Assembly (NCBI RefSeq): GCF_011038965.1
Contig: NZ_JAAKEB010000014.1
Location: 1 to 56,314, forward strand
Length of the DNA: 56,314 bases
Source: Adlercreutzia sp. ZJ141
GTDB lineage: Bacteria > Actinomycetota > Coriobacteriia > Coriobacteriales > Eggerthellaceae
Reading direction: 5' to 3'
The number at the start of each line of letters is the position of its first letter. The first letter of the stretch is position 1. Under the pieces are notes generated by a model. The model worked only from the letters and a program-made list of their open reading frames with translations, ran no database searches and was not told the origin of the DNA. A program made the position numbers and the translations under genes. Positions 1-56,314 of this stretch are shown here, piece after piece.

Positions 1-118
1 ATATGTGTCAACTGCCGGTCAGTCATGGGGCTTCCCTTCCGTCATTCGATTCAAACAGCGCAGTTTACGTGCAGGTATCGTAAACAAGCATGCTGCAAAC
101 GCGCAAGCAATATCTATG

Positions 119-222
119 CTATACTACAGTTTCACTGGCAAAGCCCGTCGTTTGGTCAAACGTGGGTACGGGCGGCGCAGGTGTTAACGATTGATGCGGC
201 CGACGCCCATCGGCCGCATTTC
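119..222 (+). ncRNA. Candidate small structured RNA with promoter and terminator
   Basis: Seen: a TATACT box at 119-124; a compound hairpin with outer stem 143-148/168-173 (GCCCGT with ACGGGC), inner stem 149-153/158-162 (CGTTT with AAACG, loop GGTC) and a one-sided bulge 163-167; then a perfect 10-bp stem-loop at 194-219 followed by a pyrimidine-rich tract. There is no convincing reading frame, and the next gene runs towards it. A transcript of roughly 90 nt would fit an independent small RNA. It does not show the SRP RNA, 6S or tmRNA signatures I know. It could instead be the 3' end of a gene left of the window. Confidence 0.4.
194..222 (+). terminator. Stem-loop terminator between converging transcripts
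   Basis: ATGCGGCCGA (194-203) and TCGGCCGCAT (210-219) pair perfectly around the loop CGCCCA. The tail TTCTCTTCC favours the plus strand. moaA ends 20 bases to the right on the other strand, so the hairpin may stop both transcripts. Confidence 0.6.
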
Positions 223-239
223 TCTTCCTTCGTCGTCCG

Positions 240-1247
240 TTATCCCCCGATTTGGCTCATGCCGCGGTCGGTTCCTACTTTGTCGTGGTGCTCGTCGGGT
301 TTGGCACCCAGCGCTTGCAACAGCACGGCCCGAACCGCCTCGTCGTCGGCATGCGCATCGCGCAGCACAGCGCGCACGTCGTATTCTTCGTCAGAGAATA
401 GACAAGGGCGAATCTTTCCGTCAGCTGTCATGCGCAAACGATTGCATTCGCTGCAGAAATGACGTGACAGCGGCGATATAACACCCACCGTACCGAGCGC
501 TCCGGGGAACTGGTAGTAGCGTGCAGGCCCCCACCCTTCAGGGCGGCTTTCTGTAGCAGGCTGCAAGGCCGGCAGCCCTGCGGCGGCGGCACGCGCATTA
601 ATGGTTTCAATTAGCTCATCGCTCGGAACAACATCTTGTTTGCCCCAACCGCAGCCGTTAGCCCCCGTACTTTCACCTACCGGCATGTACTCGATGAACC
701 GCACATGTAGCGGCCGGTCAACAGACAAGCGTGCGAACGCCAGGTAGTCTTGGTTCAAACTGCGCACCGTAACCGCATTCACCTTTACGGGATTGAATCC
801 GTATTCAAGCGCTGCGTCGATGCCGGCTAGCGTCTGTTCAATGGTTCCCACGCGCGTGATACGCTTGAACTGATCGGGGTCGAGCGTATCAAGCGAGATG
901 TTCACCCGCGACAAACCTGCATCCTTTAGGTCAGCGGCCATGCGTGGCAACAACACGCCGTTCGTGGTCAGCGACACCTTGTCGATACCGGGCGTAGCCG
1001 ATATGTCGCGAATCAGATCAACCACACCCTTGCGCACGAGCGGCTCGCCACCCGTCAGGCGAATCTTGCTGATTCCCATGTTGGCCGCAACGCGAACCAC
1101 GCGCAGGATTTCTTCAATGCGCAGAATGTCATTGTGTGCCATCTGCTGAACGCCTTCTTCGGGCATGCAGTAGATGCACCGGAAATTGCACCGGTCTGTC
1201 AACGATATGCGCAGGTAGTCGATGGTCCTGCCGTGAGCGTCCTTCAT
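240..1247 (-). CDS. moaA: GTP 3',8-cyclase MoaA (molybdenum cofactor synthesis)
   Basis: A 335-residue radical-SAM enzyme that, with MoaC, converts GTP towards cyclic pyranopterin monophosphate, the first step of molybdenum cofactor synthesis. The N-terminal cluster motif CNFRCIYC supplies Cys20, Cys24 and Cys27. The second, MoaA-specific cluster is Cys265, Cys268 and Cys282 in the C-terminal domain. The protein ends in Gly-Gly, the tail known to reach the active site in MoaA. I chose the ATG at 1245-1247 because GGGGAAA lies just upstream; more distal in-frame starts lack a ribosome site and would overlap the promoter. It follows modABC on the same strand but has its own promoter, so it can be expressed separately. 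The fit to the family is excellent. Confidence 0.97.
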   Translation of the reverse strand: MKDAHGRTIDYLRISLTDRCNFRCIYCMPEEGVQQMAHNDILRIEEILRVVRVAANMGISKIRLTGGEPLVRKGVVDLIRDISATPGIDKVSLTTNGVLLPRMAADLKDAGLSRVNISLDTLDPDQFKRITRVGTIEQTLAGIDAALEYGFNPVKVNAVTVRSLNQDYLAFARLSVDRPLHVRFIEYMPVGESTGANGCGWGKQDVVPSDELIETINARAAAAGLPALQPATESRPEGWGPARYYQFPGALGTVGVISPLSRHFCSECNRLRMTADGKIRPCLFSDEEYDVRAVLRDAHADDEAVRAVLLQALGAKPDEHHDKVGTDRGMSQIGG

Positions 1248-1263
1248 GGTTTTCCCCTTCGTA

Positions 1264-1308
1264 ATTCTCATGCGAGAATATTCTAGGTCAAGACACGAAG
1301 CACAGCAA
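1264..1308 (-). promoter_or_regulatory. moaA promoter with inverted repeat at the start site
   Basis: On the minus strand, TTGCTG (complement of 1303-1308) and TAGAAT (complement of 1280-1285) are spaced by 17 bases. Just downstream a perfect inverted repeat, ATTCTC-ATGC-GAGAAT (1264-1279), covers the expected start site, where a repressor would act. No known operator was recognised. Confidence 0.55.
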
Positions 1309-1383
1309 GACGCCGTGTGGCGCAAAGTCGCTCGACCTACCCTCGACCTACCCTCAACCGACCGCCCTCCGCCACGCAAGTGG

Positions 1384-2514
1384 CTATTTCGTCACCAGGT
1401 ACATGCTGCTCGAGGGAATCTCGATGAGCAATTCATCGCCTTGTGCTGGCAGCTCGTCTTCGGAAACCGACAGCTTATCCACCTTCCACTGGATGTGCAG
1501 CTTTAGAAACTTCATCGTTTCGTCCTCTTCGGCAAGGTCCTTCTGTAGCTGCGGACCTACCTCGGCGTCCAAAAACGACAGCATCACCGTGCGCTCGAAA
1601 CGCGAATCGCTTACCCGGTCGGCGCGCATGCGAAACACGTTCGGGCCCATTTCGCGAGCCTTCCGCAGATGGAACGCGCGCACGCCGAAGTAGCGCACAT
1701 AGCGTGGAACTATCTGCTCGGTCGAAAGCCGGATTCCCCATTCAGGCAGACACACCTCGTGGTCGCTCACGTATTCGGCCGGCGTGGTGTTCTTGCATCC
1801 CGACAGCTTAATTGCCGCGAGACTTTCTGGGTTGCTCACAATGTCGTGCTTCGGCCCGATCTCGCTGATGTGTCCCGCTTCCACCACGGCGATGCGATCG
1901 CAGAAGCGAAATGCCTCATCGATGTCGTGACTCACGTACAAAATGGTACCGTTAAACTCTTCAAACAGCCCGATCAGGTTCTGCTCAAGCGAGCTTTTCA
2001 AATGCGCGTCGAGCGCCGAGAACGGCTCGTCCAGCATCAGGATTCCCGGGCGTGCGGCCAGCATGCGCGCCAGTGCCACACGCTGTTGCTGCCCGCCCGA
2101 CAACTGGGCAGGATAGCGCTTCTCAAGCCCCACCAGGCCAAATCGGCGCAGCTGTTCGCTGACCATACGCATACGCGTATCGGCCGACTCGCTTTTGGGA
2201 ATGCCGGCCGCCACGTTTTGTTCCACCGTCAAGTTCGGAAACAGCATGTAGTTTTGGAACAGCAGTGCAGTCTTGCGTTCTTGGGGGGTTAGGTTCACAC
2301 GTGGTTTCTTGCCGGCCTCGCGTTCGAAGAACACCTGATCGTTCACCACGATACGCCCTTCATCGGGTGTTTCAATACCAGCAATACAACGCATAGTCAA
2401 ACTCTTGCCGCACCCCGACGCACCAAGAAACCCCAACGTTTCACTGCCGGCTTGAAAGTTGACATCAAGCTTGAATCCCGAGAAGCGCTTCTTAATGGAA
2501 ACCTCAAGGCTCAT
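1384..2514 (-). CDS. modC: Molybdate ABC transporter ATP-binding protein ModC
   Basis: ATPase of the molybdate importer, working on the cytoplasmic face with ModB. The 376 residues show Walker A GASGCGKS (31-38), the ABC signature LSGGQ (138-142) and Walker B ILMLDEP (158-164). The region from about 230 to the end is the kind of extra C-terminal domain (TOBE/Mop-like) that ModC proteins carry for substrate-dependent control; I did not verify its fold. The start codon overlaps the modB stop as ATGA, so translation is probably coupled. The order modA-modB-modC on one strand is the standard one. Tungstate or sulfate cannot be excluded as substrate, but moaA and a molybdoenzyme nearby favour molybdate. 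Confidence 0.93.
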   Translation of the reverse strand: MSLEVSIKKRFSGFKLDVNFQAGSETLGFLGASGCGKSLTMRCIAGIETPDEGRIVVNDQVFFEREAGKKPRVNLTPQERKTALLFQNYMLFPNLTVEQNVAAGIPKSESADTRMRMVSEQLRRFGLVGLEKRYPAQLSGGQQQRVALARMLAARPGILMLDEPFSALDAHLKSSLEQNLIGLFEEFNGTILYVSHDIDEAFRFCDRIAVVEAGHISEIGPKHDIVSNPESLAAIKLSGCKNTTPAEYVSDHEVCLPEWGIRLSTEQIVPRYVRYFGVRAFHLRKAREMGPNVFRMRADRVSDSRFERTVMLSFLDAEVGPQLQKDLAEEDETMKFLKLHIQWKVDKLSVSEDELPAQGDELLIEIPSSSMYLVTK

Positions 2515-4034
2515 TCCTCAACCCTCCTGCGGTACTTGGTGGTATGTCTACTCCACAAATTAATGAAGAGAATCACCACGAAGCTAAAGATCATGATGAT
2601 GACCGTCCAAAAAATGGCCACGTCGGTATTGCCGTTCATCCATTCGAAGTAGATGGCGATGGGAATAGTACGTGTCACGCCCAGGTAGTTGCCCGCTAGG
2701 AACATGGTGGCACCGAACTCACCTAATGCGCGAGCGAACGACAGCACCGTACCCGCCGCAATCGAACTCCACGACAGCGGCAACATAAGCTTGAAAAAGA
2801 TGCGCGCGTTACTCCACCCTAGTGTACGCGCCGCATCAAGCATGTTTGCGTCGATGCTCTCGAATGCACCACGCGCGTTGCGATACATCAGCGGAAACGC
2901 CACCACCACGGCGGCGATAACGGTGGCCGGCCAACTGAACACCAGCGGGAAGCCGATGTCGATGAACCACTGCCCTAACGCCGTGTTGCGCCCGAACGCG
3001 AGCAGCAATAAAAAGCCACACACAGTGGGTGGCAGCACCATGGGAATGGTGAAGATAGAGTCGGCTAAATCTTGCGCACGAGATGGAATTCGTAAGCTGA
3101 AATAGGCTGCCGCCAACCCCAGCACGAAAATGAACACGATAGCCGTAAGCGTAGTTTTCAGCGTCACCCACAAAGGACTTAAATCGACGCGCTGCAAAAA
3201 CTCGACGAACGCCTGCCAACCCGTCGCTTCCTCCTGAACTGACACGGCATCGACAGGCGCAAATTCGGCCAGTGTTGCGTGCGTTAGCTTAATATGGCTC
3301 GGATTATCTGCGCTCGTAACGTCGCTGCCATCTTCACCGATGACGCAGGCATAGTACTGGTTTTCTTTCACCTGCTCGTCAAAGAGGAACTGCACGCCAC
3401 CAACCGTATACGAGGTTTCGTTCGTGAAATGCCATTCAGACGCGGCATTAAGCGAGCTGCCGCCCTTGTTCGCCTTCGTGTCGAGCGCAACCATCATCGC
3501 CTTGAACGCCGCCTGATCGTCAGTGTTATTGATGTCGAACCCCACGGTTTCCGCCACGCGATCCGATACGTACGCCACACAATACTCCGATGCGTCGATG
3601 ACCACCAATTCACCCGGCTCGGCAGCGGTGAAGTAGCGGTAGCCCCGGTACTGGCCGTCAACAGGAGTGTTCGTTCCCACTTCAGCTCGGGAAAACCCCA
3701 CCAGGCCGAACCGCACCCCTTCGATTGATGCCGACTCGCCGTCGGTGAGCACGTTAGCAAGCGCGCCTTGCTCGGAAGCGTCTGGCGCAGTCTCCGCTGC
3801 CTGGTTGCCTTCGCTCCCTTCGGCAGCCATCGCCGATGCGGGCGCAGCAAACGACAACGCAAACGATGCTACCAGTATAAACGCCACCAGAGCGCGCACG
3901 AGCGCGACAGCGGTGCGACGCGGCACCATCGCATACGCACTATCGTACGCACCTTCGCAAACAGCCGCGCAGTGAACGTTGCTGTGCGAAATCGCAACGC
4001 GCACAGCATAGCGCTGCCCGAAGCCAAACGTCAT
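2511..4034 (-). CDS. modB: Molybdate ABC permease ModB with a large N-terminal extracytoplasmic domain
   Basis: The C-terminal half (from about residue 285 of 507) is a typical ModB permease with several membrane helices and the cytoplasmic coupling motif around residues 401-420, beginning AARTLGWSNA. The N-terminal half is unusual: a signal-like hydrophobic stretch ending near APASA, then about 200 soluble residues rich in Asp, Glu, Thr and Val, expected outside the cell. Common ModB proteins are about 220-270 residues long and lack this part. I see no named domain in it; it might capture ligand or hold ModA. The start at 4032-4034 follows AGGGGGA. A later ATG at 3929, right before the hydrophobic stretch, is possible but has no good ribosome site. 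Confidence 0.88.
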   Translation of the reverse strand: MTFGFGQRYAVRVAISHSNVHCAAVCEGAYDSAYAMVPRRTAVALVRALVAFILVASFALSFAAPASAMAAEGSEGNQAAETAPDASEQGALANVLTDGESASIEGVRFGLVGFSRAEVGTNTPVDGQYRGYRYFTAAEPGELVVIDASEYCVAYVSDRVAETVGFDINNTDDQAAFKAMMVALDTKANKGGSSLNAASEWHFTNETSYTVGGVQFLFDEQVKENQYYACVIGEDGSDVTSADNPSHIKLTHATLAEFAPVDAVSVQEEATGWQAFVEFLQRVDLSPLWVTLKTTLTAIVFIFVLGLAAAYFSLRIPSRAQDLADSIFTIPMVLPPTVCGFLLLLAFGRNTALGQWFIDIGFPLVFSWPATVIAAVVVAFPLMYRNARGAFESIDANMLDAARTLGWSNARIFFKLMLPLSWSSIAAGTVLSFARALGEFGATMFLAGNYLGVTRTIPIAIYFEWMNGNTDVAIFWTVIIMIFSFVVILFINLWSRHTTKYRRRVEE

Positions 4035-4100
4035 AACAGTCCCCCTGCCCCAGCCGCCCGCCAAGCACAGCGCAAGCGGCACTGTTTATTCTCGCGCAGA

Positions 4101-4106
4101 ATTATA
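4101..4106 (-). promoter_or_regulatory. Possible internal -10 box for modB
   Basis: Minus strand reads TATAAT, with no clear -35 partner. It lies about 70 bases before the modB start, so modBC might be partly independent of modA. Confidence 0.35.
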
Positions 4107-4119
4107 CTCTATGAAACAT

Positions 4120-4158
4120 GAAGGGACGAGCTTGCATCGAATAGCAGCTCGCCCCTTC
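4120..4158 (-). other. Intercistronic hairpin between modA and modB
   Basis: GAAGGG-A-CGAGCT (4120-4132) faces AGCTCG-C-CCCTTC (4146-4158): 12 pairs with one mismatch and a 13-base loop. There is no T tract on the minus strand, so an RNA-processing or stabilising hairpin, often seen after highly expressed binding-protein genes, is more likely than a terminator. Confidence 0.5.
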
Positions 4159-4213
4159 CCTTGCGGCCAGCACGCACTGCTGCGCACCGCACCGAGCCAT
4201 CAACAGTAACGGC

Positions 4214-5146
4214 TTACGCCAGTGCGAAGCCCCACTCCTGCCATACGGCAATGGCGGCGGGATCGGTCGCGCACCACTCCATGAACGCCTTTGCGGCATC
4301 AACGTGTTCAGACTGCGTGGTCACTGCACCGGGATACACGATGTCTTTGTGGGTGTCGGCAGGAACAACACCGATCACGACCAGTCCATCGTTGCTATAC
4401 ACGTCAGAGGTGTACACAAATCCCAGGTCAACGGAACCCGACGACACCTGAGCAGCAACGTCGCCCACTTTCGCCTGCAAATTCACCTTGCCGGCAAGTG
4501 GCGTGTCAGCGTAACCGTCGGCGTCACCCGCCTTGCCGTTCGTGTCAGCCCCTGTTTTGCCGTCAGCAGCGTTGAAGCTGCCAATCGTGGACAGCGCCTG
4601 GTTGGCATAATTGCCAGCAGGCACGGAGTCATCGCCAATAGCAACCGTATAATCGCCCGAACCGGCTTGTTCAAGCGTGAAGTTCTGATCGGCACCATAC
4701 TGCTCAGCCAACTCGGAACCTTCAGCAGCAACGATAACCAGATCGTTCATGAACATAGTGCTCATGGTATCGCCATCGGCCAGATCAGCGTCGATAGCGT
4801 CTTGCATCTTGGCCTTTGAGGCGGAAATGAGGATGTCAGCATATGCGCCGCCTTCAAGTTCGGCATTTAAGTCACCAGACGACAGGTACTGAGCATCAGC
4901 GAAGGTTACTTCGGGGTGAGCTTCGGTGTAGAGCGCCATAGCCTCGGGCATTGCCTTCTTCAGGGAATTGGCGGCGAACACCTGCAGCTCAACCTGTTCG
5001 GTAGGCTCGGCAGCAGTCTGCTCAGCAGCTTGGTTCGAGGCGGGCTGTTCCTCGGCCGCCTCATTCGACGAGCAGCCAAACAGCGCAAACGACCCCACCA
5101 TCGCGACGGCGCATCCCGTCGCTAACATCACGCGCAACTTCTTCAT
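4214..5146 (-). CDS. modA: Molybdate-binding lipoprotein ModA
   Basis: Substrate-binding component of the molybdate importer, anchored outside the cell as a lipoprotein. The 310 residues start with a basic-hydrophobic signal and the lipobox FALFGC (lipidated Cys25), then a Glu/Gln/Ala-rich linker. The mature part has ModA-type features: VFAANSLKKAM near the start of the domain, SSGDLNAELEGGAYADILISA, and a C-terminal stretch with VYPGAVTTQSEH, as in periplasmic oxyanion-binding proteins. The start is fixed by GGAAGGG eight bases upstream. It leads modABC. The 180-base gap to modB holds a hairpin that would allow more ModA than ModB to be made. Confidence 0.95.
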   Translation of the reverse strand: MKKLRVMLATGCAVAMVGSFALFGCSSNEAAEEQPASNQAAEQTAAEPTEQVELQVFAANSLKKAMPEAMALYTEAHPEVTFADAQYLSSGDLNAELEGGAYADILISASKAKMQDAIDADLADGDTMSTMFMNDLVIVAAEGSELAEQYGADQNFTLEQAGSGDYTVAIGDDSVPAGNYANQALSTIGSFNAADGKTGADTNGKAGDADGYADTPLAGKVNLQAKVGDVAAQVSSGSVDLGFVYTSDVYSNDGLVVIGVVPADTHKDIVYPGAVTTQSEHVDAAKAFMEWCATDPAAIAVWQEWGFALA

Positions 5147-5499
5147 CGGTTTCCCTTCCTTGTGGTTTCCAACTCAACATCAAAGGGAGACATGTGCCCC
5201 CTAGAAACACCGATTACCTCCGCCAACCCTACGTTTGTGGGACGGTGTTTGAGATTCTCAAACCTCATTTTCACACGCACACACGCATTCGGTTTTTGGC
5301 CCTCAGCCATCCAATCCACAAACCCAGGACAAGACGGTCTTAATCAGTGCTTCCCTCAGAAAGACGGCTACGTTCGGCATCGTAACAAAACGCGCGCCAT
5401 ATGGCGTGACCAACGTACGCTTTGTGGCGCAGCCAACGCAACAAAAGCTCGCGAGGCAACCAGCGTTTTGTCCGTCCCCTACCGACCGTCTTTCATGCT
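5147..5499 (-). other. Long untranslated leader of modA with two palindromes
   Basis: From the predicted start near 5499 to the modA ATG is about 350 bases with no credible gene. It holds a 17-base palindrome with 8-base arms at 5247-5263 (GTTTGAGA-T-TCTCAAAC) and a 12-base palindrome CGCCATATGGCG at 5395-5406. I looked for the molybdenum-cofactor riboswitch core and did not find it. Binding sites for a molybdate-responsive regulator, or an undescribed leader RNA, remain possible. Confidence 0.4.
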
Positions 5500-5505
5500 G
5501 AAATC

Positions 5506-5534
5506 AGAATAGTCTTATTTAGAATTATTGTCAA
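5506..5534 (-). promoter_or_regulatory. Strong predicted modA promoter
   Basis: Minus strand: TTGACA (complement of 5529-5534), a 17-base spacer, then TATTCT (complement of 5506-5511). It is one of the best sigma-70-type matches in the window and is oriented towards modABC. Confidence 0.65.
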
Positions 5535-5567
5535 TTGTGAATAATGTTGCATGTAAAGACTCACTGA

Positions 5568-5599
5568 GCAGAGTTAGCCACCTCTGCTGCCACTTTTTT
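5568..5599 (+). terminator. Terminator-like hairpin with T run
   Basis: GCAGAG (5568-5573) pairs with CTCTGC (5582-5587), followed by TGCCACTTTTTTC. It is the first of several local hairpins that end in the same CCACTTTTTT..CGAAATGCGCGA tail. Confidence 0.5.
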
Positions 5600-5867
5600 C
5601 TCGAAATGCGCGATTGAGCAAAGTTAGCCGTGGCTTCGGCCACTTTTTTTACGAAATGCGCGACGTGAAGCGATAAAAATAGGTAGGAAACGAGCATTAC
5701 TCTTCACTTCTTGAGACTGCTCTTACGTTTTCCCTGATCAGAGGCAACCGCTGTTTTTTCTGAAACTTCGACGAGCTTTACCGACTCCGCCAAATCGTAC
5801 ATTTCGTAAAAAAAGCTCCCGAAGCCACGGCTAACTTTGCTCAATCGCGCATTTCGAGAAAAAAGTG
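5591..5867. repeat. MITE-like element: 49-bp perfect inverted repeats around 179 bp
   Basis: Bases 5591-5639 and 5819-5867 are exact reverse complements. The similarity continues inward with mismatches through the shared TTTTTTTACGAAATG, giving arms of up to about 72 bp. The interior has no convincing gene; two short minus-strand frames cover it but have no ribosome sites or recognisable sequence. A 277-bp AT-leaning element with long terminal inverted repeats fits a miniature inverted-repeat transposable element or an invertible segment. No target-site duplication was established. Confidence 0.6.
5630..5650 (+). terminator. Compact terminator with TTCG tetraloop
   Basis: GTGGC (5630-5634), loop TTCG, GCCAC (5639-5643), then seven T. 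This is a canonical intrinsic terminator overlapping the left arm of the inverted-repeat element. No upstream plus-strand gene is evident. Confidence 0.65.
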
Positions 5868-5890
5868 GCGCGAAAAAGCGCTTCGCTCCT

Positions 5891-5940
5891 GTGTTCATAC
5901 GGCAGGGTTCAGACAGCGGCATCGAAGCAGCGTGTTTCGC
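5891..5940 (+). repeat. Left copy of a 50-bp direct repeat flanking the AAA gene
   Basis: Matches 8030-8079 in the same orientation at 42 of 50 positions, with an uninterrupted core CAGCGGCATCGAAGCAGCGTG. The two copies bracket the AAA/PD-(D/E)XK gene. Confidence 0.7.
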
Positions 5941-5997
5941 GTGTTTCGCGCAGATTGACACTTAGCGACACAAGACACTGCCCTTTGTTCAGTACGG

Positions 5998-6003
5998 TAT
6001 AAT
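5998..6003 (+). promoter_or_regulatory. -10 box for the AAA/PD-(D/E)XK gene
   Basis: A consensus TATAAT lies 34 bases before the start codon. No good -35 was found at the usual distance; a TTGACA at 5955-5960 is too far away. Confidence 0.5.
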
Positions 6004-6037
6004 CGGAAGGATTCAACGATAAAGGAAAGGACGCGCC

Positions 6038-7816
6038 ATGGCCCAAGGCACCTATGAGAGCGGCATCTACCGTAGGGGCGACGTACGCCTATCCGACTTG
6101 GCCGGGCGCAAAGCGCTACCCATCGGGGTCAGCGACTTCCGTACGGTTCTTAAGAACTACGTATTTGTAGATAAGTCGCTCTTGATCGCCGATGTACTGG
6201 CAACGCCAGGAGCGTCCCTGCTCTTCTGTCGACCTCGCCGTTTCGGCAAGTCGCTCAACTTGAGTATGCTGCAAGCGTTTTTCGAGACAACAATTCCCAG
6301 CATTCCGGGCGTCACCGACACCACGGAGCTTTTTCAGGGCCTGGCCATCTGGGATGCAGAGGACGGGCGCTATCGCGAGCACCACGGAGCCTATCCCGTT
6401 GTGCGCCTTTCGTTCGGAAACACCAAAGGAAATGAATGGAATGAAACGCTGGAGAGCATTCAGGCAAACATAGCCGCCGAGTACGAGCGGCATAACTATC
6501 TAGCCGTAAGCGATGTTCTTTCCGAGCGAGATCAGGAGTTGTTTCTCCAGGTGGCTAGCCGCAACACCTCACAGGGAGTCTGGAGTCGCTCGCTGCTTAC
6601 CCTATGCGAACTTCTGCACAAGCATCACAAAACCCAGGTTGTGGTGCTTATTGACGAATACGACGCACCCGTCATGGCAGGCTACACCTACGGCTACTAC
6701 GATGAGGTGGTTGCCTTCCTCAAGCGATGGCTCACCGGCGCACTGAAGGACAATTCCGCTTTGGCCGTGGGCGTGCTCACTGGCGTACAACGCATTTCCA
6801 AAGAATCCATTTTCTCCGATTTAAATAATCTCATCGTGAGCACGTCGCTCTCCGTGGCATCAGACGAACGCTACGGGTTCACGCAGATGGAAATTGATAC
6901 CCTCGCCTTCTATCGAAACCAGACAGATGGCATAGCCGAGGCGCGCTCTTGGTATGACGGATACCGCTTTGGCAATGTAGACGTCTACAACCCTTGGAGC
7001 GCACTAAACTACTTCAATAGCCAATGTACCGCCGATGTCTACTGGGGAAACACCTCCCGGAACGACATCCTCACGAGCCTCGTACACGATACCGACGACA
7101 AAACGATGAGCGAACTCTACACACTTATGCAACCTGATGGAACTCTCGACAAGGCTATCGACACGAGCATTGTCTTCCCTGATCTCGGTATTCGCCCTGA
7201 AGCCGTATGGTCAATGCTGTATCTTGCAGGATACCTGACCACCAACGACACCAAGCTTCCAAACAACATCAGTCTTTCGCGAGTTCTGCGCATCCCGAAC
7301 CGTGAGGTAGCTCACCTTTTTCGCAGCGACATCATCGAACGATTCTCTTCCATAGCAGGAGATCGCGAGCGTTTGGGACAGCTCCACCGCGCCCTTACGG
7401 AGTGTAAAGACGACGTTGTTGCTAAAGAACTCGAGTGTATTCTGAAAGACAATGCCAGCTACCATGACCTATATCATGAAGCGCCGTACCATACGCTTTT
7501 ACTGGGACTGTTATTTGGAATGAGCGGCTACGAAGACCCCATGTCCAATCGCGAGGCTGGGCACGGTCGATTTGATGTGCGCGTGCAACCGATCAGCCCC
7601 GATCGCGACCCCCTTATAACTATCGAAGCTAAATGGGCCGCCCCCAAAAGCTCCGAGGCAACCAATTTGCCTGCGTTGGCGCAAGCAGCTCTTGCACAAA
7701 TCGAACAACAAGTCTATGAATCAAGTGCTTTTATCGGCGCAGCCGGCACCGTCCGCTGGGGTGTAGCCTTCAGCGGTAAGCACGTCATATGTAAGAGCGA
7801 ACGAGTTGCAAGATAG
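6038..7816 (+). CDS. AAA-ATPase-like protein with C-terminal PD-(D/E)XK nuclease-type domain
   Basis: 592 residues of the family with an N-terminal AAA-ATPase_like domain and a C-terminal PDDEXK_9-type domain. The nucleotide loop reads RPRRFGKS (65-72), Walker B is VLIDEYD near 204-210, and an arginine-containing stretch TGVQRISKESIFSDLNN follows. The C-terminus holds GHGRFDV and ITIEAKW (about 508-533), matching the Asp...Glu-x-Lys catalytic pattern. The start follows GGAAAGGA. A close paralogue lies at 48469-50253. The biological role of the family is not established; binding or cutting nucleic acid and defence against foreign DNA are guesses. It stands alone between direct repeats and terminator-like repeats, suggesting insertion as a cassette. 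Confidence 0.85.
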   Translation: MAQGTYESGIYRRGDVRLSDLAGRKALPIGVSDFRTVLKNYVFVDKSLLIADVLATPGASLLFCRPRRFGKSLNLSMLQAFFETTIPSIPGVTDTTELFQGLAIWDAEDGRYREHHGAYPVVRLSFGNTKGNEWNETLESIQANIAAEYERHNYLAVSDVLSERDQELFLQVASRNTSQGVWSRSLLTLCELLHKHHKTQVVVLIDEYDAPVMAGYTYGYYDEVVAFLKRWLTGALKDNSALAVGVLTGVQRISKESIFSDLNNLIVSTSLSVASDERYGFTQMEIDTLAFYRNQTDGIAEARSWYDGYRFGNVDVYNPWSALNYFNSQCTADVYWGNTSRNDILTSLVHDTDDKTMSELYTLMQPDGTLDKAIDTSIVFPDLGIRPEAVWSMLYLAGYLTTNDTKLPNNISLSRVLRIPNREVAHLFRSDIIERFSSIAGDRERLGQLHRALTECKDDVVAKELECILKDNASYHDLYHEAPYHTLLLGLLFGMSGYEDPMSNREAGHGRFDVRVQPISPDRDPLITIEAKWAAPKSSEATNLPALAQAALAQIEQQVYESSAFIGAAGTVRWGVAFSGKHVICKSERVAR

Positions 7817-7974
7817 TTCTACGCTAAAGAGTTAATCAACACTGAGAAGCTAGCCTGTGATCTGCGGGAAGATGCGGGGGTGGGATACCTTGTTGAGTAG
7901 ACTGCTCTCAAACACAGAGAGGATTATCCACTCTTCTTTGGTAGGCTCTCTTGGCTGTTTTCACCGAAACGTAT

Positions 7975-8014
7975 CGTTGAGAATCCAGAGTGCCCTCTCA
8001 ACGCCACTTTTTCT
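7975..8014 (+). terminator. Terminator downstream of the AAA gene
   Basis: CGTTGAGA (7975-7982) pairs perfectly with TCTCAACG (7996-8003), followed by CCACTTTTTCT. The tail runs into ACGAAATGCGCGA, the sequence also seen after the hairpins at 5568-5664. Confidence 0.7.
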
Positions 8015-8029
8015 ACGAAATGCGCGATT

Positions 8030-8079
8030 GTGTTCAGGCAGCAGGGTCTAGGCAGCGGCATCGAAGCAGCGTGCTTTGC
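8030..8079 (+). repeat. Right copy of the 50-bp direct repeat
   Basis: Partner of 5891-5940 with eight substitutions. As on the left, it is preceded by the CGAAATGCGCGA motif, although there that motif lies in the opposite orientation. Confidence 0.7.
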
Positions 8080-8103
8080 TCGTTCCGATTGCAAAAAAGA
8101 CGG

Positions 8104-8131
8104 TTGGCAAAAGCGGCAAGTCTGCTATAGT
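8104..8131 (+). promoter_or_regulatory. trp leader promoter
   Basis: TTGGCA (8104-8109), a 16-base spacer and TATAGT (8126-8131), the latter preceded by TGC as in extended -10 boxes. Transcription would begin near 8138, a few bases before the pairing segment at 8141. Confidence 0.7.
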
Positions 8132-8140
8132 TGGGCGCAT

Positions 8141-8316
8141 CCGATAAACCGACAGGAGAAAAGCTTGTTCGACCATATTGCATACACGCGCGAGGTAACT
8201 GCTCAGGCAGCGCTCTGCGCTGGTGCGTGGTGGTGGTACAAGCGAATATAGGTCGGATTATCGGAAGCTTTCCTTGTGCATGCTTTGAAGCCCCTCGATA
8301 ATCCGAGGGGCTTTTT
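8141..8316 (+). promoter_or_regulatory. Tryptophan transcription attenuator before trpB
   Basis: The terminator is AAGCCCCTCG (8288-8297), loop ATAATC, CGAGGGGCTT (8304-8313), then more T. The competing antiterminator is CGGATTATCG (8254-8263), exactly complementary to CGATAATCCG (8296-8305). The leader peptide stops at 8249-8251, right before the antiterminator strand, and its three Trp codons lie at 8228-8236. A ribosome stalled on Trp codons leaves 8254-8263 free, so trpB is read; a ribosome at the stop codon covers it, so the terminator forms. A third pairing, 8141-8153 with 8252-8264 (12 of 13), could hold the antiterminator strand when the leader is untranslated. Confidence 0.9.
8165..8251 (+). 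CDS. trpL: trp leader peptide with three consecutive Trp codons
   Basis: A 28-residue peptide starting with TTG at 8165-8167, six bases after AGGAG (8154-8158), and ending at TAG 8249-8251. It contains GAWWWYKRI at its C-terminus: three TGG codons in a row at 8228-8236. Its role is to let the ribosome report charged tRNA-Trp to the downstream terminator; the peptide itself probably has no function. The start codon is inferred from the ribosome site; no ATG lies in this frame between the promoter and the Trp codons. Confidence 0.88.
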   Translation: MFDHIAYTREVTAQAALCAGAWWWYKRI

Positions 8317-8436
8317 CGTGTCGGGGAATGCGCGGCGCGAACGCAGGCCAAGAAAGACCTTTGAAACAGCACCGCAAAAACCCGCGATGCGAACCCGCAA
8401 ATGCCGCCTTGCACGGCCGAGTCGAAAGGAACCGTC

Positions 8437-9828
8437 ATGACTGACACCGCCACCGCGCCCTACCGCCTGTACCTGCGCGAGGACCAAATTCCCACCCAAT
8501 GGTATAACCTGCGCGCAGACATGCCCGAATCTCCCGAGCCCATGCGCCTGCCGAACGGCAAGGTGGCCGAACCCGCCGACATCGCACCAGTGTTCTGTGA
8601 CGCATTGGTGGCCCAAGAGCTCGACGACCACACCGCCTATATCGACATTCCCGAGGGCGTGCGCGAAATGTATAAGGTGTACCGCCCGTCGCCATTGTGT
8701 CGTGCCTACAATTTGGAGCAGGCGCTGGGCACCCCCGCGAAAATCTACTACAAGTTCGAAGGCAACAACACGTCAGGTTCACACAAGTTGAACTCGGCAC
8801 TAGCCCAAGCTTACTATGCCAAAGAACAGGATCTTACCCATATCACAACAGAAACAGGCGCCGGCCAATGGGGCACCGCCCTCGCCGAGGCGGCCGCGCA
8901 CTACGGACTCAACCTGGATGTATTCATGGTGAAGTGCTCTTACGAACAGAAGCCCTTCCGTCGCAACATCATGGAAACCTTCGACGCCACCGTAACCCCC
9001 TCGCCCTCCAACACCACCGAAGTAGGGCGGCGTATGTTGCAGGAAAACCCCAACTCCTCGGGGTCGCTTGGCACCGCTATCTCCGAGGCCGTGGAGCGCG
9101 CCTTGAACATTCCCGGAAACAAGGGCCGCTATCAGCTGGGCAGCGTGCTGAACCAGGTGTGCCTGCATCAATCCATCATCGGCCTGGAAAGCTATACCGC
9201 CATGGAAGAGCTGGGCGAATACCCCGATATGGTCATCGGTTGCGCGGGCGGCGGCTCCAACTTAGCTGGCCTTATTGCTCCTTTCATGCGCGACAAGCTC
9301 AACGGTACTCACCCCAACACCGAATTCATTGCCGTTGAGCCCGCTAGCTGCCCGAGCCTTTCCCGCGGCAAGTACGCCTACGACTACGCTGACACCGGCC
9401 GCACCTGCCCTCTGGTGAAGATGTACACCCTGGGCAACGGATTCTTGCCTAGCCCCGATCACGCAGGCGGTCTGCGCTACCACGGCATGAGCCCGATCAT
9501 TTCCAAGCTGAAGCACGACGGCTATCTGGACGCCCGCGCCGTGCGCCAAACCGATGTGTTTGCCGCTGCCGAAGAGTTCGCACGCCTGGAAACCATTCTG
9601 CCCGCACCCGAGAGTGCCCATGCTATCTATGTTGCTATAGAAGAAGCGAAGAAGTGTGCTGAAACCGGCGAAGAGAAAGTAATCTTGTTCGGTCTCACGG
9701 GAACGGGCTACTTCGACATGTACGCCTACGACGCCTTCAACAAGGGCATAATGAGCGACCATATCCCCACCGACAAGGAACTGGAAGCAGGATTTGCCAC
9801 CATTCCCTCTATTCCCGGGGTGCAATAA
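8437..9828 (+). CDS. trpB: Tryptophan synthase beta chain, TrpB2 type
   Basis: A 463-residue pyridoxal-phosphate enzyme making tryptophan from indole and serine. The lysine that binds the cofactor is Lys117 in EGNNTSGSHKLNSA; TETGAGQWG (138-146) and the phosphate loop GGGSN (271-275) follow. Length and sequence resemble the TrpB2 branch rather than the shorter TrpB1 that forms the classical complex. No trpA lies next to it, so it may work on free indole, which fits an indole-rich gut; this last point is inference. The ATG at 8437 follows AAAGGA. Control is by the attenuator upstream. Confidence 0.95.
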   Translation: MTDTATAPYRLYLREDQIPTQWYNLRADMPESPEPMRLPNGKVAEPADIAPVFCDALVAQELDDHTAYIDIPEGVREMYKVYRPSPLCRAYNLEQALGTPAKIYYKFEGNNTSGSHKLNSALAQAYYAKEQDLTHITTETGAGQWGTALAEAAAHYGLNLDVFMVKCSYEQKPFRRNIMETFDATVTPSPSNTTEVGRRMLQENPNSSGSLGTAISEAVERALNIPGNKGRYQLGSVLNQVCLHQSIIGLESYTAMEELGEYPDMVIGCAGGGSNLAGLIAPFMRDKLNGTHPNTEFIAVEPASCPSLSRGKYAYDYADTGRTCPLVKMYTLGNGFLPSPDHAGGLRYHGMSPIISKLKHDGYLDARAVRQTDVFAAAEEFARLETILPAPESAHAIYVAIEEAKKCAETGEEKVILFGLTGTGYFDMYAYDAFNKGIMSDHIPTDKELEAGFATIPSIPGVQ

Positions 9829-9853
9829 GCGCACGTCAGGCGCTTTGACAACG

Positions 9854-9934
9854 TGGCTGGATACGAAGAAATCTCCCAGCCATCAACGTGAAGAGGTTGC
9901 CGAAGTGGCAATGCCGAAGTGGCGGCCTCTTCAC
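9854..9934. other. Hairpin and three-way junction between trpB and the LuxR gene
   Basis: TGGCTGG/CCAGCCA (9854-9860 with 9876-9882) forms one hairpin. Next, GTGAAGAGG (9888-9896) closes with CCTCTTCAC (9926-9934) around two small hairpins sharing GCCGAAGTGGC. Neither has a T run. The position between converging genes suggests a Rho-type or processing end for both transcripts. Confidence 0.5.
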
Positions 9935-10000
9935 ATAACGAAGCGCACGTGGTTTTGACTCGGGTGAAACTGGCGGCAACCACGCTGTGCAACTTCCCCG

Positions 10001-11584
10001 CTACTCGTCCTTGTGTTTTTCGGTGTCTACCAGGTCTATCAGCTCTTGCCGGGAATGCACGCCCAGTTTCGCATACACGTTGCGAGTGTGCGTACGTACG
10101 GTGTTCTTCGACACCTGCAAGCGCTCGGCCGTAGCGGGAACATCGTAACCCATAGCCAAACACTGAAACACGTCGGTTTCTCGCGCCGACAGCCCGAAGC
10201 CCTGCGCCAACGTATCGATAACCTCCGCAAACCGCTTGCGCACCGGAGCCTCCTGCACGACCACCACCTGCGGTGTTACCAATTCTTCGGCGAGCAGCTC
10301 TTGAATGGGAGACTCTTCCTCGCTTTCGGGCTCGAACAACGCCTCGAAATCCTTCTCGGAATACATGAAGAACGCAACGGCGAGCACCACCACCGCCAAC
10401 ACAATGTAGATAACAAACTCGTTCGGGGCACCCGCGAAACGGCTCAGCTCGTAAGCACCCAATGCCCATCCCAAGCTGTTGCCCATCAGGTATGCACCAT
10501 ATGCCCAGCCGAACACCATGGTGGGCGAATAGCGCTTTTGGTACAGCACGAACGACACGATGCACCACAACAGAAACTCAAACAAAAATGAAACAAGCAC
10601 CGCTACCTGTGCAACCTTGGCGTTGGGGATGTTGAGAGCAGGTAGAACCGCAACCACCATCACCGCCAGCACCATAATGGCCGAATAGGCCTTCCCTAAG
10701 TTCAACGCCTCCATGTTCATGCCAACCGCCATGCACACAAACGCCGTCGCTAATACCATATGCAGCAGCATAACCACCCGCGTACGATCGAGCGTTTCCC
10801 CAATGGGAGAAGACTGCACAGCCACGGCATGAATAGATACCAGCGTCACCGAGAAAACAAACACCACCACAACCAGCTTGATAAACGTTTTCGGAAGCGC
10901 TTCAAACGACACCGACTGCCCATCAGCGCCGCGCGGGTGTTCTTCATCGCCTGCAGCTAGCTCGAACGAGTTGGTCGGCATAACAGCCAGCAAACCCGCC
11001 GCAAGCGGCAGCAGTACGAAAAACAGGATGCCGCACAAAGATGGACCGCCCGCAACCGGCGCCCAGGTAGGAGAGCCAATAATGACGAAGTACGCGCATG
11101 CGGCAACCAAATGCGAGCACGCCACATAGAAAACCACTCGTCGGGGGGGTAGTTCTGCATACAGCCGACCACACCGCAGCAGCACTGGAGCCATACCAAT
11201 GCCGCTCACCACCCCCGACAGATAGAACAGCGGGCGGATAACTTCGTAGTCGAGCATGGGTAGAAGATAGTACGGCCCGATGGCGATAATGGCAAAGCAT
11301 CCGAATGCCGTAACAGCCGCGCCTCCAACCACCCAGGGCGGGTCAACGAACCGGTCGCGCAAACTGGTGGGCAACAGCGCAATCGCAAGCATGATCAACC
11401 CCGTCGCGCCGCTCGAACAGATAAACAGCGACGAAATGTTCGAGCCATTGACCTCGGTGTCAGAGAGCCACACCGAACCGCTGAACAGCACAAAGAACCA
11501 CGCTTGCCACATAGCGAACGCCATAAACGGCAGCGCCGGACACACCTGAACGAGGCGCTTCACGAACCCGCTAAGCTTTTCCAT
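10001..11584 (-). CDS. Membrane-bound LuxR-family transcription regulator
   Basis: 527 residues. About 400 N-terminal residues form some dozen hydrophobic helices, and residues 465-519 form a LuxR-type helix-turn-helix starting LSARETDVFQCLAMGYD and including VSKNTVRTHTRNVYAKLGVHSRQEL. A charged linker rich in Glu (about 405-450) joins them. Such transporter-like sensors fused to a LuxR domain are abundant in Eggerthellaceae, often next to molybdoenzyme operons; here it lies just downstream of one on the same strand. The ligand is unknown. The start is supported by GGAGGGGAG seven bases upstream. Control of the neighbouring operon is inferred, not shown. Confidence 0.88.
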   Translation of the reverse strand: MEKLSGFVKRLVQVCPALPFMAFAMWQAWFFVLFSGSVWLSDTEVNGSNISSLFICSSGATGLIMLAIALLPTSLRDRFVDPPWVVGGAAVTAFGCFAIIAIGPYYLLPMLDYEVIRPLFYLSGVVSGIGMAPVLLRCGRLYAELPPRRVVFYVACSHLVAACAYFVIIGSPTWAPVAGGPSLCGILFFVLLPLAAGLLAVMPTNSFELAAGDEEHPRGADGQSVSFEALPKTFIKLVVVVFVFSVTLVSIHAVAVQSSPIGETLDRTRVVMLLHMVLATAFVCMAVGMNMEALNLGKAYSAIMVLAVMVVAVLPALNIPNAKVAQVAVLVSFLFEFLLWCIVSFVLYQKRYSPTMVFGWAYGAYLMGNSLGWALGAYELSRFAGAPNEFVIYIVLAVVVLAVAFFMYSEKDFEALFEPESEEESPIQELLAEELVTPQVVVVQEAPVRKRFAEVIDTLAQGFGLSARETDVFQCLAMGYDVPATAERLQVSKNTVRTHTRNVYAKLGVHSRQELIDLVDTEKHKDE

Positions 11585-11817
11585 GATCTCCCCTCCGCAA
11601 CACGTGCGATCATTCTACCACCAGTTCCCCGCAGCTCAGGCAGAAACACCCCACATATGCAGTCGCACTATCAGCACAATCAGAGACAGCAGGAAACACA
11701 AGAGTAAGAGCACGTGACAGAGGTCAAAATGTCAGGGGGCTGTCAAGAAAGCAGCGGTATCCGCATTCTCTGATACCACTCCCTCTTCTTACAGCTCCGA
11801 CAACCCAAAATCGCAAC

Positions 11818-11843
11818 GACGCCCGAGCGAGCGCCCGGGCGTC
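11818..11843 (-). terminator. Hairpin after the molybdoenzyme operon
   Basis: GACGCCCG (11818-11825) and CGGGCGTC (11836-11843) pair perfectly around ten bases. On the minus strand the hairpin is followed by GTTGCGATTTTGGG, a modest T stretch. It lies 25 bases past the last gene of the operon. Confidence 0.55.
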
Positions 11844-11867
11844 GAGAAGCTATCTTTCTTGCTGTGT

Positions 11868-12551
11868 CTAATCGGCAATGCCAGCGCGCCTGTCGGCAAG
11901 TGCGCGGTACACACGTAAAACGGCATAAGCAATGAACACAACCGAATACACACCCGTGGTAATACCCGCCTGAATGCCGCCATGCAACGCTGCGGGAAGC
12001 AACATCGCCAGCAAATGGATGTACACCAACGCATAGAACAGGTACGCAAGCTTTTGCAGCTTCACCCACGAATCGTTGTCCATGCGTTTCTTCACGAAGT
12101 TGAACGACGTAACGCCCAACACGATAAGCAGCACAAACAGCACCACCGCCAGCACGAAGGCGAACATGACGTTCCCTTTGATGATGCCACCGCCGAAGAT
12201 GCGCGGCACATACGACATCAGGTACACTACCATATGACCAAGCGACAGAATCCACGCGATAATGGATAGCTCAGCACGAATACCCTTCAGCCACATGTAT
12301 GGTTTCGAGCCCTTGGCAAACACACCCACGTACATGACGACGATAAAAATTGCCAGCGACAGCGTGCATTTTTGAATGAGCGTAAACAACACGATCCATA
12401 CGGCACGCGGCAGCTCGTAGAACGAACCCACCACATACACCAGGTCGATGATGACGGCTAGCGCGTAGAACAGCATCGGCCATTTTTTGATGGGGTTGCG
12501 CAGCGCGAAGCATGCGGCAACCGTGCATGCGAGGATGATTGCGAACGTCAT
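11868..12551 (-). CDS. Ferric-reductase-like (MsrQ-type) cytochrome b membrane protein
   Basis: 227 residues with six or seven hydrophobic helices and very little else. Histidines sit inside helices, for example in SLGHMVVYLMSY and YALVYIHLLAMLLP, the placement used by the ferric-reductase/MsrQ family to bind heme b. It is the last gene of the molybdoenzyme operon, 33 bases after the chaperone gene, where a DmsC- or NrfD-type quinol subunit is usually found. It may therefore pass electrons from menaquinol to the iron-sulfur subunit; this is inference. The start at 12551 gives an N-terminal helix directly at the membrane. Confidence 0.72.
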   Translation of the reverse strand: MTFAIILACTVAACFALRNPIKKWPMLFYALAVIIDLVYVVGSFYELPRAVWIVLFTLIQKCTLSLAIFIVVMYVGVFAKGSKPYMWLKGIRAELSIIAWILSLGHMVVYLMSYVPRIFGGGIIKGNVMFAFVLAVVLFVLLIVLGVTSFNFVKKRMDNDSWVKLQKLAYLFYALVYIHLLAMLLPAALHGGIQAGITTGVYSVVFIAYAVLRVYRALADRRAGIAD

Positions 12552-12584
12552 CTGAACCCCCTGTTTCTCTCTCCATACAATTCG

Positions 12585-13337
12585 CTAGTTTTCTTCCAAT
12601 TCGGCACGGAGCTCGTCGAGCACGTCCGCATCGAACAGGAAAAACCCCTTGCTGATTTTGAGGATGCCGCGATAGAAGCGGGTCTTCTGCAGCAGAGTCG
12701 CGCGTTCAACCAACAAATCGAACCACGACAGCACATGCGCCTGCAGGAAGTCCTGCGAGATCTTCACATTCTCAAGCGCCGTTGCACGATCACCCTCGCG
12801 CAACGCGGTAACCGTACGGTTTGACATGATGACCAAAAACTCAAACATAAACGACAAGTGATCGTCGGGGTAGTCGTAGCCCTCGGCACGCCCAACGCCA
12901 TTCTGCTTGAACAGCTGATACACCTCGTGATACGACTCCTGGAACATGAAGCCTTCTTCGCTGGTGAAGCACGATTCGTAGGGCGTGGCATACATACCCT
13001 TCCACGAAGCTGCACCACCGAATGACGTAGTGAAATCGACTGCTAGCTCTTGACGCGTGCCGGTGTTGCGCTTGCGCAAATATCGGGTGATATCATTCAA
13101 TCCGTCAGCGAACTGCTCGTTTACGTCGGCATACACGGATAAGTCCATGGCGGCAATGTTTTCTATCTGCTCCTGCGTGAGCGGCCTGAAATAAATGGAG
13201 GCGAGCAGATCGTAGAACGCCGCACGCCCTTCCAGCGCCTCGATCATCTGGGCAGTTGTCTCGTCTTGTGCGAAATCAACCTGATCCTCGGCGACGGGGG
13301 TTTTCTGCTTTTCTTCGATGTTTGCTTCGTCTGCCAT
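12585..13337 (-). CDS. TorD/DmsD-family molybdoenzyme chaperone
   Basis: A 250-residue, largely helical acidic protein of the TorD type, which binds the twin-arginine signal of its partner molybdoenzyme and holds it for cofactor loading before export. Supporting features are FYDLLASIYFRPLTQEQIENIAA near residues 50-70, the helical middle with YESCFTSEEGFMFQESYHEVYQ, and PDDHLSFMFEFLVIM, where the family's Glu/Asp-rich motif lies. The ATG at 13335-13337 follows GAGAGGTGAC. It sits between the FeS subunit and the membrane protein. The partner is presumably the catalytic subunit two genes upstream. Confidence 0.85.
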   Translation of the reverse strand: MADEANIEEKQKTPVAEDQVDFAQDETTAQMIEALEGRAAFYDLLASIYFRPLTQEQIENIAAMDLSVYADVNEQFADGLNDITRYLRKRNTGTRQELAVDFTTSFGGAASWKGMYATPYESCFTSEEGFMFQESYHEVYQLFKQNGVGRAEGYDYPDDHLSFMFEFLVIMSNRTVTALREGDRATALENVKISQDFLQAHVLSWFDLLVERATLLQKTRFYRGILKISKGFFLFDADVLDELRAELEEN

Positions 13338-13389
13338 ACGGTCACCTCTCAGCATCAGTACGCATTATCCTCAACATATGCGAAAACTC

Positions 13390-13478
13390 CCCTGGCAAGC
13401 CAACGTGGAGGGATGCTCGCCAGGGAAGCCCTCGCGCCTCGATATCCGAAGCCTCAAACGAAGCTTCGGATATCGAGG
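13390..13478 (-). other. Two intercistronic hairpins between FeS and chaperone genes
   Basis: CCCTGGC (13390-13396) pairs with GCCAGGG (13419-13425). More strikingly, the 16-base arm 13437-13452 is an exact reverse complement of 13463-13478 around ten bases. The 206-base gap otherwise lacks a gene. The hairpins may protect or end part of the polycistronic RNA, giving more enzyme subunits than chaperone. Confidence 0.6.
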
Positions 13479-13543
13479 ATATCAGGCGGCGCGCCCGTGC
13501 GCATGCACCCTGCAACGCCGCCTTTCTGCCGTTTTCCGGCTCG

Positions 13544-14158
13544 CTACTTCTCGTAGCGCGTGGTGGTGATGTCGTCAAGACCTTCCTGCCACTTAGCGTA
13601 GGACAGAATGTACACCGTGGAGGGCTCCAAACCATTCTCGTCGGGCAGATGATAGCAGTTCTCTTCACCAGCCGCAGCAATGGCCTTCGAAGCGGAGCTC
13701 TCGGGATCGTCCAGGTCGCCGAAGTAACGGGCGCCCGTGCAGCAGTTGTGCACGCAAGCCGGCTCCCAGCCATCAGCGTCGTTGCGACGCTGGAAGCACA
13801 GGGTGCACTTCTCCACAACGTTGGTGTTCGGGTTCAGCGTACGCACATTGTACGGGCAGCCGCTGATGCAGGTTTCGCAGCCGATGCACTCGTCGGCGTT
13901 TACCAACACCACACCGGTTTCCTCATCGCGGTAGCTCGCACCAGTGGGGCACACCTCAATACAGCCCGGGTTGACACACTGCTGGCACTGCATAGGGCGC
14001 CAGTACATTTCGATATCCGGGAAGGTGCCGGTCGGACCGATGGCCGGAACGCGGTTGTAGTACACGCCCAGGTCAACGGAGTTCTCATGCTTGCAAGCGG
14101 CGATGCAGCCGTCGCAGCCGCTGCAGCGATCCAGATCGATAACAAGGCAATTTTTCAT
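13544..14158 (-). CDS. DmsB-like iron-sulfur electron-transfer subunit
   Basis: 204 residues with four cysteine clusters typical of the beta subunits of DMSO-reductase-family enzymes, which carry four [4Fe-4S] clusters. The first group is Cys12, Cys15, Cys18 and Cys22 (CSGCDGCIAAC); later groups include CQQCVNPGCIEVCP, CIGCETCISGCP and CTLCFQRR followed by CVHNC. There is no signal peptide, so it should be exported in complex with the twin-arginine partner. Its ATG overlaps the stop of the catalytic gene as TAATG, which couples translation and supports a one-to-one complex. Confidence 0.95.
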   Translation of the reverse strand: MKNCLVIDLDRCSGCDGCIAACKHENSVDLGVYYNRVPAIGPTGTFPDIEMYWRPMQCQQCVNPGCIEVCPTGASYRDEETGVVLVNADECIGCETCISGCPYNVRTLNPNTNVVEKCTLCFQRRNDADGWEPACVHNCCTGARYFGDLDDPESSASKAIAAAGEENCYHLPDENGLEPSTVYILSYAKWQEGLDDITTTRYEK

Positions 14159-17040
14159 TAGAACACATCCTCAGTCTGAGCTTCAGCGAGCATTTCCTCA
14201 GTCGGCAGGAACGGTGCGAACTCCTCGGGCTCGATCCAGATGTTGGCCGGGCGCTCGGACTTCTCGATTTTCACCGTGAAGCCGCGGTTCGTGTAGGAAC
14301 CGTATACCTCGTTGAACGGGGCATTATTCTTGGTGAGCACGTTGACGTTGCACTCGCGCCAACCACCGGTGATCTCGGACTGCGAGGCATCGTAGCACTC
14401 GGGATTCCAGAAGCGCTCCATCCATACCGTGTTGGGATGCACACCCTCGGTGAGATACGCACGCGCATGCGTTTCGGAACGGCGGCTGGTAACCTTAACC
14501 CAGTCCATGTGCTCGATACCCAGCTCCTTGGCGGTTGCCGGATTGATGCGAATCTCGGCGCAGGGGAACAGCTCACGGCTGAACGCAGCGTGACGCATCG
14601 TGCCATGATGGAAGTACGGCACGCGACCCGAGGTGAGCACGTAGGGGTACTCGGTGTCGCCGATTGGGCTTTCTGCGGGTTCGATGGGCACACAGATGGG
14701 GCTGTAGTCGGCACAGGCTTCCTGCGGCTTCGGGTAGCAGAACGGATAGCCGGTACGGGCCGTCTTCAGCAGGATCTGGCAGTACGTCTCAATCTTGCGG
14801 GACTCAGTACCGAAACCAGCCGGCAGACCGTCATCACAGATGACCAGATGGTTGTCGTAGCTGAAGTAATCCGGCGTGACGAGCGGCGTATACTGCTCGG
14901 TGTTGGTGGACAGGTCTTCCCAGTCCTTGGCACCGAACTGCTCGACGAGCGCATCCTTGATGGCACCCTCGGTCGGTGTGGCAAGCAGACCCGGCTTCAA
15001 GCCGTTCGGGATTTCGCCACCCCACTTCTCAGCACACGCAGCCACAACCTGAGCGGCCGGAATGGAGTGCGACACGGTTTCGCCGATGTGCACGCATTCG
15101 TTCTGCAGCCACTGGGTGTCAAGCTGCGTCATGTTCACCATGGGCTCTTCCAGCCACTCACGCAGCGGGAACACCAGGTCGGCAGCCTCAATGTGGAACG
15201 AGGTGAGCATCGGGTACTGACCAATGACGAAGTCAACCTCAGGGAACACCTTGTACCACGACTCGGCGTTGCCCAACACGGCCAGCTTGTTGCCGGACAT
15301 GTCGAACCACACACGCGGCTTGAACGGCTCGCCGGTCTCGATAGCATCGCGCACCGTGGGAATGTGGCTGTGGCACCACGCGTACAGACCCTTGTGGTCC
15401 TTCATACCCAGACGGTCGATGAGCAGCTGGTTTGCCAGCTCTTGCTGCGACACATCAGCCTTGCCATAGGGGGTTTCCTCACCCTTGGCCCACGCCTCGT
15501 TCTCGGCGTCGGAAGCGCCGACCACAGCGCCGATACCGTACATGGCAGAGAACATGCCGTCGAAGCCGTTGTTGAAGGTGACGGGACGGGTGGGAGCAGC
15601 GTCGCCGCCGTTGGCACCAAACACGCCAGCCTTCTTCTTCGTCATGGTGACACCCGGCTTGTTGATGCGGCCCATGATAGAGTCGAGACCCATGCAGCCC
15701 AGCGGCACCTGAGAAGCCGACTCGGTCATGTCGGAAGCAACACCATTGACGATGCCACCCCAGTTGTCACAGTAGATATTGATGGCTTCCTCAATCTTGT
15801 CAGCCTGCAGCCAGCAATCCTCGGCAGTTGCCTCGAGCGTCCAGGGGTCAGCCGTCTCCTTGTAGATCTGACCAGCGGTCTTATAGGCCTTGCCATTGAA
15901 GTCGCCAGCCCAGAAGATCTCGGGGTCAACCTTGGAGTCCTCGGGCAGGCTGTACTCGAAGGGCTGCACCGAGTTGGTCTTCAGGTCGTAGCACACGTAC
16001 ACCGGCGTGTTCGCAGGCATCTCAGCCGGAGGCTCGTAGCCCTCAATAACGTCAACAGCCTTCACGGGCAGCTTGTAGTTCTCGCTCGCTTCGTCCATGT
16101 CGATGAGGAACGGCAGGTTCGTCCAGTACTTGGTGAACTCAGCGTCGTACTTCTCGTTTTCGAAGATGTAGCGGAACCAGCACAGCAACAACTTGGTGTC
16201 GGTGCCGGGACGAACGGGTAGCCACACATCGGCCTTCACAGCGTCGGGGCTAAAGTTCGGGTCAACAACGACAGTCTTAACGCCCTTGGCCTTCAGTTCA
16301 GCCATGCCACGACCAGATTCTGCGGTCTCAGAGACGGACGGCTGAGCACCCCAGATGACAACCATTTCGGTCTTGTTGTCGTCGCCCGTGCGGAAGATCT
16401 CCTGGACGGCGTTGTCAGCCACGGACTGGTCGTCGCCGCCGTAGAAGAGCTTCGACATGGACCAACGGGGCAGGTAGCACTGCGCGCAGCCCGGCTCGAA
16501 CACGGTGGGGGAACCGAACGCCATGGGAAGCGTCATGGCTTCCATGAACGAATAAGCACCGCCGCCGCCGACGCTAGCGAAGAACGCATAGTTGCCATAC
16601 TTGTCAATAGCGTCAACGATCTGCTGGGAAGCCAAGTCGATAGCCTCATCCCAGGAGATCTGCTCCCAGTCGTTGGTGCCGCGCTCGACATGCTTCATCG
16701 GGTGCAGGATACGACGAGGGCTGTACATGGTGTGCAGCTGGTTTAAGCCCTTGATGCACAGCGAACCACGGGAAACCGGGGCACGCTTGTCGCCCTCGAG
16801 CTTGACCACCACGCCGTCCTTCAGATATGCGACAACAGGGCACATCTGAATGCAGCCGTGGCAAGAGGTGTACATCTTGGTCAGACCCTCTTTGCTGTCA
16901 CTCGCAGAAGACGTGGTGCCACCGGTGGAGCCACCATCGTCCTTCATGCAGCCAGACATCGAAGCGCCGATAGCCGCGGCAGCACCTGCGAGCGCAGACG
17001 CTTTCACGAAACTACGACGTGTCAACGTTGCTTCTGACAT
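14158..17040 (-). CDS. Twin-arginine molybdopterin oxidoreductase, catalytic subunit (DMSO-reductase family)
   Basis: 960 residues. The signal TRRSFVKASALAGAAAAIG, with a Cys31 after SMSG, directs folded export by the Tat pathway and possibly lipid anchoring. The [4Fe-4S] motif is Cys60, Cys63, Cys67 and Cys95. The usual molybdopterin domains follow, including GGGGAYSFMEAMTLPMAFG and the C-terminal cofactor domain from TSGRVPYFHHGTMRH. The stretch FEPGCAQCYLPRW lies where the metal ligand is often found; which residue binds molybdenum is unclear. The substrate is unknown: sulfoxides, N-oxides or phenolic gut compounds are all plausible for this group. The ATG at 17038-17040 follows AGGAGGAAAGG. 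Confidence 0.93.
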   Translation of the reverse strand: MSEATLTRRSFVKASALAGAAAAIGASMSGCMKDDGGSTGGTTSSASDSKEGLTKMYTSCHGCIQMCPVVAYLKDGVVVKLEGDKRAPVSRGSLCIKGLNQLHTMYSPRRILHPMKHVERGTNDWEQISWDEAIDLASQQIVDAIDKYGNYAFFASVGGGGAYSFMEAMTLPMAFGSPTVFEPGCAQCYLPRWSMSKLFYGGDDQSVADNAVQEIFRTGDDNKTEMVVIWGAQPSVSETAESGRGMAELKAKGVKTVVVDPNFSPDAVKADVWLPVRPGTDTKLLLCWFRYIFENEKYDAEFTKYWTNLPFLIDMDEASENYKLPVKAVDVIEGYEPPAEMPANTPVYVCYDLKTNSVQPFEYSLPEDSKVDPEIFWAGDFNGKAYKTAGQIYKETADPWTLEATAEDCWLQADKIEEAINIYCDNWGGIVNGVASDMTESASQVPLGCMGLDSIMGRINKPGVTMTKKKAGVFGANGGDAAPTRPVTFNNGFDGMFSAMYGIGAVVGASDAENEAWAKGEETPYGKADVSQQELANQLLIDRLGMKDHKGLYAWCHSHIPTVRDAIETGEPFKPRVWFDMSGNKLAVLGNAESWYKVFPEVDFVIGQYPMLTSFHIEAADLVFPLREWLEEPMVNMTQLDTQWLQNECVHIGETVSHSIPAAQVVAACAEKWGGEIPNGLKPGLLATPTEGAIKDALVEQFGAKDWEDLSTNTEQYTPLVTPDYFSYDNHLVICDDGLPAGFGTESRKIETYCQILLKTARTGYPFCYPKPQEACADYSPICVPIEPAESPIGDTEYPYVLTSGRVPYFHHGTMRHAAFSRELFPCAEIRINPATAKELGIEHMDWVKVTSRRSETHARAYLTEGVHPNTVWMERFWNPECYDASQSEITGGWRECNVNVLTKNNAPFNEVYGSYTNRGFTVKIEKSERPANIWIEPEEFAPFLPTEEMLAEAQTEDVF

Positions 17041-17066
17041 CTTTCTTCCTTTCCTCCTACTTTTAC

Positions 17067-17843
17067 CTACTCGTCCGCCTTCATTTCCTCGAGAAACTCG
17101 ACCCCCTCTTCCGTAAGGGTCCAGCCCTCTTTCCAAACCAGAGCGCCAGCGCGCTCAAGCTTGTCAACAAATACGCTCGGCTGCATGGTTTCCACATGGC
17201 CGTCAATGACGGTCTGTAGCGCCGGGCGGCCAGCCAGCAGCTTTTGAATTTCTGCATATGTGCGCGGCTGAGCGTGCACGAATTCGAGTACGTCAACGTA
17301 CGTTTCCGTGCGCTCAGGGTTAAGCTGAAGCATCTGCACAAGACGCGCCTTCGGGCTGTATTCCTCTACGAAAGCACGGCCTACCTCGGTGGTCTTGTAG
17401 TGAAAGCTTGCAACCAGATCGTCTTCCTCGTCCTCGGTCAGACCCACCTTCTGCTCCGGTGTAACCACGTTGCCGTCGACGTCCTTCTCGATAAGTTCGA
17501 GACCATACGCACCCACCAGCTTCGTGATGAGGTAGTACTGGTTGGTGGTACAGCTTGCGAATTCGGGATAGGTGGCCATTTCCTGCTCGATCACGTTTAA
17601 AGGACGCTCTTCGAGACAGAACACGAGCGTTTTATACAGCAGCTCGCGATCGAGTGGTTGACGAGTGACGGTGTAGCCCAACTTGTCGAGCTTTTGATCA
17701 AACGTGAGCTCAGGTTGCGGCTGCGCCTCCTGCTCGGCGATTTCCGCCATATCGTTCGCAGCCGGGTCAGCGAAGCCGTTGTCTTCTTCTGTCTGATGTT
17801 GGGATTGCATCATCGGAACCGATCGCATTTGCTCTTCCGGCAT
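17067..17843 (-). CDS. Winged-helix-like protein heading the molybdoenzyme operon
   Basis: 258 residues, not recognised as a named family. The first 45 are acidic and Gln-rich and look disordered. The rest is mainly helical, with two repeats of a pattern like a small winged helix: around 65-165, and around 175-250 with TYAEIQKLLAGRPALQTVID and ALVWKEGWTLTEEGVEFLEE. No DNA-binding residues can be assigned. It is the first gene of the operon, 26 bases before the catalytic subunit, so it may be a regulator or an accessory factor. The start follows GGGGGAGGAA. Confidence 0.65.
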   Translation of the reverse strand: MPEEQMRSVPMMQSQHQTEEDNGFADPAANDMAEIAEQEAQPQPELTFDQKLDKLGYTVTRQPLDRELLYKTLVFCLEERPLNVIEQEMATYPEFASCTTNQYYLITKLVGAYGLELIEKDVDGNVVTPEQKVGLTEDEEDDLVASFHYKTTEVGRAFVEEYSPKARLVQMLQLNPERTETYVDVLEFVHAQPRTYAEIQKLLAGRPALQTVIDGHVETMQPSVFVDKLERAGALVWKEGWTLTEEGVEFLEEMKADE

Positions 17844-17967
17844 ATGGTTCCTCCCCCTTCTTCGATTCTGGAATGGCGCGCAGACTCGCAGCCGCCTGAG
17901 TGCGGCTCGAGCGCGCTCTTATTGCTCGTTTGTAGCTGTTTTGTTGTGCGCATCTTATGAAGAAAAC

Positions 17968-17981
17968 ATGGTGCGCACCAT
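17968..17981. promoter_or_regulatory. Perfect 14-base palindrome, candidate operator
   Basis: ATGGTGCGCACCAT reads the same on both strands and is centred about 130 bases before the first gene of the molybdoenzyme operon. If the -10 at 17952-17957 is real, it sits over the -35 region. A LuxR-type dimer is a natural candidate ligand, but nothing proves it. Confidence 0.5.
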
Positions 17982-18192
17982 CCGCAGCGTGGATGAAATT
18001 CACGATTTTTTGAACTTTTTTCCTCATGCAAAATGGATGAGGTGTTGCATTATGCCTGGTAACAAGAATGCTCATTCAAGAATGATGATGTATGAGTTGG
18101 ATGAGACTTCTCCATAACCCAGTTCACCTACCGCCCTTGTTCACGTTAGCTCACGTTGTGAACTACTACCAAGCGCAGTCATATCAATCTGC

Positions 18193-18228
18193 AAAAAAGA
18201 GGGCGACCGCGTTCTATGCGGTTCGCCC
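18193..18228 (-). terminator. Terminator of the pyrH-to-ModE-like gene group
   Basis: On the minus strand GGGCGAACCGC and GCGGTCGCCC form a ten-pair stem with one bulged A, followed by TCTTTTTTG. It lies about 50 bases after the ModE-like stop codon. Confidence 0.8.
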
Positions 18229-18274
18229 CAACGCGCGATCACGCAAGCGATCGCAAGCTTGTTCGCGCCACCTG

Positions 18275-18625
18275 TCAGTCGGCAACAGCCTCCGCGTACT
18301 TCAGAGCCGCATAACGATGTAGATCCGCCTTCAAGCTGTCATAAGCGTCAAGCAGCGTAGTACCATCATCAGTAAGCACGCTGCCGCGCGCACCATCGCG
18401 AATGATAAGAGGCATACCAAGCGCTTCTTCGGTTTCGCCCATAATACGCCAGGCCTTGCTGTACGCCATACGCATGCTCTTCGCGGCAGCATTCAGCGAC
18501 CCAAGGTCGCGCACACCCCGACAAAGTTCAGCCACACCTGGACCGAACATAACCTTGTCGCCATCCTCCCCAATGGAAACGATAGACAGTTTGATTTGGG
18601 GTTCAAGGGTTGCCAACTTGTTCAT
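18275..18625 (-). CDS. ModE N-terminal-like winged-helix protein
   Basis: 116 residues matching the DNA-binding half of ModE, the LysR-type helix-turn-helix of the molybdate regulator: GVRDLGSLNAAAKSMRMAYSKAWRIMGETEEALG, then a wing with GARGSVLTDDGTTLLDAY (residues about 38-95). The molybdate-binding Mop domains of full ModE are absent. Single-domain proteins like this are common beside molybdenum genes. It may regulate modABC, moaA or the molybdoenzyme, all within 18 kb, but a direct sensor function is doubtful. It lies 36 bases after dxr, so it could be co-transcribed with the core genes. Confidence 0.85.
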   Translation of the reverse strand: MNKLATLEPQIKLSIVSIGEDGDKVMFGPGVAELCRGVRDLGSLNAAAKSMRMAYSKAWRIMGETEEALGMPLIIRDGARGSVLTDDGTTLLDAYDSLKADLHRYAALKYAEAVAD

Positions 18626-18661
18626 GCGGAATCCTCGCCTATCCTTCGCGCTTCGACCGTG

Positions 18662-19933
18662 TTATCTTACCATGCCTGCCGCAACCTCACGCGCCCAGGC
18701 ATCGATTTCCAACAGCTGGTCGATACTCTCCACACGCTGCACGCCACCGCCGCCTCCCGCTTCGTGAGCGTCCATGACAGCTTCCACACATTCGGCAATT
18801 CCAAGATAGCTTCCCTGCTGCGACAAAAAGGCTGCCACCGCAACCTCGTTCGCCGCATTCAGAACACACGGCAGCGTGCCGCCGCGCTCGCCCGCCGCAC
18901 GTGACAGCGCCAAACAGCGAAATGTGTTGGTGTCAGCAGGCGCAAAGTCAAGATGCCCAAGCTTCGTGAAGTCAACGGGTGTAACTGGTGCGTCCCACCG
19001 ATCGGGATAACTCAGCGCAAACTGGATAGGAATTCGCATGTCGGTAGTACCCAAATGAGCCTTCACGCTGCCGTCGGTGTACTCCACCATGGAATGAATG
19101 GCGCTTTGTGGTTGCACCACCACCGAAATGCGCTCGTAGGGCATGTTGAACAGATGATGCGCTTCGATAACTTCAAGCCCTTTGTTCATAAGCGTCGATG
19201 AGTCGATAGATATTTTCGCACCCATGTTCCACGTGGGATGCGCAAGCGCTTGAGCAGGCGTGATCTCGCGAAGATCATCTTTTGTTCGTCCTCGAAACGG
19301 ACCACCGGAAGCTGTTACCCACAACCGCGACACCTCGCGCGCGTTTTCGCCGAGCAAGCACTGGTAGATGGCGCCATGTTCTGAGTCGATGGGCATGAGC
19401 GCCCCCGCTGGCCCTGCGGCAGGTGATGCGCCCGCAGCACGACGAGCAGCGTCAACCCGTGCCGCCAACGGCATAATGAGATCGCCTCCCACCACCAAAG
19501 ATTCCTTGTTTGCCAAGGCCAGCACCTTGCCTGCACGCAGCGTCTCGTAGCTTGCCTTCAGGCCCGCCGCACCCACAAGCGCGTTCACCACAACGTCAAC
19601 CTCAGGCAACCTCACCAGATCAACCACAGCATCGGCCCCAAAACCAAGCGACCCATGTGTGGGTAGAGAAAGCGCGCCTACGAGCGACGATACGGACGTC
19701 GGCGACGGACACGTTTGTTGCTGCAAGTCTGCAGCAATGGCGGAATCGCGCAGGCTAACGTCACCCATCGCCAAATGCCGCACGTTGAATTCACGCGCTT
19801 GTGCAAGCAGCTCTGCCGCACGCGTACCAGCGCCTAAAGCGACAACCTGCAGCTTGTCGGAATGTTGACGAACCACATCGAGCGTCTGCACACCAATGGA
19901 TCCGGTTGATCCTAAAACAGCGATGCGCCTCAT
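18662..19933 (-). CDS. dxr: 1-deoxy-D-xylulose 5-phosphate reductoisomerase
   Basis: Second enzyme of the non-mevalonate isoprenoid pathway, converting DXP to 2-C-methylerythritol 4-phosphate with NADPH. The 423 residues begin with the nucleotide-binding GSTGSIG (8-14). Family motifs include ANKESLVVGGDLIMP, DSEHGAIYQCL with its metal-binding Asp and Glu, and SSTLMNKGLEVIEAHHLF. The start follows AAAGGAC. An insertion of Ala/Gly/Pro-rich residues after AARVDAARRA makes it a little longer than usual (about 390-400). It follows cdsA and uppS, which use the isoprenoid and lipid products. Confidence 0.97.
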   Translation of the reverse strand: MRRIAVLGSTGSIGVQTLDVVRQHSDKLQVVALGAGTRAAELLAQAREFNVRHLAMGDVSLRDSAIAADLQQQTCPSPTSVSSLVGALSLPTHGSLGFGADAVVDLVRLPEVDVVVNALVGAAGLKASYETLRAGKVLALANKESLVVGGDLIMPLAARVDAARRAAGASPAAGPAGALMPIDSEHGAIYQCLLGENAREVSRLWVTASGGPFRGRTKDDLREITPAQALAHPTWNMGAKISIDSSTLMNKGLEVIEAHHLFNMPYERISVVVQPQSAIHSMVEYTDGSVKAHLGTTDMRIPIQFALSYPDRWDAPVTPVDFTKLGHLDFAPADTNTFRCLALSRAAGERGGTLPCVLNAANEVAVAAFLSQQGSYLGIAECVEAVMDAHEAGGGGGVQRVESIDQLLEIDAWAREVAAGMVR

Positions 19934-20031
19934 AGCTTCGTCCTTTCAATTCATGGCGCAGAAACGCGAGACCCAATCTGACAACTTTGGAGGCAGTTTT
20001 GGGTCAAGTCCTGCGCTTTTTCTTTTAGTGG

Positions 20032-20934
20032 TTAGAAAACGTTGGGAATACACCCTCCCAAAACGAGCAAAACGGCAGCAACCGTAGACACTAAAAACAG
20101 CGAGTCGGTGCGATCGAGCAGACCGCCATGCCCGGGCATAATGGTGCCAGAGTCTTTGAATCCGGCATTGCGCTTAATGCGGCTTTCAGCGAAGTCGCCC
20201 AGCACGCCCGCGCACCCACACGCCAGGCCAAAGCAAAGTGCTTGGGGAATACTGATAACGACACCAGGGATAAACGTGAAGAGACACCATGCAGCCATCG
20301 AACCAATAAGCCCGGCAACAAACCCTTCCCAGCTCTTCTTCGGGCTGATACGCGGGGCCATCTTGTGCTTGCCGATCTTGCGGCCAACGAGGTAAGCTGA
20401 AGAGTCATTCGCCCATACGGTAGCAAACACACACAGCGCCAGCACGCCACCCCAAAAGCCCGGAATGGACATGCGAATCACCATAAAGCCGCACAGCAGC
20501 AGCCCACAATACGCCGAGCCGAAAAAGCTCACGCTAACGTCGGCAATACGTGCCCGCGAATAGAACACATACCACACCAGGAGCGCGATCATCTCGCCTA
20601 TGGCAACAATCGCAATTCCGTTATGCCCACAGAAAAACACGCCGATCGGATACATCACCGCACTTGCGATGCCTAGAATCTCGTTTGGAAGCTTCGCATC
20701 CTTGCGCAACATGTAGAAAAATTCACCAGCGCACACGCCAGCCGTAACCGCCAGCAAGATAAGCGTCGTGTATTCGCTCGCCAGCAAACACACCACCGAC
20801 AACACCACGTAGATGAAGCCCGTGCGGAACCGCACCTGCAAATCCGAAGCGTTCTTGAATCGATCGGGCGTCTTGCCGTACGCGTAGTCTTTTATCTTCG
20901 CCGCGGCATTGCGGCCCTCCCCCTTTGTCTTCAT
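20032..20934 (-). CDS. cdsA: Phosphatidate cytidylyltransferase
   Basis: Makes CDP-diacylglycerol from phosphatidate and CTP for phospholipid synthesis in the membrane. The 300-residue protein has about eight hydrophobic helices and the CDS signature near its end: SRIKRNAGFKDSGTIMPGHG followed by GLLDR. Its ATG is one base past the uppS stop, so the pair is translationally coupled. The first 30 residues are basic and cytoplasmic. Confidence 0.95.
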   Translation of the reverse strand: MKTKGEGRNAAAKIKDYAYGKTPDRFKNASDLQVRFRTGFIYVVLSVVCLLASEYTTLILLAVTAGVCAGEFFYMLRKDAKLPNEILGIASAVMYPIGVFFCGHNGIAIVAIGEMIALLVWYVFYSRARIADVSVSFFGSAYCGLLLCGFMVIRMSIPGFWGGVLALCVFATVWANDSSAYLVGRKIGKHKMAPRISPKKSWEGFVAGLIGSMAAWCLFTFIPGVVISIPQALCFGLACGCAGVLGDFAESRIKRNAGFKDSGTIMPGHGGLLDRTDSLFLVSTVAAVLLVLGGCIPNVF

Positions 20935-20935
20935 G

Positions 20936-21715
20936 CTACTTCACCGCCCCGAATCGCCGATCTCTTTGTTGATACTCGAGTAGCGCCCGCAACAATTCGT
21001 AGCGATCGAAGTCGGGCCAGAGCACATCGGTACACACGAATTCGGAGTACGCGATCTGCCACAACAGAAAGTTCGACACTCGCATCTCGCCCGATGTCCG
21101 AATAAGCAACTCGGGGTCGGGAATACCTGCAGTGTAGAGCCCGCGCTCAAACAATTCTTCGGTGACGACAGGCATCTTACCTGTTTCCGCAAACTCGCGC
21201 GCTATATCACGCGCACATGCTTGCACGGCATGTAGTACCTCTTGACGCGCGCCATAGTTCACCGCAACCACAAGCGTCATGCCGTCGTTACCCTTTGTTT
21301 TTTCCCAAGCATCGTCAAACGCCTCGCGCGTTTCGGCAGGCAGCATAGACATATCACCGATAGTCATCACGCGCACATGCTCTTCATGCAAGCCATCGAC
21401 TTCGGCGAGCATGGTTTTGGCGAACAAGTCCATAAGACCCACGACCTCTTCTTCAGGTCGCTTCCAGTTCTCTGTCGAGAACGAGTAGATGGTGAGATAG
21501 CGAACCCCCAAATCGGATGCACACCGAATGGTTTCGCGCACCGCTTCGATGCCGGCTTTATGTCCACGCAAGCGATTCAGCGCACGTTTTTTCGCCCACC
21601 GGCCATTACCGTCCATGATGACAGCAACATGCTGCGGGATGGCGCTTATGTCAAGCGCCTTTGGATTAAGCCCGACCGGGGGATTCGGGAATATGTAATC
21701 AAGCGGTTTGTTCAC
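20936..21715 (-). CDS. uppS: Isoprenyl (undecaprenyl) diphosphate synthase
   Basis: A cis-prenyltransferase that extends farnesyl diphosphate to the long-chain carrier of cell-wall synthesis. The 259 residues carry the family start MDGNGRWAKKR (catalytic Asp near 34), SFSTENWKRP, and the C-terminal LLIRTSGEMRVSNFLLWQIA. The start is GTG at 21713-21715, ten bases after GAGGTGG; an ATG in another frame just upstream ends immediately. It is coupled to cdsA and separated from frr by an unusual hairpin-rich gap. Confidence 0.96.
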   Translation of the reverse strand: MNKPLDYIFPNPPVGLNPKALDISAIPQHVAVIMDGNGRWAKKRALNRLRGHKAGIEAVRETIRCASDLGVRYLTIYSFSTENWKRPEEEVVGLMDLFAKTMLAEVDGLHEEHVRVMTIGDMSMLPAETREAFDDAWEKTKGNDGMTLVVAVNYGARQEVLHAVQACARDIAREFAETGKMPVVTEELFERGLYTAGIPDPELLIRTSGEMRVSNFLLWQIAYSEFVCTDVLWPDFDRYELLRALLEYQQRDRRFGAVK

Positions 21716-21942
21716 AGCGTCATCACCACCTCAAGGCGCTAAATAGAACGAAACAAGCATCGAAGCCCACGCCGTTCGTAGCATTGGCAAACGAGAACTT
21801 CTCCCAGATCGTTCGTAACGTCAGCGAGAAGCGTTTCAGGTGCTCCAGATTGCCGTGAAAGTGCGAGGAAGTGTACCAAAGGTACACGACGAGCGCTTGG
21901 AGCGGCAAGATGGAGTGCCCGAACGCTTCGCAGCATCGGCCC
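21716..21942. other. Gene-free stretch with degenerate repeat sequence before uppS
   Basis: On the minus strand this continues the hairpin array with looser copies of its spacer (for example ATGCTGCGAAGCGTTCGG and AATGCTACGAACGGC). It contains the hairpin GTGTACC-AAA-GGTACAC. A 61-codon minus-strand frame spans it but has no ribosome site; I do not call it a gene. Confidence 0.4.
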
Positions 21943-22117
21943 GTTCCGTTGATCGTAGATCAACGGAACAGATTGCTTCGTAGCGTCGAGTTGTTCCGTT
22001 GATCGTAGATCAACGGAACGGATTGCTTCGTAGCGTCGAGTTGTTCCGTTGATCGTAGATCAACGGAACGGATTGCTTCGCAGCGTCGAGTCATTTCGGC
22101 GATCGGAGATCGGCGAA
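21943..22117. repeat. Array of tandem hairpins with 50-bp period between frr and uppS
   Basis: GTTCCGTTGATC-GTA-GATCAACGGAAC, a perfect 12-pair hairpin, starts at 21943, 21993 and 22043: exactly 50 bases apart, with the nearly identical spacer GATTGCTTCGTAGCGTCGAG. A fourth, diverged hairpin (TTTCG.CGATC-GGA-GATCG.CGAAA) lies at about 22094-22117, next to the frr stop. All are transcribed if frr and uppS share an RNA. The function is unknown. Confidence 0.85.
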
Positions 22118-22120
22118 ACC

Positions 22121-22678
22121 TTAGATCTCCATGACCTCGGCTTCCTTTTTCTTGAAAGCCTCTTCAATTTCGGCGACATACTTGTCGGTGAGCTTCTGAA
22201 CGTCGGCTTGCGCACGCTTCATATCGTCTTCGGGAAGACCCTCGTCCTTCATGAGCTTTTCGATGCGGGAATTGGCATCGCGGCGCATGTTACGAACGGC
22301 TACACGCGCATCCTCAGCGTATCCCTTGCACTGCTTCACCAGATCACGACGACGCTCTTCGGTCAGCGTTGGGAACGGCAGTCGAATGACCGAACCATCA
22401 TTTGAGGGCGTTACACCCAAGTCGCTCGCCAAGATAGCCTGTTCGATGGCTTTCAGCACGCTCTTATCCCACGGTTCGATGACCAGCATATGCGCGTCGG
22501 GAGTTTTGATACCCGCCATCTGGTTCACTGGCGTGGGTACGCCGTAGTAGTCAACTCGGATACGATCGAGCACCATGGCGTTCGCACGACCAGTGCGTAC
22601 TGCCGAGAAATTGCCGTTTAGCGACGAGAGGGTTTTCTGCATGTGCTCTTCGGCATCCATCATAATTTCGTCAACCAT
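22121..22678 (-). CDS. frr: Ribosome recycling factor
   Basis: Splits post-termination ribosomes together with EF-G. The 185 residues match the family along their length: SLNGNFSAVRTGRANAMVLD, YYGVPTPVNQMAGI, PFPTLTEERRRDLVKQCK and a C-terminal helix with KLTDKYVAEIEEAFKKKEAE. The ATG follows AAAGGAAC. It sits after pyrH, the usual bacterial order; tsf and rpsB, often found with them, are not in this window. Confidence 0.98.
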   Translation of the reverse strand: MVDEIMMDAEEHMQKTLSSLNGNFSAVRTGRANAMVLDRIRVDYYGVPTPVNQMAGIKTPDAHMLVIEPWDKSVLKAIEQAILASDLGVTPSNDGSVIRLPFPTLTEERRRDLVKQCKGYAEDARVAVRNMRRDANSRIEKLMKDEGLPEDDMKRAQADVQKLTDKYVAEIEEAFKKKEAEVMEI

Positions 22679-22787
22679 AGCCGTTCCTTTCGTTCCGCTT
22701 GCGACGAGACGGTCGTCCGCTCCGGCGTCGCATGCGAAACCGACCGCGAACCGCGCGTTTCTTACAAGGTTCTTACGCGCTTGACGC

Positions 22788-23504
22788 CTATTCTACCGTT
22801 GTTCCGATGCTTTCACCCTTGAGGGCGCGAGAAATGTTGCCGGCAACGGTGAGATCGAACACAATCATAGGAATGTTGTTGTCCATACACAGCGATGTAG
22901 CCGTTGCATCCATAACATGCAGGCCGCGATTGAGTACGTCCATGTAACTGATGCGATCGAATTTCTTCGCATCGGGATTGCTCTTCGGATCGGAATCGTA
23001 GACGCCGTCGACTTTCGTCGCCTTCATCAGACAATCGACGTCGAGCTCACACGCGCGCAGTGCCGCCGTGGTGTCGGTAGTGAAATAGGGGTTACCGGTA
23101 CCCGCCGCCAAAATGACCACGCGCCCCTTTTCCATATGGCGCAGCGCACGACGACGGATGTAAGGTTCCGACACCTCTTGCATGTTGATGGCACTCTGAA
23201 CGCGGGAATAGATACCACGACGCTCGAACGCGTCTTGTAACGCGAGTGCATTCATAACGGTTGCAAGCATGCCGATGTAGTCAGCCTGCGCGCGATCCAT
23301 ACCCTCGGCCGATCCCGCAAGACCACGGAAGATGTTTCCGCCGCCCACCACGATGGCCAGCTGCACACCGCCGTTCACGACTTCCCCAATCTGATCAACC
23401 AGGTCATCGACAACTTTCGGGTCGATTCCGTAGCCGAGGTCACCCGCCAGGGCCTCGCCAGACAGCTTCAGCAGCACGCGCTTGTATTGGTAGTCTTCAG
23501 ACAT
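22788..23504 (-). CDS. pyrH: UMP kinase
   Basis: Phosphorylates UMP to UDP in pyrimidine metabolism; a hexameric amino-acid-kinase-fold enzyme. It has [12 protein letters not shown] near the N-terminus, [30 protein letters not shown] and [16 protein letters not shown]-like [19 protein letters not shown]. Two ATG codons lie six bases apart; I prefer 23502-23504 because GGAG is nine bases upstream of it and only three from the other. The result is 238 residues, the family length. Confidence 0.96.
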
Positions 23505-23564
23505 GGGCATCTTCTCCCGTCTTCCGGTTGGTATAACTGTTGCATAAACGTTCACATAGTACCC

Positions 23565-23599
23565 GAAAACAAACGCCCGCGTACACAACGCAGGCGTTT
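23565..23599 (-). terminator. Terminator after the DUF2752 gene
   Basis: AAACGCC...GGCGTTT (23571-23577 with 23593-23599), with a further GCGT/ACGC pairing inside. On the minus strand it is followed by TTTGTTTTC. It separates the DUF4234/DUF2752 pair from pyrH. Confidence 0.7.
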
Positions 23600-23710
23600 C
23601 CAGCTATTCAACGCAAACGGAAAAATGAGATTGAGCACACAAAAGAACGCAGAAGCATGAGACAGCGTAAGATAAAGCAAGGCAAAGCCGAACAAGACAA
23701 CGTGCGGCAC

Positions 23711-24223
23711 CTACATCAGGTTGCGTACAACACCGAACACGAGCAGTACCACCACCATGGCGATGGCAAGCACATTCGCCCATGTAGGCAGACGCATCGA
23801 CCCCTCACACACGTAGCCTCGCACAAGAACTGCGGCCAGCACCGCACCAGCTGGCAGCAAACACAGAATGGCGGCGTTATGATGAAACGCCGCCTCGAAA
23901 TCGAGTCGAAGCAGATCGAGGCACATGCGGCTGACCCCACACCCTGGGCAGAGCAACCCCGTCAGCTCATGAAAAACACATGGCACCCCGATGCCAGTTA
24001 CCGCAAAGAACACTGCGTATACAAGCCCCACCACAAGGGCGATACCCGCAGCTTTTGCCAGGCGGCGGGCCCGCGTGCACCGATCGGATAGATCGGACGA
24101 AGCAAGGTTCGCAGGCGAAGCAACCGCTGCGACAGCTATCTCGCGTGGTGCACACGGGCGCACGGAGCCACAGGTGCTCGGTGCGCCCTGTGACGGCATG
24201 CTCAGTTCGCGCTGATTTTCCAT
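23711..24223 (-). CDS. DUF2752 small membrane protein
   Basis: 170 residues: a soluble N-terminal third of no recognisable fold, then three hydrophobic helices. Between the first and second lies HELTGLLCPGCGVSRMCLDLL, the CPxCG signature that defines DUF2752. The function of the family is unknown; the cysteine pair may bind metal at the membrane. It starts seven bases after the DUF4234 gene, and the two look co-transcribed. Confidence 0.82.
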   Translation of the reverse strand: MENQRELSMPSQGAPSTCGSVRPCAPREIAVAAVASPANLASSDLSDRCTRARRLAKAAGIALVVGLVYAVFFAVTGIGVPCVFHELTGLLCPGCGVSRMCLDLLRLDFEAAFHHNAAILCLLPAGAVLAAVLVRGYVCEGSMRLPTWANVLAIAMVVVLLVFGVVRNLM

Positions 24224-24229
24224 TCGGTA

Positions 24230-24901
24230 CTACGCAAGCGGAGCTAAGTTGTTCAGCTCGTTTTGGATCAGACAGTCGTTCACGATACCGAAGCCGAACA
24301 GCGCCAACACCAGATACAGGATGGCGCTGCTGTTGTCGGCCGCACCCGTTTGACGACGGCGGATTTCCGCAACTTTCTCGCCAGCCTTGTAATACCAGTA
24401 AATGCCGTAGATGCCACACGTAAGAATGGAGAACAGGATAACCATGCCACCCGAGGTGTCCTGCGGATGACCACTTGCCGTATTCAACTCATTCACCAGG
24501 CAATATATCCAGTATATGCCGTAGATGCCACATGTAATGATAGACAGCAGAATGCACACGGCAATGTTGCGGTTGACTGGCGGATACGGCCCCGTGGGTA
24601 CCGCATAAGCCACAGACGGAATCGCAGTTGGCGGAACCTGATAGCCCGGCTGCCCATACGCTGCATAGGGCTGCCCGTAGCCGGCGGCGTCGTAAGGCTG
24701 TTGGTAACCCGGCTGTTCATAGGGTTGCTGATAACCCGAAGGTACTGCGTCTTGACCCGGCTGCGACATCATAGGCTGAACCACAGGCATAGGCTGACCC
24801 ACTGATGGCTCATTAGTTTGCGCACCTGATAAAGATGCGCCGCATCCTACACAGTACATAGCTTCTTGAGTGTTCTCACGTCCGCAATGGGGGCACAGCA
24901 T
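24230..24901 (-). CDS. Zinc-ribbon DUF4234 membrane protein
   Basis: 223 residues. A short zinc ribbon opens the protein (Cys3, Cys6, Cys17, Cys20), then a Gln/Pro/Tyr/Gly-rich linker with repeats such as GYQQPYEQPGYQQPYDAAGY (about 50-100). The membrane part has two similar halves, each with ITCGIYGIYW followed by a charged loop, which is the DUF4234 pattern. The function is unknown. I chose the ATG at 24899-24901, seven bases after AGGAG; a TTG two codons earlier is also in frame. It precedes the DUF2752 gene. Confidence 0.82.
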   Translation of the reverse strand: MLCPHCGRENTQEAMYCVGCGASLSGAQTNEPSVGQPMPVVQPMMSQPGQDAVPSGYQQPYEQPGYQQPYDAAGYGQPYAAYGQPGYQVPPTAIPSVAYAVPTGPYPPVNRNIAVCILLSIITCGIYGIYWIYCLVNELNTASGHPQDTSGGMVILFSILTCGIYGIYWYYKAGEKVAEIRRRQTGAADNSSAILYLVLALFGFGIVNDCLIQNELNNLAPLA

Positions 24902-25134
24902 GGCCAATCTCCTATCATGTCTTCGCCTTCAGCTCGGTTATTCTTCTTGACGCCACATTCTTTTGAAAAGCAACACAGCCTTCCCGAACCGAAAGCAATG
25001 ATAGCGCACACCCCGGTCACAACCGCGCCGAAACGCACCCGTTACGAATCTGATACAAAAGGAAGGTTGTGTAATTCCGTCGACCCAAAAGCCACGGAAC
25101 AAGTCCCTTCAATACAGTGATATCTCTGTTTAGC

Positions 25135-26043
25135 TTACTGACATTGGGCCGGCCCACCGTGCGCGCCGTCATACGAACGAACGTCGTTCAGGTAGTCAAG
25201 GAAGCGCTTCGTTGCCAGCGACAAGGTTTGCTTCTGCCGCTTCACCAGACATATATTGCGAAACACCGGGTTTTCCAGCGGACGAATTACGATGTCGTAC
25301 GGCATTCGGCGCAGCACTAAATCGGGCTGAATGCCCACACACAAACCACTTTCCACCATGCTCATCATCGACAGGTCGTCCCACGTGGTAACCAGCGTGT
25401 TCGGTGTGAAGCCCGCCTCATCGAACGCTTTCTTGTACAGCGCTTGATCACCCTTCTCGGTGAGCGCGAACAGTTCGTTGCGCAGCTCATTAATAGGCAC
25501 ACGGGAACGCGAGGTCAGACGATGCCCGCGCGGCAGCAGCACCTTAAGCTCGTCTTCCTGGAGAAACTCAGACGTTAAACCCGGCCGCGTCGACTCGCGG
25601 GATATGGCGCATTCAACGCGACCTTGCTCCACCTTGTCTTCGAGTTCTTCATAGTCGCCCACCACAAACTCGAATCGTACGCGTGGATACTCTTCCTGAA
25701 AACGCTTGATAACCTGGGGAAACCAATGCGTTGCGATGCTGGACATGGTACCAATGCGCACCAAGCCCGTATGTAGGCCATTCAAATCGTCAACTTGCAT
25801 CTGCAGCTTGCGATGCTCTTCACATACACTCAGCACATACGGAAGCAGTTCCTCGCCATCGGAGGTGAGGCGAACACCCGACCGATCGCGTTCGAGCAAC
25901 GTCACCTTCCATTCGCTTTCAAGGTCGCTGATCATACGACTTATGCCCGACTGCGAATACGACAGTATTTCGGCTGCCTTCGTGAAGCTGCCGTAACGTA
26001 CGGTTTCTGCAAACGCGAGATACTTTTGGATGTTGGTATCCAT
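25135..26043 (-). CDS. LysR-family transcription regulator
   Basis: 302 residues with an N-terminal winged helix (1-60, including SFTKAAEILSYSQSGISRMISDLESEW) and the periplasmic-binding-protein-like effector domain after it. It starts three bases after the next LysR gene ends, directly behind GGGGAGGGG, so the two are one transcript. Their N-terminal domains are nearly the same and the pair looks like a tandem duplication. The effector is unknown. Confidence 0.9.
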   Translation of the reverse strand: MDTNIQKYLAFAETVRYGSFTKAAEILSYSQSGISRMISDLESEWKVTLLERDRSGVRLTSDGEELLPYVLSVCEEHRKLQMQVDDLNGLHTGLVRIGTMSSIATHWFPQVIKRFQEEYPRVRFEFVVGDYEELEDKVEQGRVECAISRESTRPGLTSEFLQEDELKVLLPRGHRLTSRSRVPINELRNELFALTEKGDQALYKKAFDEAGFTPNTLVTTWDDLSMMSMVESGLCVGIQPDLVLRRMPYDIVIRPLENPVFRNICLVKRQKQTLSLATKRFLDYLNDVRSYDGAHGGPAQCQ

Positions 26044-26046
26044 GGA

Positions 26047-27021
26047 CTATTCCCCTCCCCCGCGCACATCGCTCGCGGCGCGTGCCGCCAGGCCGCCTGC
26101 CGCCGCTTCGTTTGCCGCCGCGTCGACCCCAAACCGGTCGCAGTTGCGGTACGGCAGGTACTCTAAAAACTTTCGAGTAGCCACCGATGCCGCATCGAGG
26201 CTTTTCAGAATGACGCCCACGTCGCGGCTGCGCGCATGCGCAAGTGGCCGCATGACAATACGGAAAGCCTTTCGCCGCGTGCACATCTCGGGCATAATAC
26301 TCACACCCAGCCCGCGCTCGACCATGGCCAATGCGGCGTCGTCGATCCAGCCGGCAGCAATGGTGTTGGGCGTAAGCCCCCACCGCTCGATCGCCTTTGA
26401 CACCACGTCGTTCTCTTCCTTGTCACCGAATCGCTCAGGCAAGATGAACGGGTATTCGAGCAATTCTTCGGGTGGCACCTCATCGAGTTCAGCGAGCGGG
26501 TGTCCTTCCGGCAGCACCGCCACCCACCCTTCGCTTTCCAGCGGTATCTCGTGAAAGCGACCCGACGCAGGCAGGCGCAAAAACGCGCAGTCGAGGGTTC
26601 CCTCGCGCACCTTCGTTTCGAGCTCGCCGTAGTCACCCTGCACGACCTCGTAGCGAATGCCCGGGTAGTCGGCGCGAAATGCCCCTATGATGTTGGGAAG
26701 CCACACAGTTGACAACACCGACGTGGCCCCAATGCGAATGAGACCCGTGTCGATGCCGCGCACCTGATCGATATGCATGCACAGATCGTCGTACATCCGG
26801 CACATCTTCTGCATAGGACCGAGCAGCTCTTCGCCGTCGGAAGTAAGACGCACGCCCGCGCGATCGCGATCGAGCAGTACCACGCCACATTCGCGCTCGA
26901 GCTCACCGACCATGCGACTGATACCCGATTGCGAGTACGACAGCAGTTCGGCCGCCTTCGTGAAGCTGCCGTAACGCGCCGTCTCCACGAACGCCCTGCA
27001 TTTCTGCACGCTCACTTCCAT
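26047..27021 (-). CDS. LysR-family transcription regulator (tandem paralogue)
   Basis: 324 residues, close in sequence to the downstream LysR gene over the first 60 residues (YGSFTKAAELLSYSQSGISRM) and more distant in the effector domain. The C-terminal 30 residues are an Ala/Arg/Gly-rich tail not shared by its partner. It begins 57 bases after ecfT on the same strand. Read-through from the transporter operon is possible, which would link it to tryptophan supply, but no binding site was identified. Confidence 0.9.
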   Translation of the reverse strand: MEVSVQKCRAFVETARYGSFTKAAELLSYSQSGISRMVGELERECGVVLLDRDRAGVRLTSDGEELLGPMQKMCRMYDDLCMHIDQVRGIDTGLIRIGATSVLSTVWLPNIIGAFRADYPGIRYEVVQGDYGELETKVREGTLDCAFLRLPASGRFHEIPLESEGWVAVLPEGHPLAELDEVPPEELLEYPFILPERFGDKEENDVVSKAIERWGLTPNTIAAGWIDDAALAMVERGLGVSIMPEMCTRRKAFRIVMRPLAHARSRDVGVILKSLDAASVATRKFLEYLPYRNCDRFGVDAAANEAAAGGLAARAASDVRGGGE

Positions 27022-27078
27022 GCCGCGATTCCCTGCCTTTCAACGCGTTTCTTACACCCTGCGGGCTACGCGTTTATG

Positions 27079-27837
27079 CTACAGGATGATCGCCACCACG
27101 AACAGAGCAAAGCACGCCACGATCATGATGAAATCAGCTAAAGCAAATGCGTGCTTCTTCCAGGCACTCGTACGCGTGCGCAGGTTGAACCCGCGCAGCT
27201 CGGCCGCCACAGCAATGGCGTCAGTACGCTTCACCGACGATATGAGCAGCGGCACGCACAACGGCACCATGAGCGCAATTCGCTTCACCACGTTGCCCGT
27301 GTCAAACCGCACACCACGCGCCTTCTGAGCCTCCATGATGGCCGACATCTCATCCATGAACACGGGAATGAAGCGAATTGCGGTGGTAACGGTGAACGCA
27401 TACTTATACGGCAGGTGCCATTTCCCCACCAGCTCGTTGGTAAGGTCGTTGATCTGGGTGGTCATAAACGCAATGGACAGCGGCAACACCATGCACACCA
27501 CTTTGAGCACCACGAGCACACCGCTGAGCAGGCCCTCGTCGGTAATCATGAACCACCCCGCCTGGACAAGCGGGGTGCCCGTACGTACGCACAACACCTG
27601 CAGCACCAGCACGATAAGCGCAAGCGAGCCAAGCGCGGTAACTAGCTTCGCACAGGGTTTGAAGCAGCCACAGATTGCCGCCACGATAAGCTGTGCCACA
27701 ATGAGCGCCAGCACGTATGCGTGATTACCGCAAACGGCTGCACCCACGCACACCGCAAACGCTGCAACCAACTTGGTGAGCGGATGCATCCGATGGAGAA
27801 AACTCTCGCCTGGAATGTAGGAAAACACGCTATCCAT
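27079..27837 (-). CDS. ecfT: ECF transporter transmembrane component EcfT
   Basis: 252 residues with four to five membrane helices and the coupling motif near ELRGFNLRTRTSAWKK, which docks on the two ATPases. Energy-coupling-factor transporters import vitamins and similar micronutrients. The ATG at 27835-27837 follows AGGTGAG and lies one base past the upstream ATPase stop. It is the last of four genes that make a complete dedicated transporter (S, A, A', T). Confidence 0.9.
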   Translation of the reverse strand: MDSVFSYIPGESFLHRMHPLTKLVAAFAVCVGAAVCGNHAYVLALIVAQLIVAAICGCFKPCAKLVTALGSLALIVLVLQVLCVRTGTPLVQAGWFMITDEGLLSGVLVVLKVVCMVLPLSIAFMTTQINDLTNELVGKWHLPYKYAFTVTTAIRFIPVFMDEMSAIMEAQKARGVRFDTGNVVKRIALMVPLCVPLLISSVKRTDAIAVAAELRGFNLRTRTSAWKKHAFALADFIMIVACFALFVVAIIL

Positions 27838-27838
27838 A

Positions 27839-28825
27839 CTACTCACCTGCCTTGCATTCGAATGTTTCGCCAGATGAGGCAACAGCTTCGCCACCGGCGA
27901 GCGTGGCGATGGCGCTCGCCAACTCGTCGGCACAGAACTTGCCGCCAAGCTGCGGATAATCCTTCGCCAGCTGCGTTGACAGCTCGCAGATCTGCGGCGG
28001 AATCAGCGAAGCACGCTGTAAGGTATCGCGCTCGGAGAACACATCGCGCGGCGTACCATCGAGCAGCACACGACCTTCCGCAAGCACGATTGCTCGGCTG
28101 GCGAAATCGAGTACCACTTCCATGTCGTGACACACCATGACCACCGTGGCACCCGCTTCGTTCATGCGCTTAATATGGGTCATCATCTCCATGCACTCGC
28201 TGTAGTCAAACCCAGTGGTGGGCTCGTCGAGCAGCAGCACACAGGGATCAACCGCGATCAGACCCGCCAAAGCAACGGCTTGGCGCTGACCACGCGACAG
28301 GTTGAACGGATCGGCGTCTCCATCAAGGTGCAACAGCTCGAGCACCTCGTCGGCGCGCGCTTTCTGCTGCTCTGCCGTACCACACTGCAGCGCGCGCAAA
28401 CCAAACAGCACTTCGTCGTAAACGGTGTTCTGGCAGATCTGCCGGTCGGGGTTTTGAAACAGAAAGCCCACATGGCGCGCAATATCGCTCACCTTCGCCT
28501 CGGCAGTGTCGAGACCGCATACCCGCACGTGCCCAGAAGCTGGAGCAAGTAGCCCGTCGGCAAGGCGCAGTATGGTCGATTTGCCGGTCCCGTTTGGCCC
28601 GAGCACAGCTACAAACTCGCCCGGCTGTATGCGGAAGCTGATACCACGCAGCACCTCGGCTTCTGCATATCCGAAGTGCACGTCGGAGAATTCGATGACA
28701 GGTTTTTGGTCTGCACCTTCGATGCTAGGCGCGCAGACACCGGCAAGCGAACAGGATGATTCTACGGATTCCTCGGCCACCTGTGTCCGCACGGCGGGCG
28801 CGGCTTTCTTCTCGAATAGGCTCAC
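27839..28825 (-). CDS. ecfA: ECF transporter ATP-binding protein (second)
   Basis: 328 residues. After about 40 extra N-terminal residues come Walker A GPNGTGKS (76-83), the Q-loop FLFQNPDRQICQNTV, signature LSRGQRQAVALAG and Walker B VLLLDEP. The start is GTG, overlapping the upstream stop as GTGA and seven bases after GGAGG. The signature has Arg where LSGGQ is usual, as often seen in one of the two ECF ATPases. It should pair with the next gene as a heterodimer. Confidence 0.92.
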   Translation of the reverse strand: MSLFEKKAAPAVRTQVAEESVESSCSLAGVCAPSIEGADQKPVIEFSDVHFGYAEAEVLRGISFRIQPGEFVAVLGPNGTGKSTILRLADGLLAPASGHVRVCGLDTAEAKVSDIARHVGFLFQNPDRQICQNTVYDEVLFGLRALQCGTAEQQKARADEVLELLHLDGDADPFNLSRGQRQAVALAGLIAVDPCVLLLDEPTTGFDYSECMEMMTHIKRMNEAGATVVMVCHDMEVVLDFASRAIVLAEGRVLLDGTPRDVFSERDTLQRASLIPPQICELSTQLAKDYPQLGGKFCADELASAIATLAGGEAVASSGETFECKAGE

Positions 28826-29658
28826 GACAGCACCTCCTTCACGTAACTGCAAGCGTCGGCGACCGTTGCCACCACGCGTCCGTCACCAACGCCGCGTTCG
28901 GTCATGCGGTCGCACAGTGTCGCCACGCGAGGGCAGTTGATACCAATTCGCTCCATATCCTTATAGCGGCGCAGCACGTCGGCAACTGTCCCTTCAAGCA
29001 CGATGCGACCTTTGTCCATAACCGCGATGCGCGCTGCGTACTCACACAGCAACATAACCTTCTGTTCGACGACGACAACCGTCACGCCGTGCTGGTTAAG
29101 CTCGCGCAGCACGTCGAAAATCTGCCGACTTGACACCGGATCGAGCTCACCAGTAGGCTCATCGAGCAAGATAACATCGGGTCTTAAAGCAAGAATTGCT
29201 GCAATGGCAACCTTTTGCTTCTGCCCACCGGAAAGCGTCGCGATGCGCCGATTGCGCAGGTCGGGAATACCCACCGCTTCGAGCGCCTGCAACATGCGAC
29301 CTTCTATTTGGTCGTGTGGCACACCGAAGTTTTCAAGTCCAAACAGCAGCTCATCTTCGACCACGGCAGCCACCATTTGGCTGTCAATATCTTGACTCAC
29401 CGTGCCGATGACAAGCGACAGATCGGAAAGCTGTGCGTCGAACGTATCAACGCCGTCCACTTCGACCGATCCGAAGTAGTCACCATGATAATGATGCGGA
29501 ATAAGCCCGTTGATAGCTGATGTCAGTGTGGTCTTGCCCGCACCACTTTCCCCAATGATTCCGAGGAAGTCGCCTTTTTTTACATGAAGTGTCACATCTT
29601 TGAGCGCCGGCGCGCTTCCATGCTCATACGTGAACGACAAGTTGTTTACCTTGATCAC
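28822..29658 (-). CDS. ecfA: ECF transporter ATP-binding protein (first)
   Basis: 278 residues with Walker A GESGAGKT (36-43), LSGGQKQKVAIAAILAL and the Walker B VILLDEPTGELDP. The start codon is GTG at 29656-29658, behind GGGAAAGGG. It follows the S-component gene by 40 bases and overlaps the second ATPase by four. Together they energise uptake by the TrpP-like S subunit and EcfT. Confidence 0.92.
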   Translation of the reverse strand: MIKVNNLSFTYEHGSAPALKDVTLHVKKGDFLGIIGESGAGKTTLTSAINGLIPHHYHGDYFGSVEVDGVDTFDAQLSDLSLVIGTVSQDIDSQMVAAVVEDELLFGLENFGVPHDQIEGRMLQALEAVGIPDLRNRRIATLSGGQKQKVAIAAILALRPDVILLDEPTGELDPVSSRQIFDVLRELNQHGVTVVVVEQKVMLLCEYAARIAVMDKGRIVLEGTVADVLRRYKDMERIGINCPRVATLCDRMTERGVGDGRVVATVADACSYVKEVLS

Positions 29659-29698
29659 GCGCTTCCCTTTCCCAACGTCGGAGCCGATTGTCGTAAGA

Positions 29699-30271
29699 CT
29701 ACTGGCGCTTCAATGCGCGCAGCAACGGAATGATAAGAATTTGCACCAAAACGGTGTTGATGACGGCGGTAATCACCACAATGGGAGCGAACTGAATCAG
29801 ACCAGCCATAACGTCCATACTCTTTACTACCACCACGATGGCCGAGAATACGCTACCTGACACGAACGTACCCAAAAACGTACCCACAGCAGGGCGGAAG
29901 TCAAACGACTTCGGCGTTGGCAAACCCGCAATAGCACCGATGACGATGCCGCCGAGCAACTCTGACACAAAGTTTACGAACGGTGTGCCACACAGAAGCG
30001 GAATCTGGCAGATGGCGGCGGCAAGCAAGCCGATGATGGCACCGTACATGGCTCCCTGACCTGGGTTGCTCGGACGAATGAGCAGCACCGCCAAGCAGTA
30101 CGACGCAATAACGAAGTTCGGCTTCACGCCACCCTGAAACATCATGCCCACCACAAGCTTCAGAACCGCACCAGCCGCAAGCAGCACCGCCACTAACACC
30201 AGATCGCTGATGTCTAAGCCCTTCTTCTTGCCAGTGTTTTTCATCTCTCGCTTTTGCGCAACGTTTTCCAT
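29699..30271 (-). CDS. TrpP-like substrate-binding (S) component of an ECF transporter, probable tryptophan uptake
   Basis: 190 residues with six hydrophobic helices. The stretch GGVKPNFVIASYCLAVLLIR, then GAIIGLLAAAICQIP and the later PFVNFVSELLGGIVIG, resembles the tryptophan transporter TrpP of Firmicutes in order and wording (GGMKPD.., ..QIPN..). Above it sits a T-box with a UGG specifier, so tryptophan is the best substrate guess; this rests on motif memory and context. The ATG at 30269-30271 follows AGGTGGAAACT. A longer in-frame extension would run into the T-box terminator and is rejected. Confidence 0.8.
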   Translation of the reverse strand: MENVAQKREMKNTGKKKGLDISDLVLVAVLLAAGAVLKLVVGMMFQGGVKPNFVIASYCLAVLLIRPSNPGQGAMYGAIIGLLAAAICQIPLLCGTPFVNFVSELLGGIVIGAIAGLPTPKSFDFRPAVGTFLGTFVSGSVFSAIVVVVKSMDVMAGLIQFAPIVVITAVINTVLVQILIIPLLRALKRQ

Positions 30272-30339
30272 AGTTTCCACCTTTCCCTTCTGGCCGCTTA
30301 CAGCGCTTCCCGCGCAGCTTCGCCCATCGTTCTGCCCAC

Positions 30340-30628
30340 AAAAAAAGACCTGTCCTTCGCTTCCAAAGGACAGGTCTTCAAACCTGCGGTGCCACCTTTG
30401 CTTGACCCTTTCGGGCCCTCTCATGAGCGAGCCATCACCCGCTCTGCCTTTAACGCAGGCTCACGGTCCAGATACTCAGCCGGAACCGCTCCGCAACGCG
30501 CTTGGAGGCTCCAACTTTTCCCCTTTCCCTCGGCGATCCATTTGCCATCCAGCATTTCTGCGGGAATCTCAGCTGCACCCGCTCTCTGTGAGCGCTTATG
30601 ATGGTTTAACCTTCGCCTCATCGGTTTC
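30340..30628 (-). promoter_or_regulatory. T-box riboswitch with Trp specifier, controlling the ECF operon
   Basis: Minus strand. The T-box core AAAGGTGGCACCGCAGG lies at 30384-30400. It is followed by the terminator AAGACCTGTCCTT...AAGGACAGGTCTT and T run (30340-30378). Stem I is recognisable from AGAGAGCGGGTGCAGCTGAG (about 30572-30587 region). The basal helix GGCGA (30613-30617) pairs with TCGCC (30532-30536), and immediately above it on the 3' side is TGG-A: specifier UGG at 30538-30540. Uncharged tRNA-Trp would favour read-through into the transporter genes. A weak TAATAC -10 (near 30641-30646) lies upstream. Confidence 0.9.
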
Positions 30629-30702
30629 AAAGGTATTAAGTTGTGGCCGAAACTCTAACACAGCAAAACGAGCCGCGCAAGGTACTTTTTCTAGCGCTTT
30701 TT

Positions 30703-32475
30703 CTAGCGAGCTGCAGCCAGCAGTTCACGAGCGTGGGCAAGCGAGACGTCGGTTGCTTCGCCTGAAAGCATGCGGGCTATTTCGGCTGGCCGTTCGTCAA
30801 CGCCAAGGCAGCACAGGTCGGTTTCGGGAAGACCATCGGCTCCTTCAATCTTGCGAACCACGTAATGGGTATCACCCCGTACCGCGACCTGAGCAAGATG
30901 CGTGACCACAATCACCTGATGCGTGCGCGCCAGATCAGCCAGCACGTCAGCAAGTGCGACAGCGGTTGAGCCGCCCACACCGGCATCAACTTCATCGAAT
31001 ACGAGCGTGTCAACCTCGTCGCGATCGCCGAGCACCACCTTTACAGCCAGCATCACGCGACTCACCTCGCCACCCGACGCAATGCGCGCAAGTGGACGGG
31101 CCTGCATGCCGTCACCTGGGCGAAACAGGAACTCAACGGAATGCGCACCTGCACGTGTCCACTGCTCACGAGGCAGCGGCGACACATCGCATACGAGCTG
31201 CGAGCCACCCATCTCCAAACGAGCCATCTGTGCCGTAACGGCGCGGGCGAAACGCGGGGCTGCTTCCGTCCGCACATCACCAAGCACCGCAGCCGCACAT
31301 GCAAGCTCGGATTCGGCCTGATCAAGCGCCGCACGGGCAGCGCGTTCACGCTCGGAAGCGTCGTCCACAAGAGATACCACCTCAGCCGCGCGCTCCCATG
31401 CATCAATCACATCCTCCATGCGCGGCCCGTACGCGCGCAGCAAGCCTTGCAACTCAGACATACGCTCCTGCTGTGCGCGAAGCTGCGCTTCATCAAACTC
31501 GATGTCATCGCGATAGGCGCGTGCGTCGCGCGCTACGTCTTCAAGCACGTAGCCCGCCTCGCGAAGTGACTCAGCATACGCGGCCAGTGATTCGTCATAG
31601 CACGACGCCTGATCAAGTGCAGCCACAGCGGCATTCAGCCCGTCAAGTGCGCCCCCTTCGCCTGCGAGCGACTCATGCGCCGCATTCGCGGCAACCGCCA
31701 AGGTTTCGGCGTGCTCCGCCTTGCTAAGCGATGTGGCAAGCGCGTCGTATTCCCCTGCTTCGGGGCGAACAGCTTCCATACGTTTCAGCACAAAACGCGC
31801 CTCATCGAGTTTTGCTGACGAAGATTCTCGGGCCTCAAGCACGCGGGCAAGGTTTGCCGCTGCATGCTCCGCCTGAGAAAACGCCTCAGCGTACGCCTGT
31901 CTTGCCGTCGCAACCTCGTCACCCGCCCATGCGTCGAGCAAGCGAAGGTGCGATGCAGACTTCATGAGTTGCTGGTGCTCATGCTGGCCGCATAAATCGA
32001 TACGCGGGGCAATACAGCGCGCAAGCTCACCAACACTCGCCATATGTCCGTCAATGCTCACGCGAGAACGACCATCCGCAGTCACGCTGCGTACGGCAAC
32101 AAGCTCCACGGAATCAGACGCATCGGGGCCAACATATTCAAGAAGACTCTCACGAGCAACTTCGACAGGTTCGCCGCCAAAACCCTCAGGGTCGGCAGCC
32201 ACTGCGCCGACAGCAGGCACATGCGCAGACTCCTCAAACGAAGCAGAATCTCCCGGTTGAGCGTTGAAATAGAATCGCCCGCTCACCCGCAGCGCGCTTT
32301 CACCATCGCGCACTGCGTCTTTGTCGGCACGCGCACCCATGAGCAGCTTACATGCCGACAACAGCGCCGTCTTGCCCGCACCTGTTTCACCCGTGACTAC
32401 TGTCATACCACGCGCCGGACACAACGCCGCCGAGCGGATAAGCGCGAGGTTTTCCACCTGAATCTCATCGATCAC
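30703..32475 (-). CDS. recN: DNA repair protein RecN
   Basis: An SMC-like ATPase acting in double-strand-break repair. The 590 residues start with MIDEIQVENLALIRSAAL and Walker A GETGAGKT (29-36). A long Ala/Glu-rich coiled coil fills the middle. The C-terminus has FLFRPGDGMQARPLARIASGGE, which includes the ABC-type signature, and the Walker B LVFDEVDAGVGG. The start is GTG at 32473-32475 behind GGAGGG. It is slightly longer than the usual 550. The start lies one base past the stop of the Schlafen/AlbA gene, so the two are coupled. Confidence 0.96.
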   Translation of the reverse strand: MIDEIQVENLALIRSAALCPARGMTVVTGETGAGKTALLSACKLLMGARADKDAVRDGESALRVSGRFYFNAQPGDSASFEESAHVPAVGAVAADPEGFGGEPVEVARESLLEYVGPDASDSVELVAVRSVTADGRSRVSIDGHMASVGELARCIAPRIDLCGQHEHQQLMKSASHLRLLDAWAGDEVATARQAYAEAFSQAEHAAANLARVLEARESSSAKLDEARFVLKRMEAVRPEAGEYDALATSLSKAEHAETLAVAANAAHESLAGEGGALDGLNAAVAALDQASCYDESLAAYAESLREAGYVLEDVARDARAYRDDIEFDEAQLRAQQERMSELQGLLRAYGPRMEDVIDAWERAAEVVSLVDDASERERAARAALDQAESELACAAAVLGDVRTEAAPRFARAVTAQMARLEMGGSQLVCDVSPLPREQWTRAGAHSVEFLFRPGDGMQARPLARIASGGEVSRVMLAVKVVLGDRDEVDTLVFDEVDAGVGGSTAVALADVLADLARTHQVIVVTHLAQVAVRGDTHYVVRKIEGADGLPETDLCCLGVDERPAEIARMLSGEATDVSLAHARELLAAAR

Positions 32476-32476
32476 G

Positions 32477-33976
32477 TTAACCCTCCCAGCTTCTCAATGC
32501 AGCATTGCCTCGTGCCGTAAGGCGATACCGCTGGTTTTTACTCTTCGGCTTGTCGGGAATCTCAAGCTCGATCAGGCCTTTTTTCAACGCCGGAACAATG
32601 TAGCGTTCGCGCAGGTTTTTTCTATCTGAAAGACCAAGTGCCGCAAGCAGGCTATTGCGACCCAGAGGACCTCCCGCAAGTGCTGCCACAATGGCTGAAT
32701 CATACGAAGACAAGCTCTGAGCGAAGGTTTCTTGGGGGGTCTGGGATCCTTCTTGGGGGGTCTGGGATCCTTCTTGGGGGGTCTGGGATCCTTCTTGGGG
32801 GGTCTGGGATCCTTCTTGGGGGGTCTGGGGCTTTTCCTCTAAGATGTTCTCAAAGAGCGGATTCCGATGGAACACAAGTTTTGTACCTTCAGCAACTCGA
32901 ACGTACTCGACACGAATGCCTGCTTCGTCACAGAGCTCTTTGATGCGAGGGATTCCCGACCCATACGCCTCAATGTCCCCAGAACGGTAGAGTGTTTTCG
33001 TAATCAGGCCATTCCTGGTTTTCGACGACACGCTTGCACCACTCAAGTGATCGTTGGGATCTTGTCCATCAATAAACCAGCCTGGGCTGATTATCTCAAC
33101 CGAATCATAATAAATATCGACAACAACACTTCCGCCATCAAACCAATCTCTATGTGCATATGCGTTCATCAACGCCTCATGGACAGCTTTTCGAGGAATC
33201 TCCGGTACATCTTCGCGAGGTTTTCCCCCTTTAATCACAAGACGACGACGCGTATTGTTCATAATGTAAATCTCCGCCTTGCGAACTAAATCGAACACAA
33301 GCCCTTCTTCTTGCTGAAGATCGAGGATCTCCGTTCGCGTATGCGATTCTAAAATACCCATTTTCAAATCGATTCGACCTGACGGGCAGAAAAGGGCAGC
33401 ACCCGCATTCAGAAGCCGACCATCTTCTAGAAGCCCTAAGCGCTCGAGCACCTTTGTCGCATCATCATATTCCTCAACAATGCGACCTTTATCATTGCCG
33501 CGCTTCACGAACGCACGTAATGCCATCTGGTCAACGTCATTAGCATTCTTGTCGGAGACCCGCTCATCCCATGGATGCCTTCGTAATCCTGCTTTGGCAG
33601 AACGCAGACGAACTTCTTCAGGGGACATCAAAACGTCCTCGTCAGCTACGCGAATTCGATAACGTCCATCACATGCATACGGACCGTCGTCCCCCGCAAA
33701 GCTAACTCGAACATACTCGAGACCATCATCAGTTGTTTCTCTGACGATCAGAGGATATACAGTCGGTCGAATGTAGTTCCCAACCGCTTGACTGATAGCG
33801 CGCAGTGTCGAATCGGAAACCTGCTGGCCACATACTTCTCCATTGTTCCTTACGCCGAAGTAAAGCGTCCCCGATCCATGCTTGGTAAGGATTGCAGCAA
33901 GAGAAGCCATACCCTCTTTGAGCTCGGCTGTTGATTTTTTGAATTCAATAAACTCTGTTTCGCGTCCCAGATTCAT
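32477..33976 (-). CDS. Schlafen/AlbA_2-type ATP-binding transcription regulator with tandem 7-residue repeats
   Basis: 499 residues: an AlbA_2/Schlafen-like domain at the start (ESTEFIEFKKS-like ETEFIEFKKSTAEL and GSGTLYFGVRNNGEVCGQ), a GHKL-type ATPase-like region around 230-370 (RKAVHEALMNAYAHRDW, VEIISPGWFIDG), and a C-terminal winged helix. Before the last domain there are five copies of QTPQE joined by GS. The start at 33976 follows AAGAAGTG; a longer frame has no ribosome site. Such proteins are common in gut bacteria and often mobile; targets are unknown. It is AT-richer than recN, which suggests acquisition. Confidence 0.82.
   Translation of the reverse strand: MNLGRETEFIEFKKSTAELKEGMASLAAILTKHGSGTLYFGVRNNGEVCGQQVSDSTLRAISQAVGNYIRPTVYPLIVRETTDDGLEYVRVSFAGDDGPYACDGRYRIRVADEDVLMSPEEVRLRSAKAGLRRHPWDERVSDKNANDVDQMALRAFVKRGNDKGRIVEEYDDATKVLERLGLLEDGRLLNAGAALFCPSGRIDLKMGILESHTRTEILDLQQEEGLVFDLVRKAEIYIMNNTRRRLVIKGGKPREDVPEIPRKAVHEALMNAYAHRDWFDGGSVVVDIYYDSVEIISPGWFIDGQDPNDHLSGASVSSKTRNGLITKTLYRSGDIEAYGSGIPRIKELCDEAGIRVEYVRVAEGTKLVFHRNPLFENILEEKPQTPQEGSQTPQEGSQTPQEGSQTPQEGSQTPQETFAQSLSSYDSAIVAALAGGPLGRNSLLAALGLSDRKNLRERYIVPALKKGLIELEIPDKPKSKNQRYRLTARGNAALRSWEG
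32731..32835 (-). repeat. 21-bp tandem repeat inside the Schlafen/AlbA gene
   Basis: The unit CTTGGGGGGTCTGGGATCCTT starts at 32731, 32752, 32773 and 32794, with a partial fifth unit at 32815. It encodes QTPQEGS and keeps frame, so changes in copy number alter linker length without breaking the gene. The copies are identical, pointing to recent slippage. Confidence 0.95.
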
Positions 33977-34063
33977 AGCATCACTTCTTCGACGGAATAG
34001 CATGAGTTCGCATATTATCTCATAGTGCCTAATAGTATTTGGGGAAACGTATCTCCACAGACA

Positions 34064-34160
34064 GGTATCTCACCCATCTCGCCCGAACAACATCGTCGCG
34101 TAGTAATGGAAGCTGCCGAGCAACACGTGTCTGTCAACCGGCCGCTAGCCGTAAATACCC
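34064..34160 (+). pseudogene. HicB C-terminal fragment
   Basis: ISPEQHRRVVMEAAEQHVSVN is encoded here and matches the last 30 residues of the intact HicB 590 bases downstream almost exactly, with both DNA copies in the same orientation. Only the ribbon-helix-helix end remains; the rest of the gene is missing. It probably arose by duplication and deletion. Confidence 0.75.
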
Positions 34161-34441
34161 ATCTTGACCAGGTTGTTTTACTATACGAGGATTCGTGTAA
34201 GGTTTTTTCGGATTTTCGCAAGGCTTGCGTTAGAAAAGCGCCGGTGTTTTGTTTGGTGATCATTAGAAGCAACAAGCTATAAAGGCGCATTTATGAGACT
34301 AAAGCAAAGCATCTTCTTGATAGCATGCATTCTGTTGTCTTTCAATTTGATATTGTATTTGATATTATCTAAAGATAAGGGGTGCGCCGCCGTACCAGGC
34401 GAAACAGCTGCTGACCGCAGTCGAGAGGATGGAGTCGCATC

Positions 34442-34762
34442 ATGGCTAATGCGCAGGAGTACACGTACCGGGTGTTCTGGTCAGAAGAAGACGGTGCGTT
34501 TGTTGCAACGGTCGCCGAGTTTCCGAGCCTGTCTTGCGTCGAAGATACGCAAGACCAGGCCTTCTTTGGCATGGTTGGACTCGTGCACAACGTTTTGGTT
34601 GATATGAAGGAACAGGGCGAAGAACCGCCCCGCCCACTGGGTTCGAAGCGCTACACGGGGCGTTATCCGCTGCGCATGTCACCTGAGCAACATCGTCGCG
34701 TAGCGATGGAAGCTGCCGAGCAGCACGTATCCGTCAACCAGTTGCTCGTGTCACGGATATAA
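34442..34762 (+). CDS. hicB: HicB-family antitoxin-like protein without a neighbouring HicA
   Basis: 106 residues: a partial-RNase-H-like N-terminal domain (YRVFWSEEDGAFVATVAEFP, SCVEDTQDQAFFGMVGLV) and a ribbon-helix-helix end (PLRMSPEQHRRVAMEAAEQH) for DNA binding. HicB normally neutralises the HicA mRNA toxin encoded next to it, but no HicA-like gene lies on either side. A short frame ending AKQLLTAVERMESHHG overlaps its start without a start codon and may be the tail of a lost gene. The ATG follows GGAG. It may now act as a free regulator, or the toxin may have been deleted. Confidence 0.85.
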   Translation: MANAQEYTYRVFWSEEDGAFVATVAEFPSLSCVEDTQDQAFFGMVGLVHNVLVDMKEQGEEPPRPLGSKRYTGRYPLRMSPEQHRRVAMEAAEQHVSVNQLLVSRI

Positions 34763-34790
34763 GGAAACACCGATCATAGGGGATTATCAG

Positions 34791-35696
34791 ATGAAGAATG
34801 AACGTATTCTTTTTTCCCGACAGATGCTTAGTGTGATGGTAGACCATGTTCGAATCACTACTGCGGCTTTAAAGGAGAACTTCGGTCTCTCGTACAATGA
34901 CTTCGCTCTTCTCTATACGTTACAGGGAATTGATAGGCCTGTTGACACTCAGTCAATTGCTCGGTATCTACTTCTTCAGCAGAAAACAGTTTCTTTGGCG
35001 TTGCGCCGTCTTGAAGACAAAGGATCAGTAATGCGCAGCAGAGGTTTTGACGATCGGCGTGAGTCGTTCTTCTGTTTGACACATGGTGGCGTTCAACAGG
35101 TAAATGATGCTTACCGCTTTGTGGAAAAACTTCTCGTTGAGACTTTTCTAGAGACAATAGATAGCGATTTGTTTGAGGAACCAAAGCAGGCAATGAAAGA
35201 GAATGTGGTGATGCTACGAGGGTTTAACGTGCCTGCATTTGACAACAGGCAAAACAGGAAGGCTCTTTTCGATGTCGAGCACTTTCTCTTTTGGCGGTAT
35301 TTTACGGAAAGAGCTTCAGAAATAGTTCAGAGAGAAGGCGCAATGACACTCACGGATTATCGAGTACTCGTCTCGCTTTGTGAGCTCGGCAAGGCTACTT
35401 CAGGAGATCTGGCTGACTTATTGAATATATCAAAAGCAAGCATGTCTCAGGCGAAAATGAACTTATATGAGAGGGGGCTTATGATAGAGCTTCCCGATGA
35501 CGATGATGGACGCAGAGGCGTTCTCCGTCCGACAAGAGAAGGTCAAATTAAAGCCGGACATGTTTTCTTTGAACTCACCCAAATGACACAAAGAAGCCAT
35601 CTGGCCTTATCTGATGAAGCTGTTATTCTCATCAACGAGTACTATCTGAAGATGTATTCAACCTTTCATAAAAGGCGAATTGAGCCGCAGGGCTAA
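34791..35696 (+). CDS. Tandem MarR-domain transcription regulator
   Basis: 301 residues, about twice a normal MarR protein. Both halves look like complete winged helices: residues 20-110 with DTQSIARYLLLQQKTVSLAL and RGFDDRRESFFCLT, and 170-260 with TSGDLADLLNISKASMSQAK and PDDDDGRRGVLRPT. MarR proteins act as dimers, so this could be a built-in pseudo-dimer. The start follows AGGGGA. It precedes the flavoprotein gene by 146 bases in the same direction and is likely its regulator. Base composition is AT-richer than the surrounding core genes. Confidence 0.85.
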   Translation: MKNERILFSRQMLSVMVDHVRITTAALKENFGLSYNDFALLYTLQGIDRPVDTQSIARYLLLQQKTVSLALRRLEDKGSVMRSRGFDDRRESFFCLTHGGVQQVNDAYRFVEKLLVETFLETIDSDLFEEPKQAMKENVVMLRGFNVPAFDNRQNRKALFDVEHFLFWRYFTERASEIVQREGAMTLTDYRVLVSLCELGKATSGDLADLLNISKASMSQAKMNLYERGLMIELPDDDDGRRGVLRPTREGQIKAGHVFFELTQMTQRSHLALSDEAVILINEYYLKMYSTFHKRRIEPQG

Positions 35697-35842
35697 ACAA
35701 GTTACAGCGATGGAGTAAAACAACGCCGTTGGGAACAGCGGATAGTGTGCTTATCGTCTTATCGAAATAACCATAGATCGAACAAAACTCCTTTTCTAGA
35801 ATTCGCCCCAAGGCAATAAGGCCTTAAGGAAGGGAGTTTATC

Positions 35843-37477
35843 ATGGTGTTTCAGGCTGGCAAAATGAGACCAGAGTCTCTCATGCATGTATCTCGTCGTA
35901 GCTTTCTGACGGGTGCTGCGGCCCTCGGAATCGTTGCTGCGGGAAGCCTGTCGGGGTGTACTGCAGGTGGGGGATCTGCGAGCGATACCAATTCGTCAGA
36001 TTCAGCTAACGAGGATCAAGCGGCAGAAGTGAGTGCCCCAACTACAATTGATGAAACTATTGACGTGGATGTCGTGGTTGTTGGAGCGGGTATTTCCGGA
36101 CTATCTGCTGCTGTTCAAGCTTCTGAAAATGGACTCAAGACCCTTGTTCTCGAAAAGGGCTCAGAGGCAGGCGGTAATGGGGTTGGTACTGAAGGTATTT
36201 TCGGTGTAGATTCGGCGATTCAGAAGGATCTTGGCATTGAAATAGAGCCTGCCGACATCATTCGCACCGAGCTGGAAGAGTCTCAATGGCGATCGAGTGG
36301 AGCTCTCTGGTACGACCTTGTTAGTAACTCTGCAGATAATATCGAGTGGCTTAAAACCAATGGGGTTGAGTTTAGCGGAGTTGTTGATAATTATCACACA
36401 GGTCTCTACGAGACCATGCACTGGTGGAAGGGTGATGCTGGAGCTGTGGGCTATGTGCCGCAGATGCAAACAGCAGCTGAAAAAAACGGTGCAGAGTTCC
36501 GTTTTTCTACTCCTGCCACCGCACTGATCTTCGAGGAGGATACTGCCAAGGGTGTATTTGCACAAGACGAAGAAGGCAAGAATATCCAGGTGAATGCAAA
36601 AGCTGTTATTCTCTGCTCCGGTGGTATTGGCGCGAACGCCGAATTGCTCCCTCTCACCGGGATGCCTCAGTCGATGATTGAGGAAATGCAGGTCATGTGC
36701 GTTCCTACCGTTTCTGGTGATGGATACAATATGGCCCGGTCGGCAGGTTGTAAGAGCAATCTAAATAACGCATCCATACAGGCATTCTGCGCTATCGAGG
36801 GATTTCCTAATGATACAGAGCCGCCGTATAGCCAGCTTGCATGCGGAATGGGGCTTGTGAATTGCGGTTTTGCGATGTGGGTCGATCAAGACGGAATGCG
36901 CTTTACCGATGAGTCTATTGGTGTGAACTTCAATGTTGCCACTCCGGCCGTTACTTGCATGGGAAATCGCGAGAGCTACGTACTTTTCACTCAGGAGTTC
37001 GTGGATACTCTTGCAGCGAATCCCGACGACAAGGAATACTTGGATAGCGCTATGGCTGCTACGCTCGGTAAGTCAGTGTTTGAAGCCGAGACCATCGAAG
37101 AGCTAGCCGATATGTGTAGCCTACCTAAAGACAACCTATCTGAAGCGCTAAACATGTACAACGGGTTTTGTGAACAGGGATTTGATGGGCAGTTTGGAAA
37201 GCCCGCAGAATTCTTAAAGACCCTTTCGTCTCCGCCTTATTATGCTGCAAAGATTTCGAGTCTTTTTATTGTTGTGGATGGTAGCATTGCAACAAACATT
37301 CGTGCTGAAGTGTTGAATGAAAACTCGATGCCTATCTCGGGTCTCTACGCTGCTGGTTTAGACGGAGCCATGCTCTGGCACAATATCTATACTCAGAATA
37401 TGCCTGGTAGCTGTGTTGGGAACAATGTGCATACTGGTCGAGTTGCCGCCAACAGCGCCAAGGAGTATATCGGCTAG
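35843..37477 (+). CDS. Twin-arginine FAD-dependent reductase (fumarate-reductase/flavocytochrome c type)
   Basis: 544 residues. The signal contains SRRSFLTGAAALG (Arg18-Arg19) and ends SLSGC, so export by Tat and lipid attachment at Cys39 are likely. The FAD-binding fold begins VVVVGAGISGLSAA (GAGISG at 81-86), with a second flavin contact GGIGANAELL and the C-terminal AGLDGAMLWHNIYTQNMPGS. It belongs to the large FAD_binding_2 family that reduces fumarate-like or other enoate acceptors; the substrate is unknown. There is no heme-binding CxxCH, so electrons must come from a partner outside this locus. The start follows AAGGGAG. Confidence 0.9.
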   Translation: MVFQAGKMRPESLMHVSRRSFLTGAAALGIVAAGSLSGCTAGGGSASDTNSSDSANEDQAAEVSAPTTIDETIDVDVVVVGAGISGLSAAVQASENGLKTLVLEKGSEAGGNGVGTEGIFGVDSAIQKDLGIEIEPADIIRTELEESQWRSSGALWYDLVSNSADNIEWLKTNGVEFSGVVDNYHTGLYETMHWWKGDAGAVGYVPQMQTAAEKNGAEFRFSTPATALIFEEDTAKGVFAQDEEGKNIQVNAKAVILCSGGIGANAELLPLTGMPQSMIEEMQVMCVPTVSGDGYNMARSAGCKSNLNNASIQAFCAIEGFPNDTEPPYSQLACGMGLVNCGFAMWVDQDGMRFTDESIGVNFNVATPAVTCMGNRESYVLFTQEFVDTLAANPDDKEYLDSAMAATLGKSVFEAETIEELADMCSLPKDNLSEALNMYNGFCEQGFDGQFGKPAEFLKTLSSPPYYAAKISSLFIVVDGSIATNIRAEVLNENSMPISGLYAAGLDGAMLWHNIYTQNMPGSCVGNNVHTGRVAANSAKEYIG

Positions 37478-37492
37478 TGGATTAACATGCAG

Positions 37493-37538
37493 TGTTCCGA
37501 ACTACGCCATGTGTACACACATAACGTAGTTCGGAACA
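37493..37538. other. Long hairpin after the flavoprotein gene
   Basis: TGTTCCGAACTACG (37493-37506) is exactly complementary to 37525-37538, with ATGTGT/ACACAT pairing inside. It lies 16 bases past the stop codon. No T run follows on either strand, so it may be a processing or Rho-type end or a remnant of a mobile element. Confidence 0.6.
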
Positions 37539-37600
37539 TGAAAAAGCGTCTTTCACGATTCGCTCTGTTGTGCTAGAAGCCCAAGTTTGACAGTTGCAAA

Positions 37601-37635
37601 GAGCCGTATTCGCCATTGAACAGCGGATACGGCTC
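37601..37635. other. Second hairpin with GAGCCGTAT arms
   Basis: GAGCCGTATTCGC (37601-37613) faces GCGGATACGGCTC (37623-37635): 12 Watson-Crick pairs and one G-T. The loop side contains AACAGCGGATA, a phrase that also appears at 35731-35744 and 37737-37745. Confidence 0.6.
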
Positions 37636-37723
37636 TCATGCTGTTAGACTTTGCCGTAGTGAGATTACTCATCGACAGCAAACTCACTTACTTCTTTCGA
37701 ACAATAATCTTCTCTCGAGCATC

Positions 37724-37768
37724 AAGCCGAAACCAACAGCGGATAGCGAACCGTTGGTTTCGGCTTTT
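37724..37768 (+). terminator. Strong stem-loop terminator
   Basis: AAGCCGAAACCAAC (37724-37737) and GTTGGTTTCGGCTT (37753-37766) form 14 perfect pairs with a T-rich tail. It is the best candidate end for the plus-strand transcript of the flavoprotein gene and lies close to the stop of the converging leucine-rich-repeat gene. Confidence 0.75.
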
Positions 37769-37771
37769 GCG

Positions 37772-39841
37772 TTACAGTGCGAAGCGGGCGCGGGCTGATT
37801 TCGGTTTGCCGGCTTGTTCCTCTTGTTTGCGATGGCGTTCCATAAGGAACATCACGCAGTCGGTACGGTTGCACGCGCGCAATAGCTCAATCTGTCGGTC
37901 GAAGTTTTCGTCGTTGATAAAACCTGCCTCAAGCAGTGCAGCTACCATGTCGATGTTACCCTCGCGTGCTACGTACTGCAGCGCGTCACGCCCTTTGGCG
38001 CGCGCCTGCGACACGAGTGTCTGCTTGGTCGCAGGAGCAAGCCCTTCTGGATGCGCCAACCGATGAAGCAGCGCGCCCAGCCGATCAGGAATATTCTTGC
38101 CCGACAGCAGCACCTGGTCGTAGCGGGCAAAATCGAACAGGGCACCTGTCGAAGAAGAACTATCGCCTGCGCCACGCACACCAACTTCGGCGCCTTCCCT
38201 CTGTGTGCACTCAATAAAGCAGCTGAGCAGCTGGTCGGCAGGCACATGCACAACAGCACCATTTGCTGCCAAGCGGCACACCGCATACTCGAAGCATCCC
38301 TCACCCACCGATTCGACGCTGGCAGGAATAAGTACCGGGGGCTCTAACGTACGCGAGCGGAAGCTGTGGGCCCCAATGCTGCGCACTCCGTCGGACAGCG
38401 TGAGGCGCTTCGTGCCCAAACACGCATTTTCTTGCTCGATAACCTTCACGCTCGAGGGAATGACCAGCGTTTCGGGAGCAGTCGGCAGCGCGCGCACACC
38501 AATGCGAACAAGCGGACGACTCTCAATCTCGCGCGGCAACACCAGCGTCGTACGCGTTGACACAGCTGCACCACCAGAGCCTACGGTGCCCGACACTCGC
38601 TCACCTGCGGCACCAGCCGTCGATGCGTCCGAAGTGCCCGCACCACCCGCAGCGCCGCCCGCCTTCGCACCGCCACTCTTCCCGAACGCGAATGCTTGCG
38701 CCGCAAACCGCGCAGACGCCGACTTCGGAGCAGGCGGACCGGCAACGAGCACTGCTCCTTGCTCGTCGAAGTCGTACCAGCACCCATCATGCTCGACAAC
38801 GTTTTCGCTAGCCAAACGAACGCCTCTGCTTTTGAGTTTTTCGCGGACTGTCGACGCAGGCGGGCACACCCACACGGCATCGCGCCACGCCTTCGAATCG
38901 ACCTTCTCGAGCGTTTCCGGTGCCAGCACAAACAACGGCTCATCGCAACCCGCGCAGAACGCCGCCGAGCCTATACGGCGCACGCCTTCGGGAATGGCGC
39001 AGCGTTGCTCGTAGGGTGGCGCGAACAGCAGCAACGTCTCGCCGTCCTTCGAGTACAAGCTGCCGTCACGTGCGGCGTAAGCCGGATTGTGTTCGTCAAC
39101 CGTGTACGTGCGGCTTACCAGGCGCGGGTGTACGCCGGCCATATCACACGCTTGGTCGCCACCAGTTTCTACGCTTGCCCCCAAGTGAACGTGACGGCAC
39201 GACAGGGCCGCGAACGCATCGCCCCCAATGCGGCGCACCGTATGTGGCACCACGAGCAGCCGCACATCGACACCCTGTACCAAGCGGCGAACGAACGCCT
39301 CCTGCGCGATACGCACAATAGGCACGCCATCAACAGTAGCAGGCAGCACCACAATCAGGTTGTCGGTAGAGCCGAGCGCCTGAGCGTACCGGCGAATGTC
39401 GATACCCACCAGCACGTAGCCGTCGGTATCTTGTCGCACCGAGATAGCACCACGCAGGTCATCGTCGCCATCGAACACACGCCGCTTCACCACGGCGGCG
39501 GCCAACGCCTCGGAGTCGCCCTTCTCGCGTGCCTGTGCAATCAGTTTTTCGCGCAGGTCGTCGTCGATGAATTCCAAGCGACCCCATGCGAGCAGCCCTT
39601 CGTTGTATGCGTCGTCCTGCCCCTCGATGCGCAAGACCTTCGTCTCGATATCCTGATGCTTCGTCCAATCGTCGTACGGCAAAAGCTGCGGCGACCACAC
39701 CTCACCTTCCACGGAATGCGCAGCGCGTTCGATACTCACCTGGTCAGCGTCAAGGTTCACTTGCAACGCACACAGCTCTTCAACCAAGTCGTCAATTGGT
39801 GTTGTTTTGTCGCAAAACACCAGCGAACTCGCTTGAACCAT
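37772..39841 (-). CDS. Leucine-rich-repeat (BspA type) and ankyrin-like protein
   Basis: 689 residues without signal peptide. Repeats of the LRR_5 type are visible as short blocks: VDGVPIVRIAQEAFVRR, VPHTVRRIGGDAF, IPEGVRRIGSAAFC, IPSSVKVIEQENAC, DGVRSIGAHSF and IPASVESVGEGCF. An Ala/Gly-rich linker separates two groups near residue 410. The C-terminal 90 residues read like two ankyrin repeats (GRDALQYVAREGNIDMVAALL and the following pair of helices). A cytoplasmic scaffold is plausible; the function is unknown. The ATG at 39839-39841 follows GAGGTG. It diverges from the VWA gene 189 bases away. Confidence 0.82.
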   Translation of the reverse strand: MVQASSLVFCDKTTPIDDLVEELCALQVNLDADQVSIERAAHSVEGEVWSPQLLPYDDWTKHQDIETKVLRIEGQDDAYNEGLLAWGRLEFIDDDLREKLIAQAREKGDSEALAAAVVKRRVFDGDDDLRGAISVRQDTDGYVLVGIDIRRYAQALGSTDNLIVVLPATVDGVPIVRIAQEAFVRRLVQGVDVRLLVVPHTVRRIGGDAFAALSCRHVHLGASVETGGDQACDMAGVHPRLVSRTYTVDEHNPAYAARDGSLYSKDGETLLLFAPPYEQRCAIPEGVRRIGSAAFCAGCDEPLFVLAPETLEKVDSKAWRDAVWVCPPASTVREKLKSRGVRLASENVVEHDGCWYDFDEQGAVLVAGPPAPKSASARFAAQAFAFGKSGGAKAGGAAGGAGTSDASTAGAAGERVSGTVGSGGAAVSTRTTLVLPREIESRPLVRIGVRALPTAPETLVIPSSVKVIEQENACLGTKRLTLSDGVRSIGAHSFRSRTLEPPVLIPASVESVGEGCFEYAVCRLAANGAVVHVPADQLLSCFIECTQREGAEVGVRGAGDSSSSTGALFDFARYDQVLLSGKNIPDRLGALLHRLAHPEGLAPATKQTLVSQARAKGRDALQYVAREGNIDMVAALLEAGFINDENFDRQIELLRACNRTDCVMFLMERHRKQEEQAGKPKSARARFAL

Positions 39842-40029
39842 AACCACACCTCTTCCGTCGCTTTCATCCGACTGCATTCGGACCACATTCAAACCGCATT
39901 CGAACACAACAAAAAACTACACGCGTTCATTTACCGCCCATCCTGCGAATGCTACACTTCAATTGGCTGCGAAGGCAAGCGAACAACGTCTGCCTTCGCA
40001 TATTTATCCCGTCAGCGTTAGGAGAGGCC

Positions 40030-41550
40030 GTGACTGCCGGATCTGTCGATGAGCTCGCGCGAGATGCGCTCGATCTCTCGAAGAACGCCCTACTTGTGAA
40101 CTTACGGTTCATGAACTCGGCGTTCTCATTCCTGCACCCGCTCGCCATTCCGCACAGCACGTTCGCAACCGATGGCACCTATCTGCGCTACGACCCCGCA
40201 ACCTTAGCGCGAACGTACGCCGACGAGCCGGAGCGTATCGCCCGCCTGCTGATGCATGTCACGCTACACAACGTGTTTTTGCATCCGTTTTCGGGCAGCG
40301 CGCTTGACCAGAACTGTTGGGATGTCGCCTGTGACATTGTGGTTGAGCACGCTATCACCGAACTTAACCTGCCCTCCGTGCACACCACGCGCTCGGAGCA
40401 ACAAGCGGCCACGCTCGCACGCATTGCGGCGTCGGTGCCCCGCATGACCGCCGAAACCGTGTATCGCTGGCTAGTTGACCAGTCCCTTTCCGCCGATGAA
40501 TTGGCCGAAATGCGCGCTCCGTTCTTCATGGACGACCACGATGTGTGGTATCGCCTGATCACCGCCGAAAGCACGAAAACCGACGGCAAGTCGGGCCTGC
40601 GCGAGGAAGGCTCGGGTGAGCGCGGGGCGGTTGCTACCTCGGCTGCGGAAAGCGGCACACTTTTCGACGTTCCCGAAGACGCCACACCACCTAAAAGCAC
40701 GCACACCTCGCATCGTGCCAAGATCAAAGATGACATCGTGCAGAAAGAAGCGCCCGAGATTATGTCCCAGGCGATGGAGCGTCCCTTCGGCAACACCATC
40801 AACTTAGACCGATCGGCATTCCAATGGAAGGAAGCCGCCTATGAACTGGGCGTGCAGCTAGACTCTTATGCCAAACAGTGGGGTGTTTCGGGCTCAAATC
40901 TGTCCATGAACCTGCGCCACGTAACACGTGAGAAGCAGGATTACCGCGTATTTCTGCGCAAGTTCGCACGCATGGGTGAGCATATCCGCGTGAACAACGA
41001 CGAGTTCGACTACGTGTACTACTGCTACGGCCTTTCCCGCTACGGCAACTTACCGCTCATCGAGCCACTCGAGTACACCGAGGAAAAGCGTATCCGCGAC
41101 TTTGTTATAGCTATCGACACCTCGGCGTCCACGAAAGACGGACTCGTGCGAAAGTTCGTGGAGAAGACTTACACCATCCTATCCCAGGAAACCGGCTTCT
41201 TCACCGACATCAACGTCTACATCGTACAATGCGACGCTGCCATCACACACGTAGCACACTTAACAAACGTGGACGACTTGAACGATTACCTCGATGGCCT
41301 GCAGATACACGGCCTAGGCGGGACCGACTTCCGCCCGGTGTTCGAGTTCGTAGAGGCCGCTGTCGAACGAGGCGACCTTCCCAACCTAGGCGGGCTCATT
41401 TACTTCACCGACGGACAGGGAACCTTCCCCGCGCGAAAGCCCGACTTCGACGCCGCTTTCGTGTTTGTGGAAGAAACATCGGACGACGTTACTGTGCCCA
41501 CGTGGGCCATGAAGGTGGTATTAGAAGAAACCGCGATCGTGGAGGATTAA
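40030..41550 (+). CDS. VWA-like domain protein with metallopeptidase-type N-terminus (DUF2201 type)
   Basis: 506 residues. The N-terminal part has a metallopeptidase-like helix LLMHVTLHNVFLHPF, and the C-terminal part a von Willebrand A-like fold: IAIDTSASTKDG (metal-site pattern D-x-S-x-S), HGLGGTDFRPVFEF and LIYFTDGQGTFP. This architecture is the DUF2201_N/VWA_2 type that pairs with a MoxR ATPase, the next gene, three bases on. Such pairs are thought to remodel or mature other proteins; the client here is unknown. The start is GTG at 40030, five bases after GGAG; the upstream open frame is probably leader. Confidence 0.85.
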   Translation: MTAGSVDELARDALDLSKNALLVNLRFMNSAFSFLHPLAIPHSTFATDGTYLRYDPATLARTYADEPERIARLLMHVTLHNVFLHPFSGSALDQNCWDVACDIVVEHAITELNLPSVHTTRSEQQAATLARIAASVPRMTAETVYRWLVDQSLSADELAEMRAPFFMDDHDVWYRLITAESTKTDGKSGLREEGSGERGAVATSAAESGTLFDVPEDATPPKSTHTSHRAKIKDDIVQKEAPEIMSQAMERPFGNTINLDRSAFQWKEAAYELGVQLDSYAKQWGVSGSNLSMNLRHVTREKQDYRVFLRKFARMGEHIRVNNDEFDYVYYCYGLSRYGNLPLIEPLEYTEEKRIRDFVIAIDTSASTKDGLVRKFVEKTYTILSQETGFFTDINVYIVQCDAAITHVAHLTNVDDLNDYLDGLQIHGLGGTDFRPVFEFVEAAVERGDLPNLGGLIYFTDGQGTFPARKPDFDAAFVFVEETSDDVTVPTWAMKVVLEETAIVED

Positions 41551-41553
41551 CAG

Positions 41554-43131
41554 ATGGATATCCGTCAAGCAAAACAGCAGATCGAAAACGCCATGCAGGC
41601 GTATTTCTTAAAAGACGAGTTTGGCAACTACCGCCTGCCTACCCAACGGCAGCGCCCCGTGTTTTTGCTGGGCGCGCCCGGCATCGGCAAGACGGCCATC
41701 ATGGAACAGATCGCGCAGAACTTGGAAGTTGGCTTCGTGTCGTATTCCATGACGCACCACACACGCCAAAGCGCCCTCGGCTTGCCCTTCATTGCGAAGA
41801 AGAGCTACGACGGTGTTGAATACGACGTGTCGGAATACACCATGAGCGAAATCATCGCCGCCGTGTATGACTCCATGGAGGCAACGGGGCGTCGCGAAGG
41901 CATTCTGTTCCTCGACGAGATCAACTGCGTGTCAGAAACACTCACGCCCGCCATGCTGCAGTTTTTGCAGTACAAAGTGTTCGGACGTCATCGCGTGCCG
42001 GATGGCTGGATTGTGGTAACCGCCGGCAACCCGCCCGAGTACAACCGCACCGTACACGACTTCGACATAGCCACGTGGGACCGCTTAAAGCGCATCGACG
42101 TGGAACCCGACTTCGGCGCATGGCGCGAATACGCTGTAGAAACCGGTGTGCACCCCGCCGTACTCACGTACCTTGACATCGAGCGCGACCATTTCTACCG
42201 CGTGTCGACCACTGTGGACGGTAAAACGTTCGTCACCGCGCGCGGCTGGGATGACTTGTCGTCGATGATGAAGCTCTATGAGGAACAGGGGTTGCCCGTA
42301 GACGAGCTGCTCATCGGGCAGTACGTGCAAGACCCCGAAATCGCCAAGCGCTTCTCGGTGTACTACGACCTGTTTACCAAATATCGCGCCGACTACCAGA
42401 TCGACCGCGTGCTGACAGGAGACGCCGACGCGGCTATTGTCGACCGCGCGCAGGCGGCGGCCTTTGACGAGCGCGTGTCGCTCATGGGCCTGCTCGTGGA
42501 CGCGCTGGGCGAAACGCTGCGCGACACCGTGACAGAAGACCGCGCGACTGCATTTGTACATAGCGAGCTGGCAGCTGTGAAGGAAGCGCTCGCGAGCGAG
42601 GGCGCGGGCGCGGACGGCGGAGCAGCCGCGGACGAAGCCGACCTGGGAGCGACTGATGCCACCGCACTCGTACGCGAGGCAACGGCACGCATTCAACGCA
42701 CCATGCAGACTGAGCGCAAAGCGGGGTTGCTTTCCGACGAGCGCTATGTTTCCTACGAACGCGCGATCAATCTGTTCGACCGAGCGCTGCGTGGCGAAGG
42801 GGCAAACCCAGCAGCTGGCGTGCCCGTATGCTCGTTCGACGCGCTGCGTGCGCTGTTCGGTGAACAACTCGACGCGCTCGACGCGCGCATCGAGCGAACC
42901 TCAGCCGCACTTGACCACGCGTTCGCATTCGTGGAAGATGCGTTCGGCGATGGACACGAAATGCTCATTTTGGTAACCGACCTGTCGGCGAACAAGTACG
43001 GCATGGCGTTCATCAACGACCATGGCTGCGAGCGCTATTTCGCACACAACCGCGAGCTGCTGTTCTATGAGCGCGGTGCCGACCTTGCCGACCGTATCAA
43101 TCGACTCGACCTGACCGCGAGCGAATCGTGA
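41554..43131 (+). CDS. MoxR-family AAA ATPase
   Basis: 525 residues. Walker A is GAPGIGKT (40-47), Walker B ILFLDEIN (117-124), and sensor 1 is VVTAGNPPEYN. The region after 280 is a long helical extension with an Ala/Asp/Gly-rich stretch around 355-370, longer than in simple MoxR proteins. MoxR ATPases act as chaperones with VWA-domain partners, and the partner is encoded directly before it. The gene overlaps dtd by four bases as GTGA. Confidence 0.9.
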   Translation: MDIRQAKQQIENAMQAYFLKDEFGNYRLPTQRQRPVFLLGAPGIGKTAIMEQIAQNLEVGFVSYSMTHHTRQSALGLPFIAKKSYDGVEYDVSEYTMSEIIAAVYDSMEATGRREGILFLDEINCVSETLTPAMLQFLQYKVFGRHRVPDGWIVVTAGNPPEYNRTVHDFDIATWDRLKRIDVEPDFGAWREYAVETGVHPAVLTYLDIERDHFYRVSTTVDGKTFVTARGWDDLSSMMKLYEEQGLPVDELLIGQYVQDPEIAKRFSVYYDLFTKYRADYQIDRVLTGDADAAIVDRAQAAAFDERVSLMGLLVDALGETLRDTVTEDRATAFVHSELAAVKEALASEGAGADGGAAADEADLGATDATALVREATARIQRTMQTERKAGLLSDERYVSYERAINLFDRALRGEGANPAAGVPVCSFDALRALFGEQLDALDARIERTSAALDHAFAFVEDAFGDGHEMLILVTDLSANKYGMAFINDHGCERYFAHNRELLFYERGADLADRINRLDLTASES

Positions 43132-43574
43132 GGGCGCTTATCCAGCGCGTCACACGTGCAAGCGTTACAGTAGACGGACAGGTGGTGGGCTCGTGCGAGC
43201 GCGGCTACCTCATCTTCTTGGGCGTCGGACACGGCGATAGCGAGGAACAGGTAGAGCAGCTGTGGAGTAAGGTGTCCCGACTGCGCATTTTTGAAGACGA
43301 GAACGGGAAGATCAACCGATCACTTGCCGACATTGAAGGCGACGTGCTGGTAGTGTCGCAGTTCACGCTGTACGCCACCTGCAAGCGCGGCAACCGCCCC
43401 TCGTTTACGTGTGCCGCGCCGCCAGACGAGGCGCGCCGACTGTACGAAGCGTTCGCGGATCGTGCCCGACGTGATGTCGCGCGGGTGGAAACCGGCGAAT
43501 TCGGCGCAATGATGAGCGTCGAGCTGGTAAACGACGGTCCTTTCACCATATGGCTGGACACCGATGAACTCTAA
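43128..43574 (+). CDS. dtd: D-aminoacyl-tRNA deacylase
   Basis: Removes D-amino acids wrongly attached to tRNA, and also Gly from tRNA-Ala. The 148 residues are full length and carry both family motifs: SQFTLYA in the middle and NDGPFTIWLDT at the end, which form the active site across the dimer. The start is GTG, overlapping the ATPase stop. It is translationally coupled both to the ATPase and, by an 11-base overlap, to the lysozyme gene. Confidence 0.97.
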   Translation: MRALIQRVTRASVTVDGQVVGSCERGYLIFLGVGHGDSEEQVEQLWSKVSRLRIFEDENGKINRSLADIEGDVLVVSQFTLYATCKRGNRPSFTCAAPPDEARRLYEAFADRARRDVARVETGEFGAMMSVELVNDGPFTIWLDTDEL

Positions 43575-44475
43575 ACGAAGGAACGTAAGCAGCCGAAAAC
43601 CACCCACAAGCCGCAACCACGCACGCCAAGCGCGGCCCCACCTGATCGCGCTGGGCGCTGTTGTTCTCGCAGCATTAGCAATGGTGCTGGTAGCAGGCAT
43701 GTCGTGCGTGCGATCATGCGGACGCGATGGAGCGAGCGTAGACGATGCCTTACGGACACAACCCTACGTGAGCCCTTACGATTGGAGTCAGATCGCCTGG
43801 GAAGGCGCATCGGGTGATCGAGCCGTGCTATACCGTGGCGGCGCGATCATTTCCGATACCGGTATCGACGTGTCGGAATTCAACGGTAACATCAACTGGG
43901 ACGCTGTGGCAGCCGACGGCGTGTCGTTCGCATTCGTGCGCGTGGGCAACCGCGGCTACACTGAAGGCGCACTTTCGGCCGACGCCCGCTACGAGCAGAA
44001 TCTCGACGGTGCCGCAGCCGCCGGGTTGCAGGTGGGAGCGTATTTCTTCTCACAAGCGACCACTATTGAAGAGGCGCGCGAAGAAGCTGACTTTTTGGTG
44101 CAGCTACTCAACAGCCGCACGCTTGATTTGCCCGTCGCGTTCGATCACGAAACGATTGTCGGCGCAGGCCGCGCAAACGACGTGAATGGCGACACGCTGG
44201 TTGCTATCGCCGAAGCGTTCTGCGAACGTGTCGAGAAGGCGGGTTACCACACACTCATCTACGGAAACGCGCACGACATGCAACGCTTGGGCTACGGGCT
44301 TGGCGGAGCGGCAGGCGGGCGCGAGGTTCTACAGGGCCGTCCCACCTGGTTCGCAGAATACGGTGTCGCGCAGCCCACCGCACGGTTCGACTTCACCATC
44401 TGGCAGTACAGCAATACCGGCACCGTAGCAGGCATAGATACGGCCGTCGACATGAACTTGCGCCTGCTGCAGTAG
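43564..44475 (+). CDS. Membrane-anchored GH25 lysozyme-type muramidase
   Basis: 303 residues: a basic N-terminus, one membrane helix (about 27-46) and a glycoside hydrolase 25 domain outside the cell. Catalytic-site patterns are IDVSEFNGNINWD (Asp102) and VAFDHETI (Asp194, Glu196), followed by YHTLIYGNAHD and FDFTIWQYSNTG. It should cut the peptidoglycan sugar chain between MurNAc and GlcNAc, for wall growth or remodelling. Its start lies inside dtd. There is no SH3 or wall-binding repeat, so it acts tethered to the membrane. Confidence 0.93.
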   Translation: MNSKRRNVSSRKPPTSRNHARQARPHLIALGAVVLAALAMVLVAGMSCVRSCGRDGASVDDALRTQPYVSPYDWSQIAWEGASGDRAVLYRGGAIISDTGIDVSEFNGNINWDAVAADGVSFAFVRVGNRGYTEGALSADARYEQNLDGAAAAGLQVGAYFFSQATTIEEAREEADFLVQLLNSRTLDLPVAFDHETIVGAGRANDVNGDTLVAIAEAFCERVEKAGYHTLIYGNAHDMQRLGYGLGGAAGGREVLQGRPTWFAEYGVAQPTARFDFTIWQYSNTGTVAGIDTAVDMNLRLLQ

Positions 44476-44498
44476 CAATACCTTAGGGAAACCTGTTG

Positions 44499-44542
44499 CG
44501 CATGGCAGGAGGGCGAACGCTTACTCCTACCCTTACCATGCG
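44499..44542. other. Hairpin between the converging lysozyme and uvrB genes
   Basis: CGCATGG (44499-44505) pairs with CCATGCG (44536-44542), and AGGAG/CTCCT pairs inside. No T run is present. It lies in the 81-base gap where the two transcripts meet. Confidence 0.45.
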
Positions 44543-44556
44543 GGCTTGGTCACCTT

Positions 44557-46707
44557 CTACGACCGGTTACTGCTGCCGTAGGCTGCGTGTTTGCGATTGC
44601 CGTAGGTACTTCCCTTGCGTGCGGTTTTCTTCAGGTTCTTCAGCACGTCGCTTTCGCTTTGACCCTCAACTTGCGCGCGCAGCTTCACCACCTGGTCGCG
44701 CAAGCGAGCGGCTTCCTCGAAGTCCATGTTCGCCGACGCGGCGGCCATTTCGTCTTCCATGCTGGACACAATGCGTAGCACTTCCTCGCGCGACAGCTCA
44801 GCTAGCTGCTTGTTCACCTGCTCGGCACTGGCACCTTCCACATCCTCAGTCACAAACGCCATAATATCGCTGATGGCTTTGCGAATGGTTTGCGGCTCAA
44901 TGCCGTGCTCGGTGTTATATGCCATTTGCAACTCGCGACGGCGGCGCGTTTCACTGATCGCACGATCCATGGAGTCGGTGGTTTTGTCGGCATACATGAT
45001 CACCTGGCCGCTCACGTTACGCGCGGCGCGGCCGATAGTCTGAATAAGGCTGCGGTGGTTGCGCAGGAATCCCTCTTTGTCAGCGTCGAGAATAGCCACC
45101 AGCGACACCTCCGGCAGGTCAAGCCCCTCGCGCAGCAGATTAATGCCCACCAGCACGTCGAATTCGCCACGGCGAAGGTCGCGCAGGATCTCCACGCGCT
45201 CAAGCGTGCCTATGTCGGAATGCATGTAACGAGCCCGAACCCCCTGGTCAAGCAGGTGATCGGTTAAATCCTCAGCCATCTTTTTCGTCAGCGTGGTTAT
45301 GAGCACGCGCTCATCGCGCGCGGCGCGCTCCTTCGCCTCGTCAATAATGTCGTCAATTTGGCTGGCAATCGGACGTACCACGATGTCGGGATCGAGCAGA
45401 CCAGTGGGGCGAATAATCTGCTCCACCTGTTTCTGCGTTACCTTTTCCTCGTAGTCACCAGGCGTAGCCGACACATAAATAAACTGCGGCACGCGCCCTT
45501 CAAACTCATCAAAACGCAAGGGGCGGTTATCCAGACAGCTGGGCAAGCGGAAACCATGTTCGGCAAGCGTGATTTTGCGGCTGCGGTCGCCCTCGTGCAT
45601 GCCGCGAATCTGCGGCACTGTCACGTGGCTCTCGTCGATGATGCACAGAAAATCGCTGGGGAAGTAGTCGATAAGCGTGTAGGGCGGCTCACCCGGCTCG
45701 CGCCCGTCAAGGTGACGCGAGTAATTCTCGATGCCGCTACAAAACCCCATCGTCTCGAGCATTTCGAGATCGTAGTTCGTGCGCATTTCCAAACGTTGGG
45801 CTTCAAGCAGCTTGCCTTCGTCGTTGAATTGCTGCAAACGGTCGCGCAGTTCCTCTTGAATGGTTGTAAGCGCATGCTCGATCTTCGGGCGCGCCGTCAC
45901 GTAATGCGACGCAGGCCAGATGGGCAACGCCTCGAATTCGCCGATCACTTCGCCTGTGACCAGATCGACCTCGGCAATGCGCTCGATCTCGTCACCCCAA
46001 AACTCCACGCGCACCGGATTGTCGGCATACGGCGGAAACACGTCGAGCGCATCCCCTCGCACGCGGAACGTGCCACGCTTCAGCTCGTAGTCGTTGCGGT
46101 CGTATTGGATGTCGATAAGTTCGTAAATCACCTGGTCGCGATCAGCCTCGCGTTCCTTATCCAGAAACACCGCCATACCTGCATAGTCCATGGGGCTACC
46201 GATGCCGTAAATACAGCTCACCGACGCCACCACAATGCAGTCGCGACGCGACAACAGCGCACTCGTTGCCGCATGACGCAGCTTTTCCACCTCTTCGTTG
46301 ATAGAGGCGTCCTTTTCAATGAAGGTATCGCTTGAGGGAACATAGGCTTCGGGCTGATAGTAATCGTAGTAGCTTACGAAGTATACGACGGAATTGTCGG
46401 GGAAAAATTCCTTTAGTTCGGCGGCCAACTGCGCGGCGAGCGTCTTGTTGGGAGCTAACACGAGCGTGGGCTTTTGCACCGCTTCAATGGTCTTGGCCAT
46501 AGTGAAGGTCTTACCGGAACCGGTCACGCCAAGTAGCGTCTGATAACGTAGTCCCTCGCGCACACCACGAGCCAGCGCGTCGATTGCCTGAGACTGATCG
46601 CCTGCCGGCTCATAGGGCGACACCACCCGAAACGGCGTGTTCGCAAGCCGCACCTCGGGAAGCTTGCCCTCCATGAGCGTACCGTTGATGTTCGACAAAT
46701 GAGCCAT
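44557..46707 (-). CDS. uvrB: Excinuclease ABC subunit B
   Basis: DNA-damage verification helicase of nucleotide excision repair. The 716 residues have the family hallmarks: [13 protein letters not shown] (Walker A), [11 protein letters not shown] of the beta hairpin, [33 protein letters not shown] and a C-terminal UVR domain (about 650-690). The ATG at 46705-46707 follows AAAGGAC. The frame stays open for about 1.3 kb further upstream, but that part is antisense to the YeiH gene and has no coding character in this direction, so I exclude it. Confidence 0.98.
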
Positions 46708-46815
46708 CGAGTTGTCCTTTCGTGTGAGAGCGCAGGACTTCGAGAAGTACCGTTTAAATCCGCCTTGATGCCTTACCAGCCGGGACAGTCTAGCACACCT
46801 GCCACGCACTGCCCC

Positions 46816-46875
46816 TTCCGAAGCAATGACAGCTCGGCTACAATAATTTGGTTTGAATAACGTTGGATAACGTTG
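46816..46875 (+). promoter_or_regulatory. Predicted promoter and direct repeat before the YeiH gene
   Basis: TTCCGA (46816-46821), 17 bases, TACAAT (46839-46844). Just downstream, ATAACGTTG occurs twice one helical turn apart (46857-46865 and 46867-46875), a layout expected for a regulator binding one face of the DNA. Confidence 0.4.
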
Positions 46876-46909
46876 CCGAAGGCCGTGGTATGGATGGGGT
46901 TGATATAAC

Positions 46910-48091
46910 GTGAATTTCATCAGGAACAACGCAGGCGGCATTGGCATCTGTGCAATTATCGCCCTTCCCTGCTGGTTTTTGGGCCAGGCGTTCCCTATCG
47001 TTGGCGGGCCAGTGTTCGCCATACTGGCGGGCATGGCTATCGCACTTCTGTGGAAACCACGTGCTCGCGGCACTTTACAGAAAGGCATTGGATTCACAGC
47101 CAAGAAGGTACTGCAGTATGCCGTGATCCTGTTAGGGTTCGGGCTGAACCTTATCCAGATTGCCCAGGTAGGAGCCATGTCGCTGCCTATTATCTGCTCC
47201 ACCATAGCCACCGCGCTCATCGTGGCGTTTTTGATGAGCAAGGCACTACACATGCCCGCAGGCATATCCACGCTTATCGGCGTGGGATCGTCCATTTGCG
47301 GCGGCAGCGCCATCGCGGCAACGGCTCCGGTTATCAACGCGAAGGACGAAGACGTCGCACAGGCGATTTCGGTTATCTTCTTGTTCAACGTGGTGGCTGC
47401 GCTCGTATTTCCCACGCTGGGAAACCTACTGGGCATGAGCAACGACGGCTTTGGCCTGTTCGCCGGAACCGCCGTGAACGACACCTCGTCAGTCACGGCC
47501 GCTGCGGCCGCTTGGGACGGCATGCACCCCGGATCAAACGCGCTTGACCATGCCACTATCGTAAAACTCACGCGAACCCTGGCCATCATTCCCATCACGC
47601 TGGTGCTGGCGCTTCTACAAGTACGTAAAGCAAAGCGAGCGGCTGAAGATGCTGGTAGTGCGGGCGTGAGCATGGTGGCATCTGACGCGAGCGCCAGCGA
47701 AGTGGCAGGCGACAGCAGCAACGCGGTTGCCAACGCCAACAACAGTGTGGCAACCACTGCAAGTGATAGCAGCGCAACACGCCAGACGGGCGGCAAGCAG
47801 CTGGGTAACTTCAGCTTGAAGCGCGCCTTCCCGATGTTTATCTTGTGGTTCGTGGTGGCAAGCATCATCACCACCATCGCCGTGGCGGCGGGCGCAGACG
47901 CTGCAGTGTTTGACCCCTTGAAAACTCTCTCGAAGTTCTTCATCTGCATGGCTATGGCGGCTATCGGGTTAAACACCGACATCGTGAAACTGGTGAAATC
48001 GGGCGGCAAGCCTATTCTCATGGGCTTTGTCTGTTGGATATGCATCGCCGCTGTAAGCCTGGGAATGCAGGCGCTGCTGGGACTGTGGTAG
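46910..48091 (+). CDS. YeiH-family putative membrane transporter
   Basis: 393 residues with about ten membrane helices. Family markers are [35 protein letters not shown], and [19 protein letters not shown]. The family is annotated as a putative sulfate exporter or related anion carrier, based on limited evidence. A Ser/Ala/Asn-rich stretch of about 60 residues (roughly 240-300) replaces a short loop and looks like a recent low-complexity expansion. The start is GTG at 46910, ten bases after GGGG; no ATG lies nearby in frame. It is divergent from uvrB. Confidence 0.85.
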
Positions 48092-48468
48092 CCACTGCCC
48101 TACTTGGCGCATTGTGTCGGCAATGTCGAGACCGTCGCAATAGTGCCATTACGCTCAGCAGAGACGGCGAAAGGCTGGCGAATTCGAAGTGTTCTCTACG
48201 GTGACTGGTCTCTGTCTGCTAAGCTTGGCGTCGTTGGCATAGGCGCACATAGCCTCGACGAGGCGTTTGACAAGGCCGATCCGGCGTTCGCACGCACCGC
48301 TATGGATATCTTCGAGGTGTTTGGCTTTCACATGGTGCTGGCAACTCCCTTCAAGCTGATAACGGTGCTCAAGCCCTACGTTGGTGCTGTAGCGCATTTG
48401 GGCTAGCAGCCACTTCGGCAACAGGACCGATCACCTATAATAGAAGAAGCAGCACAGAAAGGATCGGC
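48092..48468. other. Gene-poor gap with possible coding remnant and promoter
   Basis: Both strands are open across about 48104-48420, but only from TTG codons without ribosome sites, and I recognise neither product. It may be decayed coding sequence. At the right end, TTCGGC (48414-48419), 16 bases and TATAAT (48436-48441) form a promoter for the AAA gene that follows. Confidence 0.45.
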
Positions 48469-50253
48469 ATGGCACACAATGTGGTAATCAGCGAAAACGG
48501 GGTGTATTGTAAAGACGGCGCTCGTTTGTCTGACCGCTCGGGACGCAAGATGCTCCCTATCGGCAACGACGACTTCATTACCGTTGCTCAAAACTCCATT
48601 TTTGTTGATAAAACAATGCTTATTGCCGACGTATTGAATTCTGGAAGCGTTGCCACGCTGTTCTGTCGACCTCGACGCTTTGGCAAATCCCTTAATCTCT
48701 CCATGCTCCAGCGGTTCTTCGAGATCCCCTCGCCAGATGACCCAGCCGCCATAGACACGTCTTCTCTTTTTGAAGGACTTGCCATTTGGAGCGCCGAGGA
48801 TGGCCGCTATCGTGCGCACCATGCGTCCTACCCGGTCATTCGCTTTTCATTCAATGACGTAAAAGCTCTTACCTGGCGCGATGCCTTTCGTGCAATTCGC
48901 AGCAAAATGGCTTCCGAATATCGTCGTCATTACTACTTAGCTGATAGCCCAAACCTGTCAGATGCAGAAAAAGCCCAGGTAGAACAAGTATCTTACGACC
49001 AATTTAACGACCTTCCCCTCGGTAGATCTCTCATGGTGCTTTCCGATTTACTCTTTAAGCATCATGGGAAGCGATGCGTTATTCTTATTGATGAATACGA
49101 CGCCCCCGTTATGGCGGGGCACACCAACGGATACTATCGCGAAGCTGTGAGCTTTATCAAAGGATGGCTGACCGGTGCCCTCAAAGGCAACTCATCCCTT
49201 GCTTTTGCCGTGCTCACTGGTGTACAACGCATCTCCAAAGAGTCGATTTTCTCGGATCTGAACAACTTAACCGTAAACACGGCTCTCAATGTAGCCTCCG
49301 ACGAACGCTACGGATTCACCCAAGACGAGGTGCGAGCGCTTGCCTGCTACTTGGCAAGCGAAGATGATTTGCAAGAAGTGCGCTATTGGTACGACGGCTA
49401 TCGCTTCGGAAATATAGACGCCTACAACCCGTGGAGTGTGCTTAATTATTTCCAAAACCATGGCGTCCCCGATGTGTACTGGGGTAACACATCAAGCAAT
49501 TCAGTACTCGGCGAGTTAATAGCATCAACCGAAGAAGCCACACAAGAACAACTGTATACACTCATGGAACCAAACGGCGTGGTGGAAGAGACTCTCGATC
49601 TTTCCGTCACCTTCCCCGATGAGCCGGGTGTTGATACCCACGCACTTTGGAGCATGCTTTACCTGGCAGGCTATCTCACCACCGACGACACTGAGTTACC
49701 AAACAGTCGCCGCCGCGTGCGCCCCTTACGTATTCCTAACCAGGAAATTCGCGAACTCTACCGCACCGAAATCGTCGACCGCTTTACCCGCGCTATGGGG
49801 AGTTCGGGACGCTTACTGCGTCTTCACCAGGCTTTTATCGAAGGGAATGTCGAAGTTGTGAAAGCAGAGCTTGAGAAGGTACTGCTCGATTCCGCTTCGT
49901 CGTTCGATCTCGTTCGCGAGAATAGCTATCACATGCTCGTATTGGGACTCATGTTCGGCATGCGAGAATACGAAGATCCGCGTTCGAACCGTGAAGCCGG
50001 ATACGGCCGCTATGATGTGCGCGTTAAGCCCTGTGACCCCAACCGCGACCCTCTTCTTATCATCGAACTCAAGTGCGCCGCAGGAGTTGCATCCGATACG
50101 GAATCCCTCAAGATTCTTGCAGCCCAAGCCTTACAGCAAACCGATGCTTCGCGCTATGAGTCGGGTGTAACTATTGGTAAGGCTGGAATCCGCCGCTGGG
50201 GCCTCGCTTTTTCTGGTAAACATATTGCCGTGGATACAAGAACGTCCTTGTAA
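48469..50253 (+). CDS. AAA-ATPase-like protein with C-terminal PD-(D/E)XK nuclease-type domain (second copy)
   Basis: 594 residues, clearly homologous along its whole length to the protein encoded at 6038-7816: shared blocks include LFCRPRRFGKSLNLSML, VILIDEYDAPVMAGHTNGYY, TGVQRISKESIFSDLNNLTV and the WYDGYRFGN motif. The C-terminal catalytic pattern is GYGRYDVRV and LIIELKCA. The start follows GAAAGG, and the TATAAT promoter is 28 bases before it. Unlike the first copy it has no flanking direct repeats. The two paralogues are diverged enough to be old duplicates or separate acquisitions. The role is unknown. Confidence 0.87.
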   Translation: MAHNVVISENGVYCKDGARLSDRSGRKMLPIGNDDFITVAQNSIFVDKTMLIADVLNSGSVATLFCRPRRFGKSLNLSMLQRFFEIPSPDDPAAIDTSSLFEGLAIWSAEDGRYRAHHASYPVIRFSFNDVKALTWRDAFRAIRSKMASEYRRHYYLADSPNLSDAEKAQVEQVSYDQFNDLPLGRSLMVLSDLLFKHHGKRCVILIDEYDAPVMAGHTNGYYREAVSFIKGWLTGALKGNSSLAFAVLTGVQRISKESIFSDLNNLTVNTALNVASDERYGFTQDEVRALACYLASEDDLQEVRYWYDGYRFGNIDAYNPWSVLNYFQNHGVPDVYWGNTSSNSVLGELIASTEEATQEQLYTLMEPNGVVEETLDLSVTFPDEPGVDTHALWSMLYLAGYLTTDDTELPNSRRRVRPLRIPNQEIRELYRTEIVDRFTRAMGSSGRLLRLHQAFIEGNVEVVKAELEKVLLDSASSFDLVRENSYHMLVLGLMFGMREYEDPRSNREAGYGRYDVRVKPCDPNRDPLLIIELKCAAGVASDTESLKILAAQALQQTDASRYESGVTIGKAGIRRWGLAFSGKHIAVDTRTSL

Positions 50254-50629
50254 TAGCGGCATCTCTTTCCCGCTTGGAAGGCGGCATGTACGAGACGGCT
50301 CCCTGGACGGCTCCCTGTTCTGAGTCTGTCCTACACCTGTTCGGCACCCGTTCTGCACTTGTTTTCTGCACACACCCTACGCCTGCCCGTGTTGCGAACT
50401 TATGGCAGTCTCGTAGCGGCTTGAGCATCGCCTCAGCATGTACAGGGCGAATAGGTTAGCATGGCAATCGTCGCTTGCGCGCTTGCAGAATGCGCAAGGC
50501 TACGACACGATGGTGGTTCCCACGAAACTCGGGCGGCAGCCAAACGGCAGCCACCGCGCGAGATTCGCTTGCCGCCGTGAAGCCAACTACTCACCTTCCG
50601 CCCCAACGCGGACGAAAGGAGTTTCTCCC
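50254..50629. other. Gene-free stretch upstream of the esterase gene
   Basis: 376 bases. The esterase frame remains open upstream, but no ribosome site supports an earlier start. A 12-base tandem duplication, ACGGCTCCCTGG, lies near 50297-50320. I see no promoter I would defend and no terminator for the AAA gene. Confidence 0.4.
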
Positions 50630-51646
50630 ATGGCCTTGAGCAAAGCGGCGCTTGCTGCTGTGCGCGCTATCACCCGCATGCGCCCCGACATCGCCTCTAC
50701 CTACGACGACCAACGAAAACTGGAAGATGCAACCGCACGTCTGACCGTCGCCAGCCCGCACTGCCGCATCGACGATGCCACAGCCACCGCACCCGACGGC
50801 TACAGGATTGCGTTGCGCGTATTCACACCACTCGATATTGATTTCTCGCTAAAACGCGGACTGCACGTTAACGAAGATTACCGGGGCACCATCCTGCTTT
50901 TTCACGGAGGCGGCTGGGCTAACGGAGATGTGAGCTTCTACACCGATTGCTGCATGAGAACCGCGCTTAAGCTGGAACGTAGGGTAGTGGCTGTCGACTA
51001 CCGCCGCAGCCCCGAGTACCGCTTCCCCACCGCGCTGGAAGACTGCTATGCAGCCACACGTCAGCTGTTTGCAGGCCAAATCTTAAGCGACATCAACCCA
51101 GAACACATCGTGTTGTTGGGCGACTCAGCCGGCGGCAACCTAGCGGCCGGCGTGTCGCTTTTGGCGCGCGAACGAGGCGATTTCCGCCCACGCACGCAGG
51201 TTTTGCTGTACCCGCTTACCTACAACGATCACAGCGAAACCACCATTTTCGATTCCGTGCGCGACAACGGCGACGACTTCCTGCTCACCCGCCGAAACAT
51301 TGTCGATTACGTTGACATGTACCTGCGCGACGAGGCCGACTACACCGACCCGCACTTCGCTCCGCTGCTTGCCCCAAGCCTTGCGGATATGCCCCGCACC
51401 CTGCTTATTAGCGCCGAGTACGACCCGCTGCGCGATGAAGGCGAAACGTTTGCGGCCCGCTTAGAAGCGGACGGAAGCCCCGTGGAGTGCTACCGACTGC
51501 TTGATGCCGTGCACGGTTACTTCCTTTACCCTTCAGTGCTCTCGCTCGTGCGCGACACCTACCGCCTTATCGCGAACTTCCTGGACAACGCCCCTCTTCC
51601 TGAAACGGAGAAGGACTCATGGCTGCACTTACTTGGTACCGTTTAG
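50630..51646 (+). CDS. Alpha/beta-hydrolase, hormone-sensitive-lipase-type esterase
   Basis: 338 residues. The oxyanion motif is HGGGW (92-96). The catalytic triad can be read as Ser166 in GDSAGGN, Asp265 in SAEYDPLRDE and His295 in HGYFLYP. This is the HSL/family IV pattern, which hydrolyses short acyl esters in the cytoplasm. The ATG follows GAAAGGAG. It overlaps the acyltransferase gene by 28 bases, so the two products are made together and may act on one pathway, one making and one breaking an ester; that is inference. Confidence 0.9.
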   Translation: MALSKAALAAVRAITRMRPDIASTYDDQRKLEDATARLTVASPHCRIDDATATAPDGYRIALRVFTPLDIDFSLKRGLHVNEDYRGTILLFHGGGWANGDVSFYTDCCMRTALKLERRVVAVDYRRSPEYRFPTALEDCYAATRQLFAGQILSDINPEHIVLLGDSAGGNLAAGVSLLARERGDFRPRTQVLLYPLTYNDHSETTIFDSVRDNGDDFLLTRRNIVDYVDMYLRDEADYTDPHFAPLLAPSLADMPRTLLISAEYDPLRDEGETFAARLEADGSPVECYRLLDAVHGYFLYPSVLSLVRDTYRLIANFLDNAPLPETEKDSWLHLLGTV

Positions 51647-52854
51647 ATAATGTGGGAAAATACTACTCAGCACAGGCGGGCAGCCCGAACCAGGCAGTGT
51701 TTCGGCTGACCGCAATTATGACCGACGAAGTTGACCCGGCCTGCTTGCAGCGTGCCCTTGACACGACGATCGCTCTGTTTCCCGGCTTCAACGTGTGTTT
51801 GCGCGACGGCGCATTCTGGCACTATCTGGTACCGGCCTCTACCGTTCCGCGCGTACAAGCCGACGATTTGCCAATCTGCCACAGTTTGCATGTCGGACCT
51901 CAGTCGGTGCTTTTCCGCGTGAGTTACCATGCTCAGCGTTTCAACGTAGAAGTGTCGCACATGATATCAGACGGACGCGGGAGTCTGGAGTTTTTAAAAG
52001 CACTCATTTCCAGCTACGTAGCCGAGCGCTACGGCGTACAAAGTGCGCCACCTGCCTACCACGGCACCGAAGAAACCAAAACCGAAGACAGCTTTGCGGT
52101 TAACTACGAGCGGCACCTTGCTGGTGCAACCCCGCGGCCGCGCGGGTTTCGTCTTCGCAAGCGCAAGAGCATAAAACATACCGATTACCTGGAGCTTCAC
52201 TATTCGGCAGGCGCCGTGTATGCAGCAGCGAAAGCGGCGAAGGTTACCGTTACCTCCTACCTTATTGCAGCTATCATCTGCGCCGTGCGCACGAGCATGC
52301 CTACCGCAAAGCGCAACCGCGCCATCCGCATAGACGTACCTGTTGACTTACGACCGCTTTTCGAATCCACCACCTTGCGCAACTTCTTCGGACTGGCATG
52401 CATCGCCTACACACCGGGCGCCACCGACGAGCCGCTTGCCGCTGTAGCCGCGCATGTGCAACGTCAGCTGATCGCAGAAACCCAGCCCGACGCCTTGAAG
52501 CGCCGCATGATGCATATGATTAGGCTCGAGCGCAACCCCTTTGTGAGCTTTGTGCCCCTGCCGCTTAAAGATGTGGCTCTCGGCGTGGCCGCACGCAAAG
52601 CCGCTCTTGATGTCACCTGTACCGTATCGAGCCTCGGACGCATGAGTGTAGACCCCGCCGTCGCGCCCTACCTACACGGTATCACCCTACTGTCCTCACC
52701 CACCAACGCCAACTTCGTCCTGTGTACCTACGACGACGATCTGTCCATCGGGATTTCCAGCCGTCTTGCCGACGACCAGGTGATTCGCAACCTGAAAAGC
52801 ATTCTTTCTGACGAAGGTCTTCATGGACAAACACAAGACCCAAAGGGTCGCTAG
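51619..52854 (+). CDS. Condensation-type acyltransferase (alcohol acetyltransferase-like)
   Basis: 411 residues of the CoA-dependent acyltransferase superfamily. The catalytic motif H-x3-D-G is HMISDG (His114, Asp118). A second hallmark resembles the DFG-type loop region near RIDVPVDLRPLFESTTLRNF. The size matches stand-alone condensation-like enzymes such as alcohol or wax-ester acyltransferases. Acyl donor and acceptor are unknown, and no carrier protein or adenylation gene lies nearby, which argues against a peptide-synthetase role. The start is inside the esterase gene. Confidence 0.82.
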   Translation: MAALTWYRLDNVGKYYSAQAGSPNQAVFRLTAIMTDEVDPACLQRALDTTIALFPGFNVCLRDGAFWHYLVPASTVPRVQADDLPICHSLHVGPQSVLFRVSYHAQRFNVEVSHMISDGRGSLEFLKALISSYVAERYGVQSAPPAYHGTEETKTEDSFAVNYERHLAGATPRPRGFRLRKRKSIKHTDYLELHYSAGAVYAAAKAAKVTVTSYLIAAIICAVRTSMPTAKRNRAIRIDVPVDLRPLFESTTLRNFFGLACIAYTPGATDEPLAAVAAHVQRQLIAETQPDALKRRMMHMIRLERNPFVSFVPLPLKDVALGVAARKAALDVTCTVSSLGRMSVDPAVAPYLHGITLLSSPTNANFVLCTYDDDLSIGISSRLADDQVIRNLKSILSDEGLHGQTQDPKGR

Positions 52855-52946
52855 AAAACCTGATAACGAGAAGCCTATTGTCACACTCGCAGTACCGTTG
52901 ATCACGAGGACAGACTTGCGTTTGTCCTGGAACTAGCGCAGCGCGG

Positions 52947-52976
52947 TTAGGTCTTTCGATGAAACAGTGCCATAAT
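52947..52976 (+). promoter_or_regulatory. Possible promoter of the DUF3990 module
   Basis: TTAGGT (52947-52952), an 18-base spacer and CATAAT (52971-52976). It lies 37 bases before the start codon. A small hairpin AGGACA/TGTCCT just upstream (about 52909-52930) may end the acyltransferase transcript. Confidence 0.45.
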
Positions 52977-53012
52977 GACCGAGTTAGATTACAGCGAAGC
53001 GAGGTGATACCG

Positions 53013-53525
53013 ATGATCGAAGATGTCATGCTGCTATTCCACGGCAGCTACTTAGTCGTGAGGGAGCCGCGAATAGTGTCGGGAACCTACGCGAAGGACT
53101 TTGGTGAGGGCTTCTACCTTACGCTTCTGCAGGAGCAGGCAGAACGATGGGCACTGAGGAAGTTTCGCAATCTTCGGCGCACAAATCCTGAGGCGCGGCC
53201 CATCGTCACTGTCTACCGCTTCGATAAGAGTCTCGCGCTGAAGGCGTGTTCATCGTTGCTCTTCCCGCAGATGAGTGACGAGTGGCTCGATTTTATCGCC
53301 TCGTGCAGGGGTGGCGTTCCCCATTCCTACGCCTACGTCGAGGGACCCATGGCCGATGACAAGGTCTACAACTTTGTCGAATCTTTCCTCGCAGGGTCCA
53401 TCGATCGCGATGAGTTCTGGCAAAAGGCACGGTTCAGTTATCCCACCCATCAGGTGATGCTCGCAGAAAAGGCCCTTTCTTTTCTCCATTATATTGAGGC
53501 TTATGACGTTGAGGAGCGACGATGA
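53013..53525 (+). CDS. DUF3990 protein, ADP-ribosyltransferase-like, candidate toxin
   Basis: 170 residues. MLLFHGSYLVVREPRI followed by KDFGEGFYLTLLQEQAERWA is the DUF3990 signature: a His-Gly-Ser strand and a G-x-GFY-L-T strand like those that hold NAD in ADP-ribosyltransferases. The downstream catalytic glutamate is not assigned with confidence. The start at 53013 follows GAGGTG; a longer frame from 52959 lacks a ribosome site. It overlaps the next gene by four bases as ATGA, the layout of toxin-antitoxin pairs. That it modifies a target, and what it targets, is inference. Confidence 0.78.
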   Translation: MIEDVMLLFHGSYLVVREPRIVSGTYAKDFGEGFYLTLLQEQAERWALRKFRNLRRTNPEARPIVTVYRFDKSLALKACSSLLFPQMSDEWLDFIASCRGGVPHSYAYVEGPMADDKVYNFVESFLAGSIDRDEFWQKARFSYPTHQVMLAEKALSFLHYIEAYDVEERR

Positions 53526-54007
53526 TTGCTTATCCTGTTCTCACTCGCTCGGCTGTCGTCAAGAGGTTCGAGTTCGACGACGTGCGATACACCGTTGCCC
53601 TGCTCCTTGCCATGGCACGAAGTATGGGTGCCACCTTAGGGGAGCTCGTTGTCCTTCTCTGCCTAGAGAGTGACGATATTGCCGACCTGATTGACGACGC
53701 CCCCTGCAACCACGCCCTCCCGTTCGAGGCCGCTGTCGGCGAAATGTTACTGCGCTTCGGTGCGTGTGCCGACGAGGCCCCGATTCCTCCCTACGGCTCC
53801 GTCGAGAGCGAGGCAGAGATTCCCTCCCTTTTGGTGGAGCTCGTGGCGTTTAACAGCGGGCAGGACGAGTCCGAAGCCCTCTATGGACTCATGCGCGACG
53901 GCACACTCGATTGGCTGGGAAGCGACGATTTCAGGAGCCTACCTGTCCCTCTCAACCAAATTACCGCCGAGCGAATTGCTTCCGTCGCCACGACGACCTC
54001 TTTGTGA
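53522..54007 (+). CDS. Unrecognised partner of the DUF3990 gene, candidate antitoxin
   Basis: 161 residues, acidic, mostly helical, without membrane segments or a recognised DNA-binding motif. Notable stretches are DDVRYTVALLLAMARSMGATLGELVVLL near the start, which looks like the DUF3791 type of short helical protein, and an acidic second half. If the first gene is a toxin this is the natural neutraliser, since it is translated with it. It could also be a second effector or targeting subunit. Its stop codon lies inside the left arm of a 27-bp inverted repeat. Confidence 0.6.
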   Translation: MIAYPVLTRSAVVKRFEFDDVRYTVALLLAMARSMGATLGELVVLLCLESDDIADLIDDAPCNHALPFEAAVGEMLLRFGACADEAPIPPYGSVESEAEIPSLLVELVAFNSGQDESEALYGLMRDGTLDWLGSDDFRSLPVPLNQITAERIASVATTTSL

Positions 54008-54072
54008 CAATAGGGTCAGGGCATTCTGTCACGTTTTGAAACAAAACAGAATGACCTGACCCTATTGTCACA
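54003..54072. repeat. 27-bp inverted repeat after the DUF3990 module
   Basis: Arms 54003-54029 and 54046-54072 are complementary with a single mismatch, around a 16-base spacer that can itself fold (GTTTTG-AAA-CAAAAC). The left arm includes the last codon and stop of the preceding gene. There is no T run. It could be a bidirectional terminator, a cruciform or a REP-like mobile repeat. Confidence 0.85.
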
Positions 54073-54122
54073 TGACAGACTAAGCACCTTACTTAAAATG
54101 ACAATCAATCCTCGTAAACTCA

Positions 54123-54203
54123 CTCCTGTATTTTCCCAGAAATCGTTCGATATTTTCCCAAGATTGCTCCTGTTTTTTCCCAGAAAAGCACTAAAATACA
54201 GGA
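54123..54203. promoter_or_regulatory. Repeated motif upstream of the DUF4143-type ATPase
   Basis: CTCCTGTATTTTCCCAGAAA (54123-54142) returns as CTCCTGTTTTTTCCCAGAAA (54167-54186), with a partial TATTTTCCCA between them. The reverse complement of its first part, AAAATACAGGA, follows at 54193-54203. Spaced near-identical copies in an AT-rich upstream region suggest binding sites for a regulator. No -10 or -35 was defined. Confidence 0.6.
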
Positions 54204-54236
54204 AGTCTAACTATCTCACACAAAAGGGCAGAATAC

Positions 54237-55520
54237 ATGGAAAACAGCGCTTATATCCCACGGCTTGTTGACTCGCTCGTACAAAAGCACTTGGAGGCAT
54301 TTGGTGCTGTTGAGATTACGGGAACCATGTGGTGCGGGAAAACATGGACGTCGCAGCAACATGCAAAAAGCTCTATCAGGCTCGACGTGAGGGCAAACAG
54401 AGAGCTAGCGGAACTATCTCCTGAGACAGCACTCAGCGGCGAGCATCCCCACTTGATTGACGAATGGCAAGAGGTTCCGACCCTGTGGGATGTGGTGCGC
54501 CATGCGGTTGACGATGCCGCCGGGCAGCGCGGGCTGTATCTTCTCACAGGATCTTCCCGCCCTGCAAAAAAACAGGTCCACCATTCCGGATCTGGACGAA
54601 TCTCCCGGTTGCGCATGTGGCCAATGACACTTGCAGAGACAGGCGTCTCTGCAAAGTCCGTTTCTCTTAAAAGTCTTTTCGAGGGTTCTTTTGCGACTAC
54701 ACCCACCGAAACAAGCCTCGCTTCTCTAGCAGATCAAATTGTACGCGGCGGATGGCCCGATGCGATTAATGTGAGCGCGGACGCTGCCAAGCTTATTCCC
54801 AATCAGTACGTTGACACGCTGCTGTCCGCCCAGGACAACAATGCACCGGAGGGAGAGCGAGACCAACGACGATTCCTGCAATCTCTGGCGCGGAACCTGG
54901 GCTCATCCGTGAAAATCGATACGCTTGTGACGGACATGGGCTACGAAGTTGAGAAAGCAGTAACCGAAACAGGAAGGAAGCGCGTACGAGACTTGCTCTT
55001 GTTCTTTACGGGGAAATTCGTCATCGATGCTGTAAGCGGGTGGGATGCACCTATTCGCTCGCCGCAAAGGCTAAGAACAAAGCCACGATACAACTTCGCC
55101 GACCCGTCGCTTCCGGCAGCGTTGCTCGGCGTGGATCAGAATGGTCTCATGGGCAACACGCAGCTTTTCGGCCAGCTGTTCGAGCAGCTATGCTTGCGTG
55201 ACCTCAACGTTTACTCTTCGGTTCTTCCAGCAGCCGGGCCTTCGCCGCTTTTCTACTATCGGGATGCCGATGGACTCGAAGTAGACGCCATCATAGAGCT
55301 GCGCGACGGCCGATGGGGTGCCATTGAGACCAAACTCAGCGGCACGAAGGTCGCCCAAGCCGAGGAAAGCCTCTTGCGTCTCAAAAAGAAGATCACCGCA
55401 AACCCAGCAGCCCGCAACAAAGAGCCAAGCTTCATGATGGTGTTGGTGGGCCTTTCTGACTATGCCTACCAGACGAAAAACGGTATCTATGTTGTGCCGC
55501 TTACAGCGCTGACAGCGTAG
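54237..55520 (+). CDS. AAA_14/DUF4143-type ATPase
   Basis: 427 residues. The Walker A loop GTMWCGKT (29-36) and Walker B LIDE (73-76) belong to the AAA_14 domain, with sensor-like LLTGSSRP. The DUF4143 region (about 200-400) ends with a PD-(D/E)XK-like core: LEVDAIIEL and AIETKLS around 345-365. Such proteins are common single genes in gut bacteria and archaea with no agreed function. The start follows AGGGCAG. It is preceded by a repeated motif and followed by the duplicated leader, so it sits in a rearranged neighbourhood. Confidence 0.87.
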   Translation: MENSAYIPRLVDSLVQKHLEAFGAVEITGTMWCGKTWTSQQHAKSSIRLDVRANRELAELSPETALSGEHPHLIDEWQEVPTLWDVVRHAVDDAAGQRGLYLLTGSSRPAKKQVHHSGSGRISRLRMWPMTLAETGVSAKSVSLKSLFEGSFATTPTETSLASLADQIVRGGWPDAINVSADAAKLIPNQYVDTLLSAQDNNAPEGERDQRRFLQSLARNLGSSVKIDTLVTDMGYEVEKAVTETGRKRVRDLLLFFTGKFVIDAVSGWDAPIRSPQRLRTKPRYNFADPSLPAALLGVDQNGLMGNTQLFGQLFEQLCLRDLNVYSSVLPAAGPSPLFYYRDADGLEVDAIIELRDGRWGAIETKLSGTKVAQAEESLLRLKKKITANPAARNKEPSFMMVLVGLSDYAYQTKNGIYVVPLTALTA

Positions 55521-55526
55521 AGATTC

Positions 55527-55825
55527 CGGCCTTTCTGAATCTGGTGTTGTTTTGCCAATTTCTGCCTCCATTTTAGGTCTAGCAACACAACTCTCGTGGA
55601 GAGTAGTGTTGCTCACATCCCCTGAACTGGGGTATTGCGATTTCATGCGGCCACTTTCATGATTGTGTCAAGCTTCCGATTGCATCTATTAACAACGATT
55701 TCCGATAGCGCAGATCCGATAGCGTATCGGAAGCGAATATACGAGAGGTGTAAGGTGCTAGCACCACCCCACACCCCCCCTTGCGGCATCTGCGTCATCA
55801 AAGGATTGGAGAACTCCTATGAACG
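55527..55825 (+). repeat. Duplicated structured leader, copy 1
   Basis: 299 bases nearly identical to 56013-56313: one substitution (55577 G, 56063 A) and a C run of 7 instead of 9. It contains a 14-pair hairpin near 55581-55613 (AGCAACAC...GTGTTGCT), CCGATA-GCG-TATCGG, the palindrome GGTGCTAGCACC (55754-55765), the C run, and at its end GGAG with ATGAACG. It looks like a complete untranslated leader with its ribosome site. Confidence 0.9.
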
Positions 55826-55890
55826 GGATTCCACCTCGCGATGGACACCCTTGCATTTGGCTATGCACTTCCCGCTATCGGGCGTGCTAG
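55819..55890 (+). pseudogene. Truncated 23-codon frame behind leader copy 1
   Basis: ATG at 55819 sits seven bases after GGAG and would give a 23-residue product before TAG. The first codons match those behind leader copy 2, then diverge. It is probably a cut-off gene start, or alternatively a small leader peptide. Confidence 0.45.
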
Positions 55891-55936
55891 GGACTTTCAC
55901 CCATGAGAAACGCGCGCATGCTCGGCGCACCAAGGA

Positions 55937-56002
55937 GATAGCTGGGCGCGCCTGAGGCGGGTCCAGCTATCGGCGGGGAACAGTCCCCCGCCATTTTCTT
56001 TC
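55937..56002 (+). terminator. Double hairpin terminator between the two leaders
   Basis: GATAGCTGG (55937-55945) pairs with CCAGCTATC (55963-55971). Directly after it GGCGGGG (55972-55978) pairs with CCCCGCC (55986-55992), followed by ATTTTCTTT. A transcript starting in copy 1 would end here, giving an RNA of about 400 bases. Confidence 0.7.
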
Positions 56003-56012
56003 CTCTGAGAAA

Positions 56013-56313
56013 CGGCCTTTCTGAATCTGGTGTTGTTTTGCCAATTTCTGCCTCCATTTTAGATCTAGCAACACAACTCTCGTGGAGAGTAGTGTTGCTC
56101 ACATCCCCTGAACTGGGGTATTGCGATTTCATGCGGCCACTTTCATGATTGTGTCAAGCTTCCGATTGCATCTATTAACAACGATTTCCGATAGCGCAGA
56201 TCCGATAGCGTATCGGAAGCGAATATACGAGAGGTGTAAGGTGCTAGCACCACCCCACACCCCCCCCCTTGCGGCATCTGCGTCATCAAAGGATTGGAGA
56301 ACTCCTATGAACG
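56013..56313 (+). repeat. Duplicated structured leader, copy 2
   Basis: 301 bases repeating copy 1, ending with GGAG-AACTCCT-ATGAACGA at 56298-56314. The gene it serves begins at 56307 and lies almost wholly outside the window. Confidence 0.9.
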
Positions 56314-56314
56314 A

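Follow-up and report, generated by a model that had tools for sequence, protein, structure and literature searches.

A tryptophan leader attenuator predicted upstream of a standalone trpB2 gene in Adlercreutzia and other Coriobacteriales

The trpB2 locus of Adlercreutzia sp. ZJ141

The window, a stretch of 56,314 nucleotides from Adlercreutzia sp. ZJ141 (contig NZ_JAAKEB010000014.1), carries on its forward strand a standalone gene, trpB2 (8437-9828), for a tryptophan synthase beta-like enzyme of the PLP-dependent family. The gene product exceeds the cut-offs of both TrpB2-type NCBIfam models (NF009057, 652 bits with a cut-off of 366; TIGR01415, 557 bits with a cut-off of 519) and is the sole full TrpB2 match in its own genome. 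Upstream of the gene and on the same strand, a whole switch can be read from the sequence within 8104-8316, comprising a promoter-like site, a leader ORF and an antiterminator/terminator pair. The upstream neighbour (6038-7816, forward strand) encodes a protein with AAA-ATPase_like and PDDEXK_9 matches in Pfam and has no evident link to tryptophan.

The promoter-like site (8104-8131) consists of a −35 element, TTGGCA (8104-8109), and a −10 element, TATAGT (8126-8131), separated by a 16-nt spacer. Ten of its 12 letters agree with the consensus, and the transcript would start near 8138. A Shine-Dalgarno sequence, AGGAG (8154-8158), precedes a leader ORF of 28 codons (8165-8251), for which TTG (8165-8167) is the putative start codon and TAG (8249-8251) the stop codon; three adjacent TGG codons occupy 8228-8236. 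The promoter, the ribosome site, the length of the leader and its Trp codons are read here just as the original prediction had described them.

The alternative helices of the leader share their strands. Region 2 (8252-8265) has two alternative partners. One is region 1 (8140-8153), a candidate anti-antiterminator that precedes the ribosome site of the leader; the other, for the stretch 8253-8263, is region 3 (8296-8306), with which it forms an antiterminator of 11 perfect pairs. Region 3 is in turn part of the stem and loop of the terminator hairpin (3:4, 8288-8316), in which 8288-8297 pairs with 8304-8313 and the T run lies at 8312-8316. The antiterminator and the terminator are mutually exclusive, and the terminator stem is 10 bp long, both as predicted; the antiterminator, for which 10 bp had also been given, has 11. 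In the folded 1:2 structure, the Shine-Dalgarno sequence is unpaired, and an inner helix connects 8163-8168, over the leader start codon, with 8238-8243, directly 3′ of the Trp codons. Assuming the usual footprint, a ribosome on the leader stop codon would cover region 2, and one stalled at the Trp codons would mask the 3′ arm of the inner helix.

The predicted fold of 8130-8330 has an energy of −95.1 kcal/mol compared with −65.5 kcal/mol for shuffled sequences (z = −6.7), and none of 200 shuffles was as good. The promoter-like site is weak evidence when taken alone, with one such site seen in 3 kb and 1.0 expected from shuffles; a −10-like hexamer, counted raw with ten accepted variants, is similarly placed in 26 of 36 leaders. 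The window terminator was missing from the output of a simple terminator scan, probably because the T run overlaps the stem. None of the Rfam covariance models, the tryptophan attenuator families included, matched the leader at E ≤ 1, and the T-box model RF00230 gave no match at 8104-8316. Conservation in relatives, described below, is a stronger argument against chance than these window statistics, and we regard the observation of a Trp leader attenuator at 8104-8316 as confirmed.

The genome that contains the window (2.29 Mb in 57 contigs, estimated to be 98.6% complete) gave no match for trpA (TIGR00262) or for indole glycerol phosphate (IGP) synthase (PF00218), both of which were detected in 14 of 14 control genomes. 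Tryptophanase (TIGR02617), detected in four of the 14 controls, E. coli among them, was likewise not found. These three genes could sit in an unassembled part of the genome, and the organism appears incapable of de novo tryptophan synthesis. The failure to find them fits indole salvage, as had been proposed, and the earlier description of a single TrpB2-type gene with no trpA nearby can be widened to the whole assembled genome. The organism belongs with the Eggerthellaceae, in agreement with the coriobacterial origin first suggested. In this family, 55 of 138 genomes have a TrpB2 match at E ≤ 1e-50; trpA is over its cut-off in 29 and IGP synthase in 25, and many of these genomes are incomplete. 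Where a leader adjoins trpB2, trpA is found in 2 of 29 genomes (G044 and G131) and IGP synthase in one (G131); where a T-box precedes trpB2, trpA is found in 2 of 17 (G073 and G128). Both genomes whose trpB2 has neither a leader nor a T-box (G136 and G137; loci L090 and L089, respectively) possess trpA and IGP synthase, and 21 of the 83 genomes without a TrpB2 match at this threshold possess trpA.

Conservation and co-evolution of the leader

The sequences upstream of trpB2 were read in 49 of the 55 family genomes, the present one included (G031, G032, G033, G035, G036 and G130 were left out). Second trpB2 copies in G017 (C28, L128, with only 125 bases) and G073 (C78, L274) are outside this count. 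A Trp leader adjoins trpB2 in 29 genomes, a further leader is displaced, 17 genomes have a T-box and two have neither. The adjoining leaders contain three consecutive Trp codons (WWW) in 28 cases and two (WW) in G044. The displaced leader, in G069 (L214/L104), has its terminator separated from trpB2 by an insertion of ∼1.3 kb, which has inverted sequences at its ends and is probably a mobile element.

A total of 36 leader loci including the window were aligned, 35 of them from the Trp codons on; some are Collinsella, Olsenella and Atopobium records, which came from the best 80 matches of a contig scan. WWW is kept in 33 of the 36 leaders and two Trp codons in the remaining three, and a hairpin is predicted just 5′ of the T run in every one. 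A covariance model spanning the Trp codons to the terminator (R1, threshold E ≤ 1e-7) has hits in 78 of 395 Coriobacteriales genomes, distributed over four family groups. Outside the family of Adlercreutzia, there were 45 matches, of which 40 loci were fetched, some being records already present among the earlier leader loci; G231, G233, G239, G249 and G250 are not part of the next-gene count. The gene following the leader at these 40 loci encodes TrpB2 in 35 (two partial), an ECF S component in four and another protein in one. At L225 and L226, the trpB2 sequence 3′ of the leader matches only in part, and the gene there may be broken.

Within the family, the R1 search yielded 20 fetched loci, four of which were dropped as chance: L211-L213 are, by eye, apparent tRNA genes followed by terminators, and L208 is without a Trp run. 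The next gene at the other 16 encodes an ECF S component in three (G010, G011 and G012), an NSS symporter in eight and another protein in five. Similar WWW leaders with weaker pairing and no trpB2 match occur at L198, L206 and L210 (G068, G062 and G066); two of them precede an ABC ATPase, and they may be orphaned or re-used leaders. A second R1 match in the genome of the window (G000 C53:139388-139490, E = 1.3e-6) was rejected as chance. Its neighbours, identified by eye, are the apparent end of an S9 protein gene and an apparent glutamine synthetase III gene, and the search for a leader start in the Trp frame gave none.

Covariation is clearest in the terminator, where 96.9% of 350 cells are paired, double changes are present in 6 of 10 pairs (45 cells) and none of 500 shuffles scored as high. 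The search for covarying pairs and conserved Trp codons, which had been suggested as a check on the original prediction, came out in its favor. In the same kind of column count, 82.8% of the cells of the 2:3 antiterminator are paired (0 of 500 shuffles), with only two double-change cells; it rises above the shuffles on two of five measures and not on the other three.

Pairing was also compared in a swap test, in which the pairing energy of each species' own segments is set against that of partners exchanged among species. With all 36 leaders, none of 20,000 permutations was as good as the true partners for 1:2, and the same was observed for 2:3. For 23 representatives, hand-picked at about one per similarity cluster so that kinship is reduced though some remains, the energies were −18.6 versus −15.3 kcal/mol for 1:2 and −22.2 versus −18.1 kcal/mol for 2:3, with 0 of 50,000 permutations as good in either case. 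The controls in these representatives showed no signal, with 44,948 (1:3), 32,835 (upstream:2) and 14,379 (ORF:2) of 50,000 as good. A second set of 19 leaders, including transporter leaders, gave 0 of 50,000 for 1:2 and 14 of 50,000 for 2:3, again with no signal for 1:3 (48,262 of 50,000). For the inner helix, the values were 7 of 50,000 (23 leaders) and 1 of 50,000 (18 leaders).

For the second set, 31 of 56 matched loci were entered. A start codon was obtained for 30 of them, and 19 remained after the removal of near-duplicates and of leaders whose target is not known; one of the 19, L230, and L008 of the first set are a single record. Leader start codons were picked by hand or by a simple Shine-Dalgarno score. 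The terminator was misplaced by the script in L226 and L201, both of which were kept in the second-set swap test, and L226 also in the folding of 49 leaders described below. Judged by these comparisons, region 1 co-evolves with region 2. One leader, L109, has kept the leader and terminator with a weak 1:2. Sequence and its comparison establish the anatomy of the leader, its conservation, the covariation of the terminator and the co-evolution of 1:2, as well as the failure to find trpA and IGP synthase.

T-boxes, transporters, and exchange of regulators

All 17 T-boxes upstream of trpB2 in the family match RF00230; two reach the gathering score, and the other 15 score 44-90 bits. At the specifier place, which we take to be the 3′ side of stem I in the T-box alignment, UGG is found in 19 of 19 aligned T-boxes (the 17 from the family plus L010 and L017 from named contigs), and in two of the 19 the specifier reads UGGCCC. 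On its face, the existence of relatives that keep trpB2 without the paired segments and Trp codons (17 with a T-box, two with neither) runs against the original prediction, but the UGG specifier of the T-boxes that replace the leader suggests that the signal, tRNA-Trp, is the same.

A T-box with UGG at the specifier place is also present in the window itself, on the reverse strand at 30363-30630 (RF00230, 55.7 bits; gathering score 93). It precedes the ECF S component (29699-30424) of a group of ECF-type transporter genes on the same strand (27079-30424), whose ATPases (28822-29658 and 27839-28852) and CbiQ-type T component (27079-27948) were recognized in Pfam. The S component has no PF17099 match; it is 51% identical to the TrpP-like protein of L195, which scores 36.6 bits with Pfam TrpP and exceeds the cut-off of 27.2. 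Two relatives that group with the Olsenella and Atopobium records remain below this cut-off at 17 bits. Both NSS proteins that were scanned pass PF00209. Among the 30 ECF gene loci given of 92 carrier genomes, 26 have a T-box motif and four a WWW leader, classified by motif only. In other Coriobacteriales, WWW leaders precede ECF S components at seven loci and NSS-family symporters at eight (together L195, L196, L197, L224, L227, L244, L245, L199-L203, L205, L207 and L209). Family, homology and regulator suggest that these ECF and NSS proteins are Trp transporters. We place the leader in a wider regulon for Trp acquisition, in which T-boxes also take part. Other T-box matches in the genome of the window, at G000 C11:194387-194577 and C56:83491-83889 (L132 and L133), lie before apparent ilvD and pheS genes, named by eye.

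In a quick tree of 70 TrpB2 proteins, the regulator states (leader, T-box or neither) require at least five changes outside the clostridial set, one of which is a loss in L089/L090. Leaders at L109 and at L239/L012/L013 fall within T-box groups, outside the large leader clade. Support is weak for several branches of this tree, which does not prove the direction of change; upstream regions may have recombined. In Clostridia, 64 upstream regions were classified by motif as having a T-box core (42), neither regulator (20, two with fewer than 400 bases of sequence) or a WW ORF (two, which look spurious), so that no convincing Trp leader was present by motif among them.

Folding states, proposed mechanism, and alternatives

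Ribosome footprints and the extent of RNA exposed were assumed in all folding-state models. With the window RNA exposed to 8306 and no ribosome bound, the probabilities of 1:2 and 2:3 are 0.91 and 0.07. Once a ribosome is held at the first Trp codon, they reverse to 0.06 and 0.89, and the addition of a second ribosome on the start codon gives 0.00 and 0.97. With the ribosome at the stop codon, both are 0. Once the RNA is exposed to 8308 or further, 2:3 survives solely in the state with a second ribosome over region 1, and at 8310 and beyond it is gone. This loss at equilibrium indicates that the opportunity for the antiterminator is short and that the outcome must be kinetic.

A second folding set-up covered 49 leaders, 32 from the first 36 and 17 from the other 30. 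When the ribosome is stalled, 2:3 exceeds 1:2 in 38 leaders and not in the other 11; the window itself is a near tie, with 9.8 pairs in 1:2 and 7.8 in 2:3. With a second, initiating ribosome in addition, 2:3 exceeds 1:2 in 48 of 49, L012 being near zero on both. A ribosome at the stop codon leaves 2:3 below half in 47 of 49 leaders and, within these models and their assumed footprint, bears out the prediction that the position of the leader stop allows the antiterminator to be masked.

Taken together, the leader is best interpreted as a ribosome-mediated transcription attenuator that senses charged tRNA-Trp and controls a single trpB2 for the salvage of environmental indole, an interpretation to which we give a probability of roughly 0.87. 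The read-through response, the stall sites, the off role of 1:2 and the substrate of the enzyme are what we infer. When tryptophan is ample, the leading ribosome would clear the three Trp codons, halt at 8249-8251 and mask region 2, upon which the 3:4 terminator would form and transcription would stop before trpB2. When tryptophan is short, the ribosome would stall on 8228-8236, leaving region 2 free and disrupting the inner helix on which the 1:2 stem relies for support; the free region 2 could then pair with region 3 and permit read-through into trpB2. TrpB2 would then make tryptophan from indole and serine (or phosphoserine). If the leader is left untranslated, region 2 may be held by the 1:2 stem, which is rooted immediately upstream of the ribosome site, and the gene kept off.

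The resemblance to enterobacterial trp attenuators, which the original prediction pointed out, holds for the general parts when E. coli trpL is compared. In both, a short leader ORF ends soon after tandem Trp codons, the helices 1:2, 2:3 and 3:4 compete, the terminator has a U tract and the stop codon allows masking of region 2. The location of region 1 5′ of the leader ORF, in contrast, is not the enterobacterial layout. E. coli K-12 trpL, folded as a yardstick, has region 1 inside the ORF and the Trp codons within region 1 (Trp codons at nt 54-59, ORF at 27-71, numbered from the transcript start); 2:3 forms when the ribosome is stalled (RNA to nt 120-130) and is not formed when it is at the stop codon. 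There, the stalled ribosome itself frees region 2 because the Trp codons are inside region 1, whereas in the window region 1 (8140-8153) lies 5′ of the leader Shine-Dalgarno sequence, distant from the Trp codons at 8228-8236, and the ORF is in the loop of the 1:2 stem. The targets differ as well, being one likely salvage gene here and a biosynthetic operon in E. coli. Tentatively, and at slightly less than even odds, we propose that this is a distinct layout of the Coriobacteriales, in which the anti-antiterminator is rooted upstream of the ribosome site of the leader and the switch thereby senses the initiation of leader translation as well as stalling at the Trp codons. As proposed, it would control a Trp-acquisition regulon of indole-salvage trpB2, a TrpP-like ECF importer and a Na+ symporter, with repeated replacement between T-box and leader at the same genes.

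The part played by 1:2 is where another explanation deserves most weight. The leader may be an ordinary 2:3 versus 3:4 attenuator in which 1:2 is incidental and region 1 merely resembles region 3. Regions 1 and 3 do resemble each other because both complement region 2. In the second set-up, ribosome-free folding prefers 1:2 over 2:3 in just 23 of 49 leaders, so that the third pairing of the original prediction, upheld as a co-evolving helix, has the default-off role in fewer than half of the leaders in these models. Tested against letter-shuffled versions of region 1, 1:2 stands out in 17 of the 36 leaders (matched by no more than 5 of 100 shuffles), the window with 0 of 100, and is unremarkable in 19, the worst being L013 with 83 of 100. 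We nevertheless consider an incidental 1:2 unlikely, at well under even odds, given that own partners beat swapped ones in two sets of leaders, that the inner helix, in which region 3 takes no part, also beats swaps and that other upstream or ORF segments show no such fit to region 2.

More improbable is a real attenuator whose TrpB2 has a different function, serine deamination for example, and salvages indole only as a side activity, if at all. Such a role was once proposed for TrpB2 according to PMC1854888, where the TrpB2_o enzymes are also described as poor deaminases. The Trp codons of the leader, the UGG T-boxes and the leaders common to likely Trp importers all point to tryptophan as the product, and exogenous indole is used by TrpB enzymes elsewhere, according to PMC11085991. 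That the terminator is decayed or due to chance, and the ORF random, can be practically dismissed: the promoter match alone is at the chance level, and the WWW leaders of L198, L206 and L210 indicate that leaders can outlive the gene, but the z score of −6.7, the matches in four family groups of the order and the covariation of the terminator all speak against it. The attenuator controlling trpB2 for indole salvage thus remains the preferred interpretation.

Among known systems, trp attenuators have been predicted in Corynebacterium and Streptomyces (Seliverstov et al., 2005; PMC1262725), including a candidate before trpB2A in C. diphtheriae. As far as the portions consulted show, they resemble the window leader in that the peptides, from actinobacteria, have two or three Trp codons and the terminators are GC-rich; unlike the window leader, they serve trp biosynthetic operons or trpS, and their conserved antiterminator letters differ from those found here. 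The genome list seen in that paper names no Coriobacteriia, and its alignment covers the Trp codons to the terminator, so that a 5′ region 1 is not shown there. In the open-licence literature, with subscription papers mostly outside its scope, no description of this leader in Coriobacteriia was found; PMC9413887 and PMC3766115, in the parts consulted, concern other regulons. T-boxes have been reported for a Dehalococcoides trpB-like gene, and a Trp T-box for an NSS transporter of the Bacillus cereus group (PMC2494555), which means that T-box links to trpB-like and NSS genes were already known.

The TrpB2 groups are defined by Merkl (2007; PMC1854888), and trpB2 of the window resembles TrpB2_o, as characterized there, in lying outside any trp operon, a likeness of genomic context. 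According to the same paper, 14 of 16 TrpB2_o proteins come from species that also have an operon trpB1, whereas trpA and IGP synthase were not found here. Use of indole by bifidobacteria is described in PMC11085991, which also cites indole salvage by TrpB1 and TrpB2 of Thermococcus.

The leader Trp codons and the UGG T-boxes of relatives tie a non-operon TrpB2 to tryptophan supply, in bacteria where trpA and IGP synthase were mostly not found. A prediction that follows is that these actinobacteria, several of which are known from gut samples, use the indole of their neighbours when tryptophan is scarce. The Trp T-box (RF00230) and the leader have the same expected input, the charging of tRNA-Trp, the same expected output and the same targets in relatives. 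The T-box, in contrast, binds the tRNA directly and needs no leader translation, while the window leader would be read by a ribosome. The presence on orthologous genes of two RNA sensors for one and the same tRNA allows the two mechanisms to be compared in nature.
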